Shown one piece after another: positions 1-64,000 of a stretch of 64,000 nt of DNA. The DNA comes from Xanthomonas arboricola pv. juglandis. GTDB taxonomy: Bacteria; Pseudomonadota; Gammaproteobacteria; Xanthomonadales; Xanthomonadaceae. Position 1 is the first letter of the stretch. Each line of letters starts with the position of its first letter. Under the pieces are notes generated by a model, which did no database searches, had not been told where the DNA came from, and was given only the letters and a program-made list of their open reading frames with translations. Where the stretch lies: NCBI RefSeq assembly GCF_001013475.1, contig NZ_JZEF01000002.1, forward strand, positions 1,157,655 to 1,221,654. Direction: 5' to 3'. The position numbers were made by a program, and so were the translations under genes.

Positions 1-370
1 GCGCGTCCAGGGTGCAATCCCAGTACTCTTCCAGCGTCTCGCCCTTCCAGGCGAACACCGGCGTGCCGGAGGCGGCGATCGCGGCGGCCGCGTGGTCCTG
101 GGTGGAGAAGATGTTGCACGAGGCCCAGCGTACGTTGGCGCCGATGTCCTTGAGCGTTTCGATCAGCACTGCGGTCTGGATGGTCATGTGTAGCGAGCCG
201 GTGATGCGTACATCCTTCAGCGGCTTGGTCTGCGCATGCTTGCGGCGGATCGACATCAGGCCCGGCATCTCGTGCTCGGCGATGTCCAGCTCCTTGCGGC
301 CCCAATCGGCCAGGGAGAGGTCGGCGATCTTGTAATCGGTATGTGGGGCGATTTTCGTGACAGCGTTCAT
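1..370 (-). CDS. ahcY: S-adenosylhomocysteine hydrolase, N-terminal part (runs off the window)
   Basis: This cytosolic NAD-dependent enzyme splits S-adenosylhomocysteine into adenosine and homocysteine and so relieves product inhibition of methyltransferases. Translating the minus strand from the ATG at 370 gives [20 protein letters not shown], followed by the substrate-domain motifs [12 protein letters not shown] and [15 protein letters not shown], which are diagnostic of the family. About 123 of an expected 470-480 residues are present, and the rest lies to the left of the window. The leader carries an SAH riboswitch, so expression is expected to rise when SAH accumulates. metK, the enzyme that makes SAM, lies 15 kb away on the same strand. 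Confidence 0.96.
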
Positions 371-404
371 GCAATAGCTCCGGTAAGCAGACCAATGTCT
401 GCAA

Positions 405-516
405 TGCGGGGCGCCGTTGAACGATGAATGCTTGTCGAGCCTGGCCGTATTTCCTGCACTTTTCGTGCAGTCGGCGGATCAGTCCGCCATACCGGTCGCA
501 GCGCCCCTCGACGAGA
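405..516 (-). promoter_or_regulatory. SAH riboswitch in the ahcY leader
   Basis: Read on the minus strand, the leader has GTCGAGGGGCGCTGCGACC (about 512 to 494), a variable hairpin arm (GGCGGACTGATCCGCC), then GGCCAGGCTCGAC (about 446 to 434) and AACGGCGCCCC (about 417 to 407). The two GTCGAG/CTCGAC segments form stem P1. GGGGCGC can pair with GCGCCCC to form the pseudoknot. This order and sequence match the consensus of the SAH riboswitch class (Rfam RF01057), known upstream of ahcY in proteobacteria. It lies about 35 nt upstream of the ahcY ATG. Ligand binding is inferred from the conserved core; the class normally activates expression. Confidence 0.9.
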
Positions 517-522
517 GCGTTG

Positions 523-528
523 ATTATA
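523..528 (-). promoter_or_regulatory. Likely -10 box of the ahcY promoter
   Basis: A perfect TATAAT hexamer on the minus strand sits 10-15 nt upstream of the SAH riboswitch, as expected for transcription starting just before the aptamer. I see no convincing -35 box at the usual spacing. Confidence 0.55.
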
Positions 529-653
529 TCGGCAGCACCCCCCTCCGGCATGAATTGGCCGGCTTGAAGTGGTACGCGCCCCAACCAACGGCAGGGGAGC
601 GGGGGAGCGTGTGGCTGCTATGGTCCGGAGTCGATCGACACTGGGGATGGACA

Positions 654-3179
<2,526 letters not shown>

Positions 3180-3198
3180 TCGATGGTGCGCTGGCACC

Positions 3199-3269
3199 GG
3201 TAGGAGCGCGCTTGCGCGCGATGCGGCTTTATCGATAACGCCTCGTCGCGCCCGGGTGCGCTCCTACGG
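3199..3269. repeat. REP-like inverted repeat pair
   Basis: GGTAGGAGCGCGCTTGCGCG at the left faces CGCCCGGGTGCGCTCCTACG at the right, so the 71 bp can fold back on itself. It belongs to the 'TAGGAGCGC' family of extragenic palindromes that recurs in this window at 3335-3454 and in the 28.6-29.6 kb array. It lies just after the stop of the S9 peptidase. Confidence 0.75.
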
Positions 3270-3334
3270 CGAATGCGTCCGCCTCGCGTCCCGGGAAGAT
3301 TTGCTGCGCTTTCCACGCGATTGCCGCGATCACC

Positions 3335-3454
3335 GGTAGGAGCGCACCCGGGCGCGACGCAGCATGACCAGGACAGCCACATCGCGTAGCAGCGGGCCTG
3401 CCCGCGATGGGGCATCACCGGGAAAGACCCATCGCGCGCCAGCGCGCTCCTACG
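3335..3454. repeat. REP-like inverted repeat pair
   Basis: A second pair of the same family: GGTAGGAGCGCACCCGGGCG at the left and AGCGCGCTCCTACG at the right, with a smaller GCGGGCCTGCCCGC hairpin inside. Together with the first pair it fills most of the roughly 400-bp gap between the peptidase and ppc. No gene is seen there. Confidence 0.7.
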
Positions 3455-3578
3455 AGGTCATGGGCAGGGAGCGCCAGCACACGATGGTTGGTGTTGAAAC
3501 CGTCGTGCCAGTCGCGATCATCTAATCCTTTTGGGTTAGTCTTCGACGACTTTGCGCTTGAGAGGGTGTGCGTTTCCG

Positions 3579-6293
3579 ATGAACGAGTACCGCAGCAGTC
3601 TTGTGTTCGCTACCCCCGATCTTGCCTTGCGCGACGATGTGCGTCGGCTCGGTGCACTGGTCGGTGACCTGCTCGCCGAGCAGGTCTCTGCGGAATTCCT
3701 CGATGAGATCGAACGCGTTCGCACCACGGCGATTGCGCGCCGCGAGAGCGATGCCCCGCCATCGACGCTGAGCGAGCAGCTGGCCGGGCGCGAGCCGCGC
3801 GAGGCCGAGTCGCTGGTGCGCGCCTTCAGTACCTATTTCCAGGTGGTCAACATCGCCGAGCGCGTGCACCGCATCCGCCGCCGCCGCGAATACCAGTGCA
3901 GCGGCACCGACACGCCGCAGCCGGACGGGTTGCACGATGCCTTGCGCCGGCTCAAGGCGCAGGGCGTGACGCTGGACGAACTCAGCGAGTGGTTGCCGCG
4001 AATCGACGTGGAGCCGGTGTTCACCGCGCATCCCACCGAAGCGGTGCGCCGCGCGCTGCTGGAAAAAGAGCAGCTGATGGTCGCCAGCCTGGTCGACAAC
4101 CTGGATGGCATGCGCACGCCCAACGAGCGCGCCACCGACGCGGCGCGCTTCCGCATGGCCTTGACCGCGTCCTGGCAGACCGCCGACTCCTCGCCGGTGC
4201 GCCCCACCGTGGAGGACGAGCGCGAGCATGTGGGCTTCTATCTCACCCAGGTGCTGTATCGCGTGGTCCCGGTGATGTACGAAACCCTCGAACACGCCAT
4301 CGAAGAAACCTACGGCAGCGTGCCGACCCTGCCGCGGTTGCTGCGCTTCGGCACCTGGGTCGGCGGCGACATGGATGGCAACCCCAACGTGGATGCCGTC
4401 ACCATCGCCGGCACGCTGGATGCGCAACGGCGTGCGGTGCTGGACCGTTATCAGAAGGAACTGTGGCAACTGGCCAGCCTGCTCAGCCAGTCGACCACGC
4501 TGGTGGCGGTGAGCCCGGCGTTGAGCGAGCAACTGCAGCGCTACCGCGCGCTGTTGCCGGAGGACGCCGCACGCTCGCGTCCGCGCCACGGCGACATGCC
4601 GTACCGGCTGCTCAACGATCTGATGCGCGCGCGCCTGCAGGCCACGCTGGACGATGCCGCGGGTGCCTACACCAGCCCGTCCGAGCTGGAACACGACCTG
4701 CAATTGATCCTGGACAGCCTGCAGGCCAACAAGGGCCTGCACGCCGGTTGGTTCGCGGTGCGCCGCCTGTTGTGGCGTGTGCGCACCTTCGGTTTCCACC
4801 TGGCGCGGCTGGATGTGCGCCAGGAATCGAGCGTGCATGCACGTGCAGTGGCCGACGCACTCGGCCAGGCGGATTGGGACGAACAGGATGCCAGGCAGCG
4901 CGCTGCATTGCTCGGTCCGTATGCAGCCGGAGAGCAGGCATTGCCGCGCGTGGATGACGAAGGCAATGCGCGGCTGGATGCGGTGTTTGCCGCGCTTGCC
5001 GATGCGCGCAGCCGCCACGGCGCCGATGCGCTGGGCAGCTACATCATCTCGATGGCGCACAACCGCGCCGACGTGCTCACCGTGCTGGCGCTGGCGCGCC
5101 GTGGCGGCCTGGTCGACGACGCCGGCGCAGTGCCGCTGGATATCGTGCCGCTGTTCGAAACCGTGGACGATCTGCGCGGCGGCACCGGCACCGTGCAGGA
5201 TCTGCTGGCCGACCCTGTCTACCGCCAGCACCTGGCCGCGCGCGGCGATACGCAGATGGTGATGCTCGGGTATTCGGACAGCGGCAAGGACGGCGGCATC
5301 ACCGCCTCGCGCTGGGGGCTGCAGCGCGCGCAGGTGGAACTGCTCGAAGCTGCCGCCGAGCTGGGCGTGCGGCTGACCTTCTTCCACGGCCGCGGTGGCT
5401 CGATCGCACGTGGCGGCGGCAAGACCAGCCGCGCGCTGGATGCCGCGCCGCGCGGCAGTGTCGATGGCCGGCTGCGCGTGACCGAGCAGGGCGAGGTGAT
5501 CCATCGCAAGTACGGCATCCGTGCCCTGGCGCTGCGCTCGCTGGAACAGATGACCGGCGCGGTGCTGCTGTCCAGCCTGCGTCCGCGTGCGCCCGAGCCG
5601 CGCGAGGATCGCTGGCGGCCGGTGATGGACCTGGTCGCCGAACAAAGCACCGTGGCGTATCGCGCGTTCGTTGGCGCGCCGGATTTCATGCAGTACTTCC
5701 GCCGCGCCACGCCGATCGACGTGATCGAACGCATGACGCTGGGCTCGCGCCCGTCGCGCCGGCTCGGCCAGGACGCGGCCTTGTCCAACCTGCGCGCGAT
5801 TCCGTGGGTGTTCGCGTGGAGCCAGGCGCGTGCGGTGATCCCGGGCTGGTACGGCGTGGGCAGCGGCCTGCAGGCGGCGGTGGATGCCGGGCACGAAGAC
5901 ACCTTGCGCGAGATGGCGCAGGACTGGCCGTTCTTCCGCACCTTTCTCGACGACGTGGCGATGGTGCTGTCCAAGGGCGACCTCACCATCGCCGAGCTGT
6001 TCTCGCGGCTGTCGGGCGAACTGCACGAGCGGTTCTTCCCGGGCATCGGCGCCGAGCTGGCGCTGACCAAAGGCTGGGTGAAGGCATTGACCGGCCAGCA
6101 GTCGCTGCTGCAGCACGACCCGCGGCTGGCCTTGTCGATCCGCCTGCGTAACCCCTACATCGACCCGATCAGCGTGCTGCAGGTGGACCTGCTGCAACGC
6201 TGGCGTGCCACCGATGGCGAAGACGACGAGCTGTTGCGCGCGCTGGTCGCCTGCGTCAACGGCGTCTCGCAAGGCGTGCAGAACACCGGCTGA
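3579..6293 (+). CDS. ppc: Phosphoenolpyruvate carboxylase
   Basis: This anaplerotic enzyme fixes bicarbonate onto phosphoenolpyruvate to make oxaloacetate for the TCA cycle. The 904-residue product has the family signatures in order: [10 protein letters not shown] (catalytic His151), [16 protein letters not shown] (Lys570), [14 protein letters not shown] (Arg605) and the conserved C-terminal QNTG. The length is normal for bacterial PEPC. An in-frame ATG at 3552 exists, but the ATG at 3579 fits the family N-terminus (MNEYRSSL). The gene appears monocistronic, with REP elements before it and a regulator 130 bp after it. Confidence 0.97.
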
Positions 6294-6398
6294 TCCGGTT
6301 CGGCGCTACGACGATCGGATCAGACGGTCGAATCAGACCGCCCGGTCCGACCGTTGGTCGGAGAGGGTGCGGAATCGGCAAGCGGACTCTGGTGTAAC

Positions 6399-6414
6399 CG
6401 GACAAATCTGTCCG
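6399..6414. promoter_or_regulatory. Palindromic operator upstream of the tetR-type gene
   Basis: CGGACAAATCTGTCCG is a perfect 6-bp inverted repeat around a 4-bp centre, ending 11 bp before the start codon of the TetR-family gene. Position and symmetry suggest autoregulation by the adjacent TetR dimer. Binding is inferred. Confidence 0.6.
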
Positions 6415-6425
6415 ATAATGCCGCG

Positions 6426-6998
6426 ATGACGACTTCCCGCCCTGATGCCGCGCTGCGCCGCCGGCAGATACTCGATGCCGCCGACGAAGTGTTCAGCGAA
6501 CACGGCGTCAATGCCCCGCTGGAGCTGGTGGTCGAGCGTGCCGGCCTTGGCCGCGCCACGCTGTACCGCAATTTCCCTGACCGGCTCGCGCTGATGACCG
6601 CGCTGATGACCCGCGGCCTGGACGGCCTGGAGCGGCTGGCCGCCGATCTGGCCGAGCGCCCGGACGGACTGGCCGTGCTGCTGCACGACGTGGCCGAGCA
6701 CATCGCCCAGTCCGCGCCGCTGGTGGATTTCTGGCGTTCCATCGAACGCGCGCACCCGGCGGTGGAAACTGCCGACCGGCGCGTGGTGAGCATCTTCCTG
6801 CCATTCGTGCATCGCGCCCGCGACGCCGGCCTGTGCCGCGCCGATGTCGACGACGAACAGCTGCTGCTGGTGATCGACATGCTGGGCAGCTGCCTGCGCG
6901 GCAATGACGAATCCGAACGCAAACGCCTCGCCCATCGTTCGGCCGATCTGTTGATGCACGCATTGGGCATGCAGGTACCGGAAGGCGGCACCCGATGA
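6426..6998 (+). CDS. TetR/AcrR-family transcriptional regulator
   Basis: This 190-residue protein has an N-terminal helix-turn-helix of the TetR type: RRRQILDAADEVFSEHG, then LELVVERAGLGRATLYRNFPDR (residues about 12-56). A divergent helical ligand domain follows. The start at 6426 is preferred over an upstream in-frame ATG at 6354 because the family N-terminus begins here and the palindrome at 6399-6414 would otherwise be inside the gene. Its TGA overlaps the ATG of the next gene (ATGA), so it is translationally coupled to the DUF4105 protein and probably controls this three-gene unit. The ligand is unknown. Confidence 0.88.
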   Translation: MTTSRPDAALRRRQILDAADEVFSEHGVNAPLELVVERAGLGRATLYRNFPDRLALMTALMTRGLDGLERLAADLAERPDGLAVLLHDVAEHIAQSAPLVDFWRSIERAHPAVETADRRVVSIFLPFVHRARDAGLCRADVDDEQLLLVIDMLGSCLRGNDESERKRLAHRSADLLMHALGMQVPEGGTR

Positions 6999-8032
6999 AA
7001 CCGGCCACGCGTTCGCGCATCGGGCGCTGGGCGTTGCGGGTGGCGCTGGTGCTGGCAGCGCTCTGGGGCGGGCTGGCGATCTACTTCGCGCTGACCGGCA
7101 ACGCGTTCGTGCGCGCGGCGTGGGTGGGCTCGTGGTGCGCGATGGCAATCGCGGCGTTGTGGGGCCTGCGCCGTGGCCGCGAGAACTGGGCCTTGGTGGG
7201 CATCTTCAGTGCGGCATTTGCGGTGCTGGCGGTGTCGTGGTGGATGATGCAGCCCAGCCAGGACCGCGACTGGGCCGACGATGTCGCCCAGCGCCTGCAG
7301 CCCGAGGTGCACGGCAACATCGTCACGCTGCACAACGTGCGCAATTTCGACTGGCATAGTGAAACCGACTACCAGCCGCGCTGGGAAACCCGCCAGTACG
7401 ATCTGGACCGTTTGGTCAGCGCCGATCTGGCGCTGTCGTACTGGATGGGCCCGGCGATCGCGCACACCCTGGTGTCGTTCGGTTTCGACGACGGCTCGCA
7501 CGTGGTGTTCTCGCTGGAAATCCGCAAGGAGCGCGACGAGTCGTTCTCGGCATTGGGCGGATTTTTCCGCAGTTTCGAAGAGACCCTGGTAGCCGCCGAC
7601 GAGCGCGACATCCTGCGCGTGCGCACCAATGTGCGCGGCGAGGACATGTATCTGTATCGGCTGGCGATTCCCAAAGCCGGGCTGCGCCGCATGTTCATGG
7701 GCTACGTGGGCCTGGCCAACGACTTGAATCGCGCGCCGGCGTTCTACAACACGCTCACCAGCAACTGCACCACGATCGTGTTCGCGTTGGCGCGGCAATT
7801 GCAGCCCACATTGCCGCTGGATCATCGCCTGCTGCTGTCCGGCTACGCCGACGAATACGCCTACGATCACGATGGGCTGATGCCCGGCTACGACTTCGCG
7901 ACGCTGAAGCAGCGTGGGCATTTCACCGCACGTGCGATCGCCGCCGACAAGGCGGCCGATTTCTCCGAGCGCATCCGCGCCGGCATGCCGCAGGCACCGG
8001 CGCCTGGGGCCACCGCGAGCGCACCCCGGTGA
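6995..8032 (+). CDS. DUF4105 (Lnb N-terminal periplasmic domain-like) membrane protein
   Basis: This 345-residue protein starts with two to three hydrophobic helices (about residues 12-31, 37-55 and 62-82). A soluble, probably periplasmic domain follows, with the motifs HNVRNFDWHSETDY, SFGFDDGSHVVFSLEIRKE and YNTLTSNCTT. These match the DUF4105 family, which includes the N-terminal part of Lnb (lacto-N-biosidase-like) proteins. The Cys in the SNCTT motif and the His/Asp pairs could be catalytic, since related folds are papain-like, but this is inference. It overlaps the regulator by 4 bp, and its stop overlaps the GTG start of the following lipoprotein hydrolase, so the three are one operon. 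Function is not established. Confidence 0.85.
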   Translation: MKPATRSRIGRWALRVALVLAALWGGLAIYFALTGNAFVRAAWVGSWCAMAIAALWGLRRGRENWALVGIFSAAFAVLAVSWWMMQPSQDRDWADDVAQRLQPEVHGNIVTLHNVRNFDWHSETDYQPRWETRQYDLDRLVSADLALSYWMGPAIAHTLVSFGFDDGSHVVFSLEIRKERDESFSALGGFFRSFEETLVAADERDILRVRTNVRGEDMYLYRLAIPKAGLRRMFMGYVGLANDLNRAPAFYNTLTSNCTTIVFALARQLQPTLPLDHRLLLSGYADEYAYDHDGLMPGYDFATLKQRGHFTARAIAADKAADFSERIRAGMPQAPAPGATASAPR

Positions 8033-10053
8033 AGGCTTGCCTGCGTGGATGTCGTACCTCTGCAGTGCTGGCGGGTGTACTGGCGAGCCTGTGGCTGAGT
8101 GGCTGCGCCATGGTCACGGTGCAATCGCACAGCAGCGGCGACTTCATCGCGCGCACGCGTGGCGATGTGCTCAGCACTGGCGCGTTGAGCCAGGCCAGCG
8201 GCGAGACGGTGCAGGTGGCCGGTCTGCAACCCAAGGCCTGCCGCAGCGACCCGCTGCCCTGCCTGCAGCAACTCGCCACCGTCGCAGGCATCGGCGATGA
8301 ACGCCGGCTGGCAACGCAGGCCGAGCTATGGACCGCGCATGCGGTTGCGCTGGGCGGGCGCGACCCGACAACCATGAGCGATGCCGCAGTCGACGCCTGG
8401 CTGGAGGCCGCGCGGCACGCATACGCGTATCTGTTTTTCACCGATCGGGCGCCCAGTGCGCGTGCGTTCGAAAATCGCCAGACGCAGGTGCGCGACTACT
8501 ACAACTACGCCGTGCAGCAGGTGATCGAACGCCTGTTCGCACGCGCGCAGCAGACCGGCCAGAGCGAGCGCGAACCGACCAGCATAGGCCGCTGGCAGGT
8601 CGGTATCGATATGTCAGCGTATCGGTTGCCGGGCGGCGGCAACACGCCGCGCGCGATCTTCGCCGCCTCGGCATTGCGCTTCGATGGGCTGCGCAGCACA
8701 TATCGACGCGACGGCTTCGGCGCCGAACTGGTGGCCGAGGTGGACCCACAGGTGGTCGGCGACCCTGCCGGACTGGCCTTGCAACAATCTGCCGCCGCTG
8801 TCGCGACACCGGAGCGTCCGCTGCCCACCTTCAGCGAGATGCCGTATGCACCGGCAACGCTGCTGCTGCGCTTCGAGGGCGATACGCTGGATGCGGTGCT
8901 GCGCGGTCGTGCCGTCACCGTGGTGCCTTACGATCCGTATCGCCAGAACGAAGTGGTACTGCATGGCCAGCGCGTGCCGCTGGCGGCCAACTTCACTGCC
9001 GCGTATGGCCTGTGGTTGGCCAGGTCCGGGTTTGCCGCGCAGTCCCTGCGGTCGATGCTGGGCAGCGCGCGCGGCATCGACCGCCCGCACCTGTATCTGA
9101 TGCAGCCCTACGACCCGGACCGACGCGTGCTGTTGATGCTGCATGGCCTTGCCAGCAGCCCGGAAGCCTGGGTCAATGTCGCCAACGAAGTGATGGGCGA
9201 TGAAGCGCTGCGCCAGCGCTACCAGATCTGGCAGGTGTACTACCCCACCAATGCGCCGGTAGCGGTCAACCGCGCCGAAATCCAGGCTCTGGTGGAGCGC
9301 AGCCTGCAGCACTTCGATCCATCCGGCACGGCGATCGCATCGCACGACATGGTGTTGATCGGCCACAGCATGGGCGGGGTGATCGGGCGCCTGCTGGTGT
9401 CTTCGTCGGGCGAGCGCCTGTGGAATTCCCTGCTGGAAAACTACCGGCTGGACGGCGAGCGCGGCGCACGCGTGCGCGCGAAGTTGTCGCCGTTGCTGCA
9501 TTTTTCGCCAATGCCGCAGGTCGACCGCGCCATCTTCATCGCCGCGCCGCACCGCGGCACGCCCCTGGCCGAAGGTGGGCTCGGGCGCTTCGTCGGCCGC
9601 CTGGTGCGTTTGCCGATCGCCTTGCTGGATCGCTTCGGCGATGTGTTTCAGGATCTGGCCAGCAGCGAGCGGCGCGCGCAGGGCGACGACCCGCGACGCA
9701 AGCGGCGCCTGCTGCCGCCGACCAGCATCGACAACCTGCGCGATACCGACCCGTTCGTACGCGCCAGCATGGACCTGCCGATCTCCCCGCAGGTGCATTA
9801 CCACACCATTGTCGGACGCGAAAAACCGCAGGTGCCGCTGGCCGATTCCGACGATGGCCTGGTGCCGTATCGCAGCGCGCATCTGGACGGTGCCGAGTCC
9901 GAGCTGGTGGTGACCTCCTGGCACAGCGTGCAGGAAACCCCGCAGGCGATTCTGGAAATCCGCCGCATCCTGCACGAGCAGCTGCAAGCCGAAGCGGCAG
10001 ACACAAACCAGGCGCAGGCCGCGCGTCCGGCTGGGGCGCCGGCGACGTTCTGA
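8029..10053 (+). CDS. Lipoprotein alpha/beta hydrolase (lipase/esterase-like)
   Basis: This 674-residue protein begins with a lipoprotein signal whose lipobox LSGC places the lipidated Cys at residue 26. The C-terminal half is an alpha/beta hydrolase with MLHGLASSPEAW (oxyanion-side strand) and the nucleophile elbow GHSMGG (Ser447). IAAPHRGTPLAEGGLG and a late DSDDGLVPY segment are typical of lipase-like families. The N-terminal 300 residues have no family I recognise. The start is GTG within GTGA, overlapping the preceding stop. It is likely an outer-membrane or periplasmic esterase acting on lipids or a cell-wall polymer, paired with the DUF4105 protein. The substrate is unknown. Confidence 0.85.
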   Translation: MKACLRGCRTSAVLAGVLASLWLSGCAMVTVQSHSSGDFIARTRGDVLSTGALSQASGETVQVAGLQPKACRSDPLPCLQQLATVAGIGDERRLATQAELWTAHAVALGGRDPTTMSDAAVDAWLEAARHAYAYLFFTDRAPSARAFENRQTQVRDYYNYAVQQVIERLFARAQQTGQSEREPTSIGRWQVGIDMSAYRLPGGGNTPRAIFAASALRFDGLRSTYRRDGFGAELVAEVDPQVVGDPAGLALQQSAAAVATPERPLPTFSEMPYAPATLLLRFEGDTLDAVLRGRAVTVVPYDPYRQNEVVLHGQRVPLAANFTAAYGLWLARSGFAAQSLRSMLGSARGIDRPHLYLMQPYDPDRRVLLMLHGLASSPEAWVNVANEVMGDEALRQRYQIWQVYYPTNAPVAVNRAEIQALVERSLQHFDPSGTAIASHDMVLIGHSMGGVIGRLLVSSSGERLWNSLLENYRLDGERGARVRAKLSPLLHFSPMPQVDRAIFIAAPHRGTPLAEGGLGRFVGRLVRLPIALLDRFGDVFQDLASSERRAQGDDPRRKRRLLPPTSIDNLRDTDPFVRASMDLPISPQVHYHTIVGREKPQVPLADSDDGLVPYRSAHLDGAESELVVTSWHSVQETPQAILEIRRILHEQLQAEAADTNQAQAARPAGAPATF

Positions 10054-10371
10054 GTGCGCTGCACCATCAGTGGAAGGCGTGGCTGCTAGTCACGCACCGC
10101 GGGGTGTGGAGTTTGCCGCTGCCAATGCGCGCCATTTTCCAGTTCCCGGCGTTGCGATTGCTCACGACTGGGCCGGCCAACCTGGGCAACGCGCGGTCAT
10201 CCGGTGGGTGCGACGACGCGCAGGAGCCGGAGTACACGAGCATGCCGATCCCGGCACCGACCGCACTGCCTGACGGTCGCGCAGTCGTCGCGTCGGCCGC
10301 GTTTAGCGCGTTGTTTACCTGGCCCGTGCTATCAGGCGGTTCTCGAACACGCTCGAACCAGGGAAGACGCA

Positions 10372-11574
10372 ATGCGCAAGACGCTGTCGGCAGTGATCTG
10401 GGTGCCCTTGCTGCTGGCCGGTTGCGGCCGCGGCGAAGGTCAACGCGAGCCAGCCGACCCTGCGGGCGCCACGCCCCCGGCAGCGCAGACCGCAGCGCCT
10501 CCGTCCGCATCGCCACCGGTCGCCGATGAAGCGGTGCCCGAGTTCCCGGCCATCCCGTCGATCGTGGTGCCGGAGATTGCCGGCGTGACCCCGGCGCAGC
10601 GCGCACTGGAGGCCTCGCTGCAGGACATTCTCGACCCGATCGAAGGCGTCAGCGTGACGCCGGCACGCTGCGGCGATGGCGGCAGCCTGATCAACGACGC
10701 CGGCATCACCAGTGTCGATGCCAACGGCAATCTGCTGCGCAACGGCGACGGCGGGCTGTTCGACCTCAAGGCCGATGGCAGCGGTACCGCCAACTTCGAC
10801 GGCGGCCTGATCCGCGTCAATGCCGACGGCAGCGGCACCATCAATGCCAGCGGCGCCGGTGGCGACGACGCGATCGTCCAGGTCCAGGCCAGCGGTGCCG
10901 GTACCTACAACGGCCCGGCCGGCCTGATCAGTCTGGATGGCAAGGGGGCAGGCACCTGGAACAGCGACAAGAGCGGCTTGGTCGACAACCACGGCGATGG
11001 CAGCGGTACCTGGAACGGCCCGCGCGGTCTGATCACCATCAACGCCGACGGCTCGGGAACCTGGAACGGCCCGGACGGGCTGGTGCAGAACCGCGGCAAT
11101 GGCACCGGCACCGTCGGTACCCCGCCGCGCGAAGTGCGCATGCCGCCGCTGCCGAAGGTGCCGCCGGCCGGGCGCTTCCCGCTGCTGCAGAAGTTCGCAC
11201 TTCCCGGCGCACCGTGCGGCTATCTGATCACCTTGAACGAGCGCATCCTGTTCGACTTCGACAAGGCCGAGATTCGCCCCGACGCCGCGCGCGTGCTCGA
11301 CGTGCTGGCGGCCGCACTCGGCAAGGTCAGCGCCAAGGACATGGAGGTTCGGGGGCATACCGATGCCAAGGGCAGCGATGCCTATAACCAGGCGCTGTCC
11401 GAGCGCCGCGCCGAGGCGGTGCTGGCCGCATTACGCACCCGCGGTGCCGCGCAGTCGGCCGGCGCAAAAGGCTATGGCGAATCGCAACCGGTGGCACCCA
11501 ATACGCTGGATGGACAGGACAACCCCGGCGGGCGACAACTCAACCGACGCGTGGAAATCTTCCTGCGCACCTGA
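10372..11574 (+). CDS. OmpA-family lipoprotein with Asp/Gly-rich beta repeats
   Basis: This 400-residue protein has a lipoprotein signal (LLAGC, Cys18), a Pro/Ala-rich linker, a middle region of about seven 17-25-residue repeats built on NADGSGTxN or GKGAGTWN, and a C-terminal OmpA peptidoglycan-binding domain. That domain shows ILFDFDKAEIRPDA, VRGHTDAKGSDAYNQALSERRA and the final NRRVEI. It is expected to be anchored in the outer membrane and to bind meso-diaminopimelate in peptidoglycan. The repeat region probably forms a parallel beta structure. A ribosome site (AGGGAAG) precedes the ATG. The 318 bp before it (10054-10371) show no gene that I can support. Confidence 0.88.
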   Translation: MRKTLSAVIWVPLLLAGCGRGEGQREPADPAGATPPAAQTAAPPSASPPVADEAVPEFPAIPSIVVPEIAGVTPAQRALEASLQDILDPIEGVSVTPARCGDGGSLINDAGITSVDANGNLLRNGDGGLFDLKADGSGTANFDGGLIRVNADGSGTINASGAGGDDAIVQVQASGAGTYNGPAGLISLDGKGAGTWNSDKSGLVDNHGDGSGTWNGPRGLITINADGSGTWNGPDGLVQNRGNGTGTVGTPPREVRMPPLPKVPPAGRFPLLQKFALPGAPCGYLITLNERILFDFDKAEIRPDAARVLDVLAAALGKVSAKDMEVRGHTDAKGSDAYNQALSERRAEAVLAALRTRGAAQSAGAKGYGESQPVAPNTLDGQDNPGGRQLNRRVEIFLRT

Positions 11575-12173
11575 GTGGGCTGATCTGCGTGGCATCACTC
11601 GCATGCAGGCGCAGGAGTACGACGATCCCGGACAGCTGGCGCGCCGCACCGGCGGTTCGGGCAGATGTGTCGATGGGCAGATGCCGGCCCATCTCATGTC
11701 AGTGCGCCGCTGCCTCGTGCAGTGCGTCCTGACGGTGGGTGCGCGGGGATCTACTCAAAGCGGCGCACCATGCGGTGAGTTGCGGGTGTACAAGGCTGAT
11801 GCCGCGCTTCGAGCGGCCAACACATCGACTGCGCCGCCGCCATGCGGGGCGGCCGGTGCTCGGAAGCGGCACGGACCACTCGTACATTTCGATTCTGAGC
11901 GCGCCCTCCGCACCCACCTGACGACTGGCCAGCTTTCTTGTGTTGTCCGCTCTTGGTACCGCAACCGTGCGACTGCTTCTGAGCATTTATCGCCGCGTGG
12001 TGGCTACCCGGGCATGTTGGATAAGTTCCGCCAGGTGTCGTCTGCCTTGCACATTGGCCCGGTAAATTCCGCGATGACCAACGGGATGACCAACAGGTAT
12101 GGGTTCCAGGCAAGCGAAGAAAACGGGGCAGGGTGGTGAACAGGCGCCCGCAGGCGATGACGGCAGCGACGCG
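11575..12173. other. Gene-free gap
   Basis: About 600 bp between the OmpA-like gene and the phosphatase-like gene. Open frames here lack family motifs and ribosome sites, and I see no strong hairpin terminator or promoter. Confidence 0.5.
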
Positions 12174-13496
12174 ATGGGGATCGCGTCGTTGCCGTCGTGC
12201 GGGATCAATGCGCCGTTGCACGCAGGTGCCAGGCAACGTGCGACGACAGCGCTGCGGTCGCGATGGCGGATGCCGGCACTCGCACTCGGCGCGCTGCTGC
12301 TGATCGGCTGCACGCCGCGTCCGCCCGGGCTGCCCGCAATCGCGCAGACCGCACAGCTGGAACGCGTGGTGGCTGTCTTCCGGCATGGCGTGCGCGCACC
12401 GTTGCAGGGCGAAGCCGCCGCCGCGCACTATGCAGACGCGCCGTGGCCGCAATGGTCCACACCGGCCAGCCTGCTGACGCCGCACGGGCGCATCGGCGTG
12501 CAGTTGAGCGGCGACTATCTGCGCCAGTGGCTGGCGCAGCAGGGCGTGTTGCCGCGTAGCGGCTGCCCGTCAGCAGGCAGCGTGTCGGTCTGGGCCAATA
12601 CCGATCAGCGCACCATCGACAGCGGCGCCTTGCTGGCCGAGGCGCTGGCACCGGGCTGCGGGATCGTCGCCGGACATCGCCAGGCCGGCAGCAACGATCC
12701 GTTGTTCCGCCCGATCGAAGCTGGCGCGGTGCCGTTCGATGGCACGGCGGCAGTTGCGGCGATCGAAAAGCAAACCGGTGGCCCCGCCGCATTGCTGCGA
12801 GGGCACACTGCCGAGTTGCAGGCGATGCAGCAGATCCTGGGTTGTACGCGCACGCCCTGCGACTTTGCGCAGATGCCGTCCACGCTGGCACCGTCGGCCA
12901 ACGGGCGCGGCCTGGCCCTGGGTGGGCCGATCGATCTGACATCCGGCACCGGCGAGGTGTTGCTGCTGCAATACGCCGAAGGCCTGCCGCTGTCGCAGGT
13001 CGGCTGGGGCCGCGCCACACCCGAGCGGCTGGCGCAGGTCTCGCGCCTGCATGCCTTGTTGTTCGACATCTACGCGCGCCCGCATTACATGGCCTCACGT
13101 TCGGGCGCACCGCTGGCGCGCGAAGTGCTGCAGCGCTTCGGCGATATGCAGGCGCCAAAGGTCTCGGTCTTCGTTGGCAGCGATACGCATATCGCTGCGT
13201 TGAGCGGTTTGCTGGGCGTGCACTTTCATCTCCCCGGCTACGGCGCCGACGATCCGCCGCCGGGCGGCGCATTGCTGCTGGAGCTATGGCGCGAACCGAA
13301 TGGGCAGCAGGTGGTGCGTGCGAAGTATCTTGCGCAATCGCTGGATCAACTGCGGACGCTGGCGCCGCTAAATTTGGAGCATCCGCCGTTGCAGCAGAAG
13401 TTGGCGCTTGGCGTTTGCACAGCAGAGCAACGCATGGCGTGTCCGTTGAAGGCGTTCGCTCAGGCGTTGGAGCAACAGTTGCAACGCGAGCCTTGA
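12174..13496 (+). CDS. Histidine-acid-phosphatase-like lipoprotein with altered HD motif
   Basis: The protein has the branch-2 histidine phosphatase signature VVAVFRHGVRAP (RHGxRxP) close to the N-terminus, and several Cys residues spaced as in periplasmic AppA/Agp-type enzymes. A hydrophobic stretch ending LLIGC before it looks like a lipobox. The usual C-terminal HD dipeptide (GHDTN) is replaced by GSDTH, so the proton-donor Asp is kept but the preceding His is not. Such enzymes hydrolyse phosphomonoesters (sugar phosphates, phytate) in the periplasm. The start is uncertain: in-frame ATGs lie at 12099, 12174 and 12270. 12174 includes the positively charged patch (LRSRWR) before the hydrophobic core; 12270 would start at the core itself. 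Confidence 0.75.
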   Translation: MGIASLPSCGINAPLHAGARQRATTALRSRWRMPALALGALLLIGCTPRPPGLPAIAQTAQLERVVAVFRHGVRAPLQGEAAAAHYADAPWPQWSTPASLLTPHGRIGVQLSGDYLRQWLAQQGVLPRSGCPSAGSVSVWANTDQRTIDSGALLAEALAPGCGIVAGHRQAGSNDPLFRPIEAGAVPFDGTAAVAAIEKQTGGPAALLRGHTAELQAMQQILGCTRTPCDFAQMPSTLAPSANGRGLALGGPIDLTSGTGEVLLLQYAEGLPLSQVGWGRATPERLAQVSRLHALLFDIYARPHYMASRSGAPLAREVLQRFGDMQAPKVSVFVGSDTHIAALSGLLGVHFHLPGYGADDPPPGGALLLELWREPNGQQVVRAKYLAQSLDQLRTLAPLNLEHPPLQQKLALGVCTAEQRMACPLKAFAQALEQQLQREP

Positions 13497-13565
13497 ACGC
13501 AATGCCGGGGCTGCGATGTGCAGGCGCCTTCAGCTCGTCGAAGCATCCGCATGGAGCGGGTAGAT

Positions 13566-13745
13566 GTCGTGCGCAAGATTGATCGGAGTACGGAGTTGGT
13601 CGGCAGCGCGGCGCCGCATCCGGTGTCGGGACACGCCGTAAATCCATCCGTGGAGGCTCGGTGGCGGCATCCATGCCGCCACACGGTCCCGCCCCCGGAC
13701 GCGACACCACGCTCCCAGCATTGCTGCTGCTGATCGGCAAGCACT
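13566..13745. repeat. Intergenic direct repeat, copy 1
   Basis: This roughly 180-bp unit runs from GTCGTGCGCAAGAT to TGATCGGCAAGCACT and recurs about 480 bp downstream at 14043-14223 with scattered substitutions. Both copies contain the palindrome GGCGGCATCCATGCCGCC (GGCGGCGTCCATGCCGCC in copy 2). A short matching piece (GAATCCATCCGTGG) also lies at 15596. It does not code for a recognisable protein. Confidence 0.75.
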
Positions 13746-13951
13746 GTTTTCAAGCAGACGTGGCGCCTGCGGATTGGGTCGGCCAGGTCGTCGAGATCAC
13801 CTCAACACTTCGTCTTTAGGTAGTGGCGATGGAACAAGATCCAGGCCACGGTCAGTTAACCAGACGCAGCTTTTCTTTCAGTTGCCGACAATGATCGGTG
13901 GTGCTTGCGCGGGTGCCGGCGTGGGACCTTGAGCGGCATGGATGCCGCGCC
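13728..13951. repeat. Dispersed repeat shared with 22853-23072
   Basis: The left end TGCTGATCGGCAAGCA and the right end CGGCGTGGGACCTTGAGCGG match those of the segment at 22853-23072, with nearly the same distance between the ends (about 220 bp). The middle is diverged but still shows CGGTGGT and TGCCGGC similarity. It is likely a decayed copy of one family of non-coding elements. Confidence 0.55.
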
Positions 13952-14042
13952 AGAGCCTACATGGACGTACTTGCGGCGTGTCCCACGCTGGTACGCGTGC
14001 AAGCGCCCGCAGCAAACCGAAGCAGATGCATGAAACGCAAGG

Positions 14043-14223
14043 TGTCGTGCGCAAGATCGATCGGTGTACGGAGTCGGCCGGCAGCGCGGCGGCGCACCCG
14101 GTGTCGGGACACGCCGTGAATCCGCCCCTGGAGGCCCGGTGGCGGCGTCCATGCCGCCACACGGCCCCGCCCCCGGACGCGGCCCCGCGCTCCCAGTATT
14201 GCCACTGCTGATCGGCAGACACT
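14043..14223. repeat. Intergenic direct repeat, copy 2
   Basis: Second copy of the 13566-13745 unit, ending just before the IS insertion point. The pair flanks a 300-bp spacer that itself contains a dispersed-repeat end, so the whole gap from 13497 to 14242 is repeat DNA without a supported gene. Confidence 0.75.
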
Positions 14224-14242
14224 ACGCGTGCAAGCGCCTTTA

Positions 14243-15471
14243 GGGCAGCTCTAAAAACCCCCGATCCTTGGCATCATAGTTCCACCGCCATCCAGGGTAA
14301 GAGCCGATGATCAGTCTGTTTGCCGGGGCCGAGCGCGAAGCCAAGCGCCAGCAGTTGAGCGATCCGCTGGAGCTGCTGTCGCGGCACATCGATTTCGTCG
14401 CGATCGCGGCGGTGATCGATGGCCACCTTCGCCTGGGCACGGGTGCCAAGGGCGGTCGCCCGGCGTGGCCGACGGAGCTGATGATCCGGCTGCTGCTGTT
14501 GCAGCAGTTGTACAACCTGTCCGACGAGGCGCTGGAGTACCAGGTGCTGGACCGTCGCAGCTTCCAGCGCTTCCTGGGGTTGGAACACAGCGGCAAGGTG
14601 CCTGACGCCAAGACGATCTGGGTGTGGCGTGAGCGGCTCAAGAAGAACGATCTGATCGGCGACATCAGCGCGGCGGTGAGCGGCCAGTTGCAGCGGGCCG
14701 GGTTCATTGCCCGGGGTGGACAGATCATTGATGCGAGCATCGTCAGCGCGCCGATCCAGCGCAATACGCGCGAGGAGAACGCCCGGATCAAGCGAGGCGA
14801 GGCTGTGCAGGACTGGAGCGATGCCAAGCGGCGGCAGAAGGACGTGCAGGCGCGCTGGACGCTCAAGCACGGCAAGGCCCATTACGGCTACAAGCTGCAC
14901 GCCAACACGGATCGGCGCTGGGGGTTCATCCGGCGGCACGAGGTGAGTGCGGCCAACGTGCACGACAGCCGGCACTTCGAGACGCTGCTCGATCCAGTCA
15001 ACACCGGGCGCACGGTACGGGCCGACAGCGCCTATGCCAGCCAGGCTCGGGAAACCGAACTCAGGCGACAAGGCTACCGCGCGGACATCCAGCACAAGGG
15101 GCAGACGGACAAGCCGCTGAGCCTGGCCCAGCAGCGTCGGAACCATCGCATCGCCAAGGATCGGGCGTTCGGCGAGCATCCGTTTGCCCGACTCGCCCAA
15201 CAGGGAGGCAAATGCCTGCGCACGATTGGCCTGGCGCGAGCCCAGGTGGTGATCGGCCTGAAGGTTGCCGCACACAACCTGATGAGGCTGGCGCGGCTGC
15301 AGAGCCAGGGGATCGTGCCGGCGTGAGCGGAAACGGCGGCTGACAGGCCGCAATCCGGGTTTGAAATGCCATGGGTCGGCTCTTCGCGCCCCTTCGACCG
15401 GCAGGTGCGAGGGGGGCCTGTCGCCTTACCGAACATCTCAAACGGCAGAATCGAGGTTGTTCGAGGTGCCC
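14243..15471 (+). mobile_element. IS5-family insertion sequence, apparently intact
   Basis: The element is about 1229 bp and carries one transposase gene. Its left end reads GGGCAGCTCTAAAAACC, and the right end on the opposite strand reads GGGCACCTCGAACAACC: imperfect terminal inverted repeats with 14 of 17 positions equal. It is flanked on both sides by TTTA (14239-14242 and 15472-15475), consistent with a 4-bp target duplication. Because both flanks read CTTTAG, the exact edge could shift by one base. It inserted into repeat-rich intergenic DNA upstream of the metK 3' end. Confidence 0.85.
14307..15326 (+). CDS. IS5-family DDE transposase
   Basis: This 339-residue transposase has the N-terminal DUF772-like segment (RPAWPTELMIRLLLLQQLYNL), a catalytic first Asp in IIDASIV, the second Asp in RADSAYAS and the C-terminal Y(2)R..K(3)E-like region, the layout of IS5-group enzymes. 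The frame is uninterrupted from the ATG at 14307 to the TGA at 15326, so the element may still be active. It acts on the inverted repeats at 14243 and 15471. Confidence 0.93.
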   Translation: MISLFAGAEREAKRQQLSDPLELLSRHIDFVAIAAVIDGHLRLGTGAKGGRPAWPTELMIRLLLLQQLYNLSDEALEYQVLDRRSFQRFLGLEHSGKVPDAKTIWVWRERLKKNDLIGDISAAVSGQLQRAGFIARGGQIIDASIVSAPIQRNTREENARIKRGEAVQDWSDAKRRQKDVQARWTLKHGKAHYGYKLHANTDRRWGFIRRHEVSAANVHDSRHFETLLDPVNTGRTVRADSAYASQARETELRRQGYRADIQHKGQTDKPLSLAQQRRNHRIAKDRAFGEHPFARLAQQGGKCLRTIGLARAQVVIGLKVAAHNLMRLARLQSQGIVPA

Positions 15472-15636
15472 TTTAGTGGCCGAAGCCCTCAGTAACAAAG
15501 CATCAGTGACCGGAGCATTCGCACAAACCCACTAGACGTCCAACACGGAGATTCGTCGTTACGCGGTGGCTGCATCAAAAAACCGGACACGCAGTGAATC
15601 CATCCGTGGTGCTCCGTTGTACGCATCCATTCCGCC

Positions 15637-15670
15637 AAAACGCACATGGGCCGCATCAGCGGCCCATGTG
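15637..15670 (-). terminator. Rho-independent-type terminator of metK
   Basis: A perfect 12-bp stem (CACATGGGCCGC/GCGGCCCATGTG) with a 4-nt loop lies 37 bp beyond the metK stop. On the minus strand it is followed by CGTTTTGG. Confidence 0.8.
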
Positions 15671-15706
15671 CAATTCACTGCATCCGCTCCCGCAGGAGCA
15701 GCTGGC

Positions 15707-16918
15707 TTACTTCAGCTTGGCGTCGGCGCGCAGGGCGTCGGCGCGGTCGGTCTTTTCCCACGAGAACGCGGTGGCGGTGTGCTGCGCACCGGTTGCGTCG
15801 GTGTAGGAGAAGTCCTTCGGCTTGCGGCCGAAGTGGCCGTAGGACGCGGTCTGCTGATACATCGGGTGGATCAGGTCGAGCATCTGGATGATGCCGAACG
15901 GACGCAGGTCGAAATGCTTGCGGATCAGCTTTTCGATCTGCCCGTCGGCGATCTTGCCGGTACCGAAGGTGGTGACCGAAATCGAGGTCGGCTCGGCCAC
16001 GCCGATGGCGTAGGAGACCTGCACTTCGCAACGGTCGGCCAGGCCGGCAGCCACCACGTTCTTGGCCACATAGCGCGCGGCGTAGGCTGCCGAGCGATCG
16101 ACCTTGGACGGATCCTTGCCGGAGAACGCACCGCCACCGTGACGCGCCCAGCCGCCGTAGGTGTCGACGATGATCTTGCGGCCGGTCAGGCCGCAATCGC
16201 CCACCGGCCCGCCGATCACGAACTTGCCGGTCGGGTTGATGTGGAACTTGGTGCCCTTGTGCAGCCACTTGGCCGGCAGCACCGGCTTGAGGATCTCCTC
16301 GCGCACGGCCTCGACCAGATCCTTCTGCTTGATGCCCGGATCGTGCTGGGTCGACAGCACCACCGCGTCGATCGCGGTCGCAACGCCGTCTTCGTAGCGC
16401 AGGGTGACCTGCGACTTGGCGTCCGGACGCAGCCAGGACAGCGCCGAGTTCTTCTTCTTGCGGATCTTGGCCTGCTGCTCGACCAGGCGGTGCGCCAGAT
16501 GGATCGCGGCCGGCATGTGGCTGTCGGTCTCGTTGGTCGCGTAGCCGAACATCAGGCCCTGGTCGCCGGCGCCCTGCTGTTCCGGGTTCTTGCGATCCAC
16601 GCCCTGGTTGATATCCGGCGACTGCTTGCCGATCAGGTTGAGCACGCCACAGGTCCCGCCGTCGAAGCCGACGTCGGAGCTGTTGTAGCCGATGTCCAGA
16701 ATGACCTTGCGGGTCAGCGCTTCCAGGTCGATCCAGGCACTGGTGGTCACTTCGCCGGCAACGATCGCCACGCCCGTCTTGACCATCGTCTCGCATGCCA
16801 CGCGGGCGCGCTTGTCCTGGGCCAGGATGGCATCCAGCACTGCGTCGGAGATCTGGTCGGCGATCTTGTCCGGATGGCCTTCGGAGACCGATTCGGAGGT
16901 GAACAGGTAGCTGGACAT
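15707..16918 (-). CDS. metK: S-adenosylmethionine synthetase
   Basis: This enzyme makes SAM from methionine and ATP, the methyl donor of the cell. The 403-residue protein has [19 protein letters not shown] near the N-terminus, the loop motif [12 protein letters not shown] and the phosphate-binding [16 protein letters not shown], all diagnostic of MetK. The start at 16918 ([10 protein letters not shown]) is used rather than an upstream in-frame ATG at 16978, because AAGGGA lies about 9 nt upstream and it matches the family. A strong hairpin terminator follows. The 446-bp gap between metK and the divergent phosphoesterase gene shows no riboswitch that I recognise. Confidence 0.97.
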
Positions 16919-17364
16919 CAGGCTTATATCCCTTGATTCGGATGAAAAGATGGGTGCGGATGATACACCGTCCGACAACCCTGTGCATTGTGCGCCTGAA
17001 CAGCCCGCTGTGGCGTTAAACCCGTGTCGTGGCGCGGGTTTGCACGGTCATCCAGGTGTCGTCAGCTTGCCATGCAATGGTCGTACTGACCGGTCAGCAT
17101 GCGCGCGTGCCTGGCGGCATGGCTGCGTGCAGCCACGCCGCTGGAGGGGAATGCGCGATGTCGCTGGACAGCGTGCCGGGACGAGGGCGCATGGCTGCCA
17201 TGGCGACCACGAGCCGGGATGCGGGTGTCCGATTGCAGCGCTACACCACGGCTTGCTGCGGGCGCATCTGCGTCAGCGCGCTGCCGACGCCTGCGGGCGG
17301 CGCACGCAGCCTGCCTGCGCAGCGCCCGATCGCGGCGCCGAGATTTTGCCCTGGAGATGTCCGC

Positions 17365-18171
17365 ATGCACGTGTCCACATTGCACCCTCCCGTCCGCGCC
17401 CTGTTCCTGTCCGACCTGCACCTGGGCTCGCGGCACTGCCATGCCGCCGAGATCGCCGCGTTCATCAGCCGCCAGCGTTGCCAGACCCTGTATCTGGTCG
17501 GCGACATCATCGACCTGTGGTGGATGTCGCAGCGGCGCGCGGTCTGGGATGCGGCGCATCAGCAGGTGATCGCCGCCCTGCATGCGCAGGCCAGGCGCGG
17601 CACCGAGATCATCTACGTGCCCGGCAACCAAGACCGTGCCATCCGCCGCTTCTGCGGTCTGGTGATGCCGGCCATGCAGGTGCGCCGACGCAGCGTCCAC
17701 ACCTTGCTGGACGGCCGCCGGCTGCTGGTCACCCATGGCGACGACTACGACGCGCAAACCCATTTCGGTGGCTTGCAGGAACGATTCGGCGACTGGCTCT
17801 ATTACCGCATCCTCACCGGCAATCAGCTGACCAATCGTCTGCGGCGGCGCCTGGGCATGCGCTACTGGTCGCTGGCCGAGTTTCTCAAGCGCCGCAGCGG
17901 TGCGGCCGAGCGCTATATCGGCCGCTTCGTGGCGGCCGGCCTGGCCGATGTGGTGCGCCGCGATCTGGACGGCATCGTCTGCGGGCATATCCATCGCGCC
18001 GCACTGCGCATGCAGGCCGGCCATCTCTACGCCAACACCGGCGACTGGGTGGAGAGCCTGACGGCGCTGCGCGAGACGCAGTCCGGCGCACTGCAACTGG
18101 TCAACCATCACGGCGACGTGCTGGCCGAACTGGCGCCGCAACCTCATGCCGCGCAGCAGCGCGCGGCGTGA
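17365..18171 (+). CDS. LpxH-like metallophosphoesterase (UDP-2,3-diacylglucosamine diphosphatase family)
   Basis: The 268-residue protein contains the calcineurin-type metal motifs in order: SDLHLGS (Asp17, His19), GDIIDLW (Asp47), PGNQD, THGDDYD and GHIHRA. The arrangement and length fit the LpxH/LpxH2-like branch that removes UMP from UDP-diacylglucosamine in lipid A synthesis. Here the third motif is GNQD rather than the GNRD or GNHD often seen. The ATG at 17365 is preferred because homology begins just after it, although the frame stays open for 112 codons upstream. Whether this is the main LpxH or a paralogue cannot be told from the window. Confidence 0.8.
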   Translation: MHVSTLHPPVRALFLSDLHLGSRHCHAAEIAAFISRQRCQTLYLVGDIIDLWWMSQRRAVWDAAHQQVIAALHAQARRGTEIIYVPGNQDRAIRRFCGLVMPAMQVRRRSVHTLLDGRRLLVTHGDDYDAQTHFGGLQERFGDWLYYRILTGNQLTNRLRRRLGMRYWSLAEFLKRRSGAAERYIGRFVAAGLADVVRRDLDGIVCGHIHRAALRMQAGHLYANTGDWVESLTALRETQSGALQLVNHHGDVLAELAPQPHAAQQRAA

Positions 18172-18404
18172 GGTTGGCCAGGCGCAGCAGCTGCCGGCAG
18201 ACCGCAGCTGCCGGCAACTGCCACCGGACGTGCGCGGCGTGCAGCGTTCGCTGTCCTGGTGCAAGGACTGCGGACGGCGGCTGCAGCGTCGTTTTCGACC
18301 GCGAGCCGCGGCGCAATGCGAGCACCGCGGCTGCTGGCTGACTGCCGGCCGGCCGGAACGCACGTGATGGCACTGGACGATGCCCGTCCTGCTAGCATCG
18401 GCCG

Positions 18405-19493
18405 ATGGATTCATTGACCCAGATCGTTCTTGGCGGCGCCGTCGCTGCCGCCATCGCACCGGCCGGACAGCGCCGTGCCGCCCTGTTGGCCGGCGCCGCA
18501 CTGGGCACCTTGCCCGATCTCGATGCGCTGGTATTGCTGCCGCTGACCGACGATCCGGTCACGCTGATGACGGTGCATCGCAGCGCCAGCCATTCGTTGT
18601 TCGTGCTGCCGTTGCTGGGCTGGCTGGTCTGGTGGCTGTTTCGCCGTTACGGCAACGGGCGCGTGGCCGCTGCGCCCAAGCGCTGGTTCTGGGCGATCCA
18701 GCTGGCCTTGATCACGCATCCGCTGCTGGATGCCTTCACCGTCTACGGGACCCAGCTGTGGTGGCCGCTGCAGCCGCATCCGGCAATGTGGTCGAGCGTC
18801 TTCATCATCGACCCGGCCTACACGCTATGGCTGTTGCTGGCCTGCGCGGTGGCATGGTTTGCGCGCACGCGGCCGCTCGCGCAGCACGCGTTGGTGATCG
18901 GGCTGGCGCTCAGCTCCGCCTATCTGGGCTGGTCGTTGCTGGCCAAGCACCTGGTCGACCAGGAAGCGGACCGTGCGCTGGCCGCGCTCGGCTTGAAGGA
19001 TGCGCCGCGCTTCTCGGTGCCGATGCCGCTCAACACCTTGCTGTGGCGCGTGGTGGCGATGACGCCCAACGGCTATGTGATCGGCGAGCGCTCGCTGGTG
19101 GCCGACAAGGGCCCGATGCAGTTTCGCGGCTATTCCAGCAACACCCAGGCCCTGGGCGAGGTGGCCGGTTTCGACGCGGTGCGCCGGTTGACCTGGTTCA
19201 ATCGCGGTTTCATGCGCGCACGCCTGGTCGATGACGAGCTGATGCTCAGCGACCTGCGCATGGGTCTGGAGCCGGACTACAACTTCAACTTCGTGGTGGC
19301 GCATCGCCAAGACGGGCAATGGCAACCGATTACGCCCCGGCAGATCCAGGCCGCCTACCGCGCGCCGGTGGCGCGCGATCAAATCGGTGAGGTGCTGGCG
19401 CAGATGTGGCGCCGTATCTGGCACGAGCCCGCCGGCACGGTGCTGACCGGCGACCTGGAACACGCCACCACGCCTGCGCCGGCCGCTCGGTAG
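18405..19493 (+). CDS. Membrane-bound metal-dependent hydrolase (YdjM/DUF457 family)
   Basis: The 362-residue protein begins MDSLTQIVLGGAVAAAIAP, then has GTLPDLDAL and the metal-site segment TVHRSASHSLFVLP with paired His residues. LITHPLLDAFTVYGTQ follows. These are the hallmarks of the DUF457 inner-membrane hydrolase family (E. coli YdjM is a LexA-controlled member). About four to five membrane helices lie in residues 1-190, and a soluble domain forms the C-terminus. The substrate is unknown. No LexA box is obvious upstream. It stands alone between the phosphoesterase and a convergent methyltransferase gene. Confidence 0.85.
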   Translation: MDSLTQIVLGGAVAAAIAPAGQRRAALLAGAALGTLPDLDALVLLPLTDDPVTLMTVHRSASHSLFVLPLLGWLVWWLFRRYGNGRVAAAPKRWFWAIQLALITHPLLDAFTVYGTQLWWPLQPHPAMWSSVFIIDPAYTLWLLLACAVAWFARTRPLAQHALVIGLALSSAYLGWSLLAKHLVDQEADRALAALGLKDAPRFSVPMPLNTLLWRVVAMTPNGYVIGERSLVADKGPMQFRGYSSNTQALGEVAGFDAVRRLTWFNRGFMRARLVDDELMLSDLRMGLEPDYNFNFVVAHRQDGQWQPITPRQIQAAYRAPVARDQIGEVLAQMWRRIWHEPAGTVLTGDLEHATTPAPAAR

Positions 19494-19550
19494 GCTGCTG
19501 GCGGAGACGCTCGGCAACGCGTACGTAGTAAGCGTGTGCGGTTGACCCGC

Positions 19551-20378
19551 TCAATACACTGTCGCGCGCGCCTGCACGAACGAGTAGAAGAACACCGCGT
19601 TCGGGTCGCTGTGCACCTGCGCCAGTTCGCGGCGCATGCCATCCACGGTGTCTGCGTTCACCGCACCGGCCTCGAGCAACTGGTCGGCCGCCGACAGCGG
19701 CACTTCTTCCCAGAACCCGATCATGGTCTTGCGCCGGCCCGGCTCGCGGTTGTCCAGATGCAGCGTCTTGATCTCGGTGTGCACATCGCGAAAGCCGCCG
19801 GCCAGCAGCAGGTTGCCCAGCTTGGCGCCGACGAACGGGTCGCCGCCCTGGTCGTGCTGGAAATCATTGAAGGCCATCCAGTAGCGCCACAGATTGGGCG
19901 AATACGGATGCAGCAGGAACGAGGCGTTCATCACCTCGGTGACATACACCGGCGAGCCCGGCAGCAGCACACGCCGCACCTCGTTGAGCACGCGCGCAGG
20001 CGAGGGCACATGCTCGAGCACCCAGCACAGGAACGCCGCATCGAACTGACGCGCCTCGAACGGCAGATCGCTGGCATCGGCCTGCTGCAGCGTGTAGCGC
20101 TCGCGGCACCATGCCAGCCGTTCCAGATTGGCGCGTGCCGCGCCCAACTGCGCCTCGCTCAGATCCACGCCGGTGACATGCAGGTCGGGAAAACGGCGCA
20201 GCAGGATTTCGGTCTGCGCGCCCACGCCGCTGCCCACTTCCAGCAGCCGGCGTGCGCCGCTGTAGTCGATCTGGTTGAACAGCGTGGCTTCCAGCAGGCG
20301 CGCCTGCTTGAGCAGGCGTGCCTGTTCGGTGGACGAAAACCCATGCAGATAGGTCGGGGTGTCGCTTGGTGCGGTCAT
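19551..20378 (-). CDS. Class I SAM-dependent methyltransferase
   Basis: The 275-residue protein has the Rossmann SAM-binding motif LEVGSGVGAQTE (about residues 46-57), the acidic strand end VTGVDLSE, the ADASDLPF motif and CWVLEHVPSPARVL, typical of ubiE/Methyltransf_11-type enzymes. The substrate is unknown. The C-terminal third is not recognisable beyond the fold. The start at 20378 is used because the upstream in-frame codons overlap dusB. It lies 28 bp after dusB on the same strand, so the two are probably co-transcribed. Confidence 0.85.
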   Translation of the reverse strand: MTAPSDTPTYLHGFSSTEQARLLKQARLLEATLFNQIDYSGARRLLEVGSGVGAQTEILLRRFPDLHVTGVDLSEAQLGAARANLERLAWCRERYTLQQADASDLPFEARQFDAAFLCWVLEHVPSPARVLNEVRRVLLPGSPVYVTEVMNASFLLHPYSPNLWRYWMAFNDFQHDQGGDPFVGAKLGNLLLAGGFRDVHTEIKTLHLDNREPGRRKTMIGFWEEVPLSAADQLLEAGAVNADTVDGMRRELAQVHSDPNAVFFYSFVQARATVY

Positions 20379-20406
20379 GGCTGCAGCTCCAACAACGCAG
20401 GAAAAC

Positions 20407-21405
<999 letters not shown>

Positions 21406-21425
21406 GGTGGCATTGTAGCTGGGTG

Positions 21426-21466
21426 GGGGATTGGGGAATCGGGATTGGGGAATCGGGAATCGGGAG
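21426..21466. repeat. Short direct repeats of GGGATTGGGGAATC type
   Basis: Tandem 14-bp units (GATTGGGGAATCGG twice, then AATCGGGA twice) lie immediately upstream of dusB. Such G-rich microsatellites commonly vary in copy number. No function is seen. Confidence 0.65.
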
Positions 21467-21551
21467 AGCAGTTCCGGCCTTCGGTCTTGTGCGGTTGCTG
21501 TGTGGGTCAGGTGACCAGTAGAGCGAGGGCAGCGGCGAGATTGCTGGCTGA

Positions 21552-21648
21552 CCGTACCCTCACCCCAACCCCTCTCCCGACGGGAGAGCGGCTTTCTTCC
21601 TTCTCCCGTCGGAAGACGATGGCGCGTCAGCGCCGGATGAGGGTACGG
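21552..21648. repeat. 97-bp structured element with 11-bp terminal inverted repeats
   Basis: CCGTACCCTCA at 21552-21562 is the exact reverse complement of TGAGGGTACGG at 21638-21648. Inside are further fold-back stems (CTCTCCCG/CGGGAGAG) and a CTTCTCCCGTCGG arm. A related sequence (ACCCTCATCCG...CTTCTCCCGCAGGGAGAAGG) lies at 43031-43075. It looks like a non-coding MITE- or REP-type element. The rest of the 465-bp gap (21406-21870) has no gene. Confidence 0.65.
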
Positions 21649-21816
21649 GTGCCCGACCTTGCATCACGCTTGCGTCCCTTTACCTCGACGACTGTTCGAT
21701 GAAGGACGTTGAAGCTCCGGCGCAGCCGGGTTCGCAGCGTCCGTCGATGGACAGGCCTCAACATGCCGTTCGTGGATCGAAGCAGTCCCATGGGATGCCG
21801 CCGACGCCTTGAACGC

Positions 21817-21845
21817 AAAAGGCGACCGCATCGCTGCGGTCGCCT
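21817..21845 (-). terminator. Terminator downstream of the ribokinase gene
   Basis: GGCGACCGCA and TGCGGTCGCC form a 10-bp stem with a short loop. On the minus strand the stem is followed by TTTTGCGTT, 26 bp past the stop of the ribokinase gene. Confidence 0.8.
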
Positions 21846-21870
21846 TCGTTGTTTGCTTGAAGCGTGCGGA

Positions 21871-22827
21871 TCACACGGCCGGTTCGGGCACCATGCGCGG
21901 CATCGAGGTGGCGGCGCCTTCCACTTCGGTGGAGCGCGCGGCGTAGCGGGTGGCAAAGCGTACGTGGGTGATGAAGTTGGCAGTCGGCGCCTGCGCCAGC
22001 GAGGCCACCAGCGCGCCGTTGAAGGCGTCGCCGGCGCCGGTGGTGTCCACCGTCTGCGCGCTTTCCGCGCCCACGCGGTAATGCGCGGCCGTGTCGCCGC
22101 GCAGCTGTTCTTCCGCATGCGAGATGAAGGCGCCCACCGATCCCAGCGTCACCACCACGGTACCGCCCGGTAGCAGCTTGCGGCACAGCGAATGCAGCGT
22201 GTTGCCGTCCAGCGCCGCCACATCGTCGGCATTGATGCGTTCGCCAACATGGCGGCCGAGCAGGGCCGCAAATTCGGTTTCGTTCGGCGTCAGCACGTCC
22301 GACAGCTTGAGCAGGCCGATCGAGGTCGGCGCATTGGCCGGTGCGGCGTTGAGCACGGTCAGCACGCCGCATTCGCGTGCCAGCGCCAGCGCCGATTCGA
22401 TGGTCTCCGCCGGCGATTCCAGCTGCGCCAGCAACACGCCGGACGAGGCCACCAACGCGCGCTGGTTGTCCACGAACGCTGCGCTCAGCACCGAGTTGGC
22501 ACCGGCGCCGATCACGATGGTGTTGCGGCCGTGCGCGTCGACATAGATACCGCCGGTGCCGGTCGGCTCATTGCTGGGCTCGGCGATCAACGCAAAGCCG
22601 TCGTGCGCAGCCAGCGAGCGCGCCAGCGCGCCGCCGGCATCGTCGCCCAGCGCGCACAGGAAGTGCGTCCTGGCGCCGGCACGTGCGGCCGCGACCGCCT
22701 GGTTGAAGCCCTTGCCTCCCGGGCCGGTGCTGTAGCGACCGGCGATGGTGGCACCCGGCGCAGGCAGGACATCACAGCGCCACACGTGATCGACATTGAA
22801 GGACCCGACAACGACGACCGAACTCAT
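21871..22827 (-). CDS. rbsK: Ribokinase (PfkB-family sugar kinase)
   Basis: The 318-residue protein phosphorylates a sugar, most likely ribose to ribose-5-phosphate. It has the N-terminal PfkB signature GPGGKGFNQAVAAARAGA and the catalytic DTTGAGDAFNGALV motif, whose Asp is the base. It also has LTPNETEF and VVVTLGSVGA for nucleotide binding. The start at 22827 (MSSVVVVGSFNVDH) agrees with the ribokinase N-terminus; an ATG at 22878 is 51 bp further out. No ribose transporter or repressor gene is adjacent, so the exact sugar is inferred from sequence resemblance. Confidence 0.85.
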   Translation of the reverse strand: MSSVVVVGSFNVDHVWRCDVLPAPGATIAGRYSTGPGGKGFNQAVAAARAGARTHFLCALGDDAGGALARSLAAHDGFALIAEPSNEPTGTGGIYVDAHGRNTIVIGAGANSVLSAAFVDNQRALVASSGVLLAQLESPAETIESALALARECGVLTVLNAAPANAPTSIGLLKLSDVLTPNETEFAALLGRHVGERINADDVAALDGNTLHSLCRKLLPGGTVVVTLGSVGAFISHAEEQLRGDTAAHYRVGAESAQTVDTTGAGDAFNGALVASLAQAPTANFITHVRFATRYAARSTEVEGAATSMPRMVPEPAV

Positions 22828-22852
22828 AAATACCCTTGACTTGAATGACTGA

Positions 22853-23072
22853 ATGCTGATCGGCAAGCAATGCTTCAAGCACGTGTTGATGCCTGTGGAC
22901 TTCGTGGCCGATGTAATCGGTAAGCCATCCCTCAGCTGTCACGCCGGCAGGAATGGACGCTCGGAAGAACGTGCGGCTCATCTGGCTGTTCGCATTTCTT
23001 TCCGGAGCCGATAGAACCGGTGGTACTCGTGTGCTTACCGGCATGGGACCTTGAGCGGCATCGATGCCGCGC
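22853..23072. repeat. Dispersed repeat shared with 13728-13951
   Basis: Left end TGCTGATCGGCAAGCA and right end CCGGCATGGGACCTTGAGCG match the 13.7-13.95 kb element. The right end includes the inverted repeat GCGGCATCGATGCCGC. It fills most of the 330-bp gap between the divergent ribokinase and aldo/keto reductase genes. Confidence 0.55.
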
Positions 23073-23157
23073 AACCCTGTCGCCCCGGCAGCACCACGTC
23101 CTACACTGCGCACGCCGATCCGGGGCAGGGCGCCGCGGAGGTTGCTGGAGTCTGCCA

Positions 23158-24126
23158 ATGCAATACCGTCGTCTGGGGTCCACCGGGCTGCAACTGTCGG
23201 CCCTGTCGTTCGGGGCCTGGGTCACCTTCGGCAAGCAGATCGGGCGTAGCGAAGCGCGCAACCTGATTGCCGCCGCCTGGGACAACGGCATCAATTTCTT
23301 CGACAACGCCGAGGTCTACGCACGCGGCCGCGCCGAAGAGGTGATGGGCGATGTGATCGCCGACCTGCGCCTGCCGCGCGATGGTTACTGCGTGTCGAGC
23401 AAGGTGTTCTTCGGCGCGGTGGACAGCCCGCGCCCGACCCAGCGCGGACTCTCGCGCAAGCATGTCACCGACGCCTGCCATGCCGCGCTCAAGCGCCTGC
23501 GCGTGGACTATCTGGACCTGTACTTCTGCCACCGGCCCGATCCGGACACGCCGATCCGCGAAACCGTGCGCAGCATGGATGCCCTGATCCGCCAGGGCAA
23601 AGTGTTGTACTGGGGCACCTCCGAGTGGAGCGCCGAGCAGTTGCGCGAGGCCATCAGCATCGCCGGGCAGGAACACCTGCACGCTCCGGCGATGGAGCAA
23701 CCGCAGTACAACCTGCTGCACCGCGACCGTCTGGAGCGCGAATACGCGCCGCTGTGCGAGGGCGGGCTGGGCACCACGATCTGGTCGCCGCTGGCCTCGG
23801 GCCTGCTGACCGGTAAGTACAACGCCGGCGTGGACGCAGACAGCCGCCTCGGCCAGCCGGGCAATCAATGGCTGCAGGACGAAGTGCTGGGCGCACCGGA
23901 AGCGCGCCGCCTGGAACGCGCCCGCGCGTTCTGCGCGTTGGCCTCCGAGCTGGGCCAGTCGCCCGCACGCCTGGCCATCGCCTGGTGCCTGCGCAACCCG
24001 CACGTGTCCACGGTGATCCTGGGGGCCAGCCGGGTCGCGCAGCTGGAAGAAAATCTCGGCGCGCTGGAGACCTTGACCCAGGTCGATGCCGATGGTTGGG
24101 CACGGGTGGAGGCGGCGACGCACTGA
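23158..24126 (+). CDS. Aldo/keto reductase (potassium-channel beta-subunit-like)
   Basis: The 322-residue NADPH-dependent TIM-barrel reductase has the catalytic Asp and Tyr in FFDNAEVYARGRAEE, Lys in SSKVFF and His in YFCHRPDP. The cofactor-side segments WGTSEWSAEQL, WSPLASGLLTGKYN and VILGASRVAQLEENL are also present. The last two resemble the KCNAB/YghZ branch, which reduces aldehydes such as methylglyoxal. The start at 23158 is the family N-terminus (MQYRRLGSTGLQLS); the upstream in-frame extension covers repeat DNA. Its physiological substrate is unknown. Confidence 0.9.
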   Translation: MQYRRLGSTGLQLSALSFGAWVTFGKQIGRSEARNLIAAAWDNGINFFDNAEVYARGRAEEVMGDVIADLRLPRDGYCVSSKVFFGAVDSPRPTQRGLSRKHVTDACHAALKRLRVDYLDLYFCHRPDPDTPIRETVRSMDALIRQGKVLYWGTSEWSAEQLREAISIAGQEHLHAPAMEQPQYNLLHRDRLEREYAPLCEGGLGTTIWSPLASGLLTGKYNAGVDADSRLGQPGNQWLQDEVLGAPEARRLERARAFCALASELGQSPARLAIAWCLRNPHVSTVILGASRVAQLEENLGALETLTQVDADGWARVEAATH

Positions 24127-24136
24127 GGAGTACCTC

Positions 24137-24367
24137 ATGCGGTGGGCGCAAGTGCGGGACGGTTGGCTGCGACGCTTTTTTGGCGGGCGCTTCAAAACAA
24201 GCGAGAAGCCGCATCTGACCGGTCGTGCACGTCAGCCAACCTCTGCGGCACAAGGTGCGTCATGCCAGTCGCGCTTTCGCTTGCCAGTGCGTGCCTTCCA
24301 CCTGCGATGTAATCAGCAAGGCCAACGATCACCGTGCGTAAAAACCGCTGGTGGAACCCGTGGCTAG
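24137..24367 (+). CDS. Possible small basic protein (doubtful)
   Basis: A 76-codon frame starts at an ATG 7 nt after a strong GAGGAG ribosome site, beginning MRWAQVRDGWLRRFF. It has no recognisable domain, and the rest is Arg/Ser-rich as in non-coding frames of this genome. The ribosome site lies in TGAGG-AGTA-CCTCA, a 5-bp hairpin ending at the start codon. The rest of the 375-bp gap contains only the Fur-box promoter of hemP. Confidence 0.2.
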   Translation: MRWAQVRDGWLRRFFGGRFKTSEKPHLTGRARQPTSAAQGASCQSRFRLPVRAFHLRCNQQGQRSPCVKTAGGTRG

Positions 24368-24449
24368 ATCCTTTCAATAGGCAAGGTAAATCAAAATCAT
24401 TTAACCCATACAAAGTTCGTGCCAAGAAGATGAGAATAGCTCTTGATCA

Positions 24450-24468
24450 TTAAATGAGAATGGTTATT
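24450..24468 (+). promoter_or_regulatory. Fur box upstream of hemP
   Basis: TTAAATGAGAATGGTTATT matches the 19-bp Fur consensus at 12 positions by my count, including the central AATGA-AAT and the right-hand TTAT. It lies 33 bp before the hemP start in a locally AT-rich stretch. A further TGAGAAT half-site is present at 24431. Repression by Fur with iron is inferred from the family context. Confidence 0.75.
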
Positions 24469-24501
24469 ATTTGTCTGGCCAACAGACTGGAGATCCAGAT
24501 C

Positions 24502-24699
24502 ATGACCGCTCATCCCGTGCTGCTCCGCTCCGAACCGGTCAACCTGCGCGACCGCGCTGCTCCGCGCGCCGTCCCTGCAGAAGACCTCATCAGCAGCGAG
24601 GCGCTGCTCAAAGGCCGTCGCGAAGTGCTGATCCAGCATGGCGACCGCGTCTATCGCCTGCGCCATACCAGCAACGACAAGCTCATCCTGACCAAGTAA
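24502..24699 (+). CDS. hemP: HemP-family hemin uptake protein
   Basis: This 65-residue protein has the conserved HemP ending HGDRVYRLRHTSNDKLILTK and a central ISSEALLKGRREV helix. HemP (HmuP in Bradyrhizobium and Burkholderia) is a small protein needed for expression or function of haem uptake genes. It follows the Fur box and precedes the haem receptor by 156 bp. The ATG at 24502 is chosen over 24454 because the family begins here and 24454 lies inside the Fur box. Confidence 0.9.
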   Translation: MTAHPVLLRSEPVNLRDRAAPRAVPAEDLISSEALLKGRREVLIQHGDRVYRLRHTSNDKLILTK

Positions 24700-24855
24700 G
24701 TTCCACCCTCCGATTCCGCGCATTGGCGCAGGGAATCGGGTTGCCTGCCGCGGGCGTTGCCGCCGCCGTCCGCGCACCCCACGCTCTCCCCCGGCGGCCG
24801 GTCGCGGCCTAGTCTGCAGCACGCGCTGCCGGGAACTTCCCTTCAAAGGTTCCCG

Positions 24856-27087
24856 ATGATTCGCCTGCATCCGCTGGTGGTCGCGCTGTCGCTTGCGCTG
24901 CCTGCTCTTCCGTTGAGTGCCCACGCTGCCGACCTCGCCGCCAGTGGTGATGCCGCGCGCGAGGTTCACGACTTCGACCGGTTGCAGGTGACCGCCACGC
25001 GCACCCAGCGTGCCCTGGTCGATGTGCCGAGCACGGTGGATGTGATCGATCGCGAGCAACTGGACAACCAACTGGTGCGCGAGCTCAAGGATCTGTTCCG
25101 CTACACGCCCGGCGTGTCGGTGACCAGCAGCAGCGGCCGCTTCACCGGCGCCAACGGCATCCGCATCCGCGGGCTGGACGGCAACCGCGTGGCGATCCTG
25201 GTCGACAACGTCCCGGTGTCGGACACCTTCAGCTTCGGCAGCTACCTCAACGCCAACCGCAACTTCGTCGATCTGGAAACGCTCAAGCGCGTCGAAGTGG
25301 TGCGCGGGCCGGCCAGCTCGCTGTACGGTTCCGACGCGCTGGGCGGTGTGGTGGCCTTCGTCACCAAGGATCCATCCGATTACCTGAGTGCCGACAAGCA
25401 CAGCTATGTCGGCCTGAAGTTCGGCTACGAAGGCGACTGGAACGGCCTGTTCGCCGGTGCCACCGGCGCGTTCGGCGGCGAGCGCTGGAGCGGCATGGTG
25501 GCGGTCAGCCATCGCCAGGGCCAGGAAGCACAGAACCAGGGCGACAACCGCAGCCGCGATTTCACCCGTACTGCGGCCAACCCGCAGCGCATCGATGGCC
25601 GCAGCGTGCTGGCCAAGCTGGTGTACGCGCCCAGCGCGCAGCAGCGTTTCAAGCTCACCGTGGAAGGCAACGAAGACTACGGCAGCATCGAGGCATTGAC
25701 CGGCATCGACCCGCGTGTGACCACGCCATCGCAGCGCATCCTGTCGCAGGACGGACGCGACCATCAGACCCGCGCGCGCGTCTCGCTGCGCCACGAACTG
25801 GATGAGTTGGATTGGGCGCTGGCCGACGATCTGCAGTGGCAGCTGTATCGCCAGGACAGCGAGAGCCTGCAGCGCACCGACGAGCTGCGCGGCAACAACA
25901 CGCGCCGTCATAACGAACACAACTTCGATCAGCGCGTGTACGGCCTGCTGGTCAACGCACACAAAGCCATCGACACCGGCACGCTCAGCCACGACATCAC
26001 CTATGGGCTGGACGGCACCTGGACCGACACCCGCGCCAAGCGCGATGGCTACTCGGTCAATCTGGCCAATGGCGTGGTCACTAATCGCGTGGGTCAGGAC
26101 GTGTTCCCGGTGCGCGATTTCCCCAAGAGCGAGACCACCAAGCTCGGGCTGTATGCGCAGGACGAGATCCGCCTGTTCGATGGAAAGCTGTCGCTGACGC
26201 CGGGCGTGCGCGTGGATTACTTCCGGCTGTCGCCGCAGGTGGACGACATCTTCCGCGAAGACAATCCCGGCGTTGCCGCCGAGACCATCGATGAAACGCA
26301 GGTGTCTCCCAAGTTCGGTGCGGTGTGGCGGTTTTCGGACGCCTGGTCGGCGTATGCCAATTACGCGCACGGCTTCCGCGCGCCGCCATACAACGACGTC
26401 AATATCGGCTTCACCAATCTGCAGGCGCGCTACACCGCCATCGCCAATCCGGAACTGAAATCGGAGACCAGCCGTGGTGGCGAACTGGGGCTGCGTTTCA
26501 ATGATGCAGTCGGCTATCTGGGTGTCAGCGTGTACTACACCGACTACCGCAACTTCATCGAATCGTATGCGCCGGCCGGCTTCAATGCCGAAGGGCTGAT
26601 GCTGTTCCAGTCGCGCAACGTGGACGATGTGGTGATCAAGGGTGCCGAAGCGCGCGGGGGAATCGATCTGGGCGCCCTGGCCGGCTGGCAGGGTTGGTCG
26701 CTCAACAGCGCCGTGGCGTATGCGGAAGGCGACAATCTCACCGACGACACCCCGCTCAACTCGGTCGACCCGCTACGTGGCACGCTCGGCGTGGCCTTCG
26801 ACAGCGATGCCTGGGGCGCGGAACTGATCGGCACCTTCGTCGCGCGCAAGCGTCGCCCGCAGCTGGACAGCTATTACACCCCGGCCGGTTACGCCACGCT
26901 GGACCTGATGGGGCATTGGCAGTTCGCACCCGGTGCCAAGGTCACCGCCGGCATCTTCAATCTGGCCGACCGCCGCTATGTGGACTGGAATGCGCTGCCC
27001 AACGGTACGCTGGCCAGCAGCACGGTGCTCGATCGCTTCACCGGCGCCGGGCGCACCGCCTCGGTCAGCCTGGCGGTGAGCTGGTAG
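24856..27087 (+). CDS. TonB-dependent haem/haemoglobin receptor
   Basis: The 743-residue outer-membrane protein has a signal peptide (MIRLHPLVVALSLALPALPL...AHA), a TonB box-like stretch DRLQVTATR and a plug domain. The plug carries IRGLDGNRVAILVDNVPV and VEVVRGPASSLYGSDALGG. A 22-strand beta-barrel follows, ending in the aromatic-rich SVSLAVSW. In the barrel, GFRAPPYNDV and IANPELKSE correspond to the FRAP and NPNL boxes of haem receptors. I see no His between them, where HemR-type receptors carry one. It imports haem with TonB energy and is expected to be repressed by Fur with iron. Confidence 0.92.
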   Translation: MIRLHPLVVALSLALPALPLSAHAADLAASGDAAREVHDFDRLQVTATRTQRALVDVPSTVDVIDREQLDNQLVRELKDLFRYTPGVSVTSSSGRFTGANGIRIRGLDGNRVAILVDNVPVSDTFSFGSYLNANRNFVDLETLKRVEVVRGPASSLYGSDALGGVVAFVTKDPSDYLSADKHSYVGLKFGYEGDWNGLFAGATGAFGGERWSGMVAVSHRQGQEAQNQGDNRSRDFTRTAANPQRIDGRSVLAKLVYAPSAQQRFKLTVEGNEDYGSIEALTGIDPRVTTPSQRILSQDGRDHQTRARVSLRHELDELDWALADDLQWQLYRQDSESLQRTDELRGNNTRRHNEHNFDQRVYGLLVNAHKAIDTGTLSHDITYGLDGTWTDTRAKRDGYSVNLANGVVTNRVGQDVFPVRDFPKSETTKLGLYAQDEIRLFDGKLSLTPGVRVDYFRLSPQVDDIFREDNPGVAAETIDETQVSPKFGAVWRFSDAWSAYANYAHGFRAPPYNDVNIGFTNLQARYTAIANPELKSETSRGGELGLRFNDAVGYLGVSVYYTDYRNFIESYAPAGFNAEGLMLFQSRNVDDVVIKGAEARGGIDLGALAGWQGWSLNSAVAYAEGDNLTDDTPLNSVDPLRGTLGVAFDSDAWGAELIGTFVARKRRPQLDSYYTPAGYATLDLMGHWQFAPGAKVTAGIFNLADRRYVDWNALPNGTLASSTVLDRFTGAGRTASVSLAVSW

Positions 27088-27092
27088 CGGCC

Positions 27093-27725
27093 ATGCCCAT
27101 CGCCCGCCCGCTGCCGTCGTTGTCGCATGCACGTGCCACCCGCGCTGCGTTGCCGCGGCCGCAGCAGTTGGCGGCGTTGGGCACGGTGCTGTGCCTGTAT
27201 CGGCCCGCCTTGGGCAACGAGCTGGATGGCTGGCAGCACGCGGTGGATGCGGCGGCGTGCCGGCAGGTCGACAGCGATGGCGTGCGGGAGAGCATCTGGT
27301 TTTTCGATGCCGAGGGGCAGTGCTGCTGGCGGATCTGCCTGCTGCCTGACAGCGATTTCCTGATCTGGGATCGCCTGGTCTCGCGGCTGCCGCCGTTGCC
27401 GATGGAAACCCATGAGCTCGGCGTCGGCGAGCGGCTGTGGCGTCGTCTGGCCGGGCGCATGCGTGGGGAGGCGTGGCGCTTGAGCGCGCTGCGCCTGCAG
27501 GCCGCCACCACCCGCGAGCAGCCGTTTGTCGCCAGCCTGGCGACCGTGTCGGCGCTGGGCGCGGAAGTTGCCGCACGCCTGGCGCGCGAAGAGGGCATCG
27601 ACGGCCGCGTGGCGGTGGACGATTGCTGCTGCGCGCGCGCTGCCGCCTTGCGCACGGCCTCCGCCACATCCAGCAACAACAACCCATCCGACATGACCAC
27701 GTCGCTGATGCGCCTGCGCCGCTGA
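27093..27725 (+). CDS. Hemin-transport-associated protein (uncharacterised)
   Basis: The 210-residue protein starts 5 bp after the receptor stop and is therefore in its operon. It has GTVLCLYRPALGN, ESIWFFDAEGQCCWRICLLP and SDFLIWDRLVSRLP, which look like a shortened, diverged hemin-binding domain of the kind annotated as hemin transport protein in xanthomonads. A cluster of three Cys (DDCCCARAAA) lies near the C-terminus. No signal peptide is seen, so it is probably cytosolic and may handle incoming haem. The role is inferred from position. Confidence 0.65.
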   Translation: MPIARPLPSLSHARATRAALPRPQQLAALGTVLCLYRPALGNELDGWQHAVDAAACRQVDSDGVRESIWFFDAEGQCCWRICLLPDSDFLIWDRLVSRLPPLPMETHELGVGERLWRRLAGRMRGEAWRLSALRLQAATTREQPFVASLATVSALGAEVAARLAREEGIDGRVAVDDCCCARAAALRTASATSSNNNPSDMTTSLMRLRR

Positions 27726-27752
27726 CGTCTCCAACCACTCCCGAGAGTTCCG

Positions 27753-28676
27753 ATGAGCCGAACGTTTTCTCGTTGTATCGCACTGACGCTGAGCCTGTTG
27801 CCGTTGATTGCCGCCGCCGACGCCCAGCGCGACCGCCAGAGCATCCTGGCGATGCAGGGCGAATACGCGGTGGACTTTGCCTTCGACGAGACGGTGTTGC
27901 TCAAGCCCGGTTACGAGCGTGCATCGGCCATGCGCAGCGGCGCCAGCGAAGTGGTGATCGTGGTGGAGGATTCACCGCGCAAGCTGGTGCTGCAGCATCT
28001 GCTGGTCGACGAGAAGAGCAAGCACGTGACCAAGCATTGGCGGCAGGACTGGATCTACGAGGCGCCGCAGCGTTTCGAATTCAGCGCCGATCAGACCTGG
28101 ACGGTGCACGCGCTGCCGCCGGCAGTCACCACCGGCGCCTGGACCCAGTGCGTCTACGAGGTCAGCGACGCGCCACGCTATTGCGGCACCGGGCGCTGGG
28201 ACTATGCCGACGGCCATCCCACCTGGACCAGCGACCTGAGCTGGCGCCCGTTGCCGCGCCGCGAGTACACCAAGCGCAGCGACTACAACGCGCTCGCGGT
28301 GATCAATCGCCACACGCTCACGCCCAACGGCTGGACCCACGAACAGTTCAACACCAAGGTGCTGCGCAAGCCCGACGGCAGCCAGGAAGCGATCGCGCGC
28401 GAGTTCGGCTTCAACGATTACCGCAAGACCACCGAGGTCGACTTCGCCCCGGCCTATGCGTACTGGAAGGGCACCCAAGGCTACTGGGCCAAGGTGCGCA
28501 CGCGCTGGGCCAGGTTCCTCGATACGCCACCCGGCCTGCATCTGAAGACCAAGCCGGACGGCATGGCGATGATCATGCCGATGTTCCAGCAGGCCGAGGC
28601 GGTGCAGAACGGCAAGCGGGTCCAGGATGCGCAGCTGGACGCGGTGTTCGCGCAGTGGGTCGAACCGGCGAACTAG
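27753..28676 (+). CDS. DUF6607-like secreted protein
   Basis: The 307-residue protein has a cleavable signal peptide (MSRTFSRCIALTLSLLPLIAAADA). The mature part is rich in Trp and Tyr, with HWRQDWIYEAPQRFEFSAD, WTQCVYEVSDAPRYCGTG (two Cys that could pair) and WRPLPRREYTKRSDYNA. I place it in DUF6607 from resemblance; function unknown. It lies 27 bp after the hemin-associated gene, so it is probably the last cistron of the Fur-controlled haem operon and acts in the periplasm. Its last 42 codons are the template of the downstream 260-bp tandem array. Confidence 0.75.
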   Translation: MSRTFSRCIALTLSLLPLIAAADAQRDRQSILAMQGEYAVDFAFDETVLLKPGYERASAMRSGASEVVIVVEDSPRKLVLQHLLVDEKSKHVTKHWRQDWIYEAPQRFEFSADQTWTVHALPPAVTTGAWTQCVYEVSDAPRYCGTGRWDYADGHPTWTSDLSWRPLPRREYTKRSDYNALAVINRHTLTPNGWTHEQFNTKVLRKPDGSQEAIAREFGFNDYRKTTEVDFAPAYAYWKGTQGYWAKVRTRWARFLDTPPGLHLKTKPDGMAMIMPMFQQAEAVQNGKRVQDAQLDAVFAQWVEPAN

Positions 28677-29574
28677 CCACCCGCATGCCGTAGGAGCGCA
28701 CCAGGGCGCGACGTGGCATTCCCGAAAACGCCCATCGCGCCGCGGGACGCTCCTGCGAGGTCGCGCCCTGGTGCGCTCCTACGAGCGAGACGGCTGGAAG
28801 GGCGCCCAGCAAACCGGACGGCATGGCGATGATCATGCCGATGTTCCAGCAGGCCGAGGCGGTGCAGAACGGCAAGCGGGTCAAGGACGCGCAGCTGGAC
28901 GCGGTGTTCGCGCAGTGGGTCGAACCGGCGAACTAGGCATCCGCATGCGGTAGGAGCGCACCGGGGCGCGACGTGGCATTCCCGAAAACGCCCATCCCGC
29001 TGCGGGACGCTCCTGCGAGGTCGCGCCCTGGTGCGCTCCTACGAGCGAGACGGCTGGAAGGGCGCCCAGCAAACCGGACGGCATGGCGATGATCATGCCG
29101 ATGTTCCAGCAGGCCGAGGCGGTGCAGAACGGCAAGCGGGTCAAGGACGCGCAGCTGGACGCGGTGTTCGCGCAGTGGGTCGAACCGGCGAACTAGGCAT
29201 CCGCATGCGGTAGGAGCGCACCGGGGCGCGACGTGGCATTCCCGAAAACGCCCATCCCGCTGCGGGACGCTCCTGCGAGGTCGCGCCCTGGTGCGCTCCT
29301 ACGAGCGAGACGGCTGGAAGGGCGCCCAGCAAACCGGACGGCATGGCGATGATCATGCCGATGTTCCAGCAGGCCGAGGCGGTGCAGAGCGGCAAGCGGA
29401 TCAAGGACGCGCAGCTGGACGCGGTGTTCGCGCAGTGGGTCGAACCGGCGAACTAGGCATCCGCATGCGGTAGGAGCGCACCGGGGCGCGACGTGGCATT
29501 CCCGAAAACGCCCATCCCGCTGCGGGACGCTCCTGCGAGGTCGCGCCCTGGTGCGCTCCTACGAGCGAGACGGC
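28551..29574 (+). repeat. Tandem array of four 260-bp units built from a gene 3' end plus REP
   Basis: Units begin at 28551, 28811, 29071 and 29331, a constant period of 260 bp; the last is 244 bp. Each carries the final 42 codons of the DUF6607-like gene, starting A(A/G)(A/G)CCGGACGGCATGGCG and ending GGCGAACTAG, followed by a 'TAGGAGCGCACC...GGTGCGCTCCTACGAG' REP hairpin. Unit 1 is the real gene end. Units 2 and 3 are almost identical to each other, and unit 4 has a few changes (CAGAGCGGCAAGCGGATC). Since 260 is not a multiple of 3, the array is not an extension of the protein. The extra units lack a signal peptide and a convincing ribosome site. Confidence 0.93.
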
Positions 29575-29594
29575 AGTTAGCCGTTCAAGAGCCG

Positions 29595-29948
29595 TTATTC
29601 CTTGAACATCAGGAATGCCGCGACCAGGATCAAGCCGAATGCGGCCCAATGATTCCACTTCAACGACTGGCCCAGGTAGAAGGTCGAGAAGCCGGCGAAC
29701 ACCAGCAGCGTGATCACTTCCTGCATGCCCTTGAGCTGTGGCGCCGAGTACACCGCGCTGCCCAGGCGGTTACCCGGTACCTGCAGGCAGTATTCGAAGA
29801 ACGCGATGCCCCAGCTGACCAGGATCGCGATCATCAGCGGCGTGCTCTTGTACTTCAGATGCCCGTACCAGGCAAAAGTCATGAACACGTTGCTGGCGAT
29901 CAGCAACAGCACCGGATACAGATAGGCAGTGAAGGGGGCGGTAGGCAT
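29595..29948 (-). CDS. DMT-family (DUF486) small membrane protein
   Basis: The 117-residue protein is almost entirely four hydrophobic helices, with FAWYGHLK after the first, AILVSWGIAFFEYCLQVPGNR in the middle, and QVITLLVFAGFSTFYLG plus WNHWAAFGLILVAAFLMF at the end. This is the DUF486 family of the drug/metabolite transporter superfamily. The substrate is unknown. The ATG at 29948 is used because residues before it are not conserved-looking. The gene ends 20 bp from the tandem array and converges on it. Confidence 0.88.
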   Translation of the reverse strand: MPTAPFTAYLYPVLLLIASNVFMTFAWYGHLKYKSTPLMIAILVSWGIAFFEYCLQVPGNRLGSAVYSAPQLKGMQEVITLLVFAGFSTFYLGQSLKWNHWAAFGLILVAAFLMFKE

Positions 29949-30072
29949 GACGGCAGACGGCAGCAGAGGGGCCGGCAGCATAAGCCAGCCCCGTTAAGCG
30001 CACGCGACCGTGCCGATGAGCCCGGCACGCGGGCTCAGGGCGTTGGTGGCCGGCGCAACACGTTCATCTGCA

Positions 30073-30101
30073 GCGTGGCCAGGCAAAACGCCTGGCCACG
30101 C
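30073..30101. repeat. Perfect inverted repeat between two minus-strand genes
   Basis: GCGTGGCCAGG and CCTGGCCACGC form an 11-bp stem (12 with the next C/G pair) around CAAAACG. It could terminate transcription of the sulfonate operon on the minus strand, but no run of T follows. Confidence 0.5.
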
Positions 30102-30134
30102 ATCGCTGCGCCAGTGGCTCCCGCGATCACCCCC

Positions 30135-31019
30135 TTAGCGCTGCATGCCCCAGCGGCGCACGGTCAGCCGCTCGATGGCCTGGAACACCACGCCCTCCAC
30201 CAGCAGGCCCAGCACGATCACCATCGCCAGGCCGGCGAACACCCGGTCGGTATACAGCTCGTTGCGGTTCTGGAAGATGTACCAGCCCAGGCCGCCCTGG
30301 CCGGAGGTGGCGCCGAACACCAGCTCGGCGGCGATCAGGGTGCGCCAGGCGAAGGCCCAGCCGATCTTCAGCCCGGACAGGATCGCCGGCAGCGCGGCGG
30401 GAATCAGCAGCTGCGCCACGTAGCGCGGCCCACGCAACCCGTAATTGCGCCCGGCCATGCGCAGCGTTTCCGGCACGGCCTGGAAACCGGCGTAGGTGGT
30501 CAGCGCCAGCGGCCACAGCACCGAATGCACCAGCACGAACACCAGGCTGCCGGTGCCCAGGCCGAACCACAGCAAGGCCAGCGGCAGCAGCGCGATCGCC
30601 GGCAGCGGATTGAACATGGCGGTCAGCGTGCCGAGCACGTCGCGGCCCCAGCGCGTGGAAGCGGCCAGCGCGGTCAGCACGAAGGCCAGCACCACGCCGA
30701 GCGCATAGCCCTGCGCCAGCACGCGCAGCGAAGCGCCCACGCGGCGCAGCAGCTCGCCGGACAGCAGCCCGTCGTAGAACGCGCGTGCGGTCTGCAGCGC
30801 GCTGGGCAGCATCAGATCGTCGCCGACCACGCGTGCGGCGATCTCCCACACTGCGACCAGCATCACCAGCACCAGCGCCTTGCGTAGCCACGGCGGTGCC
30901 TGCCAGCGCGTTGGCGCGGCGGCTGCAACCAATGCCGGGTCCAGCGGCTGCAGGGTGACTTCGTACTCGGCCCGTACCGGTGGCAGTGGCGGCAGCGCGG
31001 TGGCGGTACTGCGGCTCAT
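30135..31019 (-). CDS. Taurine/aliphatic sulfonate ABC transporter permease
   Basis: This 294-residue inner-membrane protein has about six helices after a 45-residue cytosolic N-terminus. The permease EAA-loop region is KIGWAFAWRTLIAAELVFGATSGQGGLG, typical of the SsuC/TauC/NrtB group. Its start overlaps the ATPase stop by 4 bp, so it is the last gene of the four-gene operon with a dioxygenase, a binding protein and an ATPase. With them it should import an organosulfonate for use as a sulfur source. Confidence 0.88.
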   Translation of the reverse strand: MSRSTATALPPLPPVRAEYEVTLQPLDPALVAAAAPTRWQAPPWLRKALVLVMLVAVWEIAARVVGDDLMLPSALQTARAFYDGLLSGELLRRVGASLRVLAQGYALGVVLAFVLTALAASTRWGRDVLGTLTAMFNPLPAIALLPLALLWFGLGTGSLVFVLVHSVLWPLALTTYAGFQAVPETLRMAGRNYGLRGPRYVAQLLIPAALPAILSGLKIGWAFAWRTLIAAELVFGATSGQGGLGWYIFQNRNELYTDRVFAGLAMVIVLGLLVEGVVFQAIERLTVRRWGMQR

Positions 31020-31855
31020 GGCAGCGCCTCGCGTTGGCGCTCGGCCGGGCGACGCAGCGGCGCCACCTTGGCGTCTTCCAGGGCATCGTCGGGCAGGTCG
31101 AACAGCAGCCGATGGATGCGCTGCGCCGTCTGCTGGAATGCCACGCTACCGGCGCTGTGCGGGCCGAACGCATGCGCGTTGAGCTCGGCGCGCACCTGGC
31201 CCGGATGCGGCGACAACAGCAGCACGCGATTGCCGACCACCAACGCCTCCTCGATCGAATGGGTGACGAACAACAAGGTGAAGCGCGATTGCTCCCACAG
31301 CTCCAGCACCTGCTCCTGCATGCGCGAACGCGTCAACGCATCGAGTGCGGCGAACGGCTCGTCCATCAGCAGTACGCGCGGGCGCATCGCCAATGCGCGC
31401 GCAATCGCCACGCGTTGTTTCATGCCGCCGGACAAGGTATGCGGGTAGGCCTGGGCAAACGCGCTCAGCCCGACCTGCGCCAGGCTGTCGTCGGCACGTT
31501 CGCGCGCCTCGGCACGCGACAGCTTGCGGGCTGCGCGCAGGCCGAACACCACGTTCTCGCGCACTGTCTTCCAGGGCGCCAGCTGGTCAAATTCCTGGAA
31601 GACGACCACCCGGTCCGGCCCCGGCCCGGTGACCGCGTTGCCATCCAGACGGATCTGCCCCTCGCGCGGGGTGACGAAGCCGGCCACCGCCTTGAGCAGG
31701 GTGGATTTGCCGCAACCCGAGGGCCCCAGCAGCACGAAGCGGTCGGCTTCATGCACATCGAAACGCACGCGATGGGTGGCGCGCACCACGCGTTGCGCCG
31801 AGGCGTATTCCAGGCTGACGTGATCGACCTGCAGCAATGGTGTGGACGGACTCAT
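31016..31855 (-). CDS. Taurine/aliphatic sulfonate ABC transporter ATPase
   Basis: The 279-residue ATPase has Walker A GPSGCGKST (about residues 44-52), Q-loop VVFQEFDQLAPW, the signature LSGGMKQRVAIARAL, Walker B VLLMDEPFAALD and the switch His in LLFVTHSIEEA. This pattern is that of TauB/SsuB-type importers. It lies 3 bp after the binding-protein gene and overlaps the permease gene. The C-terminal 60 residues are longer than usual and carry no known domain. Confidence 0.9.
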   Translation of the reverse strand: MSPSTPLLQVDHVSLEYASAQRVVRATHRVRFDVHEADRFVLLGPSGCGKSTLLKAVAGFVTPREGQIRLDGNAVTGPGPDRVVVFQEFDQLAPWKTVRENVVFGLRAARKLSRAEARERADDSLAQVGLSAFAQAYPHTLSGGMKQRVAIARALAMRPRVLLMDEPFAALDALTRSRMQEQVLELWEQSRFTLLFVTHSIEEALVVGNRVLLLSPHPGQVRAELNAHAFGPHSAGSVAFQQTAQRIHRLLFDLPDDALEDAKVAPLRRPAERQREALP

Positions 31856-31858
31856 CGC

Positions 31859-32905
31859 TCAGCTCCCGCCCGCAATCAGCGGATCGTCGAAGAAGTAGTC
31901 GCTCAGCTTGCTCGGGGTCTGCTTGATCGCGCCGCTGTGCTGCATGAACCTGCCCAGCCCCAGCGTGTTCTGCGGCACCACCGTGAACTGCACTTTCGGG
32001 TCCTTGAGGATCTGCAGCACCAGCGCGCGATCGATGCTCGAGCCATTGCGACGCAGGAAGATATCCGCTGCCTGCTCCGGATGCGCGGTGACGAAGCGTG
32101 CGGCCTGATCCAGCGCCGCGACGAAGGCGCGATAGGTCTTGGGATTGTCGCGGCGGAATGTCTCGGTGGCATACAGCACGGTGGCCGAGGAGGGGCCACC
32201 TTCGATCTCGTAGGAGCTGGTCACGATGTGCGCGGCCGGGTTGCGCGCCAATTCCTGCTCCTGAAATGGCGGGCTGGCGAAATGCGCGGTGATCTCGGTG
32301 CGGCCACGGATGATCGCGGCGGCCGCGTCCGGGTGCGGCAAGGCGACCTGCAGCGGATCCAGCTGGTGGGTGCCCTTGTCGCCCCAGCGTTGCTGGGAGG
32401 CATGCTGCAGGAAACGCGACTGCACCGACACGCCGGTGGCCGGCACCGCGATGCGGTCCTGCGGGGTGAAATCGCCGATGCTCTTGATGCGCGGATTGTT
32501 GCTGATCAGGTAGTACGGGAAGTTGCCCAGCGACGCCACGCCGCGCACGTTCTGGCGGCCATGCGTGCGGTCCCAGATGGTGAACAACGGCCCGACACCG
32601 GCACCGGCGATATCGATCGAACCGGTCAGCAAGGCATCGTTGACGGCGGCGCCACCGGACAACTGCAGGAACTGCACGTCGATATCCACGCCGGCAGCCT
32701 TGCCCTGCTGCTCGATCAGCTTCTGATCCTGTGCCACGTCCAGCAACAGATAGACGATGCCGAACTGTTTGGCGATGCGCAGCTTTCCTTCGGCCTGCGC
32801 ATGCGCGCTGTGCAGCAACGGCAACGCGGCCAGGAGCAGCAGCGCGACACGTCGGGAAAAACGTCGGCGCTGCGGACGTGCGTGAGAGGTGACGGTCAAA
32901 CGCAT
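31859..32905 (-). CDS. Sulfonate/taurine-type periplasmic substrate-binding protein
   Basis: The 348-residue protein starts with an Arg-rich signal peptide (RPQRRRFSRRVALLLLAALPLL...AHA), then RIAKQFGIVYLLLDVAQDQKL and the ligand-side LSGGAAVNDALLTGSIDIAGAGVG. The SsuA/NrtA-type fold is clear. It binds the sulfur compound in the periplasm and delivers it to the permease. The ATG at 32905 follows GGAG. A run of ten G (32922-32931) lies 16 bp upstream of this start. Confidence 0.88.
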   Translation of the reverse strand: MRLTVTSHARPQRRRFSRRVALLLLAALPLLHSAHAQAEGKLRIAKQFGIVYLLLDVAQDQKLIEQQGKAAGVDIDVQFLQLSGGAAVNDALLTGSIDIAGAGVGPLFTIWDRTHGRQNVRGVASLGNFPYYLISNNPRIKSIGDFTPQDRIAVPATGVSVQSRFLQHASQQRWGDKGTHQLDPLQVALPHPDAAAAIIRGRTEITAHFASPPFQEQELARNPAAHIVTSSYEIEGGPSSATVLYATETFRRDNPKTYRAFVAALDQAARFVTAHPEQAADIFLRRNGSSIDRALVLQILKDPKVQFTVVPQNTLGLGRFMQHSGAIKQTPSKLSDYFFDDPLIAGGS

Positions 32906-32994
32906 GCGGCGCTCCAGTCGAGGGGGGGGGGAGGGAGAGGGCGCGTTTCCCAGCGAGCTAGGTGCTGCCAAACGCGCGCAAGGCAGCACCTTGG

Positions 32995-33912
32995 CTAGAA
33001 CGGCGCATCGCCTTCGATGGTGGTGCGGTTGAGCCGACGACGCAGGTGATCGGGCGTGCCGGCGGCCAGATGCATGACCGAGCGGTTGTCCCAGAACACC
33101 ATGTCGTGCGGCTGCCAGCGATGCCGATACACCAGCGCATCGCCGGTGCTATGTGCGAACAGGGCCTGCAGCAGCGCAGCACTTTCGTCGTCGGGCAAGC
33201 CGACGATGCGGGTGGTGAAATGCTCGCTGACAAACAGCGCTTTGTGGCCGGTTTCCGGATGGGTGCGCACGATTGGATGCTGCACCGGCTTCACTTCGGC
33301 GATCTGCTCCGGCGTCAGCGCCGGGCGCCACGGATTGCGCGCACGCAGTTCTTCGTACTTGGCCAGATAGCTGTGCTCGGCACGCAGGTCCCGCACCGCG
33401 TGCTTGAGCGCGTCGGGCAGGGTCTGCCAGGCCAGATGCTGGTTGGCGAACAAGGTGTCGCCGCCTTCGCTGGGCAGTTCCTGCGCATGCAACAGCGATC
33501 CCAGGCTGGGGGTGTCCTTGTACGACAGGTCCGAGTGCCAGTAGTGGCCGGCATCGCCCAGACCGATCGGCTCGCCGTTCTCCTTGATGTTGGACACCAC
33601 CAGCACTTCCGGATGTCCTTGCAACTGGAAGTTGCGCAGCACATGGATCTGCAACGGGCCGAAGCGCCGGCTGAAAGCGACCTGCTGCGCCGGCGTGATG
33701 CGTTGCTCGCGGAATACCAGCACGTGGTAGTCCAGATGTGCCTGGTGGATGCGCGCGAAGGTGTCTGCATCCAGTGGCTGTGACAGATCCAGGCCGATCA
33801 CGTCGGCGCCCAGCGGGGCATCGAACGGCACGATCCGGACACTGGAAGAGTGCTGTGGGGAAACCGCATCGCGCGGCGGCTGCGCACGCGCAGCGGAAGT
33901 GACGCTGGCCAT
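32995..33912 (-). CDS. TauD/TfdA-family Fe(II)/2-oxoglutarate dioxygenase
   Basis: This 305-residue cytosolic enzyme oxygenates a sulfonate next to the C-S bond and releases sulfite. The iron triad is visible as His126 and Asp128 in HYWHSDLSYKD and a distal His in VMHLAAG. A 2-oxoglutarate Arg is likely in RRRLNRTT. It is the first gene of the operon and is followed 89 bp later by the binding protein. The start at 33912 is preferred; upstream in-frame codons to 34095 look non-coding. Taurine is the most likely substrate class, but alkyl sulfate or alkanesulfonate cannot be excluded. Confidence 0.9.
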   Translation of the reverse strand: MASVTSAARAQPPRDAVSPQHSSSVRIVPFDAPLGADVIGLDLSQPLDADTFARIHQAHLDYHVLVFREQRITPAQQVAFSRRFGPLQIHVLRNFQLQGHPEVLVVSNIKENGEPIGLGDAGHYWHSDLSYKDTPSLGSLLHAQELPSEGGDTLFANQHLAWQTLPDALKHAVRDLRAEHSYLAKYEELRARNPWRPALTPEQIAEVKPVQHPIVRTHPETGHKALFVSEHFTTRIVGLPDDESAALLQALFAHSTGDALVYRHRWQPHDMVFWDNRSVMHLAAGTPDHLRRRLNRTTIEGDAPF

Positions 33913-34106
33913 GACGGTGGCACCTCGACGGCAACGGGTGGCCGCCTGGGCCGGCGGCCGGACACACCACTGTAGGCAGTCCGGTCGCCGCTGCGAACGT
34001 ACGATTGGCAAGGTGCTTATGCGCTGCCGGTATATGCAGCGGTGCGACGGAACGCAAACGGGCGACGCCTGCGCGTCGCCCGTTCGCGGGTTCAACCGAC
34101 CCGGCC

Positions 34107-36590
34107 TTAGTCGGTCCGCAGTGCCAACGCCGGCGGCGTGGACAGAATGCGTCGCGTGCCCGACCAGCCGGCCAGCAGGCTCAGCGCAAGGCCAAACGCA
34201 CCGCCGAGCAGCAGGCGCGGCCAGTCCGGCGTCAACGCGATCTCGAAGGCCTTTTGCCCGACCACCGCACCGATCACCGCGGCGGCGGTCGCCGCCAGCG
34301 TCGCCGCCAGCAGGCCGAGCGCGCCGAACTCCACCAGCACCGCGCCACGCAACTGGCCGCGACGCGCGCCCAGCGTGCGCAGCACCGCGCTGTCATAGCG
34401 ACGCTCGCCGGCGGTGGCCTGCAAGGCCGCCAGCAGCACCAGCACGCCGGCCAGCAGGCTGAAACCCATCACCAGCTGCACCGCTTGCGCCACCTGGTCG
34501 ATCACCTCGCGCACGCGGCCGAGGATCGCATCGATGTCCAGCACCGAAATATTGGGGTAGTCGCGGCTCAGCGACGCCAGCTTGGGCGCGTTGCCGGGCG
34601 GCAGGTGAAAGCTGGAAATCAGGTTGTACGGCGCATCGCCGACCGAGCCCTGGTTGAGCAGCAGGAAGAAATTGACCCGGAACGAGTCCCAGTCGGCCTT
34701 GCGGATGCTGGTGACGGTGAAGCTGCGCTGCTGCTCGCCCAGCAGCAAGGTGATGCGGTCGCCCAGTTTGAGCTGATACCGCTGCGCCCAGCCTTCTTCC
34801 ACCGAAGCTTCCGGCGCGGTGCTGTCGGCCGCCCAGAACTTGCCTTCCAGCAAGGTGTTTGCAGGCGGAAATGCATGCCGCCAGGAGAAATTGACCGGCC
34901 GGTTGTCGCCGTCGCCATCGTCGGCCGGATCGCGATCGCCGCGCAATGGCGGCTTGTCGTTGATCGCCACCAGGCGCCCGGTCGAAAACGGCTCCACGGC
35001 CGCATCCTGTACACCCAGGCCGCGCAGCGTCTGCAATACCGGTTCGGTCTGCTCGGGCTGGATATTCATCAGGAAATAGTTGGGCGTGTCCGCCGGCAGC
35101 CGATCGCGCCATTGCCCGAGCAGGCCGGGGCCGACCACCGCCAGCAGCAACAGCGCGCACAACGACAGCGACAGCCCGACCAGCTGCACCACGCTCAGCC
35201 CGCGGCGCCGCGTCAGCGAGGCCAGGCCCAGCTTCCAGGCGCCGCGTAGGCGGTGCTGGATCGGCCGCAGCAAGGCCAGCAGGCCCAGTCCCAGCGCCAT
35301 CGCCACCAGCGCCAATGCGGCCAGGCCACCCAGCACCCAGCCGGCCAGCACCAGGTTGCCGGTCGCGTACACGGTCAGCGCCAGCGTGGCCGCCAATGCC
35401 GCGGCGTAGATCAGCAAGGAACTCGGCGGCACCGCGGCAAAGCTGCGGTTGAGCACGCGCATCGGTGGCACGTTGCGCAGCCGCAGCAGCGGCGGCAGGC
35501 CGAAGCCCAGCAACAGCACCAGGCCGATGCCGGCACCGGCCAGGGCAGGGGTGGCCTGCGGCAACGGCAGCCGGTTTGGGATCAGGCTACCCAGCGCCTG
35601 CACCAGGCCTTCCTGCGCCAGCATGCCCAGCCCGATCCCGACCAGGCAGGCCGGAATCGCGGTCAGCAGCAGTTGCAGCGACAGCATCGCCAGGATGTCG
35701 CGCTGGCGTGCGCCCAGGCAGCGCAACACCGCCACCGTGTCGATACGCCGCATCGCAAAGCGGTTGGCTGCCAACGCGGTCGCCACGCCGGACAACAGCA
35801 CCGCCAGCAACGCCGACAAGGCCAGGAAACGGCCCGCACGGTCGAACGCCGCGCGCATGCCGCGCTGGGTGTCCTCGATGCCGACCAGGCGGTATTCGCT
35901 GGCGCGCGGTTTCAGCCAGGCGCGCAAGTCGGCGATGGCATCGGGCGCGCCGGAGAACATCAGCCGGTACGAGGCGCGGCTGCCCGGGCCGAGCAGGCCG
36001 GCACCATCAATATCGGCGCGATTGACCAGCAGCGGCGGCGACAGCTGCATCAGCTCGCCGGAGGCATCCGGTTCGGCACGCAGCACGCCGGTGATGGTGA
36101 GATGGCCGGCGCCGAATTCCAGCTGTTCGCCCACGCGCAGGCCCAGGGCCTCCAGCAGGCGGGGATCGGCATAGGCCTGGCCCGGCGGCGGTGCGCCCGC
36201 AGGCTTGCCCTGCATGCCGGCACTGTCCGTGGACACCAGCAATTGCCCACGCAGCGGGTAGCCCGCGCCGACCCCGCGGATATTGGCCATCTGGCTGGCG
36301 TCGCCATGGAACAGCACGCTCGGGAAGCTGACTATGCGCGTGCTCTGCAAGCCACGCCGCTGCGCTTCCTCGGCAAAGTCGGCCGGAATCTCCTGGCGGC
36401 CGGTCACGCCCAGATCGCCACCGAGTACTTCGGCCGCGCTGGAGGTCAACGCCAGGGTCACCCGATCGACCAGCGTGCCGACGGCCGTCATCACCGCCAC
36501 GCCCAGTACCAGCGCGGCGAACACGGTCAGCAGGTCGCCGGCCAGGAATTCGCGGCGCACCGCGCGCGCGGCTTGGCGCAGCACGTTCAT
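34107..36590 (-). CDS. ybbP: ABC exporter permease, YbbP/FtsX type
   Basis: The 827-residue protein has one N-terminal helix (FAALVLGVAVMTAVGTL), a large periplasmic domain and two sets of FtsX-like helices (about residues 260-450 and 690-810). The conserved motif AVLRCLGARQRDI is repeated as AVLRTLGARRGQL. This double FtsX layout is that of YbbP, partner of the ATPase YbbA. Its start overlaps the ybbA stop by 4 bp. The pair lies divergent to tesA, as in E. coli. The transported substrate is not established. Confidence 0.88.
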   Translation of the reverse strand: MNVLRQAARAVRREFLAGDLLTVFAALVLGVAVMTAVGTLVDRVTLALTSSAAEVLGGDLGVTGRQEIPADFAEEAQRRGLQSTRIVSFPSVLFHGDASQMANIRGVGAGYPLRGQLLVSTDSAGMQGKPAGAPPPGQAYADPRLLEALGLRVGEQLEFGAGHLTITGVLRAEPDASGELMQLSPPLLVNRADIDGAGLLGPGSRASYRLMFSGAPDAIADLRAWLKPRASEYRLVGIEDTQRGMRAAFDRAGRFLALSALLAVLLSGVATALAANRFAMRRIDTVAVLRCLGARQRDILAMLSLQLLLTAIPACLVGIGLGMLAQEGLVQALGSLIPNRLPLPQATPALAGAGIGLVLLLGFGLPPLLRLRNVPPMRVLNRSFAAVPPSSLLIYAAALAATLALTVYATGNLVLAGWVLGGLAALALVAMALGLGLLALLRPIQHRLRGAWKLGLASLTRRRGLSVVQLVGLSLSLCALLLLAVVGPGLLGQWRDRLPADTPNYFLMNIQPEQTEPVLQTLRGLGVQDAAVEPFSTGRLVAINDKPPLRGDRDPADDGDGDNRPVNFSWRHAFPPANTLLEGKFWAADSTAPEASVEEGWAQRYQLKLGDRITLLLGEQQRSFTVTSIRKADWDSFRVNFFLLLNQGSVGDAPYNLISSFHLPPGNAPKLASLSRDYPNISVLDIDAILGRVREVIDQVAQAVQLVMGFSLLAGVLVLLAALQATAGERRYDSAVLRTLGARRGQLRGAVLVEFGALGLLAATLAATAAAVIGAVVGQKAFEIALTPDWPRLLLGGAFGLALSLLAGWSGTRRILSTPPALALRTD

Positions 36591-37312
36591 GCGGCCGAAC
36601 CGGGCTGGGCGTGCAGGCGGCCGCTGTCGATGCGGTAGATGTGGTTGCAGCGCTGCGCCAGCGTCATGTCGTGGGTCACCAGCACCAGCGTGGTGTCGCT
36701 GGTGGCATTGAGCGCAAATAGCAGGTCGCTGATCTGCGCGCCGGTGGCCTGGTCCAGGCTGCCGGTGGGCTCGTCGGCAAACAGGATGCGCGGCTTGGCC
36801 ACGAAGGCGCGTGCCAGCGCCACACGTTGCTGCTCGCCGCCGGACAGCTGGCGCGGGTAGTGGCGCGCACGCGCGCTCAGGCCCACCGCCTCCAGCACCT
36901 CGCGCACCCGCGCCGGGTCCTCGCGCCCGGCCAGTTCCAGTGGCAGCGCGATGTTTTCTTCGGCGGTGAGTGCCGGCAGCAGATGGAAGCTCTGGAACAC
37001 GAAGCCCACCTCGCGCGCGCGCAGGGCGGCACGCGCCTCTTCGTCCAACTGGCCCAGCTGCTGGCCGGAGAGCGCGATGCTGCCGCGGCTGGGCAGGTCC
37101 AGCCCGGCCAGCAGGCCGAGCAGGGTGGTCTTGCCCGAGCCGGACGCGCCGACGATGGCGATACTGTCGCCTTCACTGACCGTCAAGCTGATGTTGTCGA
37201 GGATGTGGAGTGTTCCCTCCGGTCCGCTGACGGACTTGCCGACCTCGCGGACGTCGATGGCGGTGCGGGTGCTGGAGCGGGGGGCCAGACTGTCGATGAG
37301 GAATCTCCGAAT
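36587..37312 (-). CDS. ybbA: ABC exporter ATPase, YbbA type; start codon unclear
   Basis: The ATPase has Walker A GASGSGKTT, the signature LSGGEQQRVALARAF, Walker B ILFADEPTGSLD and the switch VLVTHDM, typical of LolD/MacB/YbbA-type exporters. Recognisable sequence begins at AIDVREVGKSVSG. No ATG, GTG or TTG lies in frame between this point and codons deep inside the divergent tesA gene. The nearest candidates are ATT at 37312, ATC at 37297 or CTG at 37288. I give 37312 as the outer limit. The gene overlaps ybbP by 4 bp and meets tesA head-to-head. Confidence 0.85.
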   Translation of the reverse strand: MRRFLIDSLAPRSSTRTAIDVREVGKSVSGPEGTLHILDNISLTVSEGDSIAIVGASGSGKTTLLGLLAGLDLPSRGSIALSGQQLGQLDEEARAALRAREVGFVFQSFHLLPALTAEENIALPLELAGREDPARVREVLEAVGLSARARHYPRQLSGGEQQRVALARAFVAKPRILFADEPTGSLDQATGAQISDLLFALNATSDTTLVLVTHDMTLAQRCNHIYRIDSGRLHAQPGSAA

Positions 37313-37964
37313 GCGTGAAAGAACACTGCGATATGGCGCGCTGGTCCTGTGGCTGCTGACACTGTCCCTGCTTGCGCCGGGAATTGCCTCTGCCAAAAGT
37401 CCGGTGGCGACCGCACCGATCCTGGTGGTCGGCGACAGCCTGAGCGCTGCGCACAACATCCCGATGCAGTCCGGCTGGGTCACCTTGCTGGACCAACGCC
37501 TCAAGCGTGACATGGCGACGCCACCGGCGGTCGTCAATGCCAGCATCAGCGGCGAAACCACCTCCGGTGCGCTGACGCGGCTGCCCGGCCTGCTGCAGAA
37601 GCACCGCCCCGGCGTGGTGGTGATCGAACTGGGCGGCAACGACGCGCTGCGCGGCCTGACCCCGGCCCAGCTCAAGGGCAACCTGGAAAAAATGATCCAG
37701 CTCAGCCAGCAGGCCGGCGCGAAGGTGCTGCTGCTGGGCATCGATGTGCCGCCCAATTACGGTCCCGCCTACCGCGCGCGCCTGAAGGCGAGCTACGCCG
37801 ACCTGTCCAGGCAGTACAAGACCGCATTGGTGCCGTTTTTCCTGGAAAAGGTCGCGCTGCAGCCAGGCCTGATGCAGGCGGACGGCCTGCATCCCACTGC
37901 CGCTGCCCAGCCCAGGGTGCTGGAAACGGTGTGGCCGGCGCTGCGTCCGTTGCTCGGGCGCTGA
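37311..37964 (+). CDS. tesA: Periplasmic acyl-CoA thioesterase/lysophospholipase (SGNH hydrolase)
   Basis: The 217-residue protein has a signal peptide (LRYGALVLWLLTLSLLAPGIASA) and the SGNH blocks VVGDSLSAAHN (nucleophile Ser), GGNDALRG and DGLHPTA (catalytic Asp and His). Length and the divergent ybbAP neighbours match E. coli TesA, which hydrolyses acyl thioesters and lysophospholipids. An upstream in-frame ATG at 37296 exists, but GAGGA lies 8 nt before 37311, so I prefer 37311. Confidence 0.9.
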   Translation: MRERTLRYGALVLWLLTLSLLAPGIASAKSPVATAPILVVGDSLSAAHNIPMQSGWVTLLDQRLKRDMATPPAVVNASISGETTSGALTRLPGLLQKHRPGVVVIELGGNDALRGLTPAQLKGNLEKMIQLSQQAGAKVLLLGIDVPPNYGPAYRARLKASYADLSRQYKTALVPFFLEKVALQPGLMQADGLHPTAAAQPRVLETVWPALRPLLGR

Positions 37965-38068
37965 CAACCGGCGGCCACCGCGCGCCGTCACAGAACGTTA
38001 GTTGGTCTTCACGCCCTTTCCACTGCCGATCCGGCATGTTTCACAAAGCTGAAGACCGAGGAAAGTCC

Positions 38069-38782
38069 ATGCGTCAGACCAAGGAAACGTCCGGCCTCGT
38101 GCTGGTCGTCGAAGACAACCGCAATATCTCTGAAATGATCGGCGAGTACCTGGAAGGCCGTGGCTTCGAGGTCGACTACGCACAGGACGGACTCGACGGC
38201 TACCGTCTGGCCGCCGAGAACAGCTACGACGTGGTCGTGTTGGATCTCATGCTGCCACGTCTGGACGGCATCGAAGTGTGTCGCCGCCTGCGTAACGACG
38301 CACGCAAGTCCACCCCGGTACTGATGCTGACCGCCCGCGACACGCTGGACGACAAGCTCACCGGCCTGGGTTTCGGTGCCGACGACTACCTGACCAAGCC
38401 GTTTGCGATCCAGGAACTGGAAGCCCGTCTGCGTGCCCTGATCCGCCGCGAGCGCCGCCAGGTTGGCTCGGAAGTGCTCAAGGTCGCCGACCTGGTGCTC
38501 GATCCGGTCAGCATGCGCGCCACCCGCGCCGGCACCGAGCTGCAGCTCTCGCCGATCGGTCTGCGCCTGCTCACCATCCTGATGCGCGAGTCGCCGCGGG
38601 TGGTCACCCGCCAGGAAATCGAGCGCGAGATCTGGGGCAACGGGTTGCCGGATTCGGACACCCTGCGCAGCCATCTGTACAACCTGCGCAAGATCATCGA
38701 CAAGCCGTTCGACCGTCCGCTGCTGCACACGGTTCAGAGCGCCGGCTATCGCATCGCCGACATCGCCCAGCCGATGGCCTGA
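38069..38782 (+). CDS. OmpR/PhoB-family response regulator
   Basis: The 237-residue regulator has a receiver domain with the acidic pocket VVEDN, the phosphorylation site Asp59 in VVVLDLMLPR and Lys in YLTKPF. A winged-helix domain follows, with SPIGLRLLTILMRESPRVVTRQEIE and RSHLYNLRKIID. It is paired with the histidine kinase 145 bp downstream. A GAGGAAAG ribosome site precedes the ATG. The inverted repeat GGTCTTCA (38004-38011)/TGAAGACC (38050-38057) lies in its leader. The signal is unknown. Confidence 0.93.
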   Translation: MRQTKETSGLVLVVEDNRNISEMIGEYLEGRGFEVDYAQDGLDGYRLAAENSYDVVVLDLMLPRLDGIEVCRRLRNDARKSTPVLMLTARDTLDDKLTGLGFGADDYLTKPFAIQELEARLRALIRRERRQVGSEVLKVADLVLDPVSMRATRAGTELQLSPIGLRLLTILMRESPRVVTRQEIEREIWGNGLPDSDTLRSHLYNLRKIIDKPFDRPLLHTVQSAGYRIADIAQPMA

Positions 38783-38895
38783 TGTCACCGGCCGGCCGCC
38801 GTTCCGACGGCCGGTCACCTCCCCTAGGCGCCCACGCGCCTGTCGCTTCCGCGTGCTGCCGTCTGGCTGCACGACGGGCTTACGGAAGCGTTGCC

Positions 38896-38901
38896 TATAA
38901 T
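38896..38901 (+). promoter_or_regulatory. Possible -10 box before the histidine kinase gene
   Basis: A perfect TATAAT lies 26 bp upstream of the kinase start, within the 145-bp gap between regulator and kinase. The kinase may thus have its own promoter, although no clear -35 box is seen. Confidence 0.4.
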
Positions 38902-38926
38902 CCGGCGCTCTCCCCTGGATGCAGCA

Positions 38927-40198
38927 ATGCCGCACGGGCTTCCACGAAAAATACGTCTCGCCTTCCTGCTGCAGGTCGCCCTGGCGAGCCTGGCGATCGT
39001 GCTGGGCGGCTATCTGCTGTCCTTCGTGATCAAGTACAGCCTGGTGCGCACCGTGCTTGCCGACGAGGCGGTGCATTTCTGGCACCTGCACAAGAGCGCG
39101 CCGACCAACCCGCCGCCGAATACACGCAACATCCAGGGCTATTTTTCGCCCGCCGGCCAGGGCCGCGACCCTGCGCCAGCGGCCTTGCAGCGGTTGTCGC
39201 CGGGCTTCAGCGAAGTGGCCGCCGCCGACGCCCTGGTGTATGTCGATCAACGTCCGGAAGGGCGCTTGTACCTGGTGTTCCCACGCTCGCGCGCGGCGCA
39301 TCTGACGCTCTGGTTCGGGGTGGTGCCGGCGATGCTGGTGCTGCTGGCGATCTATGGCGTGTTCTGGGTGACCTACCGGATTTCCAAGCGGCTGGTCTCG
39401 CCGATCAGCTGGCTGGCGCGGCGCGTGTCGCAGTGGGATCCGCGCAACCCCGATGTCGACGAACTGGCGCCGGAGCGGTTGCCTGCCGACCTGCAGGGCG
39501 AGACGCGGCAATTGGCCGCCGCGCTGCATGCGCTGGGGCAGAAAGTCAGCGACCATGTCGCACGCGAGCGCAATTTCACCCGCGATGCCAGCCATGAGCT
39601 GCGCACACCGTTGACGGTGATCCGGGTGGCTAGCGACATGGCGCTGGCCGACGACGAATTGTCGCAGCGCACCCAGCGCAGCCTGCGCCGGATCCAGCGT
39701 GCCGGCCGCGACATGGAAGCGGTGATCGACGCCTTCCTGATCCTGGCGCGCGAGGCCGAGATCGACCCGCAAAGCGAAACCTTCGATGCTGCCGAACTGG
39801 CCAGCGAGGAAGTCGACAGCGCCCGCGAACTGCTGGGCGACAAGCCGGTGTCCCTGACGATGGTCGGCGACCGCAGCCTGCAGATTTTCGCCCCGCCGCG
39901 GGTGATGCGCGTGGTGCTCAGCAACCTGCTGCGCAATGCCTGCGCCTATACCGACACCGGCAGCATCGAAGTGGAAGTCACCCAGGACCGCATCGTCGTG
40001 CGCGATACCGGCATCGGCATGAGCGAGGAAGCGCGCGCGCGCGCGTTCGAGCCGTTCTTTCGCGCCGATCCCACGCGCCCGCAGGGCACCGGCCTGGGCC
40101 TGTCGATCGTGCGCCGGCTGTGCGATCGCTTCGGCTGGCGGATCGAGCTGCATAGCGAGTCCGGTGTCGGCACCTCGGTTGCGGTGGTGGTGGCCTGA
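38927..40198 (+). CDS. Sensor histidine kinase
   Basis: The 423-residue inner-membrane kinase has a first helix at about residues 9-36, a periplasmic loop of about 85 residues, a second helix at about 127-150 and a HAMP-like linker. The phospho-accepting His223 lies in RDASHELRTPLT, and the N, G1 and G2 boxes are NLLRNACAYT, VRDTGIGMS and GTGLGLSIVRRL. It should phosphorylate the adjacent OmpR-type regulator. The periplasmic loop has no fold I recognise. The start at 38927 (MPHGLPRKIRLAF) is chosen over 38891. Confidence 0.92.
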   Translation: MPHGLPRKIRLAFLLQVALASLAIVLGGYLLSFVIKYSLVRTVLADEAVHFWHLHKSAPTNPPPNTRNIQGYFSPAGQGRDPAPAALQRLSPGFSEVAAADALVYVDQRPEGRLYLVFPRSRAAHLTLWFGVVPAMLVLLAIYGVFWVTYRISKRLVSPISWLARRVSQWDPRNPDVDELAPERLPADLQGETRQLAAALHALGQKVSDHVARERNFTRDASHELRTPLTVIRVASDMALADDELSQRTQRSLRRIQRAGRDMEAVIDAFLILAREAEIDPQSETFDAAELASEEVDSARELLGDKPVSLTMVGDRSLQIFAPPRVMRVVLSNLLRNACAYTDTGSIEVEVTQDRIVVRDTGIGMSEEARARAFEPFFRADPTRPQGTGLGLSIVRRLCDRFGWRIELHSESGVGTSVAVVVA

Positions 40199-40436
40199 GG
40201 TAGTGGGGGCGTTAGCGACATGCGGGTCGCCTGGAACCGGCTGCTCATGAGGCAGACGCGCTGCATGCGCCTGGGGCGCCGTTTGCGGTTGCGACGATGG
40301 CGTTTTCGACTGCGCGGCATTGATCCCGCGCGCCGTGGCGATCCCCGCTGACGCCAGCTGCATCTGCGGGATCGCTTGCCGCAATCGATCAATCGACCGA
40401 TCTGGCGAGTGCCTCGCCAGATCGACCTGCAGGGCG

Positions 40437-41138
40437 CTACTTCTGCTTCAGTACCGGGGCCACCGCCTTGCGCCAAATGGCATAGCCATCGGCGGTCATG
40501 TGCAGCATGTCCTGGCGAAACAGCTCGGCGCGCGGTTTGCCGTCGGCGTCGAGCATCGGCGTGTAGACGTCCACGTAGTCCACGTGCGGCAGCGGCGCGA
40601 GTGCGTCCTTGATCAGGCGATTGGCAGTGACGATCGAAGGCAGCAGATGTGCGCGCGAGGGGCTGGGTTTGATCGACAGATAGCTGATGCGCGCTGTGGG
40701 CAAATCGCGGCGGATGCGCTGCACGAATGCCAGCACGTCGTCGCGCACCTGCTGTGGCGTGCGGCCGCTGTTGAGATCGTTGTCGCCGGCATACAGCACC
40801 ACCTGGCGCGGCGCATACGGGATCACGATGCGGTCGGCGTACCAGGTGCTGTCGCGCACTTCCGAACCGCCGAAGCCGCGATTGATCACCGGCATGCCGG
40901 GGAAATCCTGTGCCAGCGTGTCCCAGAAACGGATCGACGAACTGCCGACGAAGACGATGCCGTGCCGGGGCGGCGGTTGTTGCGCATCGCTGTCGGAAAA
41001 GCGCCGCATGTCGTCTTCCCAGGCGGGATTGGACACCTGCGCCGGTATCTGTGGCGCGGGGTGCGGGGCGGCGGCGTGGACGTGGCCGGACAACAAGGCA
41101 AGCGCGCACAGCAGCGTGCGCAAGGGATGTTTGGTCAT
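40437..41138 (-). CDS. Secreted SGNH/GDSL-family hydrolase
   Basis: The 233-residue protein has a signal peptide (LRTLLCALALLSGHVHA), block I FVGSSSIRFWDTLA with the nucleophile Ser, block II NRGFGGSEVRDS, block III YAGDNDLN and block V QDMLHMTADGY with Asp and His. This GSSSIRFW form is that of lysophospholipase- or acetylhydrolase-like SGNH enzymes. It probably removes acyl or acetyl groups in the periplasm or outside the cell. It stands alone. The 318 bp upstream (41139-41456) show nothing I can support. Confidence 0.88.
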   Translation of the reverse strand: MTKHPLRTLLCALALLSGHVHAAAPHPAPQIPAQVSNPAWEDDMRRFSDSDAQQPPPRHGIVFVGSSSIRFWDTLAQDFPGMPVINRGFGGSEVRDSTWYADRIVIPYAPRQVVLYAGDNDLNSGRTPQQVRDDVLAFVQRIRRDLPTARISYLSIKPSPSRAHLLPSIVTANRLIKDALAPLPHVDYVDVYTPMLDADGKPRAELFRQDMLHMTADGYAIWRKAVAPVLKQK

Positions 41139-41456
41139 GCGAAAGAACCTGCGACAGTGAAGCGGACCACCATGGTGCGACAGGCTGGAAGCCCAGGGCA
41201 AACCGGTAGGCGTCCAGCGCCTGTCATGGGTTGCTCGCAGAGCGTGCCGCCGGGCCTGCACAGACAATGTGGAAAAGATTGCGCCATGCGGCAGCATCTG
41301 ACGGCCTTGCAGGCCCAATGCCAGCTGTTGCGGCACCTGGTCACGCCCTGGCGGCGCGCTGCACGACGGTGCAAGATTCGCACTTTCCCCAGCAGTGACC
41401 ACGCCATGCGTTCGAGCCGTCCCCAGACACGCCCTTGCGGCCGGAAGCACTGACGC

Positions 41457-41837
41457 ATGGCCGATCAACTGGGACACGTGCCGCGCGGTCCGCGCCGCAT
41501 GCTCAAGGCGGCGATCTGGTCATGGCAGGGTCTGCGCGCGGCATGGCTGCACGAATCCTCGTTTCGGCTGGAGGTGTGCCTGGCGGCAGTGCTGCTGCCG
41601 CTGGGGCTGTGGCTCGGCCAGTCCGGGCTGGAACGCATTGCGCTGATCGCGCCGTTGCTGATCGTGCTGGCCGCCGAACTGCTGAATTCGGCGATCGAGG
41701 CGGTGATCGAACGCTACGGCCCCGAGCACCACGTGCTGGCTGGCCGTGCCAAGGACATGGGCTCGGCGGCGGTGTTCCTGCTGCTGATCAATGTGCTGCT
41801 GTGCTGGGGACTGGTCCTGCTGCCGCGCTTGTTCTGA
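41457..41837 (+). CDS. dgkA: Diacylglycerol kinase
   Basis: This 126-residue integral membrane enzyme phosphorylates diacylglycerol, recycling the lipid left by membrane-derived oligosaccharide synthesis. The signature ELLNSAIEAVIER and the following HVLAGRAKDMGSAAVF are diagnostic, and three membrane helices can be placed at about residues 38-54, 58-75 and 103-122. Its length is normal. It faces the SGNH hydrolase head-to-head. The trimeric DgkA type needs no other subunit. Confidence 0.93.
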   Translation: MADQLGHVPRGPRRMLKAAIWSWQGLRAAWLHESSFRLEVCLAAVLLPLGLWLGQSGLERIALIAPLLIVLAAELLNSAIEAVIERYGPEHHVLAGRAKDMGSAAVFLLLINVLLCWGLVLLPRLF

Positions 41838-42114
41838 AGAGCACTACCTCTGAGCTACCTCTGAGCGACGTGCAGCTACCAGTTCGCTTCTGTAGGCGAC
41901 TGGATTGGCAGATGCATGGAGACCTTCGTTGCGATGAGATGCGCCGGATCGCGCCAGCTGACGTATCAACCTGTCACACAGCATGCAGTGACTGCTTCTG
42001 CCGATGGCCGGGCGTCATCGCGCCTGGCCGGAATCGCCTGCCAGGCGCACGCGTGCATGCCGGCTTGACTCGCCGCATGGCATGCTGCGGCTCTCTTTCA
42101 ACGGAATCGCCTGC

Positions 42115-42744
42115 ATGCCCGTCCTGATTCGCGCCCTGGTGTTGCTGATCCTGACCGTCTCGCTGTCCGGTTGCGGTTACAACGCGATCCAGCAGAAGGA
42201 AGAAGGAGTCAAGGCAGGTTGGTCGGAGGTGCTGAATCAATATCAGCGTCGCGCCGACCTGATTCCCAATCTGGTGCGCACCGTGCAGGGCTATGCCCAG
42301 CAGGAGCGCCAGGTGCTGACCGAGGTGACCAATGCGCGCTCGCGGGTCGGGCAGATCCAGGTCAATGCCGACGACGAAGCCTCGCTCAAGCAGTTCCAGC
42401 AGGCGCAGGGCGAACTCGGCAGCGCACTGTCGCGCCTGTTGGTGGTCAGCGAGAACTATCCGCAGCTGAAATCCGACCAGTCGTTCCGCGATCTGCAGGT
42501 GCAGCTGGAAGGCACCGAGAACCGCATCACCGTGGCGCGCGGTCGCTACATCCAGACGGTGCAGGAGTACAACACCTACATCCGTTCGTTCCCGCAGGTG
42601 ATCACCGCCAAGATCTTCGGCTACCAGCCCAAGCCCAATTTCAGCGTGGAAAACGAAGCGCAGATTTCGCGCGCACCGCAGGTGGATTTCGGCAATCAGC
42701 AGGCGCCGCAGCAGCCCTCGCCGCAGCCGCAGCCAGCGCAGTAA
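42115..42744 (+). CDS. lemA: LemA-family lipoprotein
   Basis: The 209-residue protein has a lipobox LSGC (Cys20), then the LemA core: AIQQKEEGVKAGWSEVLNQY, RRADLIPNLVRTVQGYAQQE and FRDLQVQLEGTENRI. The domain is a long helical bundle, and a Pro/Gln-rich tail follows. LemA proteins are membrane-anchored with unknown biochemical role and are often linked to TPM-domain genes, as here: two such genes follow. The start at 42115 gives a proper lipoprotein signal. Confidence 0.9.
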   Translation: MPVLIRALVLLILTVSLSGCGYNAIQQKEEGVKAGWSEVLNQYQRRADLIPNLVRTVQGYAQQERQVLTEVTNARSRVGQIQVNADDEASLKQFQQAQGELGSALSRLLVVSENYPQLKSDQSFRDLQVQLEGTENRITVARGRYIQTVQEYNTYIRSFPQVITAKIFGYQPKPNFSVENEAQISRAPQVDFGNQQAPQQPSPQPQPAQ

Positions 42745-43030
42745 ACACATGCGATTTGCGCAGTACCAAATACTGCGCAATGTGCCGCACGGCATGTCGA
42801 AGCGATCGTTAGGTTTGCGATGGCAACCCATCGATCGCCAGTTGGATCAATGCCAACTTTCAGGAGCGGCACATCAAGCCTCTGCCCTCGGGGCGATAAG
42901 GCACGGCTTGCGCGCCACTGGCGCGCAAGCCCTGGAGCGCCCGCGCTGCCAGCGAGGGCCGGGTGGCGGAGCGGGGGAGGGTACGGGACGAAGTCCTCGT
43001 GCTATTCCAACTGTACGAGGCTTCGCTCGC

Positions 43031-43075
43031 ACCCTCATCCGCCCCTTCGGGGCAGCTTCTCCCGCAGGGAGAAGG
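43031..43075. repeat. Intergenic hairpin repeat of the ACCCTCATCC type
   Basis: ACCCTCATCCGCCCCTTCGG followed by CTTCTCCCGCAGGGAGAAGG contains two small fold-back arms and resembles the structured element at 21552-21648. It occupies the end of the 385-bp gap between lemA and the first TPM gene, where no gene is seen. Confidence 0.55.
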
Positions 43076-43129
43076 ATCAGCCAAGCCAGTGCCGATGAAG
43101 TGTCAGTGCTAATCAGCCAGGAGTTGCGA

Positions 43130-44026
43130 ATGCGGAAGAACTACACGCGGGTGTTCTGGATGTTGGCGCTGTTGCTGTTGCCGGCCTCGCTCCTGGCGCA
43201 GGATCTGGCAGCCATTCCGCCACTGCGCTCGCCCGTGGTCGATACCACCGGCACATTGGACGCCACGCAGATCCAGCAACTCGAGCAGCAGGCGCTGGTC
43301 TTGCAGCAGCGCAAGGGCGCGCAGTTGCAGGTCCTGATCGTGCCGACCACGCAGCCGGAGCCGATCGAGCAGTACACCCAGCGCGTGTTCGACCAGTGGA
43401 AGATCGGCCGCAAGGGCGTGGACGACGGAGTGTTGCTGCTGGTGGCCAAGGACGACCGCCGGGTGCGGATCCAGCCCGGCTACGGCCTGGAAGGTGCGAT
43501 CCCCGACATCACGGCCAACCGCATCATCCAGGAGTATCTGGCGCCGCGCTTCCGTGAGGGCGACTACGCCGGCGGCATCAGTGCGGCGACTGCGACGCTG
43601 GCCGGCCTGATCGAAGGCGAGGCCTTGCCGGCGCCGGTCAGCGGGCACGCCGACGGCGGCGCCGGCAATGGCTCGGGCGGCGGCGGCTGGATCATGGCCT
43701 TGTTCATCGGTTTTGTGGTCGCGATGGTGGCGCGCGGCATTCTCGGTGCCCTGCCGCGGCCGCTGCGTGCATTGCTGACCGGCGTCGCCGCCGGCGGTGC
43801 CGCCCTGCTGTTTACCTCGCTGCTGTTCGCCAGCGCCGGCGCTGCGGTGATCGGGCTGCTGGCCGGCCTGGCGTCCGGTTCGCCGGGGCGCTTTGTCGGC
43901 GGCGGTGGCTGGGGCGGTGGTGGATTCGGTGGCTTTGGAGGCGGTGGCCGCGGCGGTTTCGGTGGCGGCGGCTGGGGTGGTGGTGGCGGATCATCGGGAG
44001 GCGGTGGCGCCTCGGGGAGTTGGTAA
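43130..44026 (+). CDS. TPM-domain membrane protein (YgcG family)
   Basis: The 298-residue protein has a signal peptide (TRVFWMLALLLLPASLLAQ), a TPM domain (about residues 35-160) with VVDTTGTLD, VLIVPTTQPEPIEQY, GVLLLVAKDDRRVRIQPGYGLEG and the ending YAGGI. Two membrane helices and a Gly-rich tail (GGGGWGGGGFGGFGG, ending SGSW) follow. The family is found next to LemA, and members have been described as thylakoid or membrane phosphatase-like proteins. CAGGAG lies 7 nt before the ATG. Its stop overlaps the next start (TAATG). Confidence 0.9.
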   Translation: MRKNYTRVFWMLALLLLPASLLAQDLAAIPPLRSPVVDTTGTLDATQIQQLEQQALVLQQRKGAQLQVLIVPTTQPEPIEQYTQRVFDQWKIGRKGVDDGVLLLVAKDDRRVRIQPGYGLEGAIPDITANRIIQEYLAPRFREGDYAGGISAATATLAGLIEGEALPAPVSGHADGGAGNGSGGGGWIMALFIGFVVAMVARGILGALPRPLRALLTGVAAGGAALLFTSLLFASAGAAVIGLLAGLASGSPGRFVGGGGWGGGGFGGFGGGGRGGFGGGGWGGGGGSSGGGGASGSW

Positions 44027-44517
44027 TGCGGTGGCTCAGGCATGTCTTCGCGCCCTCGGCGCAGCGCAGTTTCCCGGCCGGCTGTATGGATGCGATCGCC
44101 GCGGCGGTTGCCGCCAGCGAGCGCACCCATACCGGCCAGGTCATGGTAGCGGTGGAAACCGACCTGCCGCTGGACGCGCTATGGCGCGGGCACACCGCGC
44201 GCCAGCGTGCCGAGCAGGCCTTCGCGCAATTGCGCACCTGGGACACCGAGGCCAATAACGGGGTGCTGCTGTATCTGCTGCTGGCCGACCACGCCATCGA
44301 AGTGGTCGCCGACCGTGGGCTGCGCAGCCGGGTGCCGGAAGCGCAGTGGGCCGAGGTGTGCCGGCGCATGCAGCAGTTCCTGCGCGATGGCGAGCACGAG
44401 GCGGCGGTGCTGGCCGGGATCGAGGCGGTGACCGAGCTGTTGACCGAGCATTTTCCTGCCGCTGCCGGCTCCCAGCATGAAGACGAGCTGCCCGATCGTC
44501 CCCAGCTCTTAGGCTGA
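44026..44517 (+). CDS. Second TPM-domain protein
   Basis: The 163-residue protein has a TPM domain without signal peptide: SERTHTGQVMVAVETDLPL, NNGVLLYLLLADHAIEVVADRGL and EHEAAVLAGIEAVTELLTEHF. The start at 44026 overlaps the preceding stop by one base, so translation is coupled. With lemA and the first TPM gene it forms a membrane-associated trio of unknown biochemical role, ended by the hairpin at 44524-44554. Confidence 0.88.
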   Translation: MRWLRHVFAPSAQRSFPAGCMDAIAAAVAASERTHTGQVMVAVETDLPLDALWRGHTARQRAEQAFAQLRTWDTEANNGVLLYLLLADHAIEVVADRGLRSRVPEAQWAEVCRRMQQFLRDGEHEAAVLAGIEAVTELLTEHFPAAAGSQHEDELPDRPQLLG

Positions 44518-44523
44518 ACGCGT

Positions 44524-44554
44524 GCGAGGTGTCAGAATAGACGCCTCGCTTTTT
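44524..44554 (+). terminator. Rho-independent terminator of the lemA-TPM cluster
   Basis: GCGAGGTGTC pairs with GACGCCTCGC (one G-T pair) around AGAATA and is followed by TTTTT, 7 bp after the second TPM stop. Confidence 0.85.
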
Positions 44555-44571
44555 CGTGATCCGCGGTCCGC

Positions 44572-45462
44572 ATGATCTATCTGCACGCCATCGACCCCAT
44601 CGCCTTCTCGCTTGGACCGGTGCAGGTGCACTGGTACGGGTTGATGTACCTGGCCGCATTCTTCTCTGCCTGGGCACTGGGGCGCTCGCGCATCCTGCGC
44701 GGCCGCCTGCCGGGCGTGGACATGGACGGATTTTCCGACCTGCTGTTCTACGGCATGCTCGGCGTGGTGCTGGGCGGGCGCATCGGCTACATGCTGTTCT
44801 ATGCGTTCGACAGCCTGCTGGCCAACCCGTTGATCCTGTTCAAGGTGTGGCAGGGCGGCATGAGCTTCCACGGCGGGCTGTTGGGCGTGCTGATCGCCTG
44901 CGGGCTGTGGGCGCGCAAGCACCGGCTGCACTTCTTCGACGTGATGGATTTCGTGGCGCCGCTGGTGCCGCTGGGTCTGGGCTTCGGGAGGCTCGGTAAT
45001 TTCGTCGGCGGCGAGTTGTGGGGCAAGTTCACCGATGCTGGCTGGGGCGTGATCTTCCCGCTTGCGCCGGAACTGGCCGGCAAGTTGCCGGCAGAACTCC
45101 AGGCGCAGTACGCCGCCGGTGCATTGAACCAGTTCGCGCGGCATCCTTCGCAGCTCTACGAGGCGGCGCTGGAAGGCGTGGTGATGTTCGTGGTGCTGTG
45201 GACCTTCTCGATGAAGCCGCGTGCACGCTATGCGGTGTCGGGGATGTTCGCGCTGCTGTACGGCGTGTTCCGTTTCATCGTGGAATTGGTGCGCGTGCCG
45301 GATGCACCGATCGGCTACCTGGCCTTCAACTGGCTGACGATGGGGCAGATCCTGAGTCTGCCGTTGATCATCGGCGGCCTGGTGTTGCTGGCGATGTCGC
45401 GCCGCGCGCCGGTGTTGCAGCCGATGCTGGTGCAGACCGCGGGCGCGGAGGCGGCCAAGTGA
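44572..45462 (+). CDS. lgt: Prolipoprotein diacylglyceryl transferase
   Basis: This 296-residue inner-membrane enzyme moves diacylglycerol from phosphatidylglycerol onto the lipobox Cys of prolipoproteins, so it serves the several lipoproteins encoded nearby. About seven helices are visible. The family signature is [16 protein letters not shown], and the catalytic-side HGGLLG and HPSQLYEA motifs are present. Its stop overlaps the GTG start of thyA. Confidence 0.95.
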
Positions 45463-46253
45463 AGCCTTATCTGGACCTGCTGCAGCATGTGCTGGAACAC
45501 GGCGCCGAGAAGTCCGATCGCACCGGTACCGGCACGCGCAGCGTGTTCGGCTGGCAGATGCGCTTCGACCTCAACGACGGCTTTCCGCTGGTCACCACCA
45601 AGAAGCTGCACCTGCGCTCGATCATCCACGAGCTGCTGTGGTTCCTGCAGGGCGACACCAACATCGGCTACCTCAAGGACCACCAGGTCCGCATCTGGGA
45701 CGAATGGGCCGACGACGACGGCGATCTCGGCCCGGTATACGGCAAGCAGTGGCGGCGCTGGACCGGCCCGGACGGTGTCGAGATCGACCAGATGCAATGG
45801 CTGGTGGACGAGATCAAGCGCAACCCGGATTCGCGCCGGCTGGTGATCAGCGCCTGGAACGTCGGCGAGCTGCCGCAGATGGCCTTGATGCCGTGCCACA
45901 GCCTGTTCCAGTTCTATGTGGTGAACGGCAAGCTCAGCTGCCAGCTGTATCAGCGCAGCGGCGACATCTTTCTCGGCGTGCCGTTCAATATCGCCAGCTA
46001 CGCATTGCTGACGCATATGGTGGCGCAGGCCACCGGCCTGGGCGTGGGCGATTTCGTGCATACGCTGGGCGATGCGCACCTGTACGCGAATCACTTCGCG
46101 CAGGCACGCGAGCAGCTGACCCGCACCCCGCGCGTGCTGCCGCGCTTGCGCCTGAATCCCGCGGTGACCGACCTGTTCGCGTTCCGCTTCGAGGACATCG
46201 CCATCGAGGGCTACGACCCGCATCCGGCGATCAAGGCGCCGGTGGCGGTGTGA
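45459..46253 (+). CDS. thyA: Thymidylate synthase
   Basis: The 264-residue cytosolic enzyme methylates dUMP to dTMP with methylenetetrahydrofolate. It has [11 protein letters not shown], the catalytic Cys in [13 protein letters not shown], the [17 protein letters not shown] dUMP/folate site and [12 protein letters not shown]. Length equals that of E. coli ThyA. The start is GTG at 45459, overlapping the lgt stop (GTGA), as in the lgt-thyA pair of many gammaproteobacteria. folA, which regenerates the folate it oxidises, is two genes downstream. Confidence 0.96.
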
Positions 46254-46306
46254 CGAGCGAGTTGCGGCATGGTCCGCCGGCATCCACTTGAGACGACAGC
46301 ACTGTG

Positions 46307-46594
46307 ATGGCCAAGCATTCGATCAAGGCACGGGAAAAACTGGCTGATTCGCTGATGGCAATGCAGGCCAGCCTGTTGGTGAATCTCACGAGCATCCTGC
46401 TCATCGCACCGATCGGCTTTTTCGGTATTGCCTTGTACAAGGGCGAACCCCTGCAGCTGACGAACCTCTTCGGCGGGCAGTCTTCGGCGGCGTTGGCGGT
46501 GATTGCCGTGTTGTACCTTGTGGCTTTCTGCCTTGGAATGATGGGCCGGCACGCCGCGATGAAAATCTACGACACGCTGTATCCGGACCGATGA
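46307..46594 (+). CDS. Small two-helix membrane protein between thyA and folA
   Basis: The 95-residue protein starts MAKHSIKAREKLADSLMA and has two hydrophobic helices (about residues 23-43 and 61-78, the latter LAVIAVLYLVAFCLGMMG). I do not recognise a family. Its TGA overlaps the folA start codon (ATGA), so it is translated with folA. A GTG codon directly before the ATG could serve as an alternative start. It could be a membrane factor unrelated to folate. Confidence 0.75.
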   Translation: MAKHSIKAREKLADSLMAMQASLLVNLTSILLIAPIGFFGIALYKGEPLQLTNLFGGQSSAALAVIAVLYLVAFCLGMMGRHAAMKIYDTLYPDR

Positions 46595-47085
46595 AACTGA
46601 CCCTGATCGTCGCCTTCGACCGCAACAATGCCATCGGCCGCGACAACGAATTGCCGTGGAAGTTGCCCGACGATCTCAAGCGCTTCAAGGCGCTGACCGT
46701 GGGCAAGCCGATCCTGATGGGGCGCAAGACCGCGCAGTCGCTGGGGCGTGCCTTGCCGGGGCGAGTGAACCTGGTGCTGACGCGTTCGGGGCAGGTGCCG
46801 TTCGCGGACATGCAGGCGGTGGCGTCGCTCGATGAGGCGATTGCGCAGGCCGAGGCGGCCGGTGCACAGGAGCTGTGCGTGATCGGTGGCGGTGAGGTCT
46901 ATCGCCTGAGCATGGAGCGTGCGGACCTGCTGGCCGTCACCGAAGTGGACACCACCGTGGAACGGGCCGACACCTACTTTCCGCCGATCGACCCGGCCGT
47001 GTGGGAGCCGGTGCAGCGCGAGTCGCATGCGCCCGATGCGCGGCATGCCTTCGCATTCGACTATGTGGACTATCGGCGACGCTGA
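46591..47085 (+). CDS. folA: Dihydrofolate reductase
   Basis: The 164-residue enzyme reduces dihydrofolate to tetrahydrofolate with NADPH; it is the target of trimethoprim. Motifs in order are LIVAFDRNNAIGRDNELPWKLPDDLKRF (N-terminus through the Met20 loop and substrate-side Asp), ILMGRKTAQSLG and VIGGGEVY. It overlaps the upstream small gene by 4 bp. The 352 bp after it (47086-47437) contain no supported gene or clear terminator. Confidence 0.95.
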   Translation: MKLTLIVAFDRNNAIGRDNELPWKLPDDLKRFKALTVGKPILMGRKTAQSLGRALPGRVNLVLTRSGQVPFADMQAVASLDEAIAQAEAAGAQELCVIGGGEVYRLSMERADLLAVTEVDTTVERADTYFPPIDPAVWEPVQRESHAPDARHAFAFDYVDYRRR

Positions 47086-47437
47086 GGCTTGCGCTTCGAA
47101 TGAAGAGCGAGTGGTTCAGTGGTTGCGGCACGCCGTGTTGTCCATGCGCTGTTCGGCACTACGCAGATCACGTTCAAGCAGCTGCCGCGCGATCATCCGA
47201 TGTGCTTGTTCACCACCAGCTCGCCTGACGCGACCCGTCGCGCGTGCACGATGGTGCGTGTCTAGTGCACGCACCCCATCTGTTCCAGGGCGGTGAATGC
47301 GGCCCGTGTGTCCGCGCGTCGAAGGTCGAGCGTGCAAACGTGCCAGTCGCGTAACGGACGCATGCTCTGGCTAATTTGCAATCGGCGAGGTACTACCCCT
47401 GGCGTGCTGCAGCCAGTGCGCCGATCACTCACGTTAA

Positions 47438-48397
47438 CTAGTCCGCAGCGGGAGCGGGCGGAGCAGCACTGGGAGCGGTCGAACCGGCGCTCCCGTTCGC
47501 ATTGTCTCCGCCACCGCCACGCTGGCGTTGCCTACGGCGCGGTGGCCGGCTGCGCTGTGCGGTCTTCGGCGGCTGCGTGATCGGGATTCCCGGCACCTGC
47601 ACCACGCGCAGCTCGTCGGTATCCAGCTGCAGGGCGGTGAGTTTGCCGCCCCATACCGCACCGGTATCGATGGCGTGCACGCCCTGGGTGATGGTCAGCC
47701 CGAGTGCGGACCAATGCCCACAGACGATCTTCAGATCGCGCTCGACCCGGCCCGGCACTTCGAACCACGGATACAGGCCCTGCGCCTGGGTACCCGGGGT
47801 GCCCTTGTCGTCGGTGGCAATGCGCCCGCGCGGGGTGCAATAGCGCATGCGCGTGAACAGGTTGATGATTGCGCGGCTGCGGTCATATCCGCTCAGGCCC
47901 GGCGACCAGCCCGGCTGATCGCCGTACATGTTGCGCAGCAGTTTGCGATAGCCGCCGCCCTGCAGTTGCTGCTCGACCTCGCGCGCATGTTTCTCGGCCA
48001 TCTGCGTGGTCCATTTCGGCGCCAGCCCGGCATGGATCATCATCCAGCCCAGTTCGCGGTCCACATGGGCCAGCTTCTGCATCCGCAGCCAGTCGAGCAG
48101 CAGGTCGCGGTCCTCGGCCAGCACGATGCGCAGCAGATCCGGATTGACCTTGCGTTGTTCCTCTTCCGAACGCGCGCCGATCGCCAGCAGCGACAGGTCA
48201 TGGTTGCCCAGCACCACCACGCTATGTGCGCGCAGCGAATGCACTAGGCGCAGCGTTTCCAGCGATTGACCGCCGCGGTTGACCAGGTCGCCACAGAACC
48301 ACAGGGTGTCCTGCGCGGGGTCGAAGTTGATTTTTTCCAGCAGGCGCCGGGTGATGTCGTAACACCCCTGCAGGTCGCCAATTGCCCAGACGCTCAT
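47438..48397 (-). CDS. apaH: Symmetrical bis(5'-nucleosyl)-tetraphosphatase (Ap4A hydrolase)
   Basis: This cytosolic metallophosphatase cleaves Ap4A to two ADP and removes Np4-type RNA caps. Motifs are AIGDLQGCYD, CGDLVNRGG, LGNHDLSLL, MIHAGL and CGHWSALGL. The 319 residues exceed the usual 275-280. The extra C-terminal part is basic and then Gly/Ala/Ser/Pro-rich (PPRRRQRQRGGGG...), and is probably disordered. It is the last gene of the lptD-surA-pdxA-rsmA-apaG-apaH operon. Confidence 0.95.
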   Translation of the reverse strand: MSVWAIGDLQGCYDITRRLLEKINFDPAQDTLWFCGDLVNRGGQSLETLRLVHSLRAHSVVVLGNHDLSLLAIGARSEEEQRKVNPDLLRIVLAEDRDLLLDWLRMQKLAHVDRELGWMMIHAGLAPKWTTQMAEKHAREVEQQLQGGGYRKLLRNMYGDQPGWSPGLSGYDRSRAIINLFTRMRYCTPRGRIATDDKGTPGTQAQGLYPWFEVPGRVERDLKIVCGHWSALGLTITQGVHAIDTGAVWGGKLTALQLDTDELRVVQVPGIPITQPPKTAQRSRPPRRRQRQRGGGGDNANGSAGSTAPSAAPPAPAAD

Positions 48398-48425
48398 TGC
48401 GTGCGCTCCATCAGTCCAGCATCCA

Positions 48426-48809
48426 TCAGTGCAGCGTCCTGGGTACGCTCAGCACGAAGGCGGCGATCGGGGCGGTGAATTCGGTGCCATCGTCGGCCAC
48501 CATGTCGTAATGACCTTGCATCTGTCCCTGCTCGGTCTCCAGCAGCACGCCGGAGGTGTAACTGAACGCCTCGCCGGGACGCAGCCAGGGCTGTTCGCCG
48601 ACCACGCCCTCGCCATCCACCCGTTCGGTGCGTCCGTTGGCGTCGGTGATCTGCCAGTGGCGTGCGATCAGGCGCGCAGGCACGGCCCCCGCGTTCTGGA
48701 TGCGGATGCTGTAGGCGAAGGCATAGCGGCCTTCGTCGGGGGTCGATTGATGGGCGAGGAAGCGGGGCGACACCTCGACCTCGACCCGGTAGCGCGGATC
48801 ATCGTGCAT
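48426..48809 (-). CDS. apaG: ApaG protein
   Basis: This 127-residue single-domain protein has the ApaG/DUF525 fold: [25 protein letters not shown] and the conserved [15 protein letters not shown], then [16 protein letters not shown]. It lies between rsmA and apaH as in E. coli. Its biochemical role is unsettled; the domain resembles fibronectin type III and is linked to Co/Mg tolerance and Ap4A metabolism. Confidence 0.95.
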
Positions 48810-48845
48810 GCGGAAAGTCTAAATAAAACCGTGTGGGAGCGGCGC

Positions 48846-49634
48846 TCAAGCCGGCTCGACATTGGCCAGGCGGATGAAATCCGCGACCTCGAGTTGTTCG
48901 GCGCGTGCATCCGGGCGCACCTGCGCGGCCTCGAAATGGGCAGGCTCGCAGACGTTGGACAAGGCATTGCGCAGGGTCTTGCGACGCTGGCCGAAGCCGG
49001 CGCGCACCACGTCGGCAAAGCGCCGCCGATCCCTGATCAGCACCGTGGCCGGATCGCGCGGCACCAGCCGTACCACCGCCGAGTCCACCTTCGGCGGGGG
49101 CCGGAACGCGCCCGGCGGCACCACGAACAGTGCGGTGACCTCGCAATACGCCTGCAGCATCACGCTCAAGCGCCCGTACACCTTGCTGCCGGGGCCGGCA
49201 GCCATGCGGTCGACCACTTCCTTTTGCAGCATGAAGTGCATGTCGGCCACCGCTGCGGCATGGTCCAGCGCATGGAACAGGATTGGCGAGGAGATGTTGT
49301 AGGGCAGGTTGCCAACCAGCCGGATCGGCGTGCCATCGGCCAGTGCAGTGAAATCCACACTGAGTACATCGCGATGGATGATGCTCAGCGCGCCGATCGG
49401 TGCGGCGGCGTCGGTCAGTGGTGCGATCAGGTCGCGGTCGAATTCGATCACGGTCAGTGCGCCGTGCTTGCGCAGCAGCGGAAAGGTGATCGCGCCCTGA
49501 CCAGGGCCGATTTCGACCAAGTGCTGGCCGGCGCGCGGGTCCACTGCCTGCACGATGCGGTCGATGTAATACCGGTCGGCAAGAAAGTGCTGGCCAAGCG
49601 ACTTCTTGGCCGGTGCGCTGAAAGAATGATTCAT
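48846..49634 (-). CDS. rsmA: 16S rRNA (adenine1518-N6/adenine1519-N6)-dimethyltransferase
   Basis: This 262-residue enzyme (KsgA) dimethylates two adjacent adenines of 16S rRNA late in 30S assembly. SAM-binding motifs are KKSLGQHFL and LVEIGPGQGAIT, and the catalytic NLPYNISSPILF is present; the substrate domain includes PGAFRPPPKVDS. It lies 116 bp after pdxA and 36 bp before apaG in the conserved order. It uses SAM made by metK and yields SAH handled by ahcY, both in this window. Confidence 0.96.
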   Translation of the reverse strand: MNHSFSAPAKKSLGQHFLADRYYIDRIVQAVDPRAGQHLVEIGPGQGAITFPLLRKHGALTVIEFDRDLIAPLTDAAAPIGALSIIHRDVLSVDFTALADGTPIRLVGNLPYNISSPILFHALDHAAAVADMHFMLQKEVVDRMAAGPGSKVYGRLSVMLQAYCEVTALFVVPPGAFRPPPKVDSAVVRLVPRDPATVLIRDRRRFADVVRAGFGQRRKTLRNALSNVCEPAHFEAAQVRPDARAEQLEVADFIRLANVEPA

Positions 49635-49750
49635 GTGCGCAGTTTAACGTGGCAGCGCCTGCACGCGGTGCCGGTTCTGCGCATCGCCGGCACGCCAGAC
49701 GGGCTGCGTGCACGCTGTGCCCCGTCCAAGCCCGGCAATCGCCCCCTCGC

Positions 49751-50719
49751 TTAGCCGCGTGCGGCCAAGCGCGCGCACAGCTCGGTCGCCGCCATCAGGC
49801 TGGACGGATCGGCGATACCGCGCCCGGCCAGCTCCAGCGCGGTGCCGTGATCGACCGCCACGCGCGGATAGGGCAGGCCGAGCGTGATGTTGACCGCCTG
49901 CTCGAAGCCGCTGTACTTGAGCACCGGCAGGCCCTGGTCGTGATACATCGCCACCACCGCATCGAAGCCGGTGAGCTTCTGCGGCAAGAATGCGGTATCG
50001 GCCGGCAGCGGGCCGATCAGCTGCATGCCGTCGCCGCGTAGCTGCTCCAGTACCGGGATGATGACGTCCAGCTCCTCGCGGCCCAGGTGCCCGTCTTCGC
50101 CGGCATGCGGGTTGAGGCCCAGCACCGCGATGCGCGGGCGTTCCAGGCCGAAGTCACGTCGCATCGCGGCGTCGGTGATGCGAAGGCAGCGCGTCACCGC
50201 GTCGGCAGTGATCGCATCGGCCACTGCGCGCAGTGGCAAATGGGTGGTCACCAGGGCGACACGCACGATGGCATTGGCCAGCATCATCACCACCGGGCAG
50301 CCCGCCTGTTCGGCCAGCAGCTCGGTGGTGCCGGTGTAGGGAATGCCGCCGGCATTGATCACTGCCTTGTGCACCGGGCCGGTGACGATGCCCTGCAGCT
50401 TGCCGGACAGGCAGTCGCCGGCAGCGCCACGCAGGCCGGCGATGACCGCCGCCGCATTGGCAGGGTCCGCGATGCCGAAACGGGTCGGCACGGCCTGGCG
50501 GATCGGATGCAGCGGCAGGTCACCGGGCGCGCGGGCGCGCTGGTCCGGATCGAGCAGCCGTACAGACAAAGACAGCGCCTTTGCGGCGCTGTGCAGGGTA
50601 TCCGGATCGGCGTATGCGATCAGGTGGGCGTCCGAGCGCGGCCGCTGGGCGAGCCGGACGCACAGTTCCGGCCCAATCCCGGCCGGCTCGCCTGGCACCA
50701 GCGCGAGCGACGGGAACAT
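49751..50719 (-). CDS. pdxA: 4-hydroxythreonine-4-phosphate dehydrogenase
   Basis: This 322-residue NAD-dependent metal enzyme acts in the deoxyxylulose-5-phosphate-dependent route to pyridoxal phosphate. It has the N-terminal ALVPGEPAGIGPEL, GPVHKAVINAGG, TTHLPLRAV, GLNPHAGEDGHLG and AMYHDQGLPVLKY motifs carrying the metal-binding His residues. The start at 50719 sits 4 bp after the surA stop; upstream in-frame codons would overlap surA. Confidence 0.95.
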   Translation of the reverse strand: MFPSLALVPGEPAGIGPELCVRLAQRPRSDAHLIAYADPDTLHSAAKALSLSVRLLDPDQRARAPGDLPLHPIRQAVPTRFGIADPANAAAVIAGLRGAAGDCLSGKLQGIVTGPVHKAVINAGGIPYTGTTELLAEQAGCPVVMMLANAIVRVALVTTHLPLRAVADAITADAVTRCLRITDAAMRRDFGLERPRIAVLGLNPHAGEDGHLGREELDVIIPVLEQLRGDGMQLIGPLPADTAFLPQKLTGFDAVVAMYHDQGLPVLKYSGFEQAVNITLGLPYPRVAVDHGTALELAGRGIADPSSLMAATELCARLAARG

Positions 50720-50723
50720 CGAA

Positions 50724-52124
50724 TCAGCGCGTCGGCTGTGCCGGCGGCGGCGTCGGTGCGGCAGGCGCCGCGGGGTCAGCCGGCTTGGCCGGAGCGGCAG
50801 TGGCATCGCCATCGGCGCGGTCGCCGGTGCGGAAGCTCACATACGCTTCGCCACGCAGCTCCTGCAGATAGCGGTTGTACTCTTCTTCCAGCTTGCGGCG
50901 GCCGATCGTTTCACGGATCTGCGCACGCTGGCTTTCGGCACTGACGTCGGTCTGACGGCTGCCCACGCGCTGCACGATGTGCCAACCCGCCTGGGTGCGG
51001 AACGGTTCGGACACCGCGCCATCGGCCAGGCCTTCGACCTGCTTGCCGAAGTCCGGGCCGAACGCATCGGCCGGGAACCAGCCCAGATCGCCACCCTGGC
51101 CACGGCTGTTGGTGTCTTCGGAAGACTCCTTCGCGGTAGCCTGGAAATCGGCGCCGCCGGTGATGCGGGCACGCAGCGTGTCGATCTTGGCCTTGGCCTG
51201 CGCCTCGGTCTGGCTGTCGTTGATGCGCACCAGGATATGGCGTGCGTTGTATTCGGTGACCAGCTTCTTCTCGCCGCCGGCATTGGCGTCGCGCATTTCC
51301 ACCAGCTTGAGCAACTGGAAACCGCTCGGGCCACGCAACGGACCGGCGACCTGACCGGGCTGCATGTCCCGAATCAGCTGGGCGAATGCGTTGGGGATTT
51401 CGTCCAGGCTGCGCCAGCCCAGATCGCCGCCTTCCAGCGCGTTCGGGCTGTCGGAATACCGCACTGCCGCTGCCGAGAAGTCCAGCTCGCCCTTGTCGAT
51501 CAATGCCTTCACGCCATCGACCTTTTTCTGGCCGGTGGCGATCTGGTCAGCCGTCGCACCTTCCGGCAAACCGACCAGGATGTGCGCCAGGTGATATTGG
51601 CTGCCGGTGGTGGCCTGCTGTGCCAGCGCCGTGTCCACTTCACCTTCGCTCACGCTGATGCGGCTCTGCGCAAAGCTCTGACGCAGGCGCTGCACGATGA
51701 TTTCGTCACGCACCGAAGCGCGGAAATCGCCATAGCCCATGCCGTCGGCCGCCAGTTTCTGGCGCAGGCCATCGACAGTGGTGCCGTTCTGCTGGGCGAT
51801 GCTGGCAATTGCCCGGTTGAGTTCCTCGTCGCTGACGCGGATACCGCTGCCATCGGCACGACCGACCTGCAATTTGACCAGAACCAGACGCTCGAGCACC
51901 TGGCGCTGGAGGACATCGTCCGGCGGCAGCTGGTTTTCCCGGCCGGCGTACTGCGACTTGACGTTGCGTACGGCGCGATCGAGCTCGCTCTGCAGCACCA
52001 CGTCTTCATCGACGATGGCGGCAATGCGATCCAGCGGCTGGGATTGCTGTGCCGAGGCCAACGGCGAGAGCGTGCTGGTGAGTACCAGCAGCGAGGCAAG
52101 AACAACAGAGAAAGGCTTGGTCAT
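50724..52124 (-). CDS. surA: Periplasmic chaperone and peptidyl-prolyl isomerase SurA
   Basis: The 466-residue protein has a signal peptide (VVLASLLVLTSTLSPLASA), a helical N-domain (about 30-165) and two parvulin domains. The first (about 175-275) contains LAHILVGLPEG and GGDLGWRSLDEIP. The second (about 290-390) contains NARHILVRINDS and GGDLGWFPADAFG. A C-terminal helix and a Pro/Ala-rich tail follow. It escorts outer-membrane proteins, LptD among them, to the Bam machinery. It overlaps the lptD stop by 4 bp. Confidence 0.95.
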   Translation of the reverse strand: MTKPFSVVLASLLVLTSTLSPLASAQQSQPLDRIAAIVDEDVVLQSELDRAVRNVKSQYAGRENQLPPDDVLQRQVLERLVLVKLQVGRADGSGIRVSDEELNRAIASIAQQNGTTVDGLRQKLAADGMGYGDFRASVRDEIIVQRLRQSFAQSRISVSEGEVDTALAQQATTGSQYHLAHILVGLPEGATADQIATGQKKVDGVKALIDKGELDFSAAAVRYSDSPNALEGGDLGWRSLDEIPNAFAQLIRDMQPGQVAGPLRGPSGFQLLKLVEMRDANAGGEKKLVTEYNARHILVRINDSQTEAQAKAKIDTLRARITGGADFQATAKESSEDTNSRGQGGDLGWFPADAFGPDFGKQVEGLADGAVSEPFRTQAGWHIVQRVGSRQTDVSAESQRAQIRETIGRRKLEEEYNRYLQELRGEAYVSFRTGDRADGDATAAPAKPADPAAPAAPTPPPAQPTR

Positions 52125-54553
52125 GGAATCAAGTTCGGATCGTAATCGTCCGGATTAGTCGTGGTATTGCTGGGCGGGACCAGGTACAGGTCGTCGCGGT
52201 AATAGCCGAGAATAGCACGGCGCAAAGTGCGGTCCGTGTTCTGCCCGAACGAGCTCAAGCCCTTCAGCACGAACTCCACCTGGATGGAGTTGTCCATTTC
52301 GCCATCGCGGTTGCGCACGAACCGGCGCACCAGCGCGCGCACCGCCAGGCAGCAGCTGTCCCACTGCACGCCACCGATCATCTCCAGCGGTTTGCGGTCC
52401 AGGAGCGAGTAGTAGTAACGGCCGACCGCACTCCAGCTGGGGTTGATCGGGTACAGGAAGGAGAAATCTGCCTGCTCGAGCTGGTCGCTATTGTTGGTCG
52501 GGTTACGGCGGTAGCGATACGCAAGATTGATGATGCCGTCGTTGTTGAGCAGATAACGCGTACGTAGGCTGGCCAGATCTTCCTTACGCGAATTCGGGTT
52601 CCATTGATAGGTGGCGCCCATCGACCAGCGGTCGTTGATCATGTAGTTGGCATCTGCCACCCAGGCGGACTTGCCCTGTTCGATGGGTTGTTCGCTGCCG
52701 GCGGCCGAATTGGTGCTGTTGTTGATGGTGACCAGCGAATCGTTGAAATACAGGATCTGGCCTGCACTCAGCGACAGCTTCTCGCGACCGTCATCCTGGC
52801 GCAGCCAGCGCGAGGTCACCGCCAGGGTCAGCTGGTTGGCATCGTTCTGACGGTCGGCGCCGGTGTAGCGCGAGTCACGGAACAACTGGCCATAGCTGAA
52901 GGTGAACGGGCGGGTATCGAAGACCGGTAGATCGTCCTGGTCGCGGTACGGCACGTACAAATAGTACAGGCGCGGCTCCAACGTATTGAGATAGTTGGTG
53001 CCGAATACCGAAGTCTCGCGGTCGAAATACAGGCCGGCATCCAGCGAGGCGATCGGCAGGCTGCGCGAGGGGGAGCGATCACCGGTCAGCGGCGCGGTGT
53101 TGGCCAACGTCGAATCCAGCTGATAGGTGGTGTAGCGCCACGCCACGGTCGGAGTAAAGAACCAGGCGGCGCCGGACAACGGCATCGAGATGTAGGGCTT
53201 GATGTCAAGGCGCGAACCGCTGCCATATTCCTTGTTGCGGATATTGGTGCGGACGTAATCGTCATCATCGTCATTGCCGCTGGTGCTCCCGTTCAATGGG
53301 GGCCTGACGAAGTAAGAATCATCGTGAGTGAACCGCACTGCCTCGGCATACACGCCGGCCTCGAAGATGCCGAACGGCTTGTCCCAGGTGAAATACGCGC
53401 GCGGCTGGCGGTTGTAGGGCAGCGACTGCTCATCCAGCGTGTAGTCGGTGAGCTGCCAGCGGTCGGCCATCAGGCCGGCGGTCCAGGTTTCGCCGGTACC
53501 GTAGATGCCCACGGTACTCTGCACGCTGGAGGCCGAGCCCATGCCGTTCAGGCGGCTGGTGAAGTCTTCCACGTAACGCGTATCGCTGACCCAGGAGATA
53601 CTGCTGCGCGCCTGCCAGTGATCATTGATGTTGTGGTAGCCGCTGTAGAAGACGCTACCGCGGTCCTTGTCGCGCAACTTGTCGTTGGGCAGGTAGTTGC
53701 CGGTGATCTCGCCGCGACCGCCTTCGTACAGGTAGCGGAACTCGGTGCCGAACATGAAACCGCGCTTGCTCATGTAGCGCGGCAACAGGGTCGCGTCGTA
53801 GTTCGGCGCCAGGTTCAGGTAGATCGGTTGCAGGTAGTCGAAGCCATTGCGGCCGGAAAGGCCGAACTGTGGGAACAGCAGGCCGGTCTGGCGACGGTCG
53901 TCGATCGGGAACTTGAACCAGGGGAAATACAGCACCGGCACCTTGCCGATCTGCAGCACCGCGTTGCGGGCGGTGCCGAAGCCTTCTTCGTTGTCGACGT
54001 CGATCTCTGGCGCGCGCACGCGCCAGATCGGCTGCGAGGGATCACAGGTGGTATAGGTCGAGCGGTGCATCTGCCCGACCTGGCCCTGCAGGTCGACCGA
54101 TTCGGCCGCGCCGTTGCCGCGCCGGTCCACCAGCTGGTACTGGATGTTGGTGACCTTGTGGGCGTCGGTGTCCTGATTGCCTTCGGCGCGGTCAGCGACC
54201 ATGCGGAAGGAGGTGTCCTGGTAGCGGACATGGCCTTCGGCGATGTAGTTGCCGGTCTCGGTGTCCATGCGCAGGTTGTCGGCACCCAGGAACTGGTCGC
54301 CGCGCTTGAGCGCCACGTTGCCCTGGTACTGCGGGGTGGTGCTGGTGCCGGACAGCTGGTCGCCTTCGATGTCGGTCGGCAACTCCTGGCGCATTTCGGC
54401 GGCCTTGGCATCTGCGGCGGGCGCGCCGTCAAAGCCTGGCAGCGGGTCCACGGCCGGGCACAGTCCCCAGTTCAACGGCTTGTCGGCAGCCATGGCCGGG
54501 AGGCAGATGGCGATGCTCAAGGGCAGGGGCAGCAGGCGGAGAACTCGGCGCAC
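52121..54553 (-). CDS. lptD: LPS-assembly outer-membrane protein LptD
   Basis: The roughly 810-residue protein inserts lipopolysaccharide into the outer leaflet. A signal peptide (VLRLLPLPLSIAICLPAMA) is followed by an OstA/LptA-like periplasmic domain (about 60-200; QYQGNVALKRGDQFLGADNLR and YIAEGHVRYQDTSF) and a large beta-barrel. Cys residues for the conserved disulfides are seen near WGLCPAVD, TTCDPSQ and the late WDSCCLAVRA pair. The GTG start at 54553 gives the best signal peptide; an ATG at 54610 would add 19 residues. It heads the operon and is followed by its chaperone surA. Confidence 0.93.
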   Translation of the reverse strand: MRRVLRLLPLPLSIAICLPAMAADKPLNWGLCPAVDPLPGFDGAPAADAKAAEMRQELPTDIEGDQLSGTSTTPQYQGNVALKRGDQFLGADNLRMDTETGNYIAEGHVRYQDTSFRMVADRAEGNQDTDAHKVTNIQYQLVDRRGNGAAESVDLQGQVGQMHRSTYTTCDPSQPIWRVRAPEIDVDNEEGFGTARNAVLQIGKVPVLYFPWFKFPIDDRRQTGLLFPQFGLSGRNGFDYLQPIYLNLAPNYDATLLPRYMSKRGFMFGTEFRYLYEGGRGEITGNYLPNDKLRDKDRGSVFYSGYHNINDHWQARSSISWVSDTRYVEDFTSRLNGMGSASSVQSTVGIYGTGETWTAGLMADRWQLTDYTLDEQSLPYNRQPRAYFTWDKPFGIFEAGVYAEAVRFTHDDSYFVRPPLNGSTSGNDDDDDYVRTNIRNKEYGSGSRLDIKPYISMPLSGAAWFFTPTVAWRYTTYQLDSTLANTAPLTGDRSPSRSLPIASLDAGLYFDRETSVFGTNYLNTLEPRLYYLYVPYRDQDDLPVFDTRPFTFSYGQLFRDSRYTGADRQNDANQLTLAVTSRWLRQDDGREKLSLSAGQILYFNDSLVTINNSTNSAAGSEQPIEQGKSAWVADANYMINDRWSMGATYQWNPNSRKEDLASLRTRYLLNNDGIINLAYRYRRNPTNNSDQLEQADFSFLYPINPSWSAVGRYYYSLLDRKPLEMIGGVQWDSCCLAVRALVRRFVRNRDGEMDNSIQVEFVLKGLSSFGQNTDRTLRRAILGYYRDDLYLVPPSNTTTNPDDYDPNLIP

Positions 54554-54678
54554 GCGTGATTCAACCAATAAAATGGCGACTAGCTTGCCGCATACCCCGC
54601 ATAGGGGCAATGAAGAGCTCCCTGGTCGGGAGGGCGAGGTTCATCGCGATGGGGGCGCGAGCAAGGCGCCGGTAGGGT

Positions 54679-55587
54679 TCAACGCAGCGCGGCCACGTGC
54701 GCCACGCTGCTTTCGCGCAAGGCCTGCAGGTCGTAGCCGCCTTCCAGCATGGATACCACCCGGCCACGGGCATGCCGCTCGGCCAGGGTGCGCAGCGCGC
54801 CGGTCAGCCAGGCGAAATCGTCGGCATCGAGCATCAGATCGGCCAGCGGATCGCGCAGATGCGCATCGAAGCCGGCCGAGATCAGGATCAGCTGTGGGCG
54901 GAAGGCATCGACCAGCGGCAGCATCTCGTCTTCCCACACGTTGCGGAAGCGCAGCCCGTCGCTGCCTGGTTGCAGCAGCAAGTTGTGGATGTTGCCGATG
55001 CCGCGCTCGTAAACGCTGCCCGAGTGCGGATAGAGCCCGGACTGGTGGGTGCTGAGATACTGCACGCTCGGGTCGCGCTCGAAGATCGCCTGCGTGCCGT
55101 TGCCGTGGTGGACGTCGAAATCCACGATGCTGATGCGTTCCAGCCCATGCCGGTCGCGCGCGTGCGCGGCGGCCACGGCAATGTTGTTGAACAGGCAAAA
55201 GCCCATCGACACCTGCGCGGTGGCGTGGTGCCCGGGTGGGCGCACGGCGCAAAACGCGGTGCGGGTGGCGTCCTGCATCACCGCGTCCACCGCGGCGATG
55301 CCGGCGCCGGCCGCGCGCAATGCTGCCGCGCGCGAGCCGGGAGACATCACGGTGTCCACGTCGAGCCGATGGTGGCCTTCGAAGGCGGTTTCCAGCACCG
55401 CGTCGACCTGTTCGCGCTCATGCACCCGGCACAGGTCGCCCAGCTTGGCCAGCGGCGCCTCGCGCCAGTCCAGGTCCGGGAACGCGTCGCGCAGGGCCCC
55501 CACCACCGCTTCCAGGCGGGCGGGGCTCTCGGGGTGCTCGGGGCCGGCGTCGTGCCCGAGGCAGGCGGGATGGGTAAAGACCAACAT
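54679..55587 (-). CDS. Histone-deacetylase-family amidohydrolase
   Basis: This 302-residue zinc enzyme has the HDAC active-site motifs RPPGHHAT (His-His pair), VDFDVHHGNGTQ (zinc Asp and His) and ISAGFDAHLRDPLA (second zinc Asp), and EGGYDLQAL with the catalytic Tyr position. Bacterial relatives deacetylate acetylpolyamines or other acetylated small molecules, or proteins; which applies here is not visible. It lies 37 bp after the cobalamin adenosyltransferase gene on the same strand. Confidence 0.9.
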   Translation of the reverse strand: MLVFTHPACLGHDAGPEHPESPARLEAVVGALRDAFPDLDWREAPLAKLGDLCRVHEREQVDAVLETAFEGHHRLDVDTVMSPGSRAAALRAAGAGIAAVDAVMQDATRTAFCAVRPPGHHATAQVSMGFCLFNNIAVAAAHARDRHGLERISIVDFDVHHGNGTQAIFERDPSVQYLSTHQSGLYPHSGSVYERGIGNIHNLLLQPGSDGLRFRNVWEDEMLPLVDAFRPQLILISAGFDAHLRDPLADLMLDADDFAWLTGALRTLAERHARGRVVSMLEGGYDLQALRESSVAHVAALR

Positions 55588-55624
55588 GGGGCAAATCTAG
55601 CCTGTCCGCCGTGCCATGTGCAGG

Positions 55625-56182
55625 TCAGCCGCGCCGGCGGTCGTGCCGCCACAGCACTTCCTGCTGGCCATCGGCGCGCGCCAGCACGCGCGCCAGCACG
55701 AACAGCAGGTCGGACAGCCGGTTCAGGTAACCGATCGCCTCGCTGCGCACGGTCTCCTGGCGCGATAGCGCAACGGTCTCGCGCTCGGCCCGACGCACGA
55801 TGGTGCGGGCCAGGTGGCAGCGCGCAGCGGCCTCGCCTCCGGCCGGCAGAATGAACTCCTTCAGCGGGGGCAGCGTGTCGTTGAAAAGGTCCAGCTGGCG
55901 CTCCAGCGCATCGATATCGGCGCTATCGATGGCGGCGTGGCCGGGGATGCACAGCTCGCCGCCCAGATCGAACAACTGGTGCTGGACGGTGGTTAGCAGC
56001 TCGGCGATCGGTTCCGGCACGCCGGGAGCGGCCAGCAGCACGCCGATGGCCGAATTGGCCTCGTCCACGGTGCCGTAGGCGTTGACCCGCAGCGCGTCCT
56101 TGCCGGTACGGCTGCCGTCGCCCAGCCCGGTGCTGCCGTCGTCGCCGGTGCGCGTATAGATCCGCGAGAGCCGGTTGCCCAT
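55625..56182 (-). CDS. Cob(I)alamin adenosyltransferase, PduO type
   Basis: The 185-residue protein has the PduO/MMAB N-terminal ATP site YTRTGDDGSTGLGDG, the VDEANSAIG segment and the C-terminal LNRLSDLLFVLARVLA. It transfers the adenosyl group of ATP to reduced cobalamin to make adenosylcobalamin. The start lies 1 bp after the preceding membrane-protein gene, so the two are coupled. Length is normal for the single-domain type. Confidence 0.93.
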   Translation of the reverse strand: MGNRLSRIYTRTGDDGSTGLGDGSRTGKDALRVNAYGTVDEANSAIGVLLAAPGVPEPIAELLTTVQHQLFDLGGELCIPGHAAIDSADIDALERQLDLFNDTLPPLKEFILPAGGEAAARCHLARTIVRRAERETVALSRQETVRSEAIGYLNRLSDLLFVLARVLARADGQQEVLWRHDRRRG

Positions 56183-56183
56183 C

Positions 56184-56762
56184 TCAGCCGGCCTGGGTCT
56201 GGCCGGGCGCGCTGGTCAGGCGCTCGGCGGCCACCTGGATCGCCGCGGCTGCGGCGACATACAGCGCGGCGCTGCGCAGATACGGCCCCAGCCAGTCGGT
56301 GTAGTTCTTGAACCAGCCGGCCACGGTCGGCTCGGCCACGCTGGCACTGATCCAGTAGAAGCTGCCCTGGGCGATCAACTGGCACAGCGCCACCGAGAGC
56401 AGCAGCGCCGGCACCAGCCGGGCCAGCGCGCTCCACTGTGCGCCGTGATACTGCCGACGCAGCCACACGCCGCCGGCCCACAGCGCGAAATACGCCGGGA
56501 TCAGGCACCAGTACGCCGGCGACACGCAGTAGTGCTGCCAGAAGCTCAGGCCCTGGTTGGTGATCACCAGCCAATCCACCGCCACCGCCAGCAGCATCAG
56601 CAGCGGGAACGCCAGCCTGGTGCGCGCGGCCAGATGGAAGCCGCCGATGAAGAACACCGCCCAGGATGCGTCCGGGATCGGCGCGAAGTGATTGATCCGC
56701 GTGGCCGCCATCAGAACGGCAAGCAGACTCAAAACCAGGGTGTCGTGCGAGCGAGGAGTCAT
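56184..56762 (-). CDS. DUF6580-like putative transport membrane protein
   Basis: The 192-residue protein has five to six hydrophobic helices. After the first is NHFAPIPDASWAVFFIGGFHL, resembling the NF.PI.A...F.GG motif of the DUF6580 family, whose fold recalls S-components of energy-coupling transporters. It is adjacent to the cobalamin adenosyltransferase gene (1 bp apart), so a link to cobalamin supply is possible but inferred. The ATG at 56762 gives a short charged N-terminus (MTPRSHD) before the first helix. Confidence 0.7.
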   Translation of the reverse strand: MTPRSHDTLVLSLLAVLMAATRINHFAPIPDASWAVFFIGGFHLAARTRLAFPLLMLLAVAVDWLVITNQGLSFWQHYCVSPAYWCLIPAYFALWAGGVWLRRQYHGAQWSALARLVPALLLSVALCQLIAQGSFYWISASVAEPTVAGWFKNYTDWLGPYLRSAALYVAAAAAIQVAAERLTSAPGQTQAG

Positions 56763-57046
56763 GCGCGGAGGTGGCCGGATCACAGGCTGGCGAGTGTAGC
56801 GTGGAACCCGGCACGCCCGCGCCATTGGCGGCCTTGCGGTGGCCCGCCTGGCGCAAGCGACCGCCTAGCGCCCCGTTGCCGAACACGGCGGACGCAAATC
56901 GGTGGGTGCCCGGATGCGTCCTGCACCGGCAAGGGCCGGCACTGCTCCCTGCGCGATCAGCCGGCCGCGTCAGACCAGCTAGGGCGCGGCAAGCTGTCCC
57001 ACCCGTTCGCGGCAACGGGTCATGGGCGAAGGCTTATCATGTGGCA

Positions 57047-58255
57047 ATGACACATCCACATGACGTTCTGATCGTCGGCGGCGGCCTGGTCGGCTCCAGC
57101 CTGGCGATTGCGCTGGACCGCATCGGCCTGGATGTCGGGCTGGTGGAAGCCACCCCGGCCGGCACGCCGCCAGCGGTGTTCGACCAGCGCAACCTGAGTT
57201 TTGCCGCCGCCACCGTCAATGCGCTGAGCGTGCTGGGGGTGATGGCCAAGCTGCGCAGCGCCCCTGGGCCGATCCGGCGCATCCACGTCAGCCGGGCCGG
57301 CGACTTCGGCCGTGTGCAGCTGGACGCGGCCGATTACGGCCGCGACAGCTTCGGTCAGGTGGTGGTGGCGCGCGATTTCGGTGAGGCCTTGCAGGCACGC
57401 CTGGACGAGCTGACCCGGCTGCGCCGCTATCGCCCGGCACGCTGCATCGGGGTCGAGCCGGTGCAGGACGGTCTGCGCGCGCTGCGGATCGCCACCGCTG
57501 AAGGCGAGCAACGCGTGCAGGCCCGGCTGGTGGTGGGCGCCGACGGCACCCATAGCGCAGTGCGCGAGCTGCTGCATATCGGCAGCAACGCGCACGACTT
57601 CCTGCAAACCTTGTTCGTGGCGCGGGTGCGTGCCTCCCGCCCACCGGATGGCACCGCCTGGGAGCGCTTCGGCGAGCATGGGCCGACTGCGCTGTTGCCG
57701 CGCGGCGACCGCCATTACGGCGCGATCCACTGCGTGGCGCGCGCCGAGGCGGAGGCGGTGGCCGCGCTCGACGAGACCGGCTGGCTGGCCCGGTTGCAGC
57801 GGGCGGCCGGATGGCGCGCCGGGCGCTTTGTCGCCAGCGGCGAGCGCAGCGCGTACCCGCTGGTGCAGGTGCTGGCCAACGAGTTGGTCGCCGAGCGCGT
57901 GGTGCTGCTGGGCAACGCGGCGCAGACGCTGCATCCGATTGGCGCGCAAGGCTTCAACCTCGGCTTGCGCGATGCACTGACGCTGGCCGAACTGATCGAG
58001 CACGATCGCAGCGATGCCGGGGCGGGCGCATTGTTGGCCGAGTACCTGGCGCGGCGGCGCGTGGACCGCGAGCAGACCATCGGGTTTTCCAGCGGGCTGG
58101 CGCGGCTCACCGGCAATCCGGCGCCGTTGCTGCGGCCATTGCGCAGCCTCGGCCTGCTCGCCACCTCGCAGGCGGCGCCGCTGCAGTCGATGCTGGTCGG
58201 CGGGGCGATGGGTTTCCGGGGCGATGTGCCGCAGTTGTGCAGGGGCGTCGCATGA
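57047..58255 (+). CDS. ubiH: Ubiquinone-biosynthesis FAD hydroxylase, UbiH type
   Basis: The 402-residue flavoprotein adds oxygen to the benzoquinol ring in ubiquinone synthesis. It has the N-terminal dinucleotide fold VLIVGGGLVGSSLA, the middle VVGADGTHSAVRELL motif and the second FAD site LLGNAAQTLHPIGAQGFNLGLRD. The GNAAQTLHP form (Asn in place of the usual Asp of GDAAH) is characteristic of UbiH. The start at 57047 fits the family. It overlaps the next FAD hydroxylase by 4 bp. Confidence 0.9.
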   Translation: MTHPHDVLIVGGGLVGSSLAIALDRIGLDVGLVEATPAGTPPAVFDQRNLSFAAATVNALSVLGVMAKLRSAPGPIRRIHVSRAGDFGRVQLDAADYGRDSFGQVVVARDFGEALQARLDELTRLRRYRPARCIGVEPVQDGLRALRIATAEGEQRVQARLVVGADGTHSAVRELLHIGSNAHDFLQTLFVARVRASRPPDGTAWERFGEHGPTALLPRGDRHYGAIHCVARAEAEAVAALDETGWLARLQRAAGWRAGRFVASGERSAYPLVQVLANELVAERVVLLGNAAQTLHPIGAQGFNLGLRDALTLAELIEHDRSDAGAGALLAEYLARRRVDREQTIGFSSGLARLTGNPAPLLRPLRSLGLLATSQAAPLQSMLVGGAMGFRGDVPQLCRGVA

Positions 58256-59433
58256 GTCGCCGTGGTACCCGCGATGCCTTGATCGTCGGCGGTGGCGTGG
58301 TCGGTGCCGCCTGCGCGCTGGCGCTGGCCGATGCCGGCCTGAGCGTTGCCCTGATTGAAGGCCGCGAGCCCGCGCGCTGGCGGGCCGACCAGCCCGATCT
58401 GCGCGTCTATGCCTTCGCCGCCGACAATGCCGCGTTACTCGACAGCCTGGGCGTATGGTCCTTGGTGCGCGCTGCCCGCGTGCAGCCGTACCGGCGCATG
58501 CGGGTCTGGGATGCGGCCGGTGGCGGCGAGCTGAGCTTCGATGCCGACACCCTGGGCCGCGAACAACTCGGCTGGATCATCGAACACGCGGTGCTGGTCG
58601 ATCGCCTGTGGGCCGCCGTGCACGCGGCCGGCATCGAGGTGCATTGCCCGGCACGCGTGGTCGAGCTGGACCAGGACGCACACAGCGTGCGCCTGCGCCT
58701 GGACGATGGCAGCCGCCTGGAAGCGGCGCTCGCCATCGCTGCCGACGGCGCCGCATCGACCTTGCGCGAGCTGGCCGGTCTGCCGGTGTCGCGGCATGCC
58801 TACGCGCAGCGCGGCGTGGTCGCCTTCGTGGAGACCGAGCAGCCGCATCAGGCCACGGCCTGGCAGCGTTTCCTGACCACCGGCCCGCTGGCATTCCTGC
58901 CGTTCGCCGATGGCCGCAGTTCGATCGTATGGACCTTGTCGGATGCCGAGGCCGCGCGCGTGCTGGCGCTGGACGATGCCGACTTCTCGCGCGAGCTGAC
59001 CCAGGCCTTCGCGGCGCGGCTGGGGCAGGTGCGCGTGGTCTCCGCGCGCACGGCGTTTCCGCTGCAACGGCAACTGGTGGAGCAATACGTCAGCGGCCGC
59101 GTGCTGACCTTGGGCGATGCCGCGCACGTGGTGCATCCGCTGGCCGGGCAGGGCGTCAATCTGGGCCTGCGCGATGTCGCTGCGTTGCGCGATGAAGTGC
59201 GCAATGCGCTGGCAAAGCGTGCGGACTGGGCCGCCCCGCATCGGCTGCAGCGCTGGGCGCGCAGCCGCCGCAGCGAGAATACCGTGGCCGCGTATGGCTT
59301 CGATGCGATCAACACGGCGTTCTCCAACGACGACATGCACCTGACCCTGTTGCGCGGGTCGGTGCTCGGGCTGGCCGGCAAGTTGCCGCCGCTGGTCGAT
59401 GTGCTGTGGAAGCGCGCCTCCGGCAGCGCGTGA
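58252..59433 (+). CDS. Ubiquinone-biosynthesis FAD hydroxylase, UbiI/UbiF type
   Basis: The 393-residue flavoprotein has ALIVGGGVVGAACALALA, AADGAASTLRELAG and the second FAD motif TLGDAAHVVHPLAGQGVNLGLRD. The GDAAH..PLAGQGVNLG form is that of UbiI/UbiF-group hydroxylases (C5 or C6 ring hydroxylation). Its ATG overlaps the ubiH stop (ATGA), so the two are coupled as in the ubiH-visC pair. Which ring position it modifies cannot be told from sequence alone. Confidence 0.9.
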   Translation: MSRRGTRDALIVGGGVVGAACALALADAGLSVALIEGREPARWRADQPDLRVYAFAADNAALLDSLGVWSLVRAARVQPYRRMRVWDAAGGGELSFDADTLGREQLGWIIEHAVLVDRLWAAVHAAGIEVHCPARVVELDQDAHSVRLRLDDGSRLEAALAIAADGAASTLRELAGLPVSRHAYAQRGVVAFVETEQPHQATAWQRFLTTGPLAFLPFADGRSSIVWTLSDAEAARVLALDDADFSRELTQAFAARLGQVRVVSARTAFPLQRQLVEQYVSGRVLTLGDAAHVVHPLAGQGVNLGLRDVAALRDEVRNALAKRADWAAPHRLQRWARSRRSENTVAAYGFDAINTAFSNDDMHLTLLRGSVLGLAGKLPPLVDVLWKRASGSA

Positions 59434-59547
59434 TCGCCTGACGGCCGACGCCCCCGGCGGCGGCCATGTCTTGGTATGTTGATTCGCTTATAGCGCGGGC
59501 AGCATGTTCCATAAGACGGGCGCAGCCGGCGTGGCTACAGTCGAGCC

Positions 59548-60270
59548 ATGTCATCTTCCGCCACCCGTTCGTCCCGACCTGGCCTGCTGCTGCTCTGCGG
59601 CCTGCTCTGCGACGCCAGCATCTGGCAGCCGCAACGCGCGGCGCTGAGCGATCTGGCCGAGGTGCAGGTGCTGGACTTCGCCGGCTTCGACAGCATCGTG
59701 CAGATGGCGGCACACGTATTGGCCGTCGCTCCGCCGCAGTTCGCAGTGGCCGGCCATTCGATGGGCGGGCGGGTGGCGCTGGAGATCATGCGCCAGGCGC
59801 CGCAACGCGTGCAGCGCCTGGCCTTGCTGGACACCGGCATCGCGCCACGCCGCGACGGCGAGCGTGAGCAGCGCGCGGCGCTGGTGCGGCTTGCGCACAC
59901 GCAAGGCATGCAGGCGCTGGCACGGCAATGGCTGCCGCCGATGCTGCATCCGGACCGGCACGCCGATGCCGGGCTGATGAACCCACTGATGGCGATGGTG
60001 CAGCGGCACAGCGTGCAGGACTACGCCGGCCAGATCGAAGCCTTGCTGGAGCGCCCCGATGCCGCGCCGGTGCTGGCGCAGATCCGCTGCCCGACCTTGC
60101 TGGGCGTGGGTCGCCAGGACGTCTGGAGCCCCTTGGCCCAGCACCAGCAGATGGCGCAGCAGATCCCGCACGCACGGCTGGTGGTTTTCGAAAACAGCGG
60201 GCATATGGCGCCGCTGGAAGCACCCGCGGCCGTCAGTGCAGCAATGCGCGACTGGCTGCAGGACGCGTGA
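59548..60270 (+). CDS. Alpha/beta hydrolase
   Basis: The 240-residue protein has an N-terminal LLLLCGLLCDASIWQPQ strand-oxyanion region, the nucleophile elbow GHSMGGRVALEIM with Ser, the acid-side VGRQDVWSPLAQH and the catalytic His in FENSGHMAPLEAP. This is a small cytosolic hydrolase of the MenH/esterase type with no signal peptide. The substrate is unknown; near an aromatic dioxygenase it might act on a ring-cleavage product, but that is speculation. It is 114 bp from the ubi gene pair. Confidence 0.87.
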   Translation: MSSSATRSSRPGLLLLCGLLCDASIWQPQRAALSDLAEVQVLDFAGFDSIVQMAAHVLAVAPPQFAVAGHSMGGRVALEIMRQAPQRVQRLALLDTGIAPRRDGEREQRAALVRLAHTQGMQALARQWLPPMLHPDRHADAGLMNPLMAMVQRHSVQDYAGQIEALLERPDAAPVLAQIRCPTLLGVGRQDVWSPLAQHQQMAQQIPHARLVVFENSGHMAPLEAPAAVSAAMRDWLQDA

Positions 60271-60355
60271 TGGCGGCCCGGTCTGGCTGGCGGCGCGTGC
60301 GCTGCCGTCGCTGACCAGGCGTGTCGGTTTTTCAGCAACGACCCGAGGAAGCTGC

Positions 60356-60787
60356 ATGCCCGACGATGCATCGATCATCATTGCCTGCGAGCAGGTGATT
60401 CGCCGATTCGCACTGCTCAACGATCGGCACGATCACGACGGCCTCGCCGCATTGTTCACCGCCAACGGCGTGTTCGCCCGCCCCAGTGCGCCGGAGCTGC
60501 CGGTGCACGGGCGCGAGGCGATTCTGCAATCGTTCCGCGCGCGCCCGCCGCGTACGACCTGTCACCTGATGCTCAACACCCTGGTCAGCATCCAGTCGCC
60601 GACCCTGGCGCATGCGCACAGCAAGGTCCTGCTCTACACCGCTGCAGACACCTCGACGGCGCCGCCCTGGACGGCCCAATCGCCTGCGTTGCTCGGCAGT
60701 TTCGACGACGTGCTGGTGCTGGAGCAGGGGCGCTGGTTGTTCAAGCAGCGGCTTGGCGCCTTGCTGATGCGCATCGGCGCTGACTGA
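60356..60787 (+). CDS. NTF2-like (SnoaL-type) protein
   Basis: The 143-residue protein has the cone-shaped fold pattern: IIACEQVIRRFALLNDRHDHDGLAALFTANGVF, VHGREAILQSFRARP, HLMLNTLV and the ending VLEQGRWLFKQRLGALL. SnoaL-like proteins of this size are small hydrolases, isomerases or ligand binders. ACCCGAGGAA lies upstream of the ATG. It follows the alpha/beta hydrolase by 85 bp on the same strand and could be co-transcribed. No specific function can be assigned. Confidence 0.8.
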   Translation: MPDDASIIIACEQVIRRFALLNDRHDHDGLAALFTANGVFARPSAPELPVHGREAILQSFRARPPRTTCHLMLNTLVSIQSPTLAHAHSKVLLYTAADTSTAPPWTAQSPALLGSFDDVLVLEQGRWLFKQRLGALLMRIGAD

Positions 60788-60912
60788 TCGCTGCCTCGAA
60801 CCGATTCATCGACGCACAGACGGCGCAGTCGCCGCCGCCGCGTACCGCAGCACCGCTTTCCTCCCCCACGTCGCGCCGCAGTCATCCATCCATCGCATTG
60901 GAGAATCGCCTA

Positions 60913-61947
60913 GTGGAACGCGTGAGCTCATCTGCCCGTTGTGCCGTTGCACCGCCACGGTTGCCGTCGTACCGGCGCCGTGTCCTGACCTTGCTAACGA
61001 TGCTTGGTGCCGGCGTGCCCGTTGCGGCATCCGCACAAGCGGTGCCGGAAACCGCTGCACCGCCGCAGGGCATCAACCTGGGCGGGACGAGTTTTCTCGA
61101 TGGCTTCGGCTCCTCGACGCCGGGCTGGACGGTGATCGAGTATCTGCGCCACTACGACTTCGACGCGATCAAGGACGCGCGCGGCGACGATTCGGCCGCC
61201 TTCCGCGATCCCAAGGTCGGTGTCAGCGTCCTGCTGACCCAGCTGATCTACGTCACGCCTTATCGGTGGAAGCGCGCGTCGCTGAGCTTCAATACGATCG
61301 TGCCGCTGGTCAACTACGACACGTCCTTCGCTGCAGACAGCCCTGTGCAGTTGCGCGGCAACGGGTTCGGAATGGGCGACATCTCCTTCGGGCCGGCGCT
61401 GCAGATCGACCCGGTGATGCGCAACGGGCGAGTCCTGTTCTTCCAGCGCTTCGCGATCGATGCGTTTGCTCCGGTGGGCAAGTTCGATCGCGATGTCGCG
61501 ATCAACCAGAGCACCGGATTCTGGTCGGCGGCGCCGCATTGGGCGTTCACCGTGCAACCCAGCGACAACTGGGAGATCAGCATGCGGCTGAACTATCTCT
61601 ACAATTTCCGCACCGATCGCGCCGGCGGCGTACCGCCGATCCCGGGATTCCGTTTTCGCAATGGTCAGGCCGGCGATGTGCTGTGGGCCAACCTGGCCAG
61701 CTCGGTGAAGGTCAGCGAGCAACTGCGCCTGGGCATCAACGGGTACTACCTGCAGCAGCTGAAGGACAACCGCACCAACGGGCAGCGTGTGCCCGACAGC
61801 AAGCGCATGCAGTTCTATCTCGGGCCGGGGCTGTCCTGGCGGCTGGATGCCAGCAACCTGCTGAATTTCAATGTCTATCTGCCGGTAGAGGTGAAGAATT
61901 CGGTGGCCGGCACCAGCGTCAACCTGATGTTCGTGCATTCCCTCTAG
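60913..61947 (+). CDS. SphA/MetA-like outer-membrane channel family protein
   Basis: The 344-residue protein has a signal-like segment (LPSYRRRVLTLLTMLGAGVPVAASA). It then has a beta-barrel-like sequence with alternating aromatic strands: RASLSFNTIVPLVNYD, MGDISFGPALQIDP, FQRFAIDAFAPVGKFD and NWEISMRLNYLYNFRTD. It ends in a hydrophobic strand (VNLMFVHSL). This fits the Phenol_MetA_deg/SphA family of putative channels found in aromatic-degradation loci. The start is GTG at 60913 with GGAG 10 nt upstream. The role as an uptake channel for aromatics is inferred. Confidence 0.78.
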   Translation: MERVSSSARCAVAPPRLPSYRRRVLTLLTMLGAGVPVAASAQAVPETAAPPQGINLGGTSFLDGFGSSTPGWTVIEYLRHYDFDAIKDARGDDSAAFRDPKVGVSVLLTQLIYVTPYRWKRASLSFNTIVPLVNYDTSFAADSPVQLRGNGFGMGDISFGPALQIDPVMRNGRVLFFQRFAIDAFAPVGKFDRDVAINQSTGFWSAAPHWAFTVQPSDNWEISMRLNYLYNFRTDRAGGVPPIPGFRFRNGQAGDVLWANLASSVKVSEQLRLGINGYYLQQLKDNRTNGQRVPDSKRMQFYLGPGLSWRLDASNLLNFNVYLPVEVKNSVAGTSVNLMFVHSL

Positions 61948-62148
61948 CGTGGACTCTCCGGCGTGGAAATCCGCCCGGATCCGCAGCATGCACGCCGGCG
62001 CGTCTGCGTGCATGCCGCGGCGCAGACGGATGCAGCACGCTGCTGCAAGCAACGCTGCATGCAGCGCAAGGCCGGGTGATCCCACGCTCGAGCTCTGAAG
62101 CTGTGCACGCTGCTGCGCCACGCTGTCCGCGCCAAACCCGTGCGCGCG

Positions 62149-62814
62149 TCAGATGCCCATGCTGTGGCGCTGGGTATTTGCGTGCTCGCGGAACAACAGT
62201 TCGGCACGTGCGCCATCGCGTTGTTCGATGGCCGAGACGATGGCGCCGTGCTGCCGATGTCCGTAGTACAGATCGTCGTAGGCCAGGGTGGGCGAGCGTT
62301 GGCCGAACACCACATTGACCGGGCTGACGAAGGGCACCACGGTGCACCGGTCCACGGTCTCGGTCAGGATCGGCTTGTTGGCGGCCACCACGATGGCGCG
62401 GTGGAAGCGGGCATTCATCGCGGCATAGGCCTGCTCGTCGTCGGCATCCAGGCTGCGCGTGGCCAGGATCCGGTCGCCTTCGCCCAGACAGGCATGCAGC
62501 GTGGCCAGCAATGCAGCCGAGGCGCCCTGTTCGGCGACGGCGCGTGCGGCCATGCCTTCCATCAGGGCACGCACCGCCAGGGCGTCCAGGCTCTCCTGCT
62601 GGCTGAAACGTCGCACCGCATAGCCGCGGTTGCCGGCCTGCACCAGCAGGCCTTCCTGGCACAGCGCGGGCAGGGCCTGACGGATGGGGGTGCGCGAGAT
62701 GGCCAGTCGTTCGGCCAGCGCGGCTTCGGTGATGCGCTCACCGGGGGCGAAGGTGCCGCACAGGATCAGTTCGCGTAGCTGCTGGACCGCTTGCAATCGG
62801 TGGTTGTTCGCCAT
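62149..62814 (-). CDS. GntR-family (FCD-type) transcriptional regulator
   Basis: The 221-residue regulator has a winged helix-turn-helix, LRELILCGTFAPGERITEAALAERLAISRTPIRQAL (about residues 13-48). An FCD ligand domain follows with AVRALMEGMAARAVAE, NARFHRAIVVAA and the late HRQHGAIVSAIEQRD, where His residues usually bind a metal and a carboxylate effector. A second in-frame ATG at 62823 would add MEP. It is divergent to the dioxygenase gene with twin palindromes between, so it likely controls that operon and itself, with an aromatic acid as effector (inferred). Confidence 0.88.
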   Translation of the reverse strand: MANNHRLQAVQQLRELILCGTFAPGERITEAALAERLAISRTPIRQALPALCQEGLLVQAGNRGYAVRRFSQQESLDALAVRALMEGMAARAVAEQGASAALLATLHACLGEGDRILATRSLDADDEQAYAAMNARFHRAIVVAANKPILTETVDRCTVVPFVSPVNVVFGQRSPTLAYDDLYYGHRQHGAIVSAIEQRDGARAELLFREHANTQRHSMGI

Positions 62815-62915
62815 TGGCTCCATTCTCTCGCGCCGTACTGCAGCGCACGTTCCTTCGAAGGGGAAAACTCGCAAAACCGGTATAAAAACCTTGCAGATGA
62901 GAGCGCTTGGTGGCA

Positions 62916-62929
62916 CTTTGGATCCCAAG
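62916..62929. promoter_or_regulatory. Operator-like palindrome 1 in the regulator-dioxygenase intergenic region
   Basis: CTTTGGATCCCAAG is symmetrical about GGATCC with one mismatch and is near-identical to the palindrome at 62969. The centres are 52 bp apart, about five DNA turns. Probable GntR-family binding site. Confidence 0.55.
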
Positions 62930-62968
62930 GATACCGTTTTGGCGGTCCGGAGTGGCTGGTCGGCGTTG

Positions 62969-62982
62969 TTGGGATCCCAAAG
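62969..62982. promoter_or_regulatory. Operator-like palindrome 2 in the regulator-dioxygenase intergenic region
   Basis: TTGGGATCCCAAAG contains the perfect palindrome TTGGGATCCCAA. It lies 77 bp before the dioxygenase start. Together with the first box it suggests cooperative or looping binding of the GntR dimer. Confidence 0.55.
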
Positions 62983-63058
62983 CGGGACGGATTTCGACTC
63001 AATCAATGATGCGCAATCGGCCAGCAGCGGTGGCCGGCGTGCATCGCAGGAGTGCAGC

Positions 63059-63964
63059 ATGGCAAGCATCATCGGCGGCATCGGAACCTCGCACGTTCCC
63101 ACCATCGGGGTGGCCTACGACAAGGGCAAACAGCAGGATCCATTGTGGAAGCCGTTGTTCGACGGCTACACACCGGTGGCTGCCTGGTTGGCCGAGCAGC
63201 AGGCAGACGTGCTGGTGTTCTTCTACAACGACCATTGCACGACGTTCTTCTTCGACCTGTATCCGACCTTCGCCCTGGGCATCGGCGAGCGCTTCCCGGT
63301 GGCCGACGAAGGCGCGGGGCTGCGCAACCTGCCGCCGATCCGCGGCGATGTGCAATTGCAGGCGCATATCGCCGAATGTCTGGTCAACGACGAATTCGAT
63401 CTGACGGTCTTTCAGGACAAGCCGATCGACCATGGCTGCGCGGCGCCGCTGCCGTTGCTGTGGCCGCACGTGCCGGACTGGCCGGGCACGGTGGTGCCGA
63501 TCGCGATCAACGTGCTGCAGTACCCGCTGCCGACCGCGCGCCGCTGCTATCGCCTGGGCCAGGCGGTGCGGCGGGCGATCGAATCCTATCCGGAGGATCT
63601 CAGGGTGGTGGTGGTGGGCACCGGCGGGCTGTCGCACCAGATCCACGGCGAGCGCACCGGTTTCAACAACACCGACTGGGACATGGAATTTCTGGACCGC
63701 TTCCAGCATGCGCCGGAAACGCTGACCGATCTCACCCACACCGATTACGTGCGCCTGGGTGGCGCCGAGAGCGTGGAGCAGATCATGTGGCTGGCGATGC
63801 GTGGCGCGCTGGGCGGGCCGATCCGCAAGCTGCATCAGAACTACTACCTGATGACCACCACCGCGATGACGGTGGTGCTGTACGAGCCGGGCGTCGAAGC
63901 CGCTGACGCGCCGTCTTCGGCGCAGTTGCTCGCGCACGCCACGTCTACCGCGAATGCTGCATGA
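63059..63964 (+). CDS. LigB-type class III extradiol ring-cleavage dioxygenase
   Basis: The 301-residue protein corresponds to the catalytic beta subunit of protocatechuate 4,5-dioxygenase or a gallate-type relative. The iron ligands are visible as His12 in GIGTSHVPTIG, His59 in FFYNDHCTTFF and probably Glu240 in AESVEQIMW. Conserved catalytic His125 (PIDHGCA) and His193 (GLSHQIHG) are also present. It opens the ring of a dihydroxylated aromatic acid using Fe(II) and oxygen. GCAGGAG lies 7 nt before the ATG. It is divergent to the GntR gene and is followed 10 bp later by another gene start. Confidence 0.9.
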   Translation: MASIIGGIGTSHVPTIGVAYDKGKQQDPLWKPLFDGYTPVAAWLAEQQADVLVFFYNDHCTTFFFDLYPTFALGIGERFPVADEGAGLRNLPPIRGDVQLQAHIAECLVNDEFDLTVFQDKPIDHGCAAPLPLLWPHVPDWPGTVVPIAINVLQYPLPTARRCYRLGQAVRRAIESYPEDLRVVVVGTGGLSHQIHGERTGFNNTDWDMEFLDRFQHAPETLTDLTHTDYVRLGGAESVEQIMWLAMRGALGGPIRKLHQNYYLMTTTAMTVVLYEPGVEAADAPSSAQLLAHATSTANAA

Positions 63965-63974
63965 GGGCCGGCCG

Positions 63975-64000
63975 ATGAATCCGCAAGTACAGGGCATGGA
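63975..64000 (+). CDS. Start of the next gene in the dioxygenase operon (cut by window end)
   Basis: An ATG 10 bp after the dioxygenase stop, preceded by AGGGCCGG, opens a frame reading MNPQVQGM up to the window end. Its position suggests a further enzyme or subunit of the ring-cleavage pathway. Only eight residues are visible, so no product can be named. Confidence 0.5.

Follow-up and report, generated by a model that had tools for sequence, protein, structure and literature searches.

How did the 3′ end of an ordinary gene come to be repeated behind itself, each copy followed by the same hairpin? The question is raised by a DUF6607 gene (27753..28676, plus strand) within the 64,000-nucleotide stretch of DNA analysed here (G000:C2:1157655-1221654), hereafter the window. 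The gene is an open reading frame for a 307-amino acid protein (PF20311, E 3.8e-73), whose closest named relatives are from X. arboricola strains (98% identity, records from the window's own genome having possibly been left out of the comparison); no paper on DUF6607 was found among open-licence PMC papers. Upstream lies a gene for a haem-type TonB receptor (TIGR01785 and TIGR01786, both above cut-off), a finding that fits the “haem operon” label of the original prediction, the operon being putative. On the other side, the DUF486/DMT_6 gene (PF04342; 29595..29981, minus strand) converges on the DUF6607 gene; its tail is captured in other species.

Anatomy of the array

The tandem array spans positions 28550-29574 and comprises 3.94 copies (3.9 according to TRF) of a 260-bp period, with 98% matches, no indels and a score of 1973. 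Successive copies start 260, 260 and 260 nt apart, confirming that the four-unit head-to-tail array is real. Each unit consists of the last 41 codons and TAG stop of the DUF6607 gene, followed by 13 nt, a 93-nt REPIN made up of two GTAG REPs in inverted order, another 11 nt and a 16-nt filler that is missing from unit 4. The tail and stop that had been predicted for each unit are present, the count being 41 sense codons plus TAG rather than 42 codons, and the one REP hairpin foreseen per unit corresponds to the REPIN. Unit 1 (28550..28809, plus strand) is the gene's own tail, with the stop at 28674-28676, the REPIN at 28690-28782 and the filler at 28794-28809; since this unit retains its own stop, the gene stays intact. 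The additional, presumably silent tail copies follow on the same strand as unit 2 (28810..29069; stop 28934-28936, REPIN 28950-29042, filler 29054-29069), unit 3 (29070..29329; stop 29194-29196, REPIN 29210-29302, filler 29314-29329) and unit 4 (29330..29574; stop 29454-29456, REPIN 29470-29562). At the limits given, every REPIN begins with GTAG and ends with CTAC. All four lie outside genes, each 13 nt past a stop, between the two convergent genes. The copies contain in-frame ATG codons, with no start signal evident by eye.

The near-identity noted earlier between units 2 and 3 extends to all 260 nt, the two having been homogenised. There are 2 differences in 245 sites between units 3 and 4, and 9 in 260 between units 1 and 2. 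At one codon the gene's own tail has CAG (Gln) where all seven aligned relatives have AAG (Lys), and the array copies retain AAG. The nine differences and the conserved AAG argue against a very recent first duplication; units 2-4 appear to have spread recently.

Every unit carries the REP GTAGGAGCGCACC.GGGCGCGA, an imperfect palindrome with a GTAG head. The inverted REP arms are 30 nt long and 93% complementary in unit 1, 29 nt and 90% in units 2-4. Folding of the unit 1 REPIN is predicted to yield -81.8 kcal/mol (z -9.0 relative to shuffles; z -5.65 for unit 2). A matching REP, Xaxo (GTAGGAGCGCACC[t/c]GGGCGCGAC), is listed for X. axonopodis pv. citri in the excerpted text of Nunvar et al. 2010 (PMC2817692); at its t or c position, A or G is found in the window units. 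Allowing up to three mismatches, the window's own genome (G000) holds 247 REP matches (122 + 125), as against a single match for the reversed control. Elsewhere in the window, positions 3200-3453 contain four REP words in alternating orientation, the order of which suggests two more REPINs of the same type.

A sequence within the gene itself (28463..28477, plus strand), 72 nt ahead of the repeated part, agrees with the filler, CTGGAAGGGCGCCCAG, at 14 of 15 positions; the junction does resemble an in-gene sequence some 70 bp upstream, as originally predicted. Matches this good to 27753-28549 (both strands) were obtained with 5 of 5000 shuffled fillers and with 9 of 2695 other 16-mers from the window. 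In a wider test (26001-31500) the real filler scored 12.5, the top of 30 shuffles reaching 12. On these counts the likeness is probably real, if not overwhelming, and the filler was probably copied from the gene, with 28463..28477 as the possible template. The likeness looks more like the trace of a copied filler than like a pair of recombining repeats.

The same site in other genomes

REP-like sequence is common at this site: with loosened patterns, it was found behind the DUF6607 gene in 22 of the 28 Xanthomonas loci inspected (a count that leaves out L040, where the contig ends in the gene). It begins 15-26 nt past the matched coding stretch, and in 3 of the 22 loci the first REP alone was found. 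Extra copies of a gene tail are rarer, occurring in 5 of 35 genus genomes. The window's genome has three extra DUF6607 tails and X. cucurbitae (G023) four; X. arboricola NL_P126 (G013), X. dyei (G044) and Xanthomonas sp. Leaf148 (G049) each have one detected extra tail of the DUF486 gene. In X. cucurbitae (L049, 3311-4415) the unit of 226 bp, present in 4.9 copies, combines the DUF6607 tail and a REPIN with a different filler. NL_P126 (L037) has 2.7 copies of a 229-bp unit, made of about 36 nt resembling the DUF6607 gene end, then the REPIN, then part of the DUF486 tail. X. dyei (L055) has two REPINs 230 bp apart and Leaf148 (L056) three, 230 and 240 bp apart (240 bp x 2.9). In both, the unit is made of a REPIN, the DUF486 tail and a common filler of about 30 nt, and this shared filler marks the two as one event. 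Array copy number varies between species. In the NL_P126 assembly, single N bases lie inside REPIN arrays or at their junctions (in the L037 array region and at L213:5536-6187), which makes its copy numbers uncertain.

Three further loci (L020, L021 and L053) have, as judged by eye, two REPINs flanking a worn DUF486-like stretch. Taken together, the sequences point to three or more independent captures at this locus, four or five being the probable number. A caveat concerns the window and X. cucurbitae arrays, which start no more than about 8 nt apart within the DUF6607 gene and might still descend from an old shared array whose fillers diverged later.

The other fillers were searched for a source as well. 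None was found for that of X. cucurbitae (17 nt, up to two mismatches, in G000, G023 and G018): outside its own array there were two-mismatch matches only, about as many as with the control. The filler common to Leaf148 and X. dyei (24 nt, up to three mismatches; the search covered G000, G023, G013 and G044) had no source in the first three of these genomes, and in G044 it matched its own array only. As for whether the fillers of the window and of X. cucurbitae are related by descent, their alignment is no better than that of shuffles, 1266 of 2000 of which reach the same score.

The X. cucurbitae units fall into haplotypes, units 1 and 5 forming one and units 2 and 4 another, with unit 3 in between. 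Variation is concentrated in the tail codons, 12 of 40 being variable (seven silently, five with an amino acid change), whereas past the stop only 2 sites in 79 vary. The pattern resembles one in which variants arose in expressed genes and were then shuffled through the array. Both features would suit a REPIN-made cassette system in which silent tail copies serve as a donor pool from which the end of the expressed gene is rewritten; we consider this role a long shot.

Two other observations concern the site. In Xanthomonas sp. LMG 31884 (L038) and X. hortorum (L039) a REP of another subtype, GTAGGAGCGCGCTGGCGCGCGA, lies behind the DUF6607 gene, as though conversion or replacement had exchanged one REPIN for another. 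In Stenotrophomonas sp. BIGb0135 (L110:3435-4326), a 196 bp x 4.6 array of a different GTAG-type repeat is found close behind the orthologous gene.

REPIN arrays elsewhere and the origin of the array

The window's own genome contains at least six further REPIN arrays. TRF detected arrays in 5 of 20 stretches (L143, L144, L145, L151 and L152) that had been chosen for the presence of a listed REP or a RAYT-like gene. The largest (L144:1152-2218, on G000:C1) has 7.5 copies of 143 bp with 97% matches, and both its limits coincide with REPIN ends. Among twenty 20-kb stretches of the same genome, many selected for known REPs, arrays were present in four (L229, L235, L236 and L237), three of which correspond to L143-L145 and one of which is new; no captured gene tail was recognised in these four, an ORF overlap being seen at L236. 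In 400 kb of NL_P126, examined as 20 adjoining stretches, 7 stretches have REP-bearing tandem arrays, and 12 REP loci were counted there. In one of the arrays (L209:5299-5761, on G013:C20), the order of stop, REPIN and small filler is that of the window, the duplicated tail (some 36 codons plus the stop) belonging to a LysR-type gene. Arrays at L213, L223, L225, L226 and L236 overlap ORFs; our guess is that these overlaps are mostly spurious, and the captured gene tails in the sampled stretches are accordingly a lower bound.

One edge of an array usually lies near a REPIN end (within about 15 nt) and the other in a gene or spacer. In the window, the likeness between units 3 and 4 ends 12 nt past the REPIN; it ends 2 nt past the REPIN in X. 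cucurbitae and about 13 nt past it at L209. The Leaf148 array starts about 2 nt ahead of its first REPIN, and in L144 and L145 neither limit is more than about 2 nt from a REPIN end. L152 extends from 44 nt ahead of the first listed REP to about 12 nt past the last. The pinned edge is not universal, the L152 start and that of the NL_P126 unit, about 36 nt before the REPIN, being exceptions.

Arrays with other units at the same REPIN in other species, REPIN arrays elsewhere in these genomes and edges often close to REPIN ends all point to the REPIN as the focus of the events. We therefore favour, with a probability of roughly two in three, the reading that this is a tandem REPIN array whose unit includes the 3′ end of the neighbouring gene, and that the first duplication began at the REPIN. 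The long hairpin of the REPIN would stall replication, or a RAYT (REP-associated tyrosine transposase) would nick beside it. The free 3′ end just past the REPIN would re-prime upstream within the gene, copy a few gene bases (now the filler) and then jump to position 28550. Ordinary unequal recombination between two existing units could then have produced four and homogenised units 2-4. The extra copies, presumably silent, add three REPIN hairpins between the convergent genes and are most likely a near-neutral by-product.

In a second scenario the transposase does the whole work, cutting at the REPs to release a circle of gene tail and REPIN, from which rolling-circle copying inserts the array at once. 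Such a model was proposed for BIMEs by Nunvar et al. (PMC2817692), who describe four cases in which the 3′ end of a rayt gene enters a BIME. The genome has a cognate RAYT gene (G000:C3:364972-365427) that matches NF047646 over its full length (1-146 of 146, E 7.9e-39) and whose product matches TnpArep (PDB 4er8, E 1.4e-5). The REPs of the array occur on both sides of it (364633-364843 and 365493-366017, within G000:C3:364633-366017). Two more RAYT-like genes are found in this genome, at C3:349660-350061 (67% identity to the cognate one) and C6:257856-258251 (37%). Array carriers are richer in the cognate RAYT, which is present in 4 of 5 (5 of 5 if a broken one is included) compared with 9 of 25 other genomes (Fisher p 0.094 or 0.014), and in REPs, with a median of 215 per genome as against 96 (Mann-Whitney p 0.0027, 5 vs 25); the window array itself accounts for eight of those in G000. 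These counts refer to 30 usable genomes, after G022, G045 and G024 (no DUF6607), G011 (a fragment) and G020 (contig ending in the gene) had been dropped, and genomes in which a degraded DUF486-like piece separates two REPINs (G014, G002 and also L053) were scored as non-carriers. According to another study (PMC3686654), the abundance of REPs, where high, seemed to hinge on the cognate RAYT. The association seen here is suggestive only, because the genomes are not independent: the species are related and two carriers, X. dyei and Leaf148, share one event. The window array ends on the right at C|A, and C|T marks the start of the likely filler template, a fit, noticed post hoc, to the CT or CA at which RAYTs of other bacteria are described to cut next to a REP (PMC8266576, in part). 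Against the scenario, the far edge lies inside the gene, 140 nt from the REPIN, where a REP-guided cut is not expected, and the fillers are unlike the products of clean strand transfer. We regard it as possible, if rather unlikely.

The original prediction hinted that recombination between short similar sequences lay behind the amplification. In this form, illegitimate recombination or slippage would have created the array with the REPIN as a passenger. The likeness between junction and gene, on which the idea was built, holds, and the word GACGGCA indeed occurs in the gene, at the left edge of the array, and again after the final REPIN. A slip at GACGGCA, however, should have joined the units without any filler, and the junction still contains both words, except that the right one lacks its last letter. 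Nor does the idea explain why arrays with differing units arose repeatedly at one REPIN site, or why REPIN arrays exist elsewhere; with the REPIN as the focus, plain recombination becomes improbable.

Repeated stops and hairpins could alter mRNA ends, and the array might have been selected as a device that protects or terminates the haem-operon mRNA and insulates it from the convergent gene. The hairpins are strong on both strands, and the site, between convergent genes, has REP-like sequence in most of the loci inspected. Yet no intrinsic terminator, with its U-tract, was found in 27600-30200, and the small minority of genus genomes with extra tail copies also speaks against selection, leaving the idea highly doubtful; a search of 27000-30500 gave no match to Rfam RNA families. 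Finally, that an assembly artefact inflated the copy number is scarcely credible: the identity of units 2 and 3 over 260 nt could make the number wrong, but there are three distinguishable unit types in the window array and five in that of X. cucurbitae, and arrays recur at the same site in other assemblies.

Significance and relation to known repeat systems

The LysR, DUF486 and DUF6607 cases mean that capture of gene tails is not confined to rayt genes. A single locus at which the ends of either or both neighbours were captured several times amounts to a natural series on how REPIN arrays begin, one that informs where their edges lie and what the fillers are. In practical terms, partial gene copies arising from such an array can mislead annotation, and the array is possibly a typing locus, if its copy number varies between strains. 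Among open-licence PMC papers we found no description of this array, nor, in that literature, any of recurrent capture of ordinary gene ends at one site.

A 2013 survey of clusters of GTAG-tagged REPs reportedly came from the Di Nocera group. In the text excerpted from it, clusters have flanking segments of variable length, and Xanthomonas has no occurrence in its main text (PMC3733652). Tandem REPINs with flanking DNA, usually with short non-repeated separators, were described in P. fluorescens SBW25 by Bertels and Rainey 2011 (PMC3116915). Such tandem clusters, clusters with variable flanks and rayt-tail BIMEs having been described before, the window array is of a known kind. The picture drawn by the portions of this literature cited here is one of REPs and REPINs that are mostly intergenic, the captured genes being rayt tails, and that precedent makes the 41 codons of the unit compatible with a BIME-like array. 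Like the SBW25 clusters (PMC3116915, excerpts), the window array has near-identical REPINs placed head to tail with their flanks and short separators; the excerpts mention neither a unit with a coding tail, as found here, nor recurrent origin at one locus across species. As in the rayt-tail BIMEs of Nunvar et al. (PMC2817692, excerpts), a gene 3′ end and the DNA up to the REP have joined the repeat, whereas the genes captured here are DUF6607, DUF486 and LysR.
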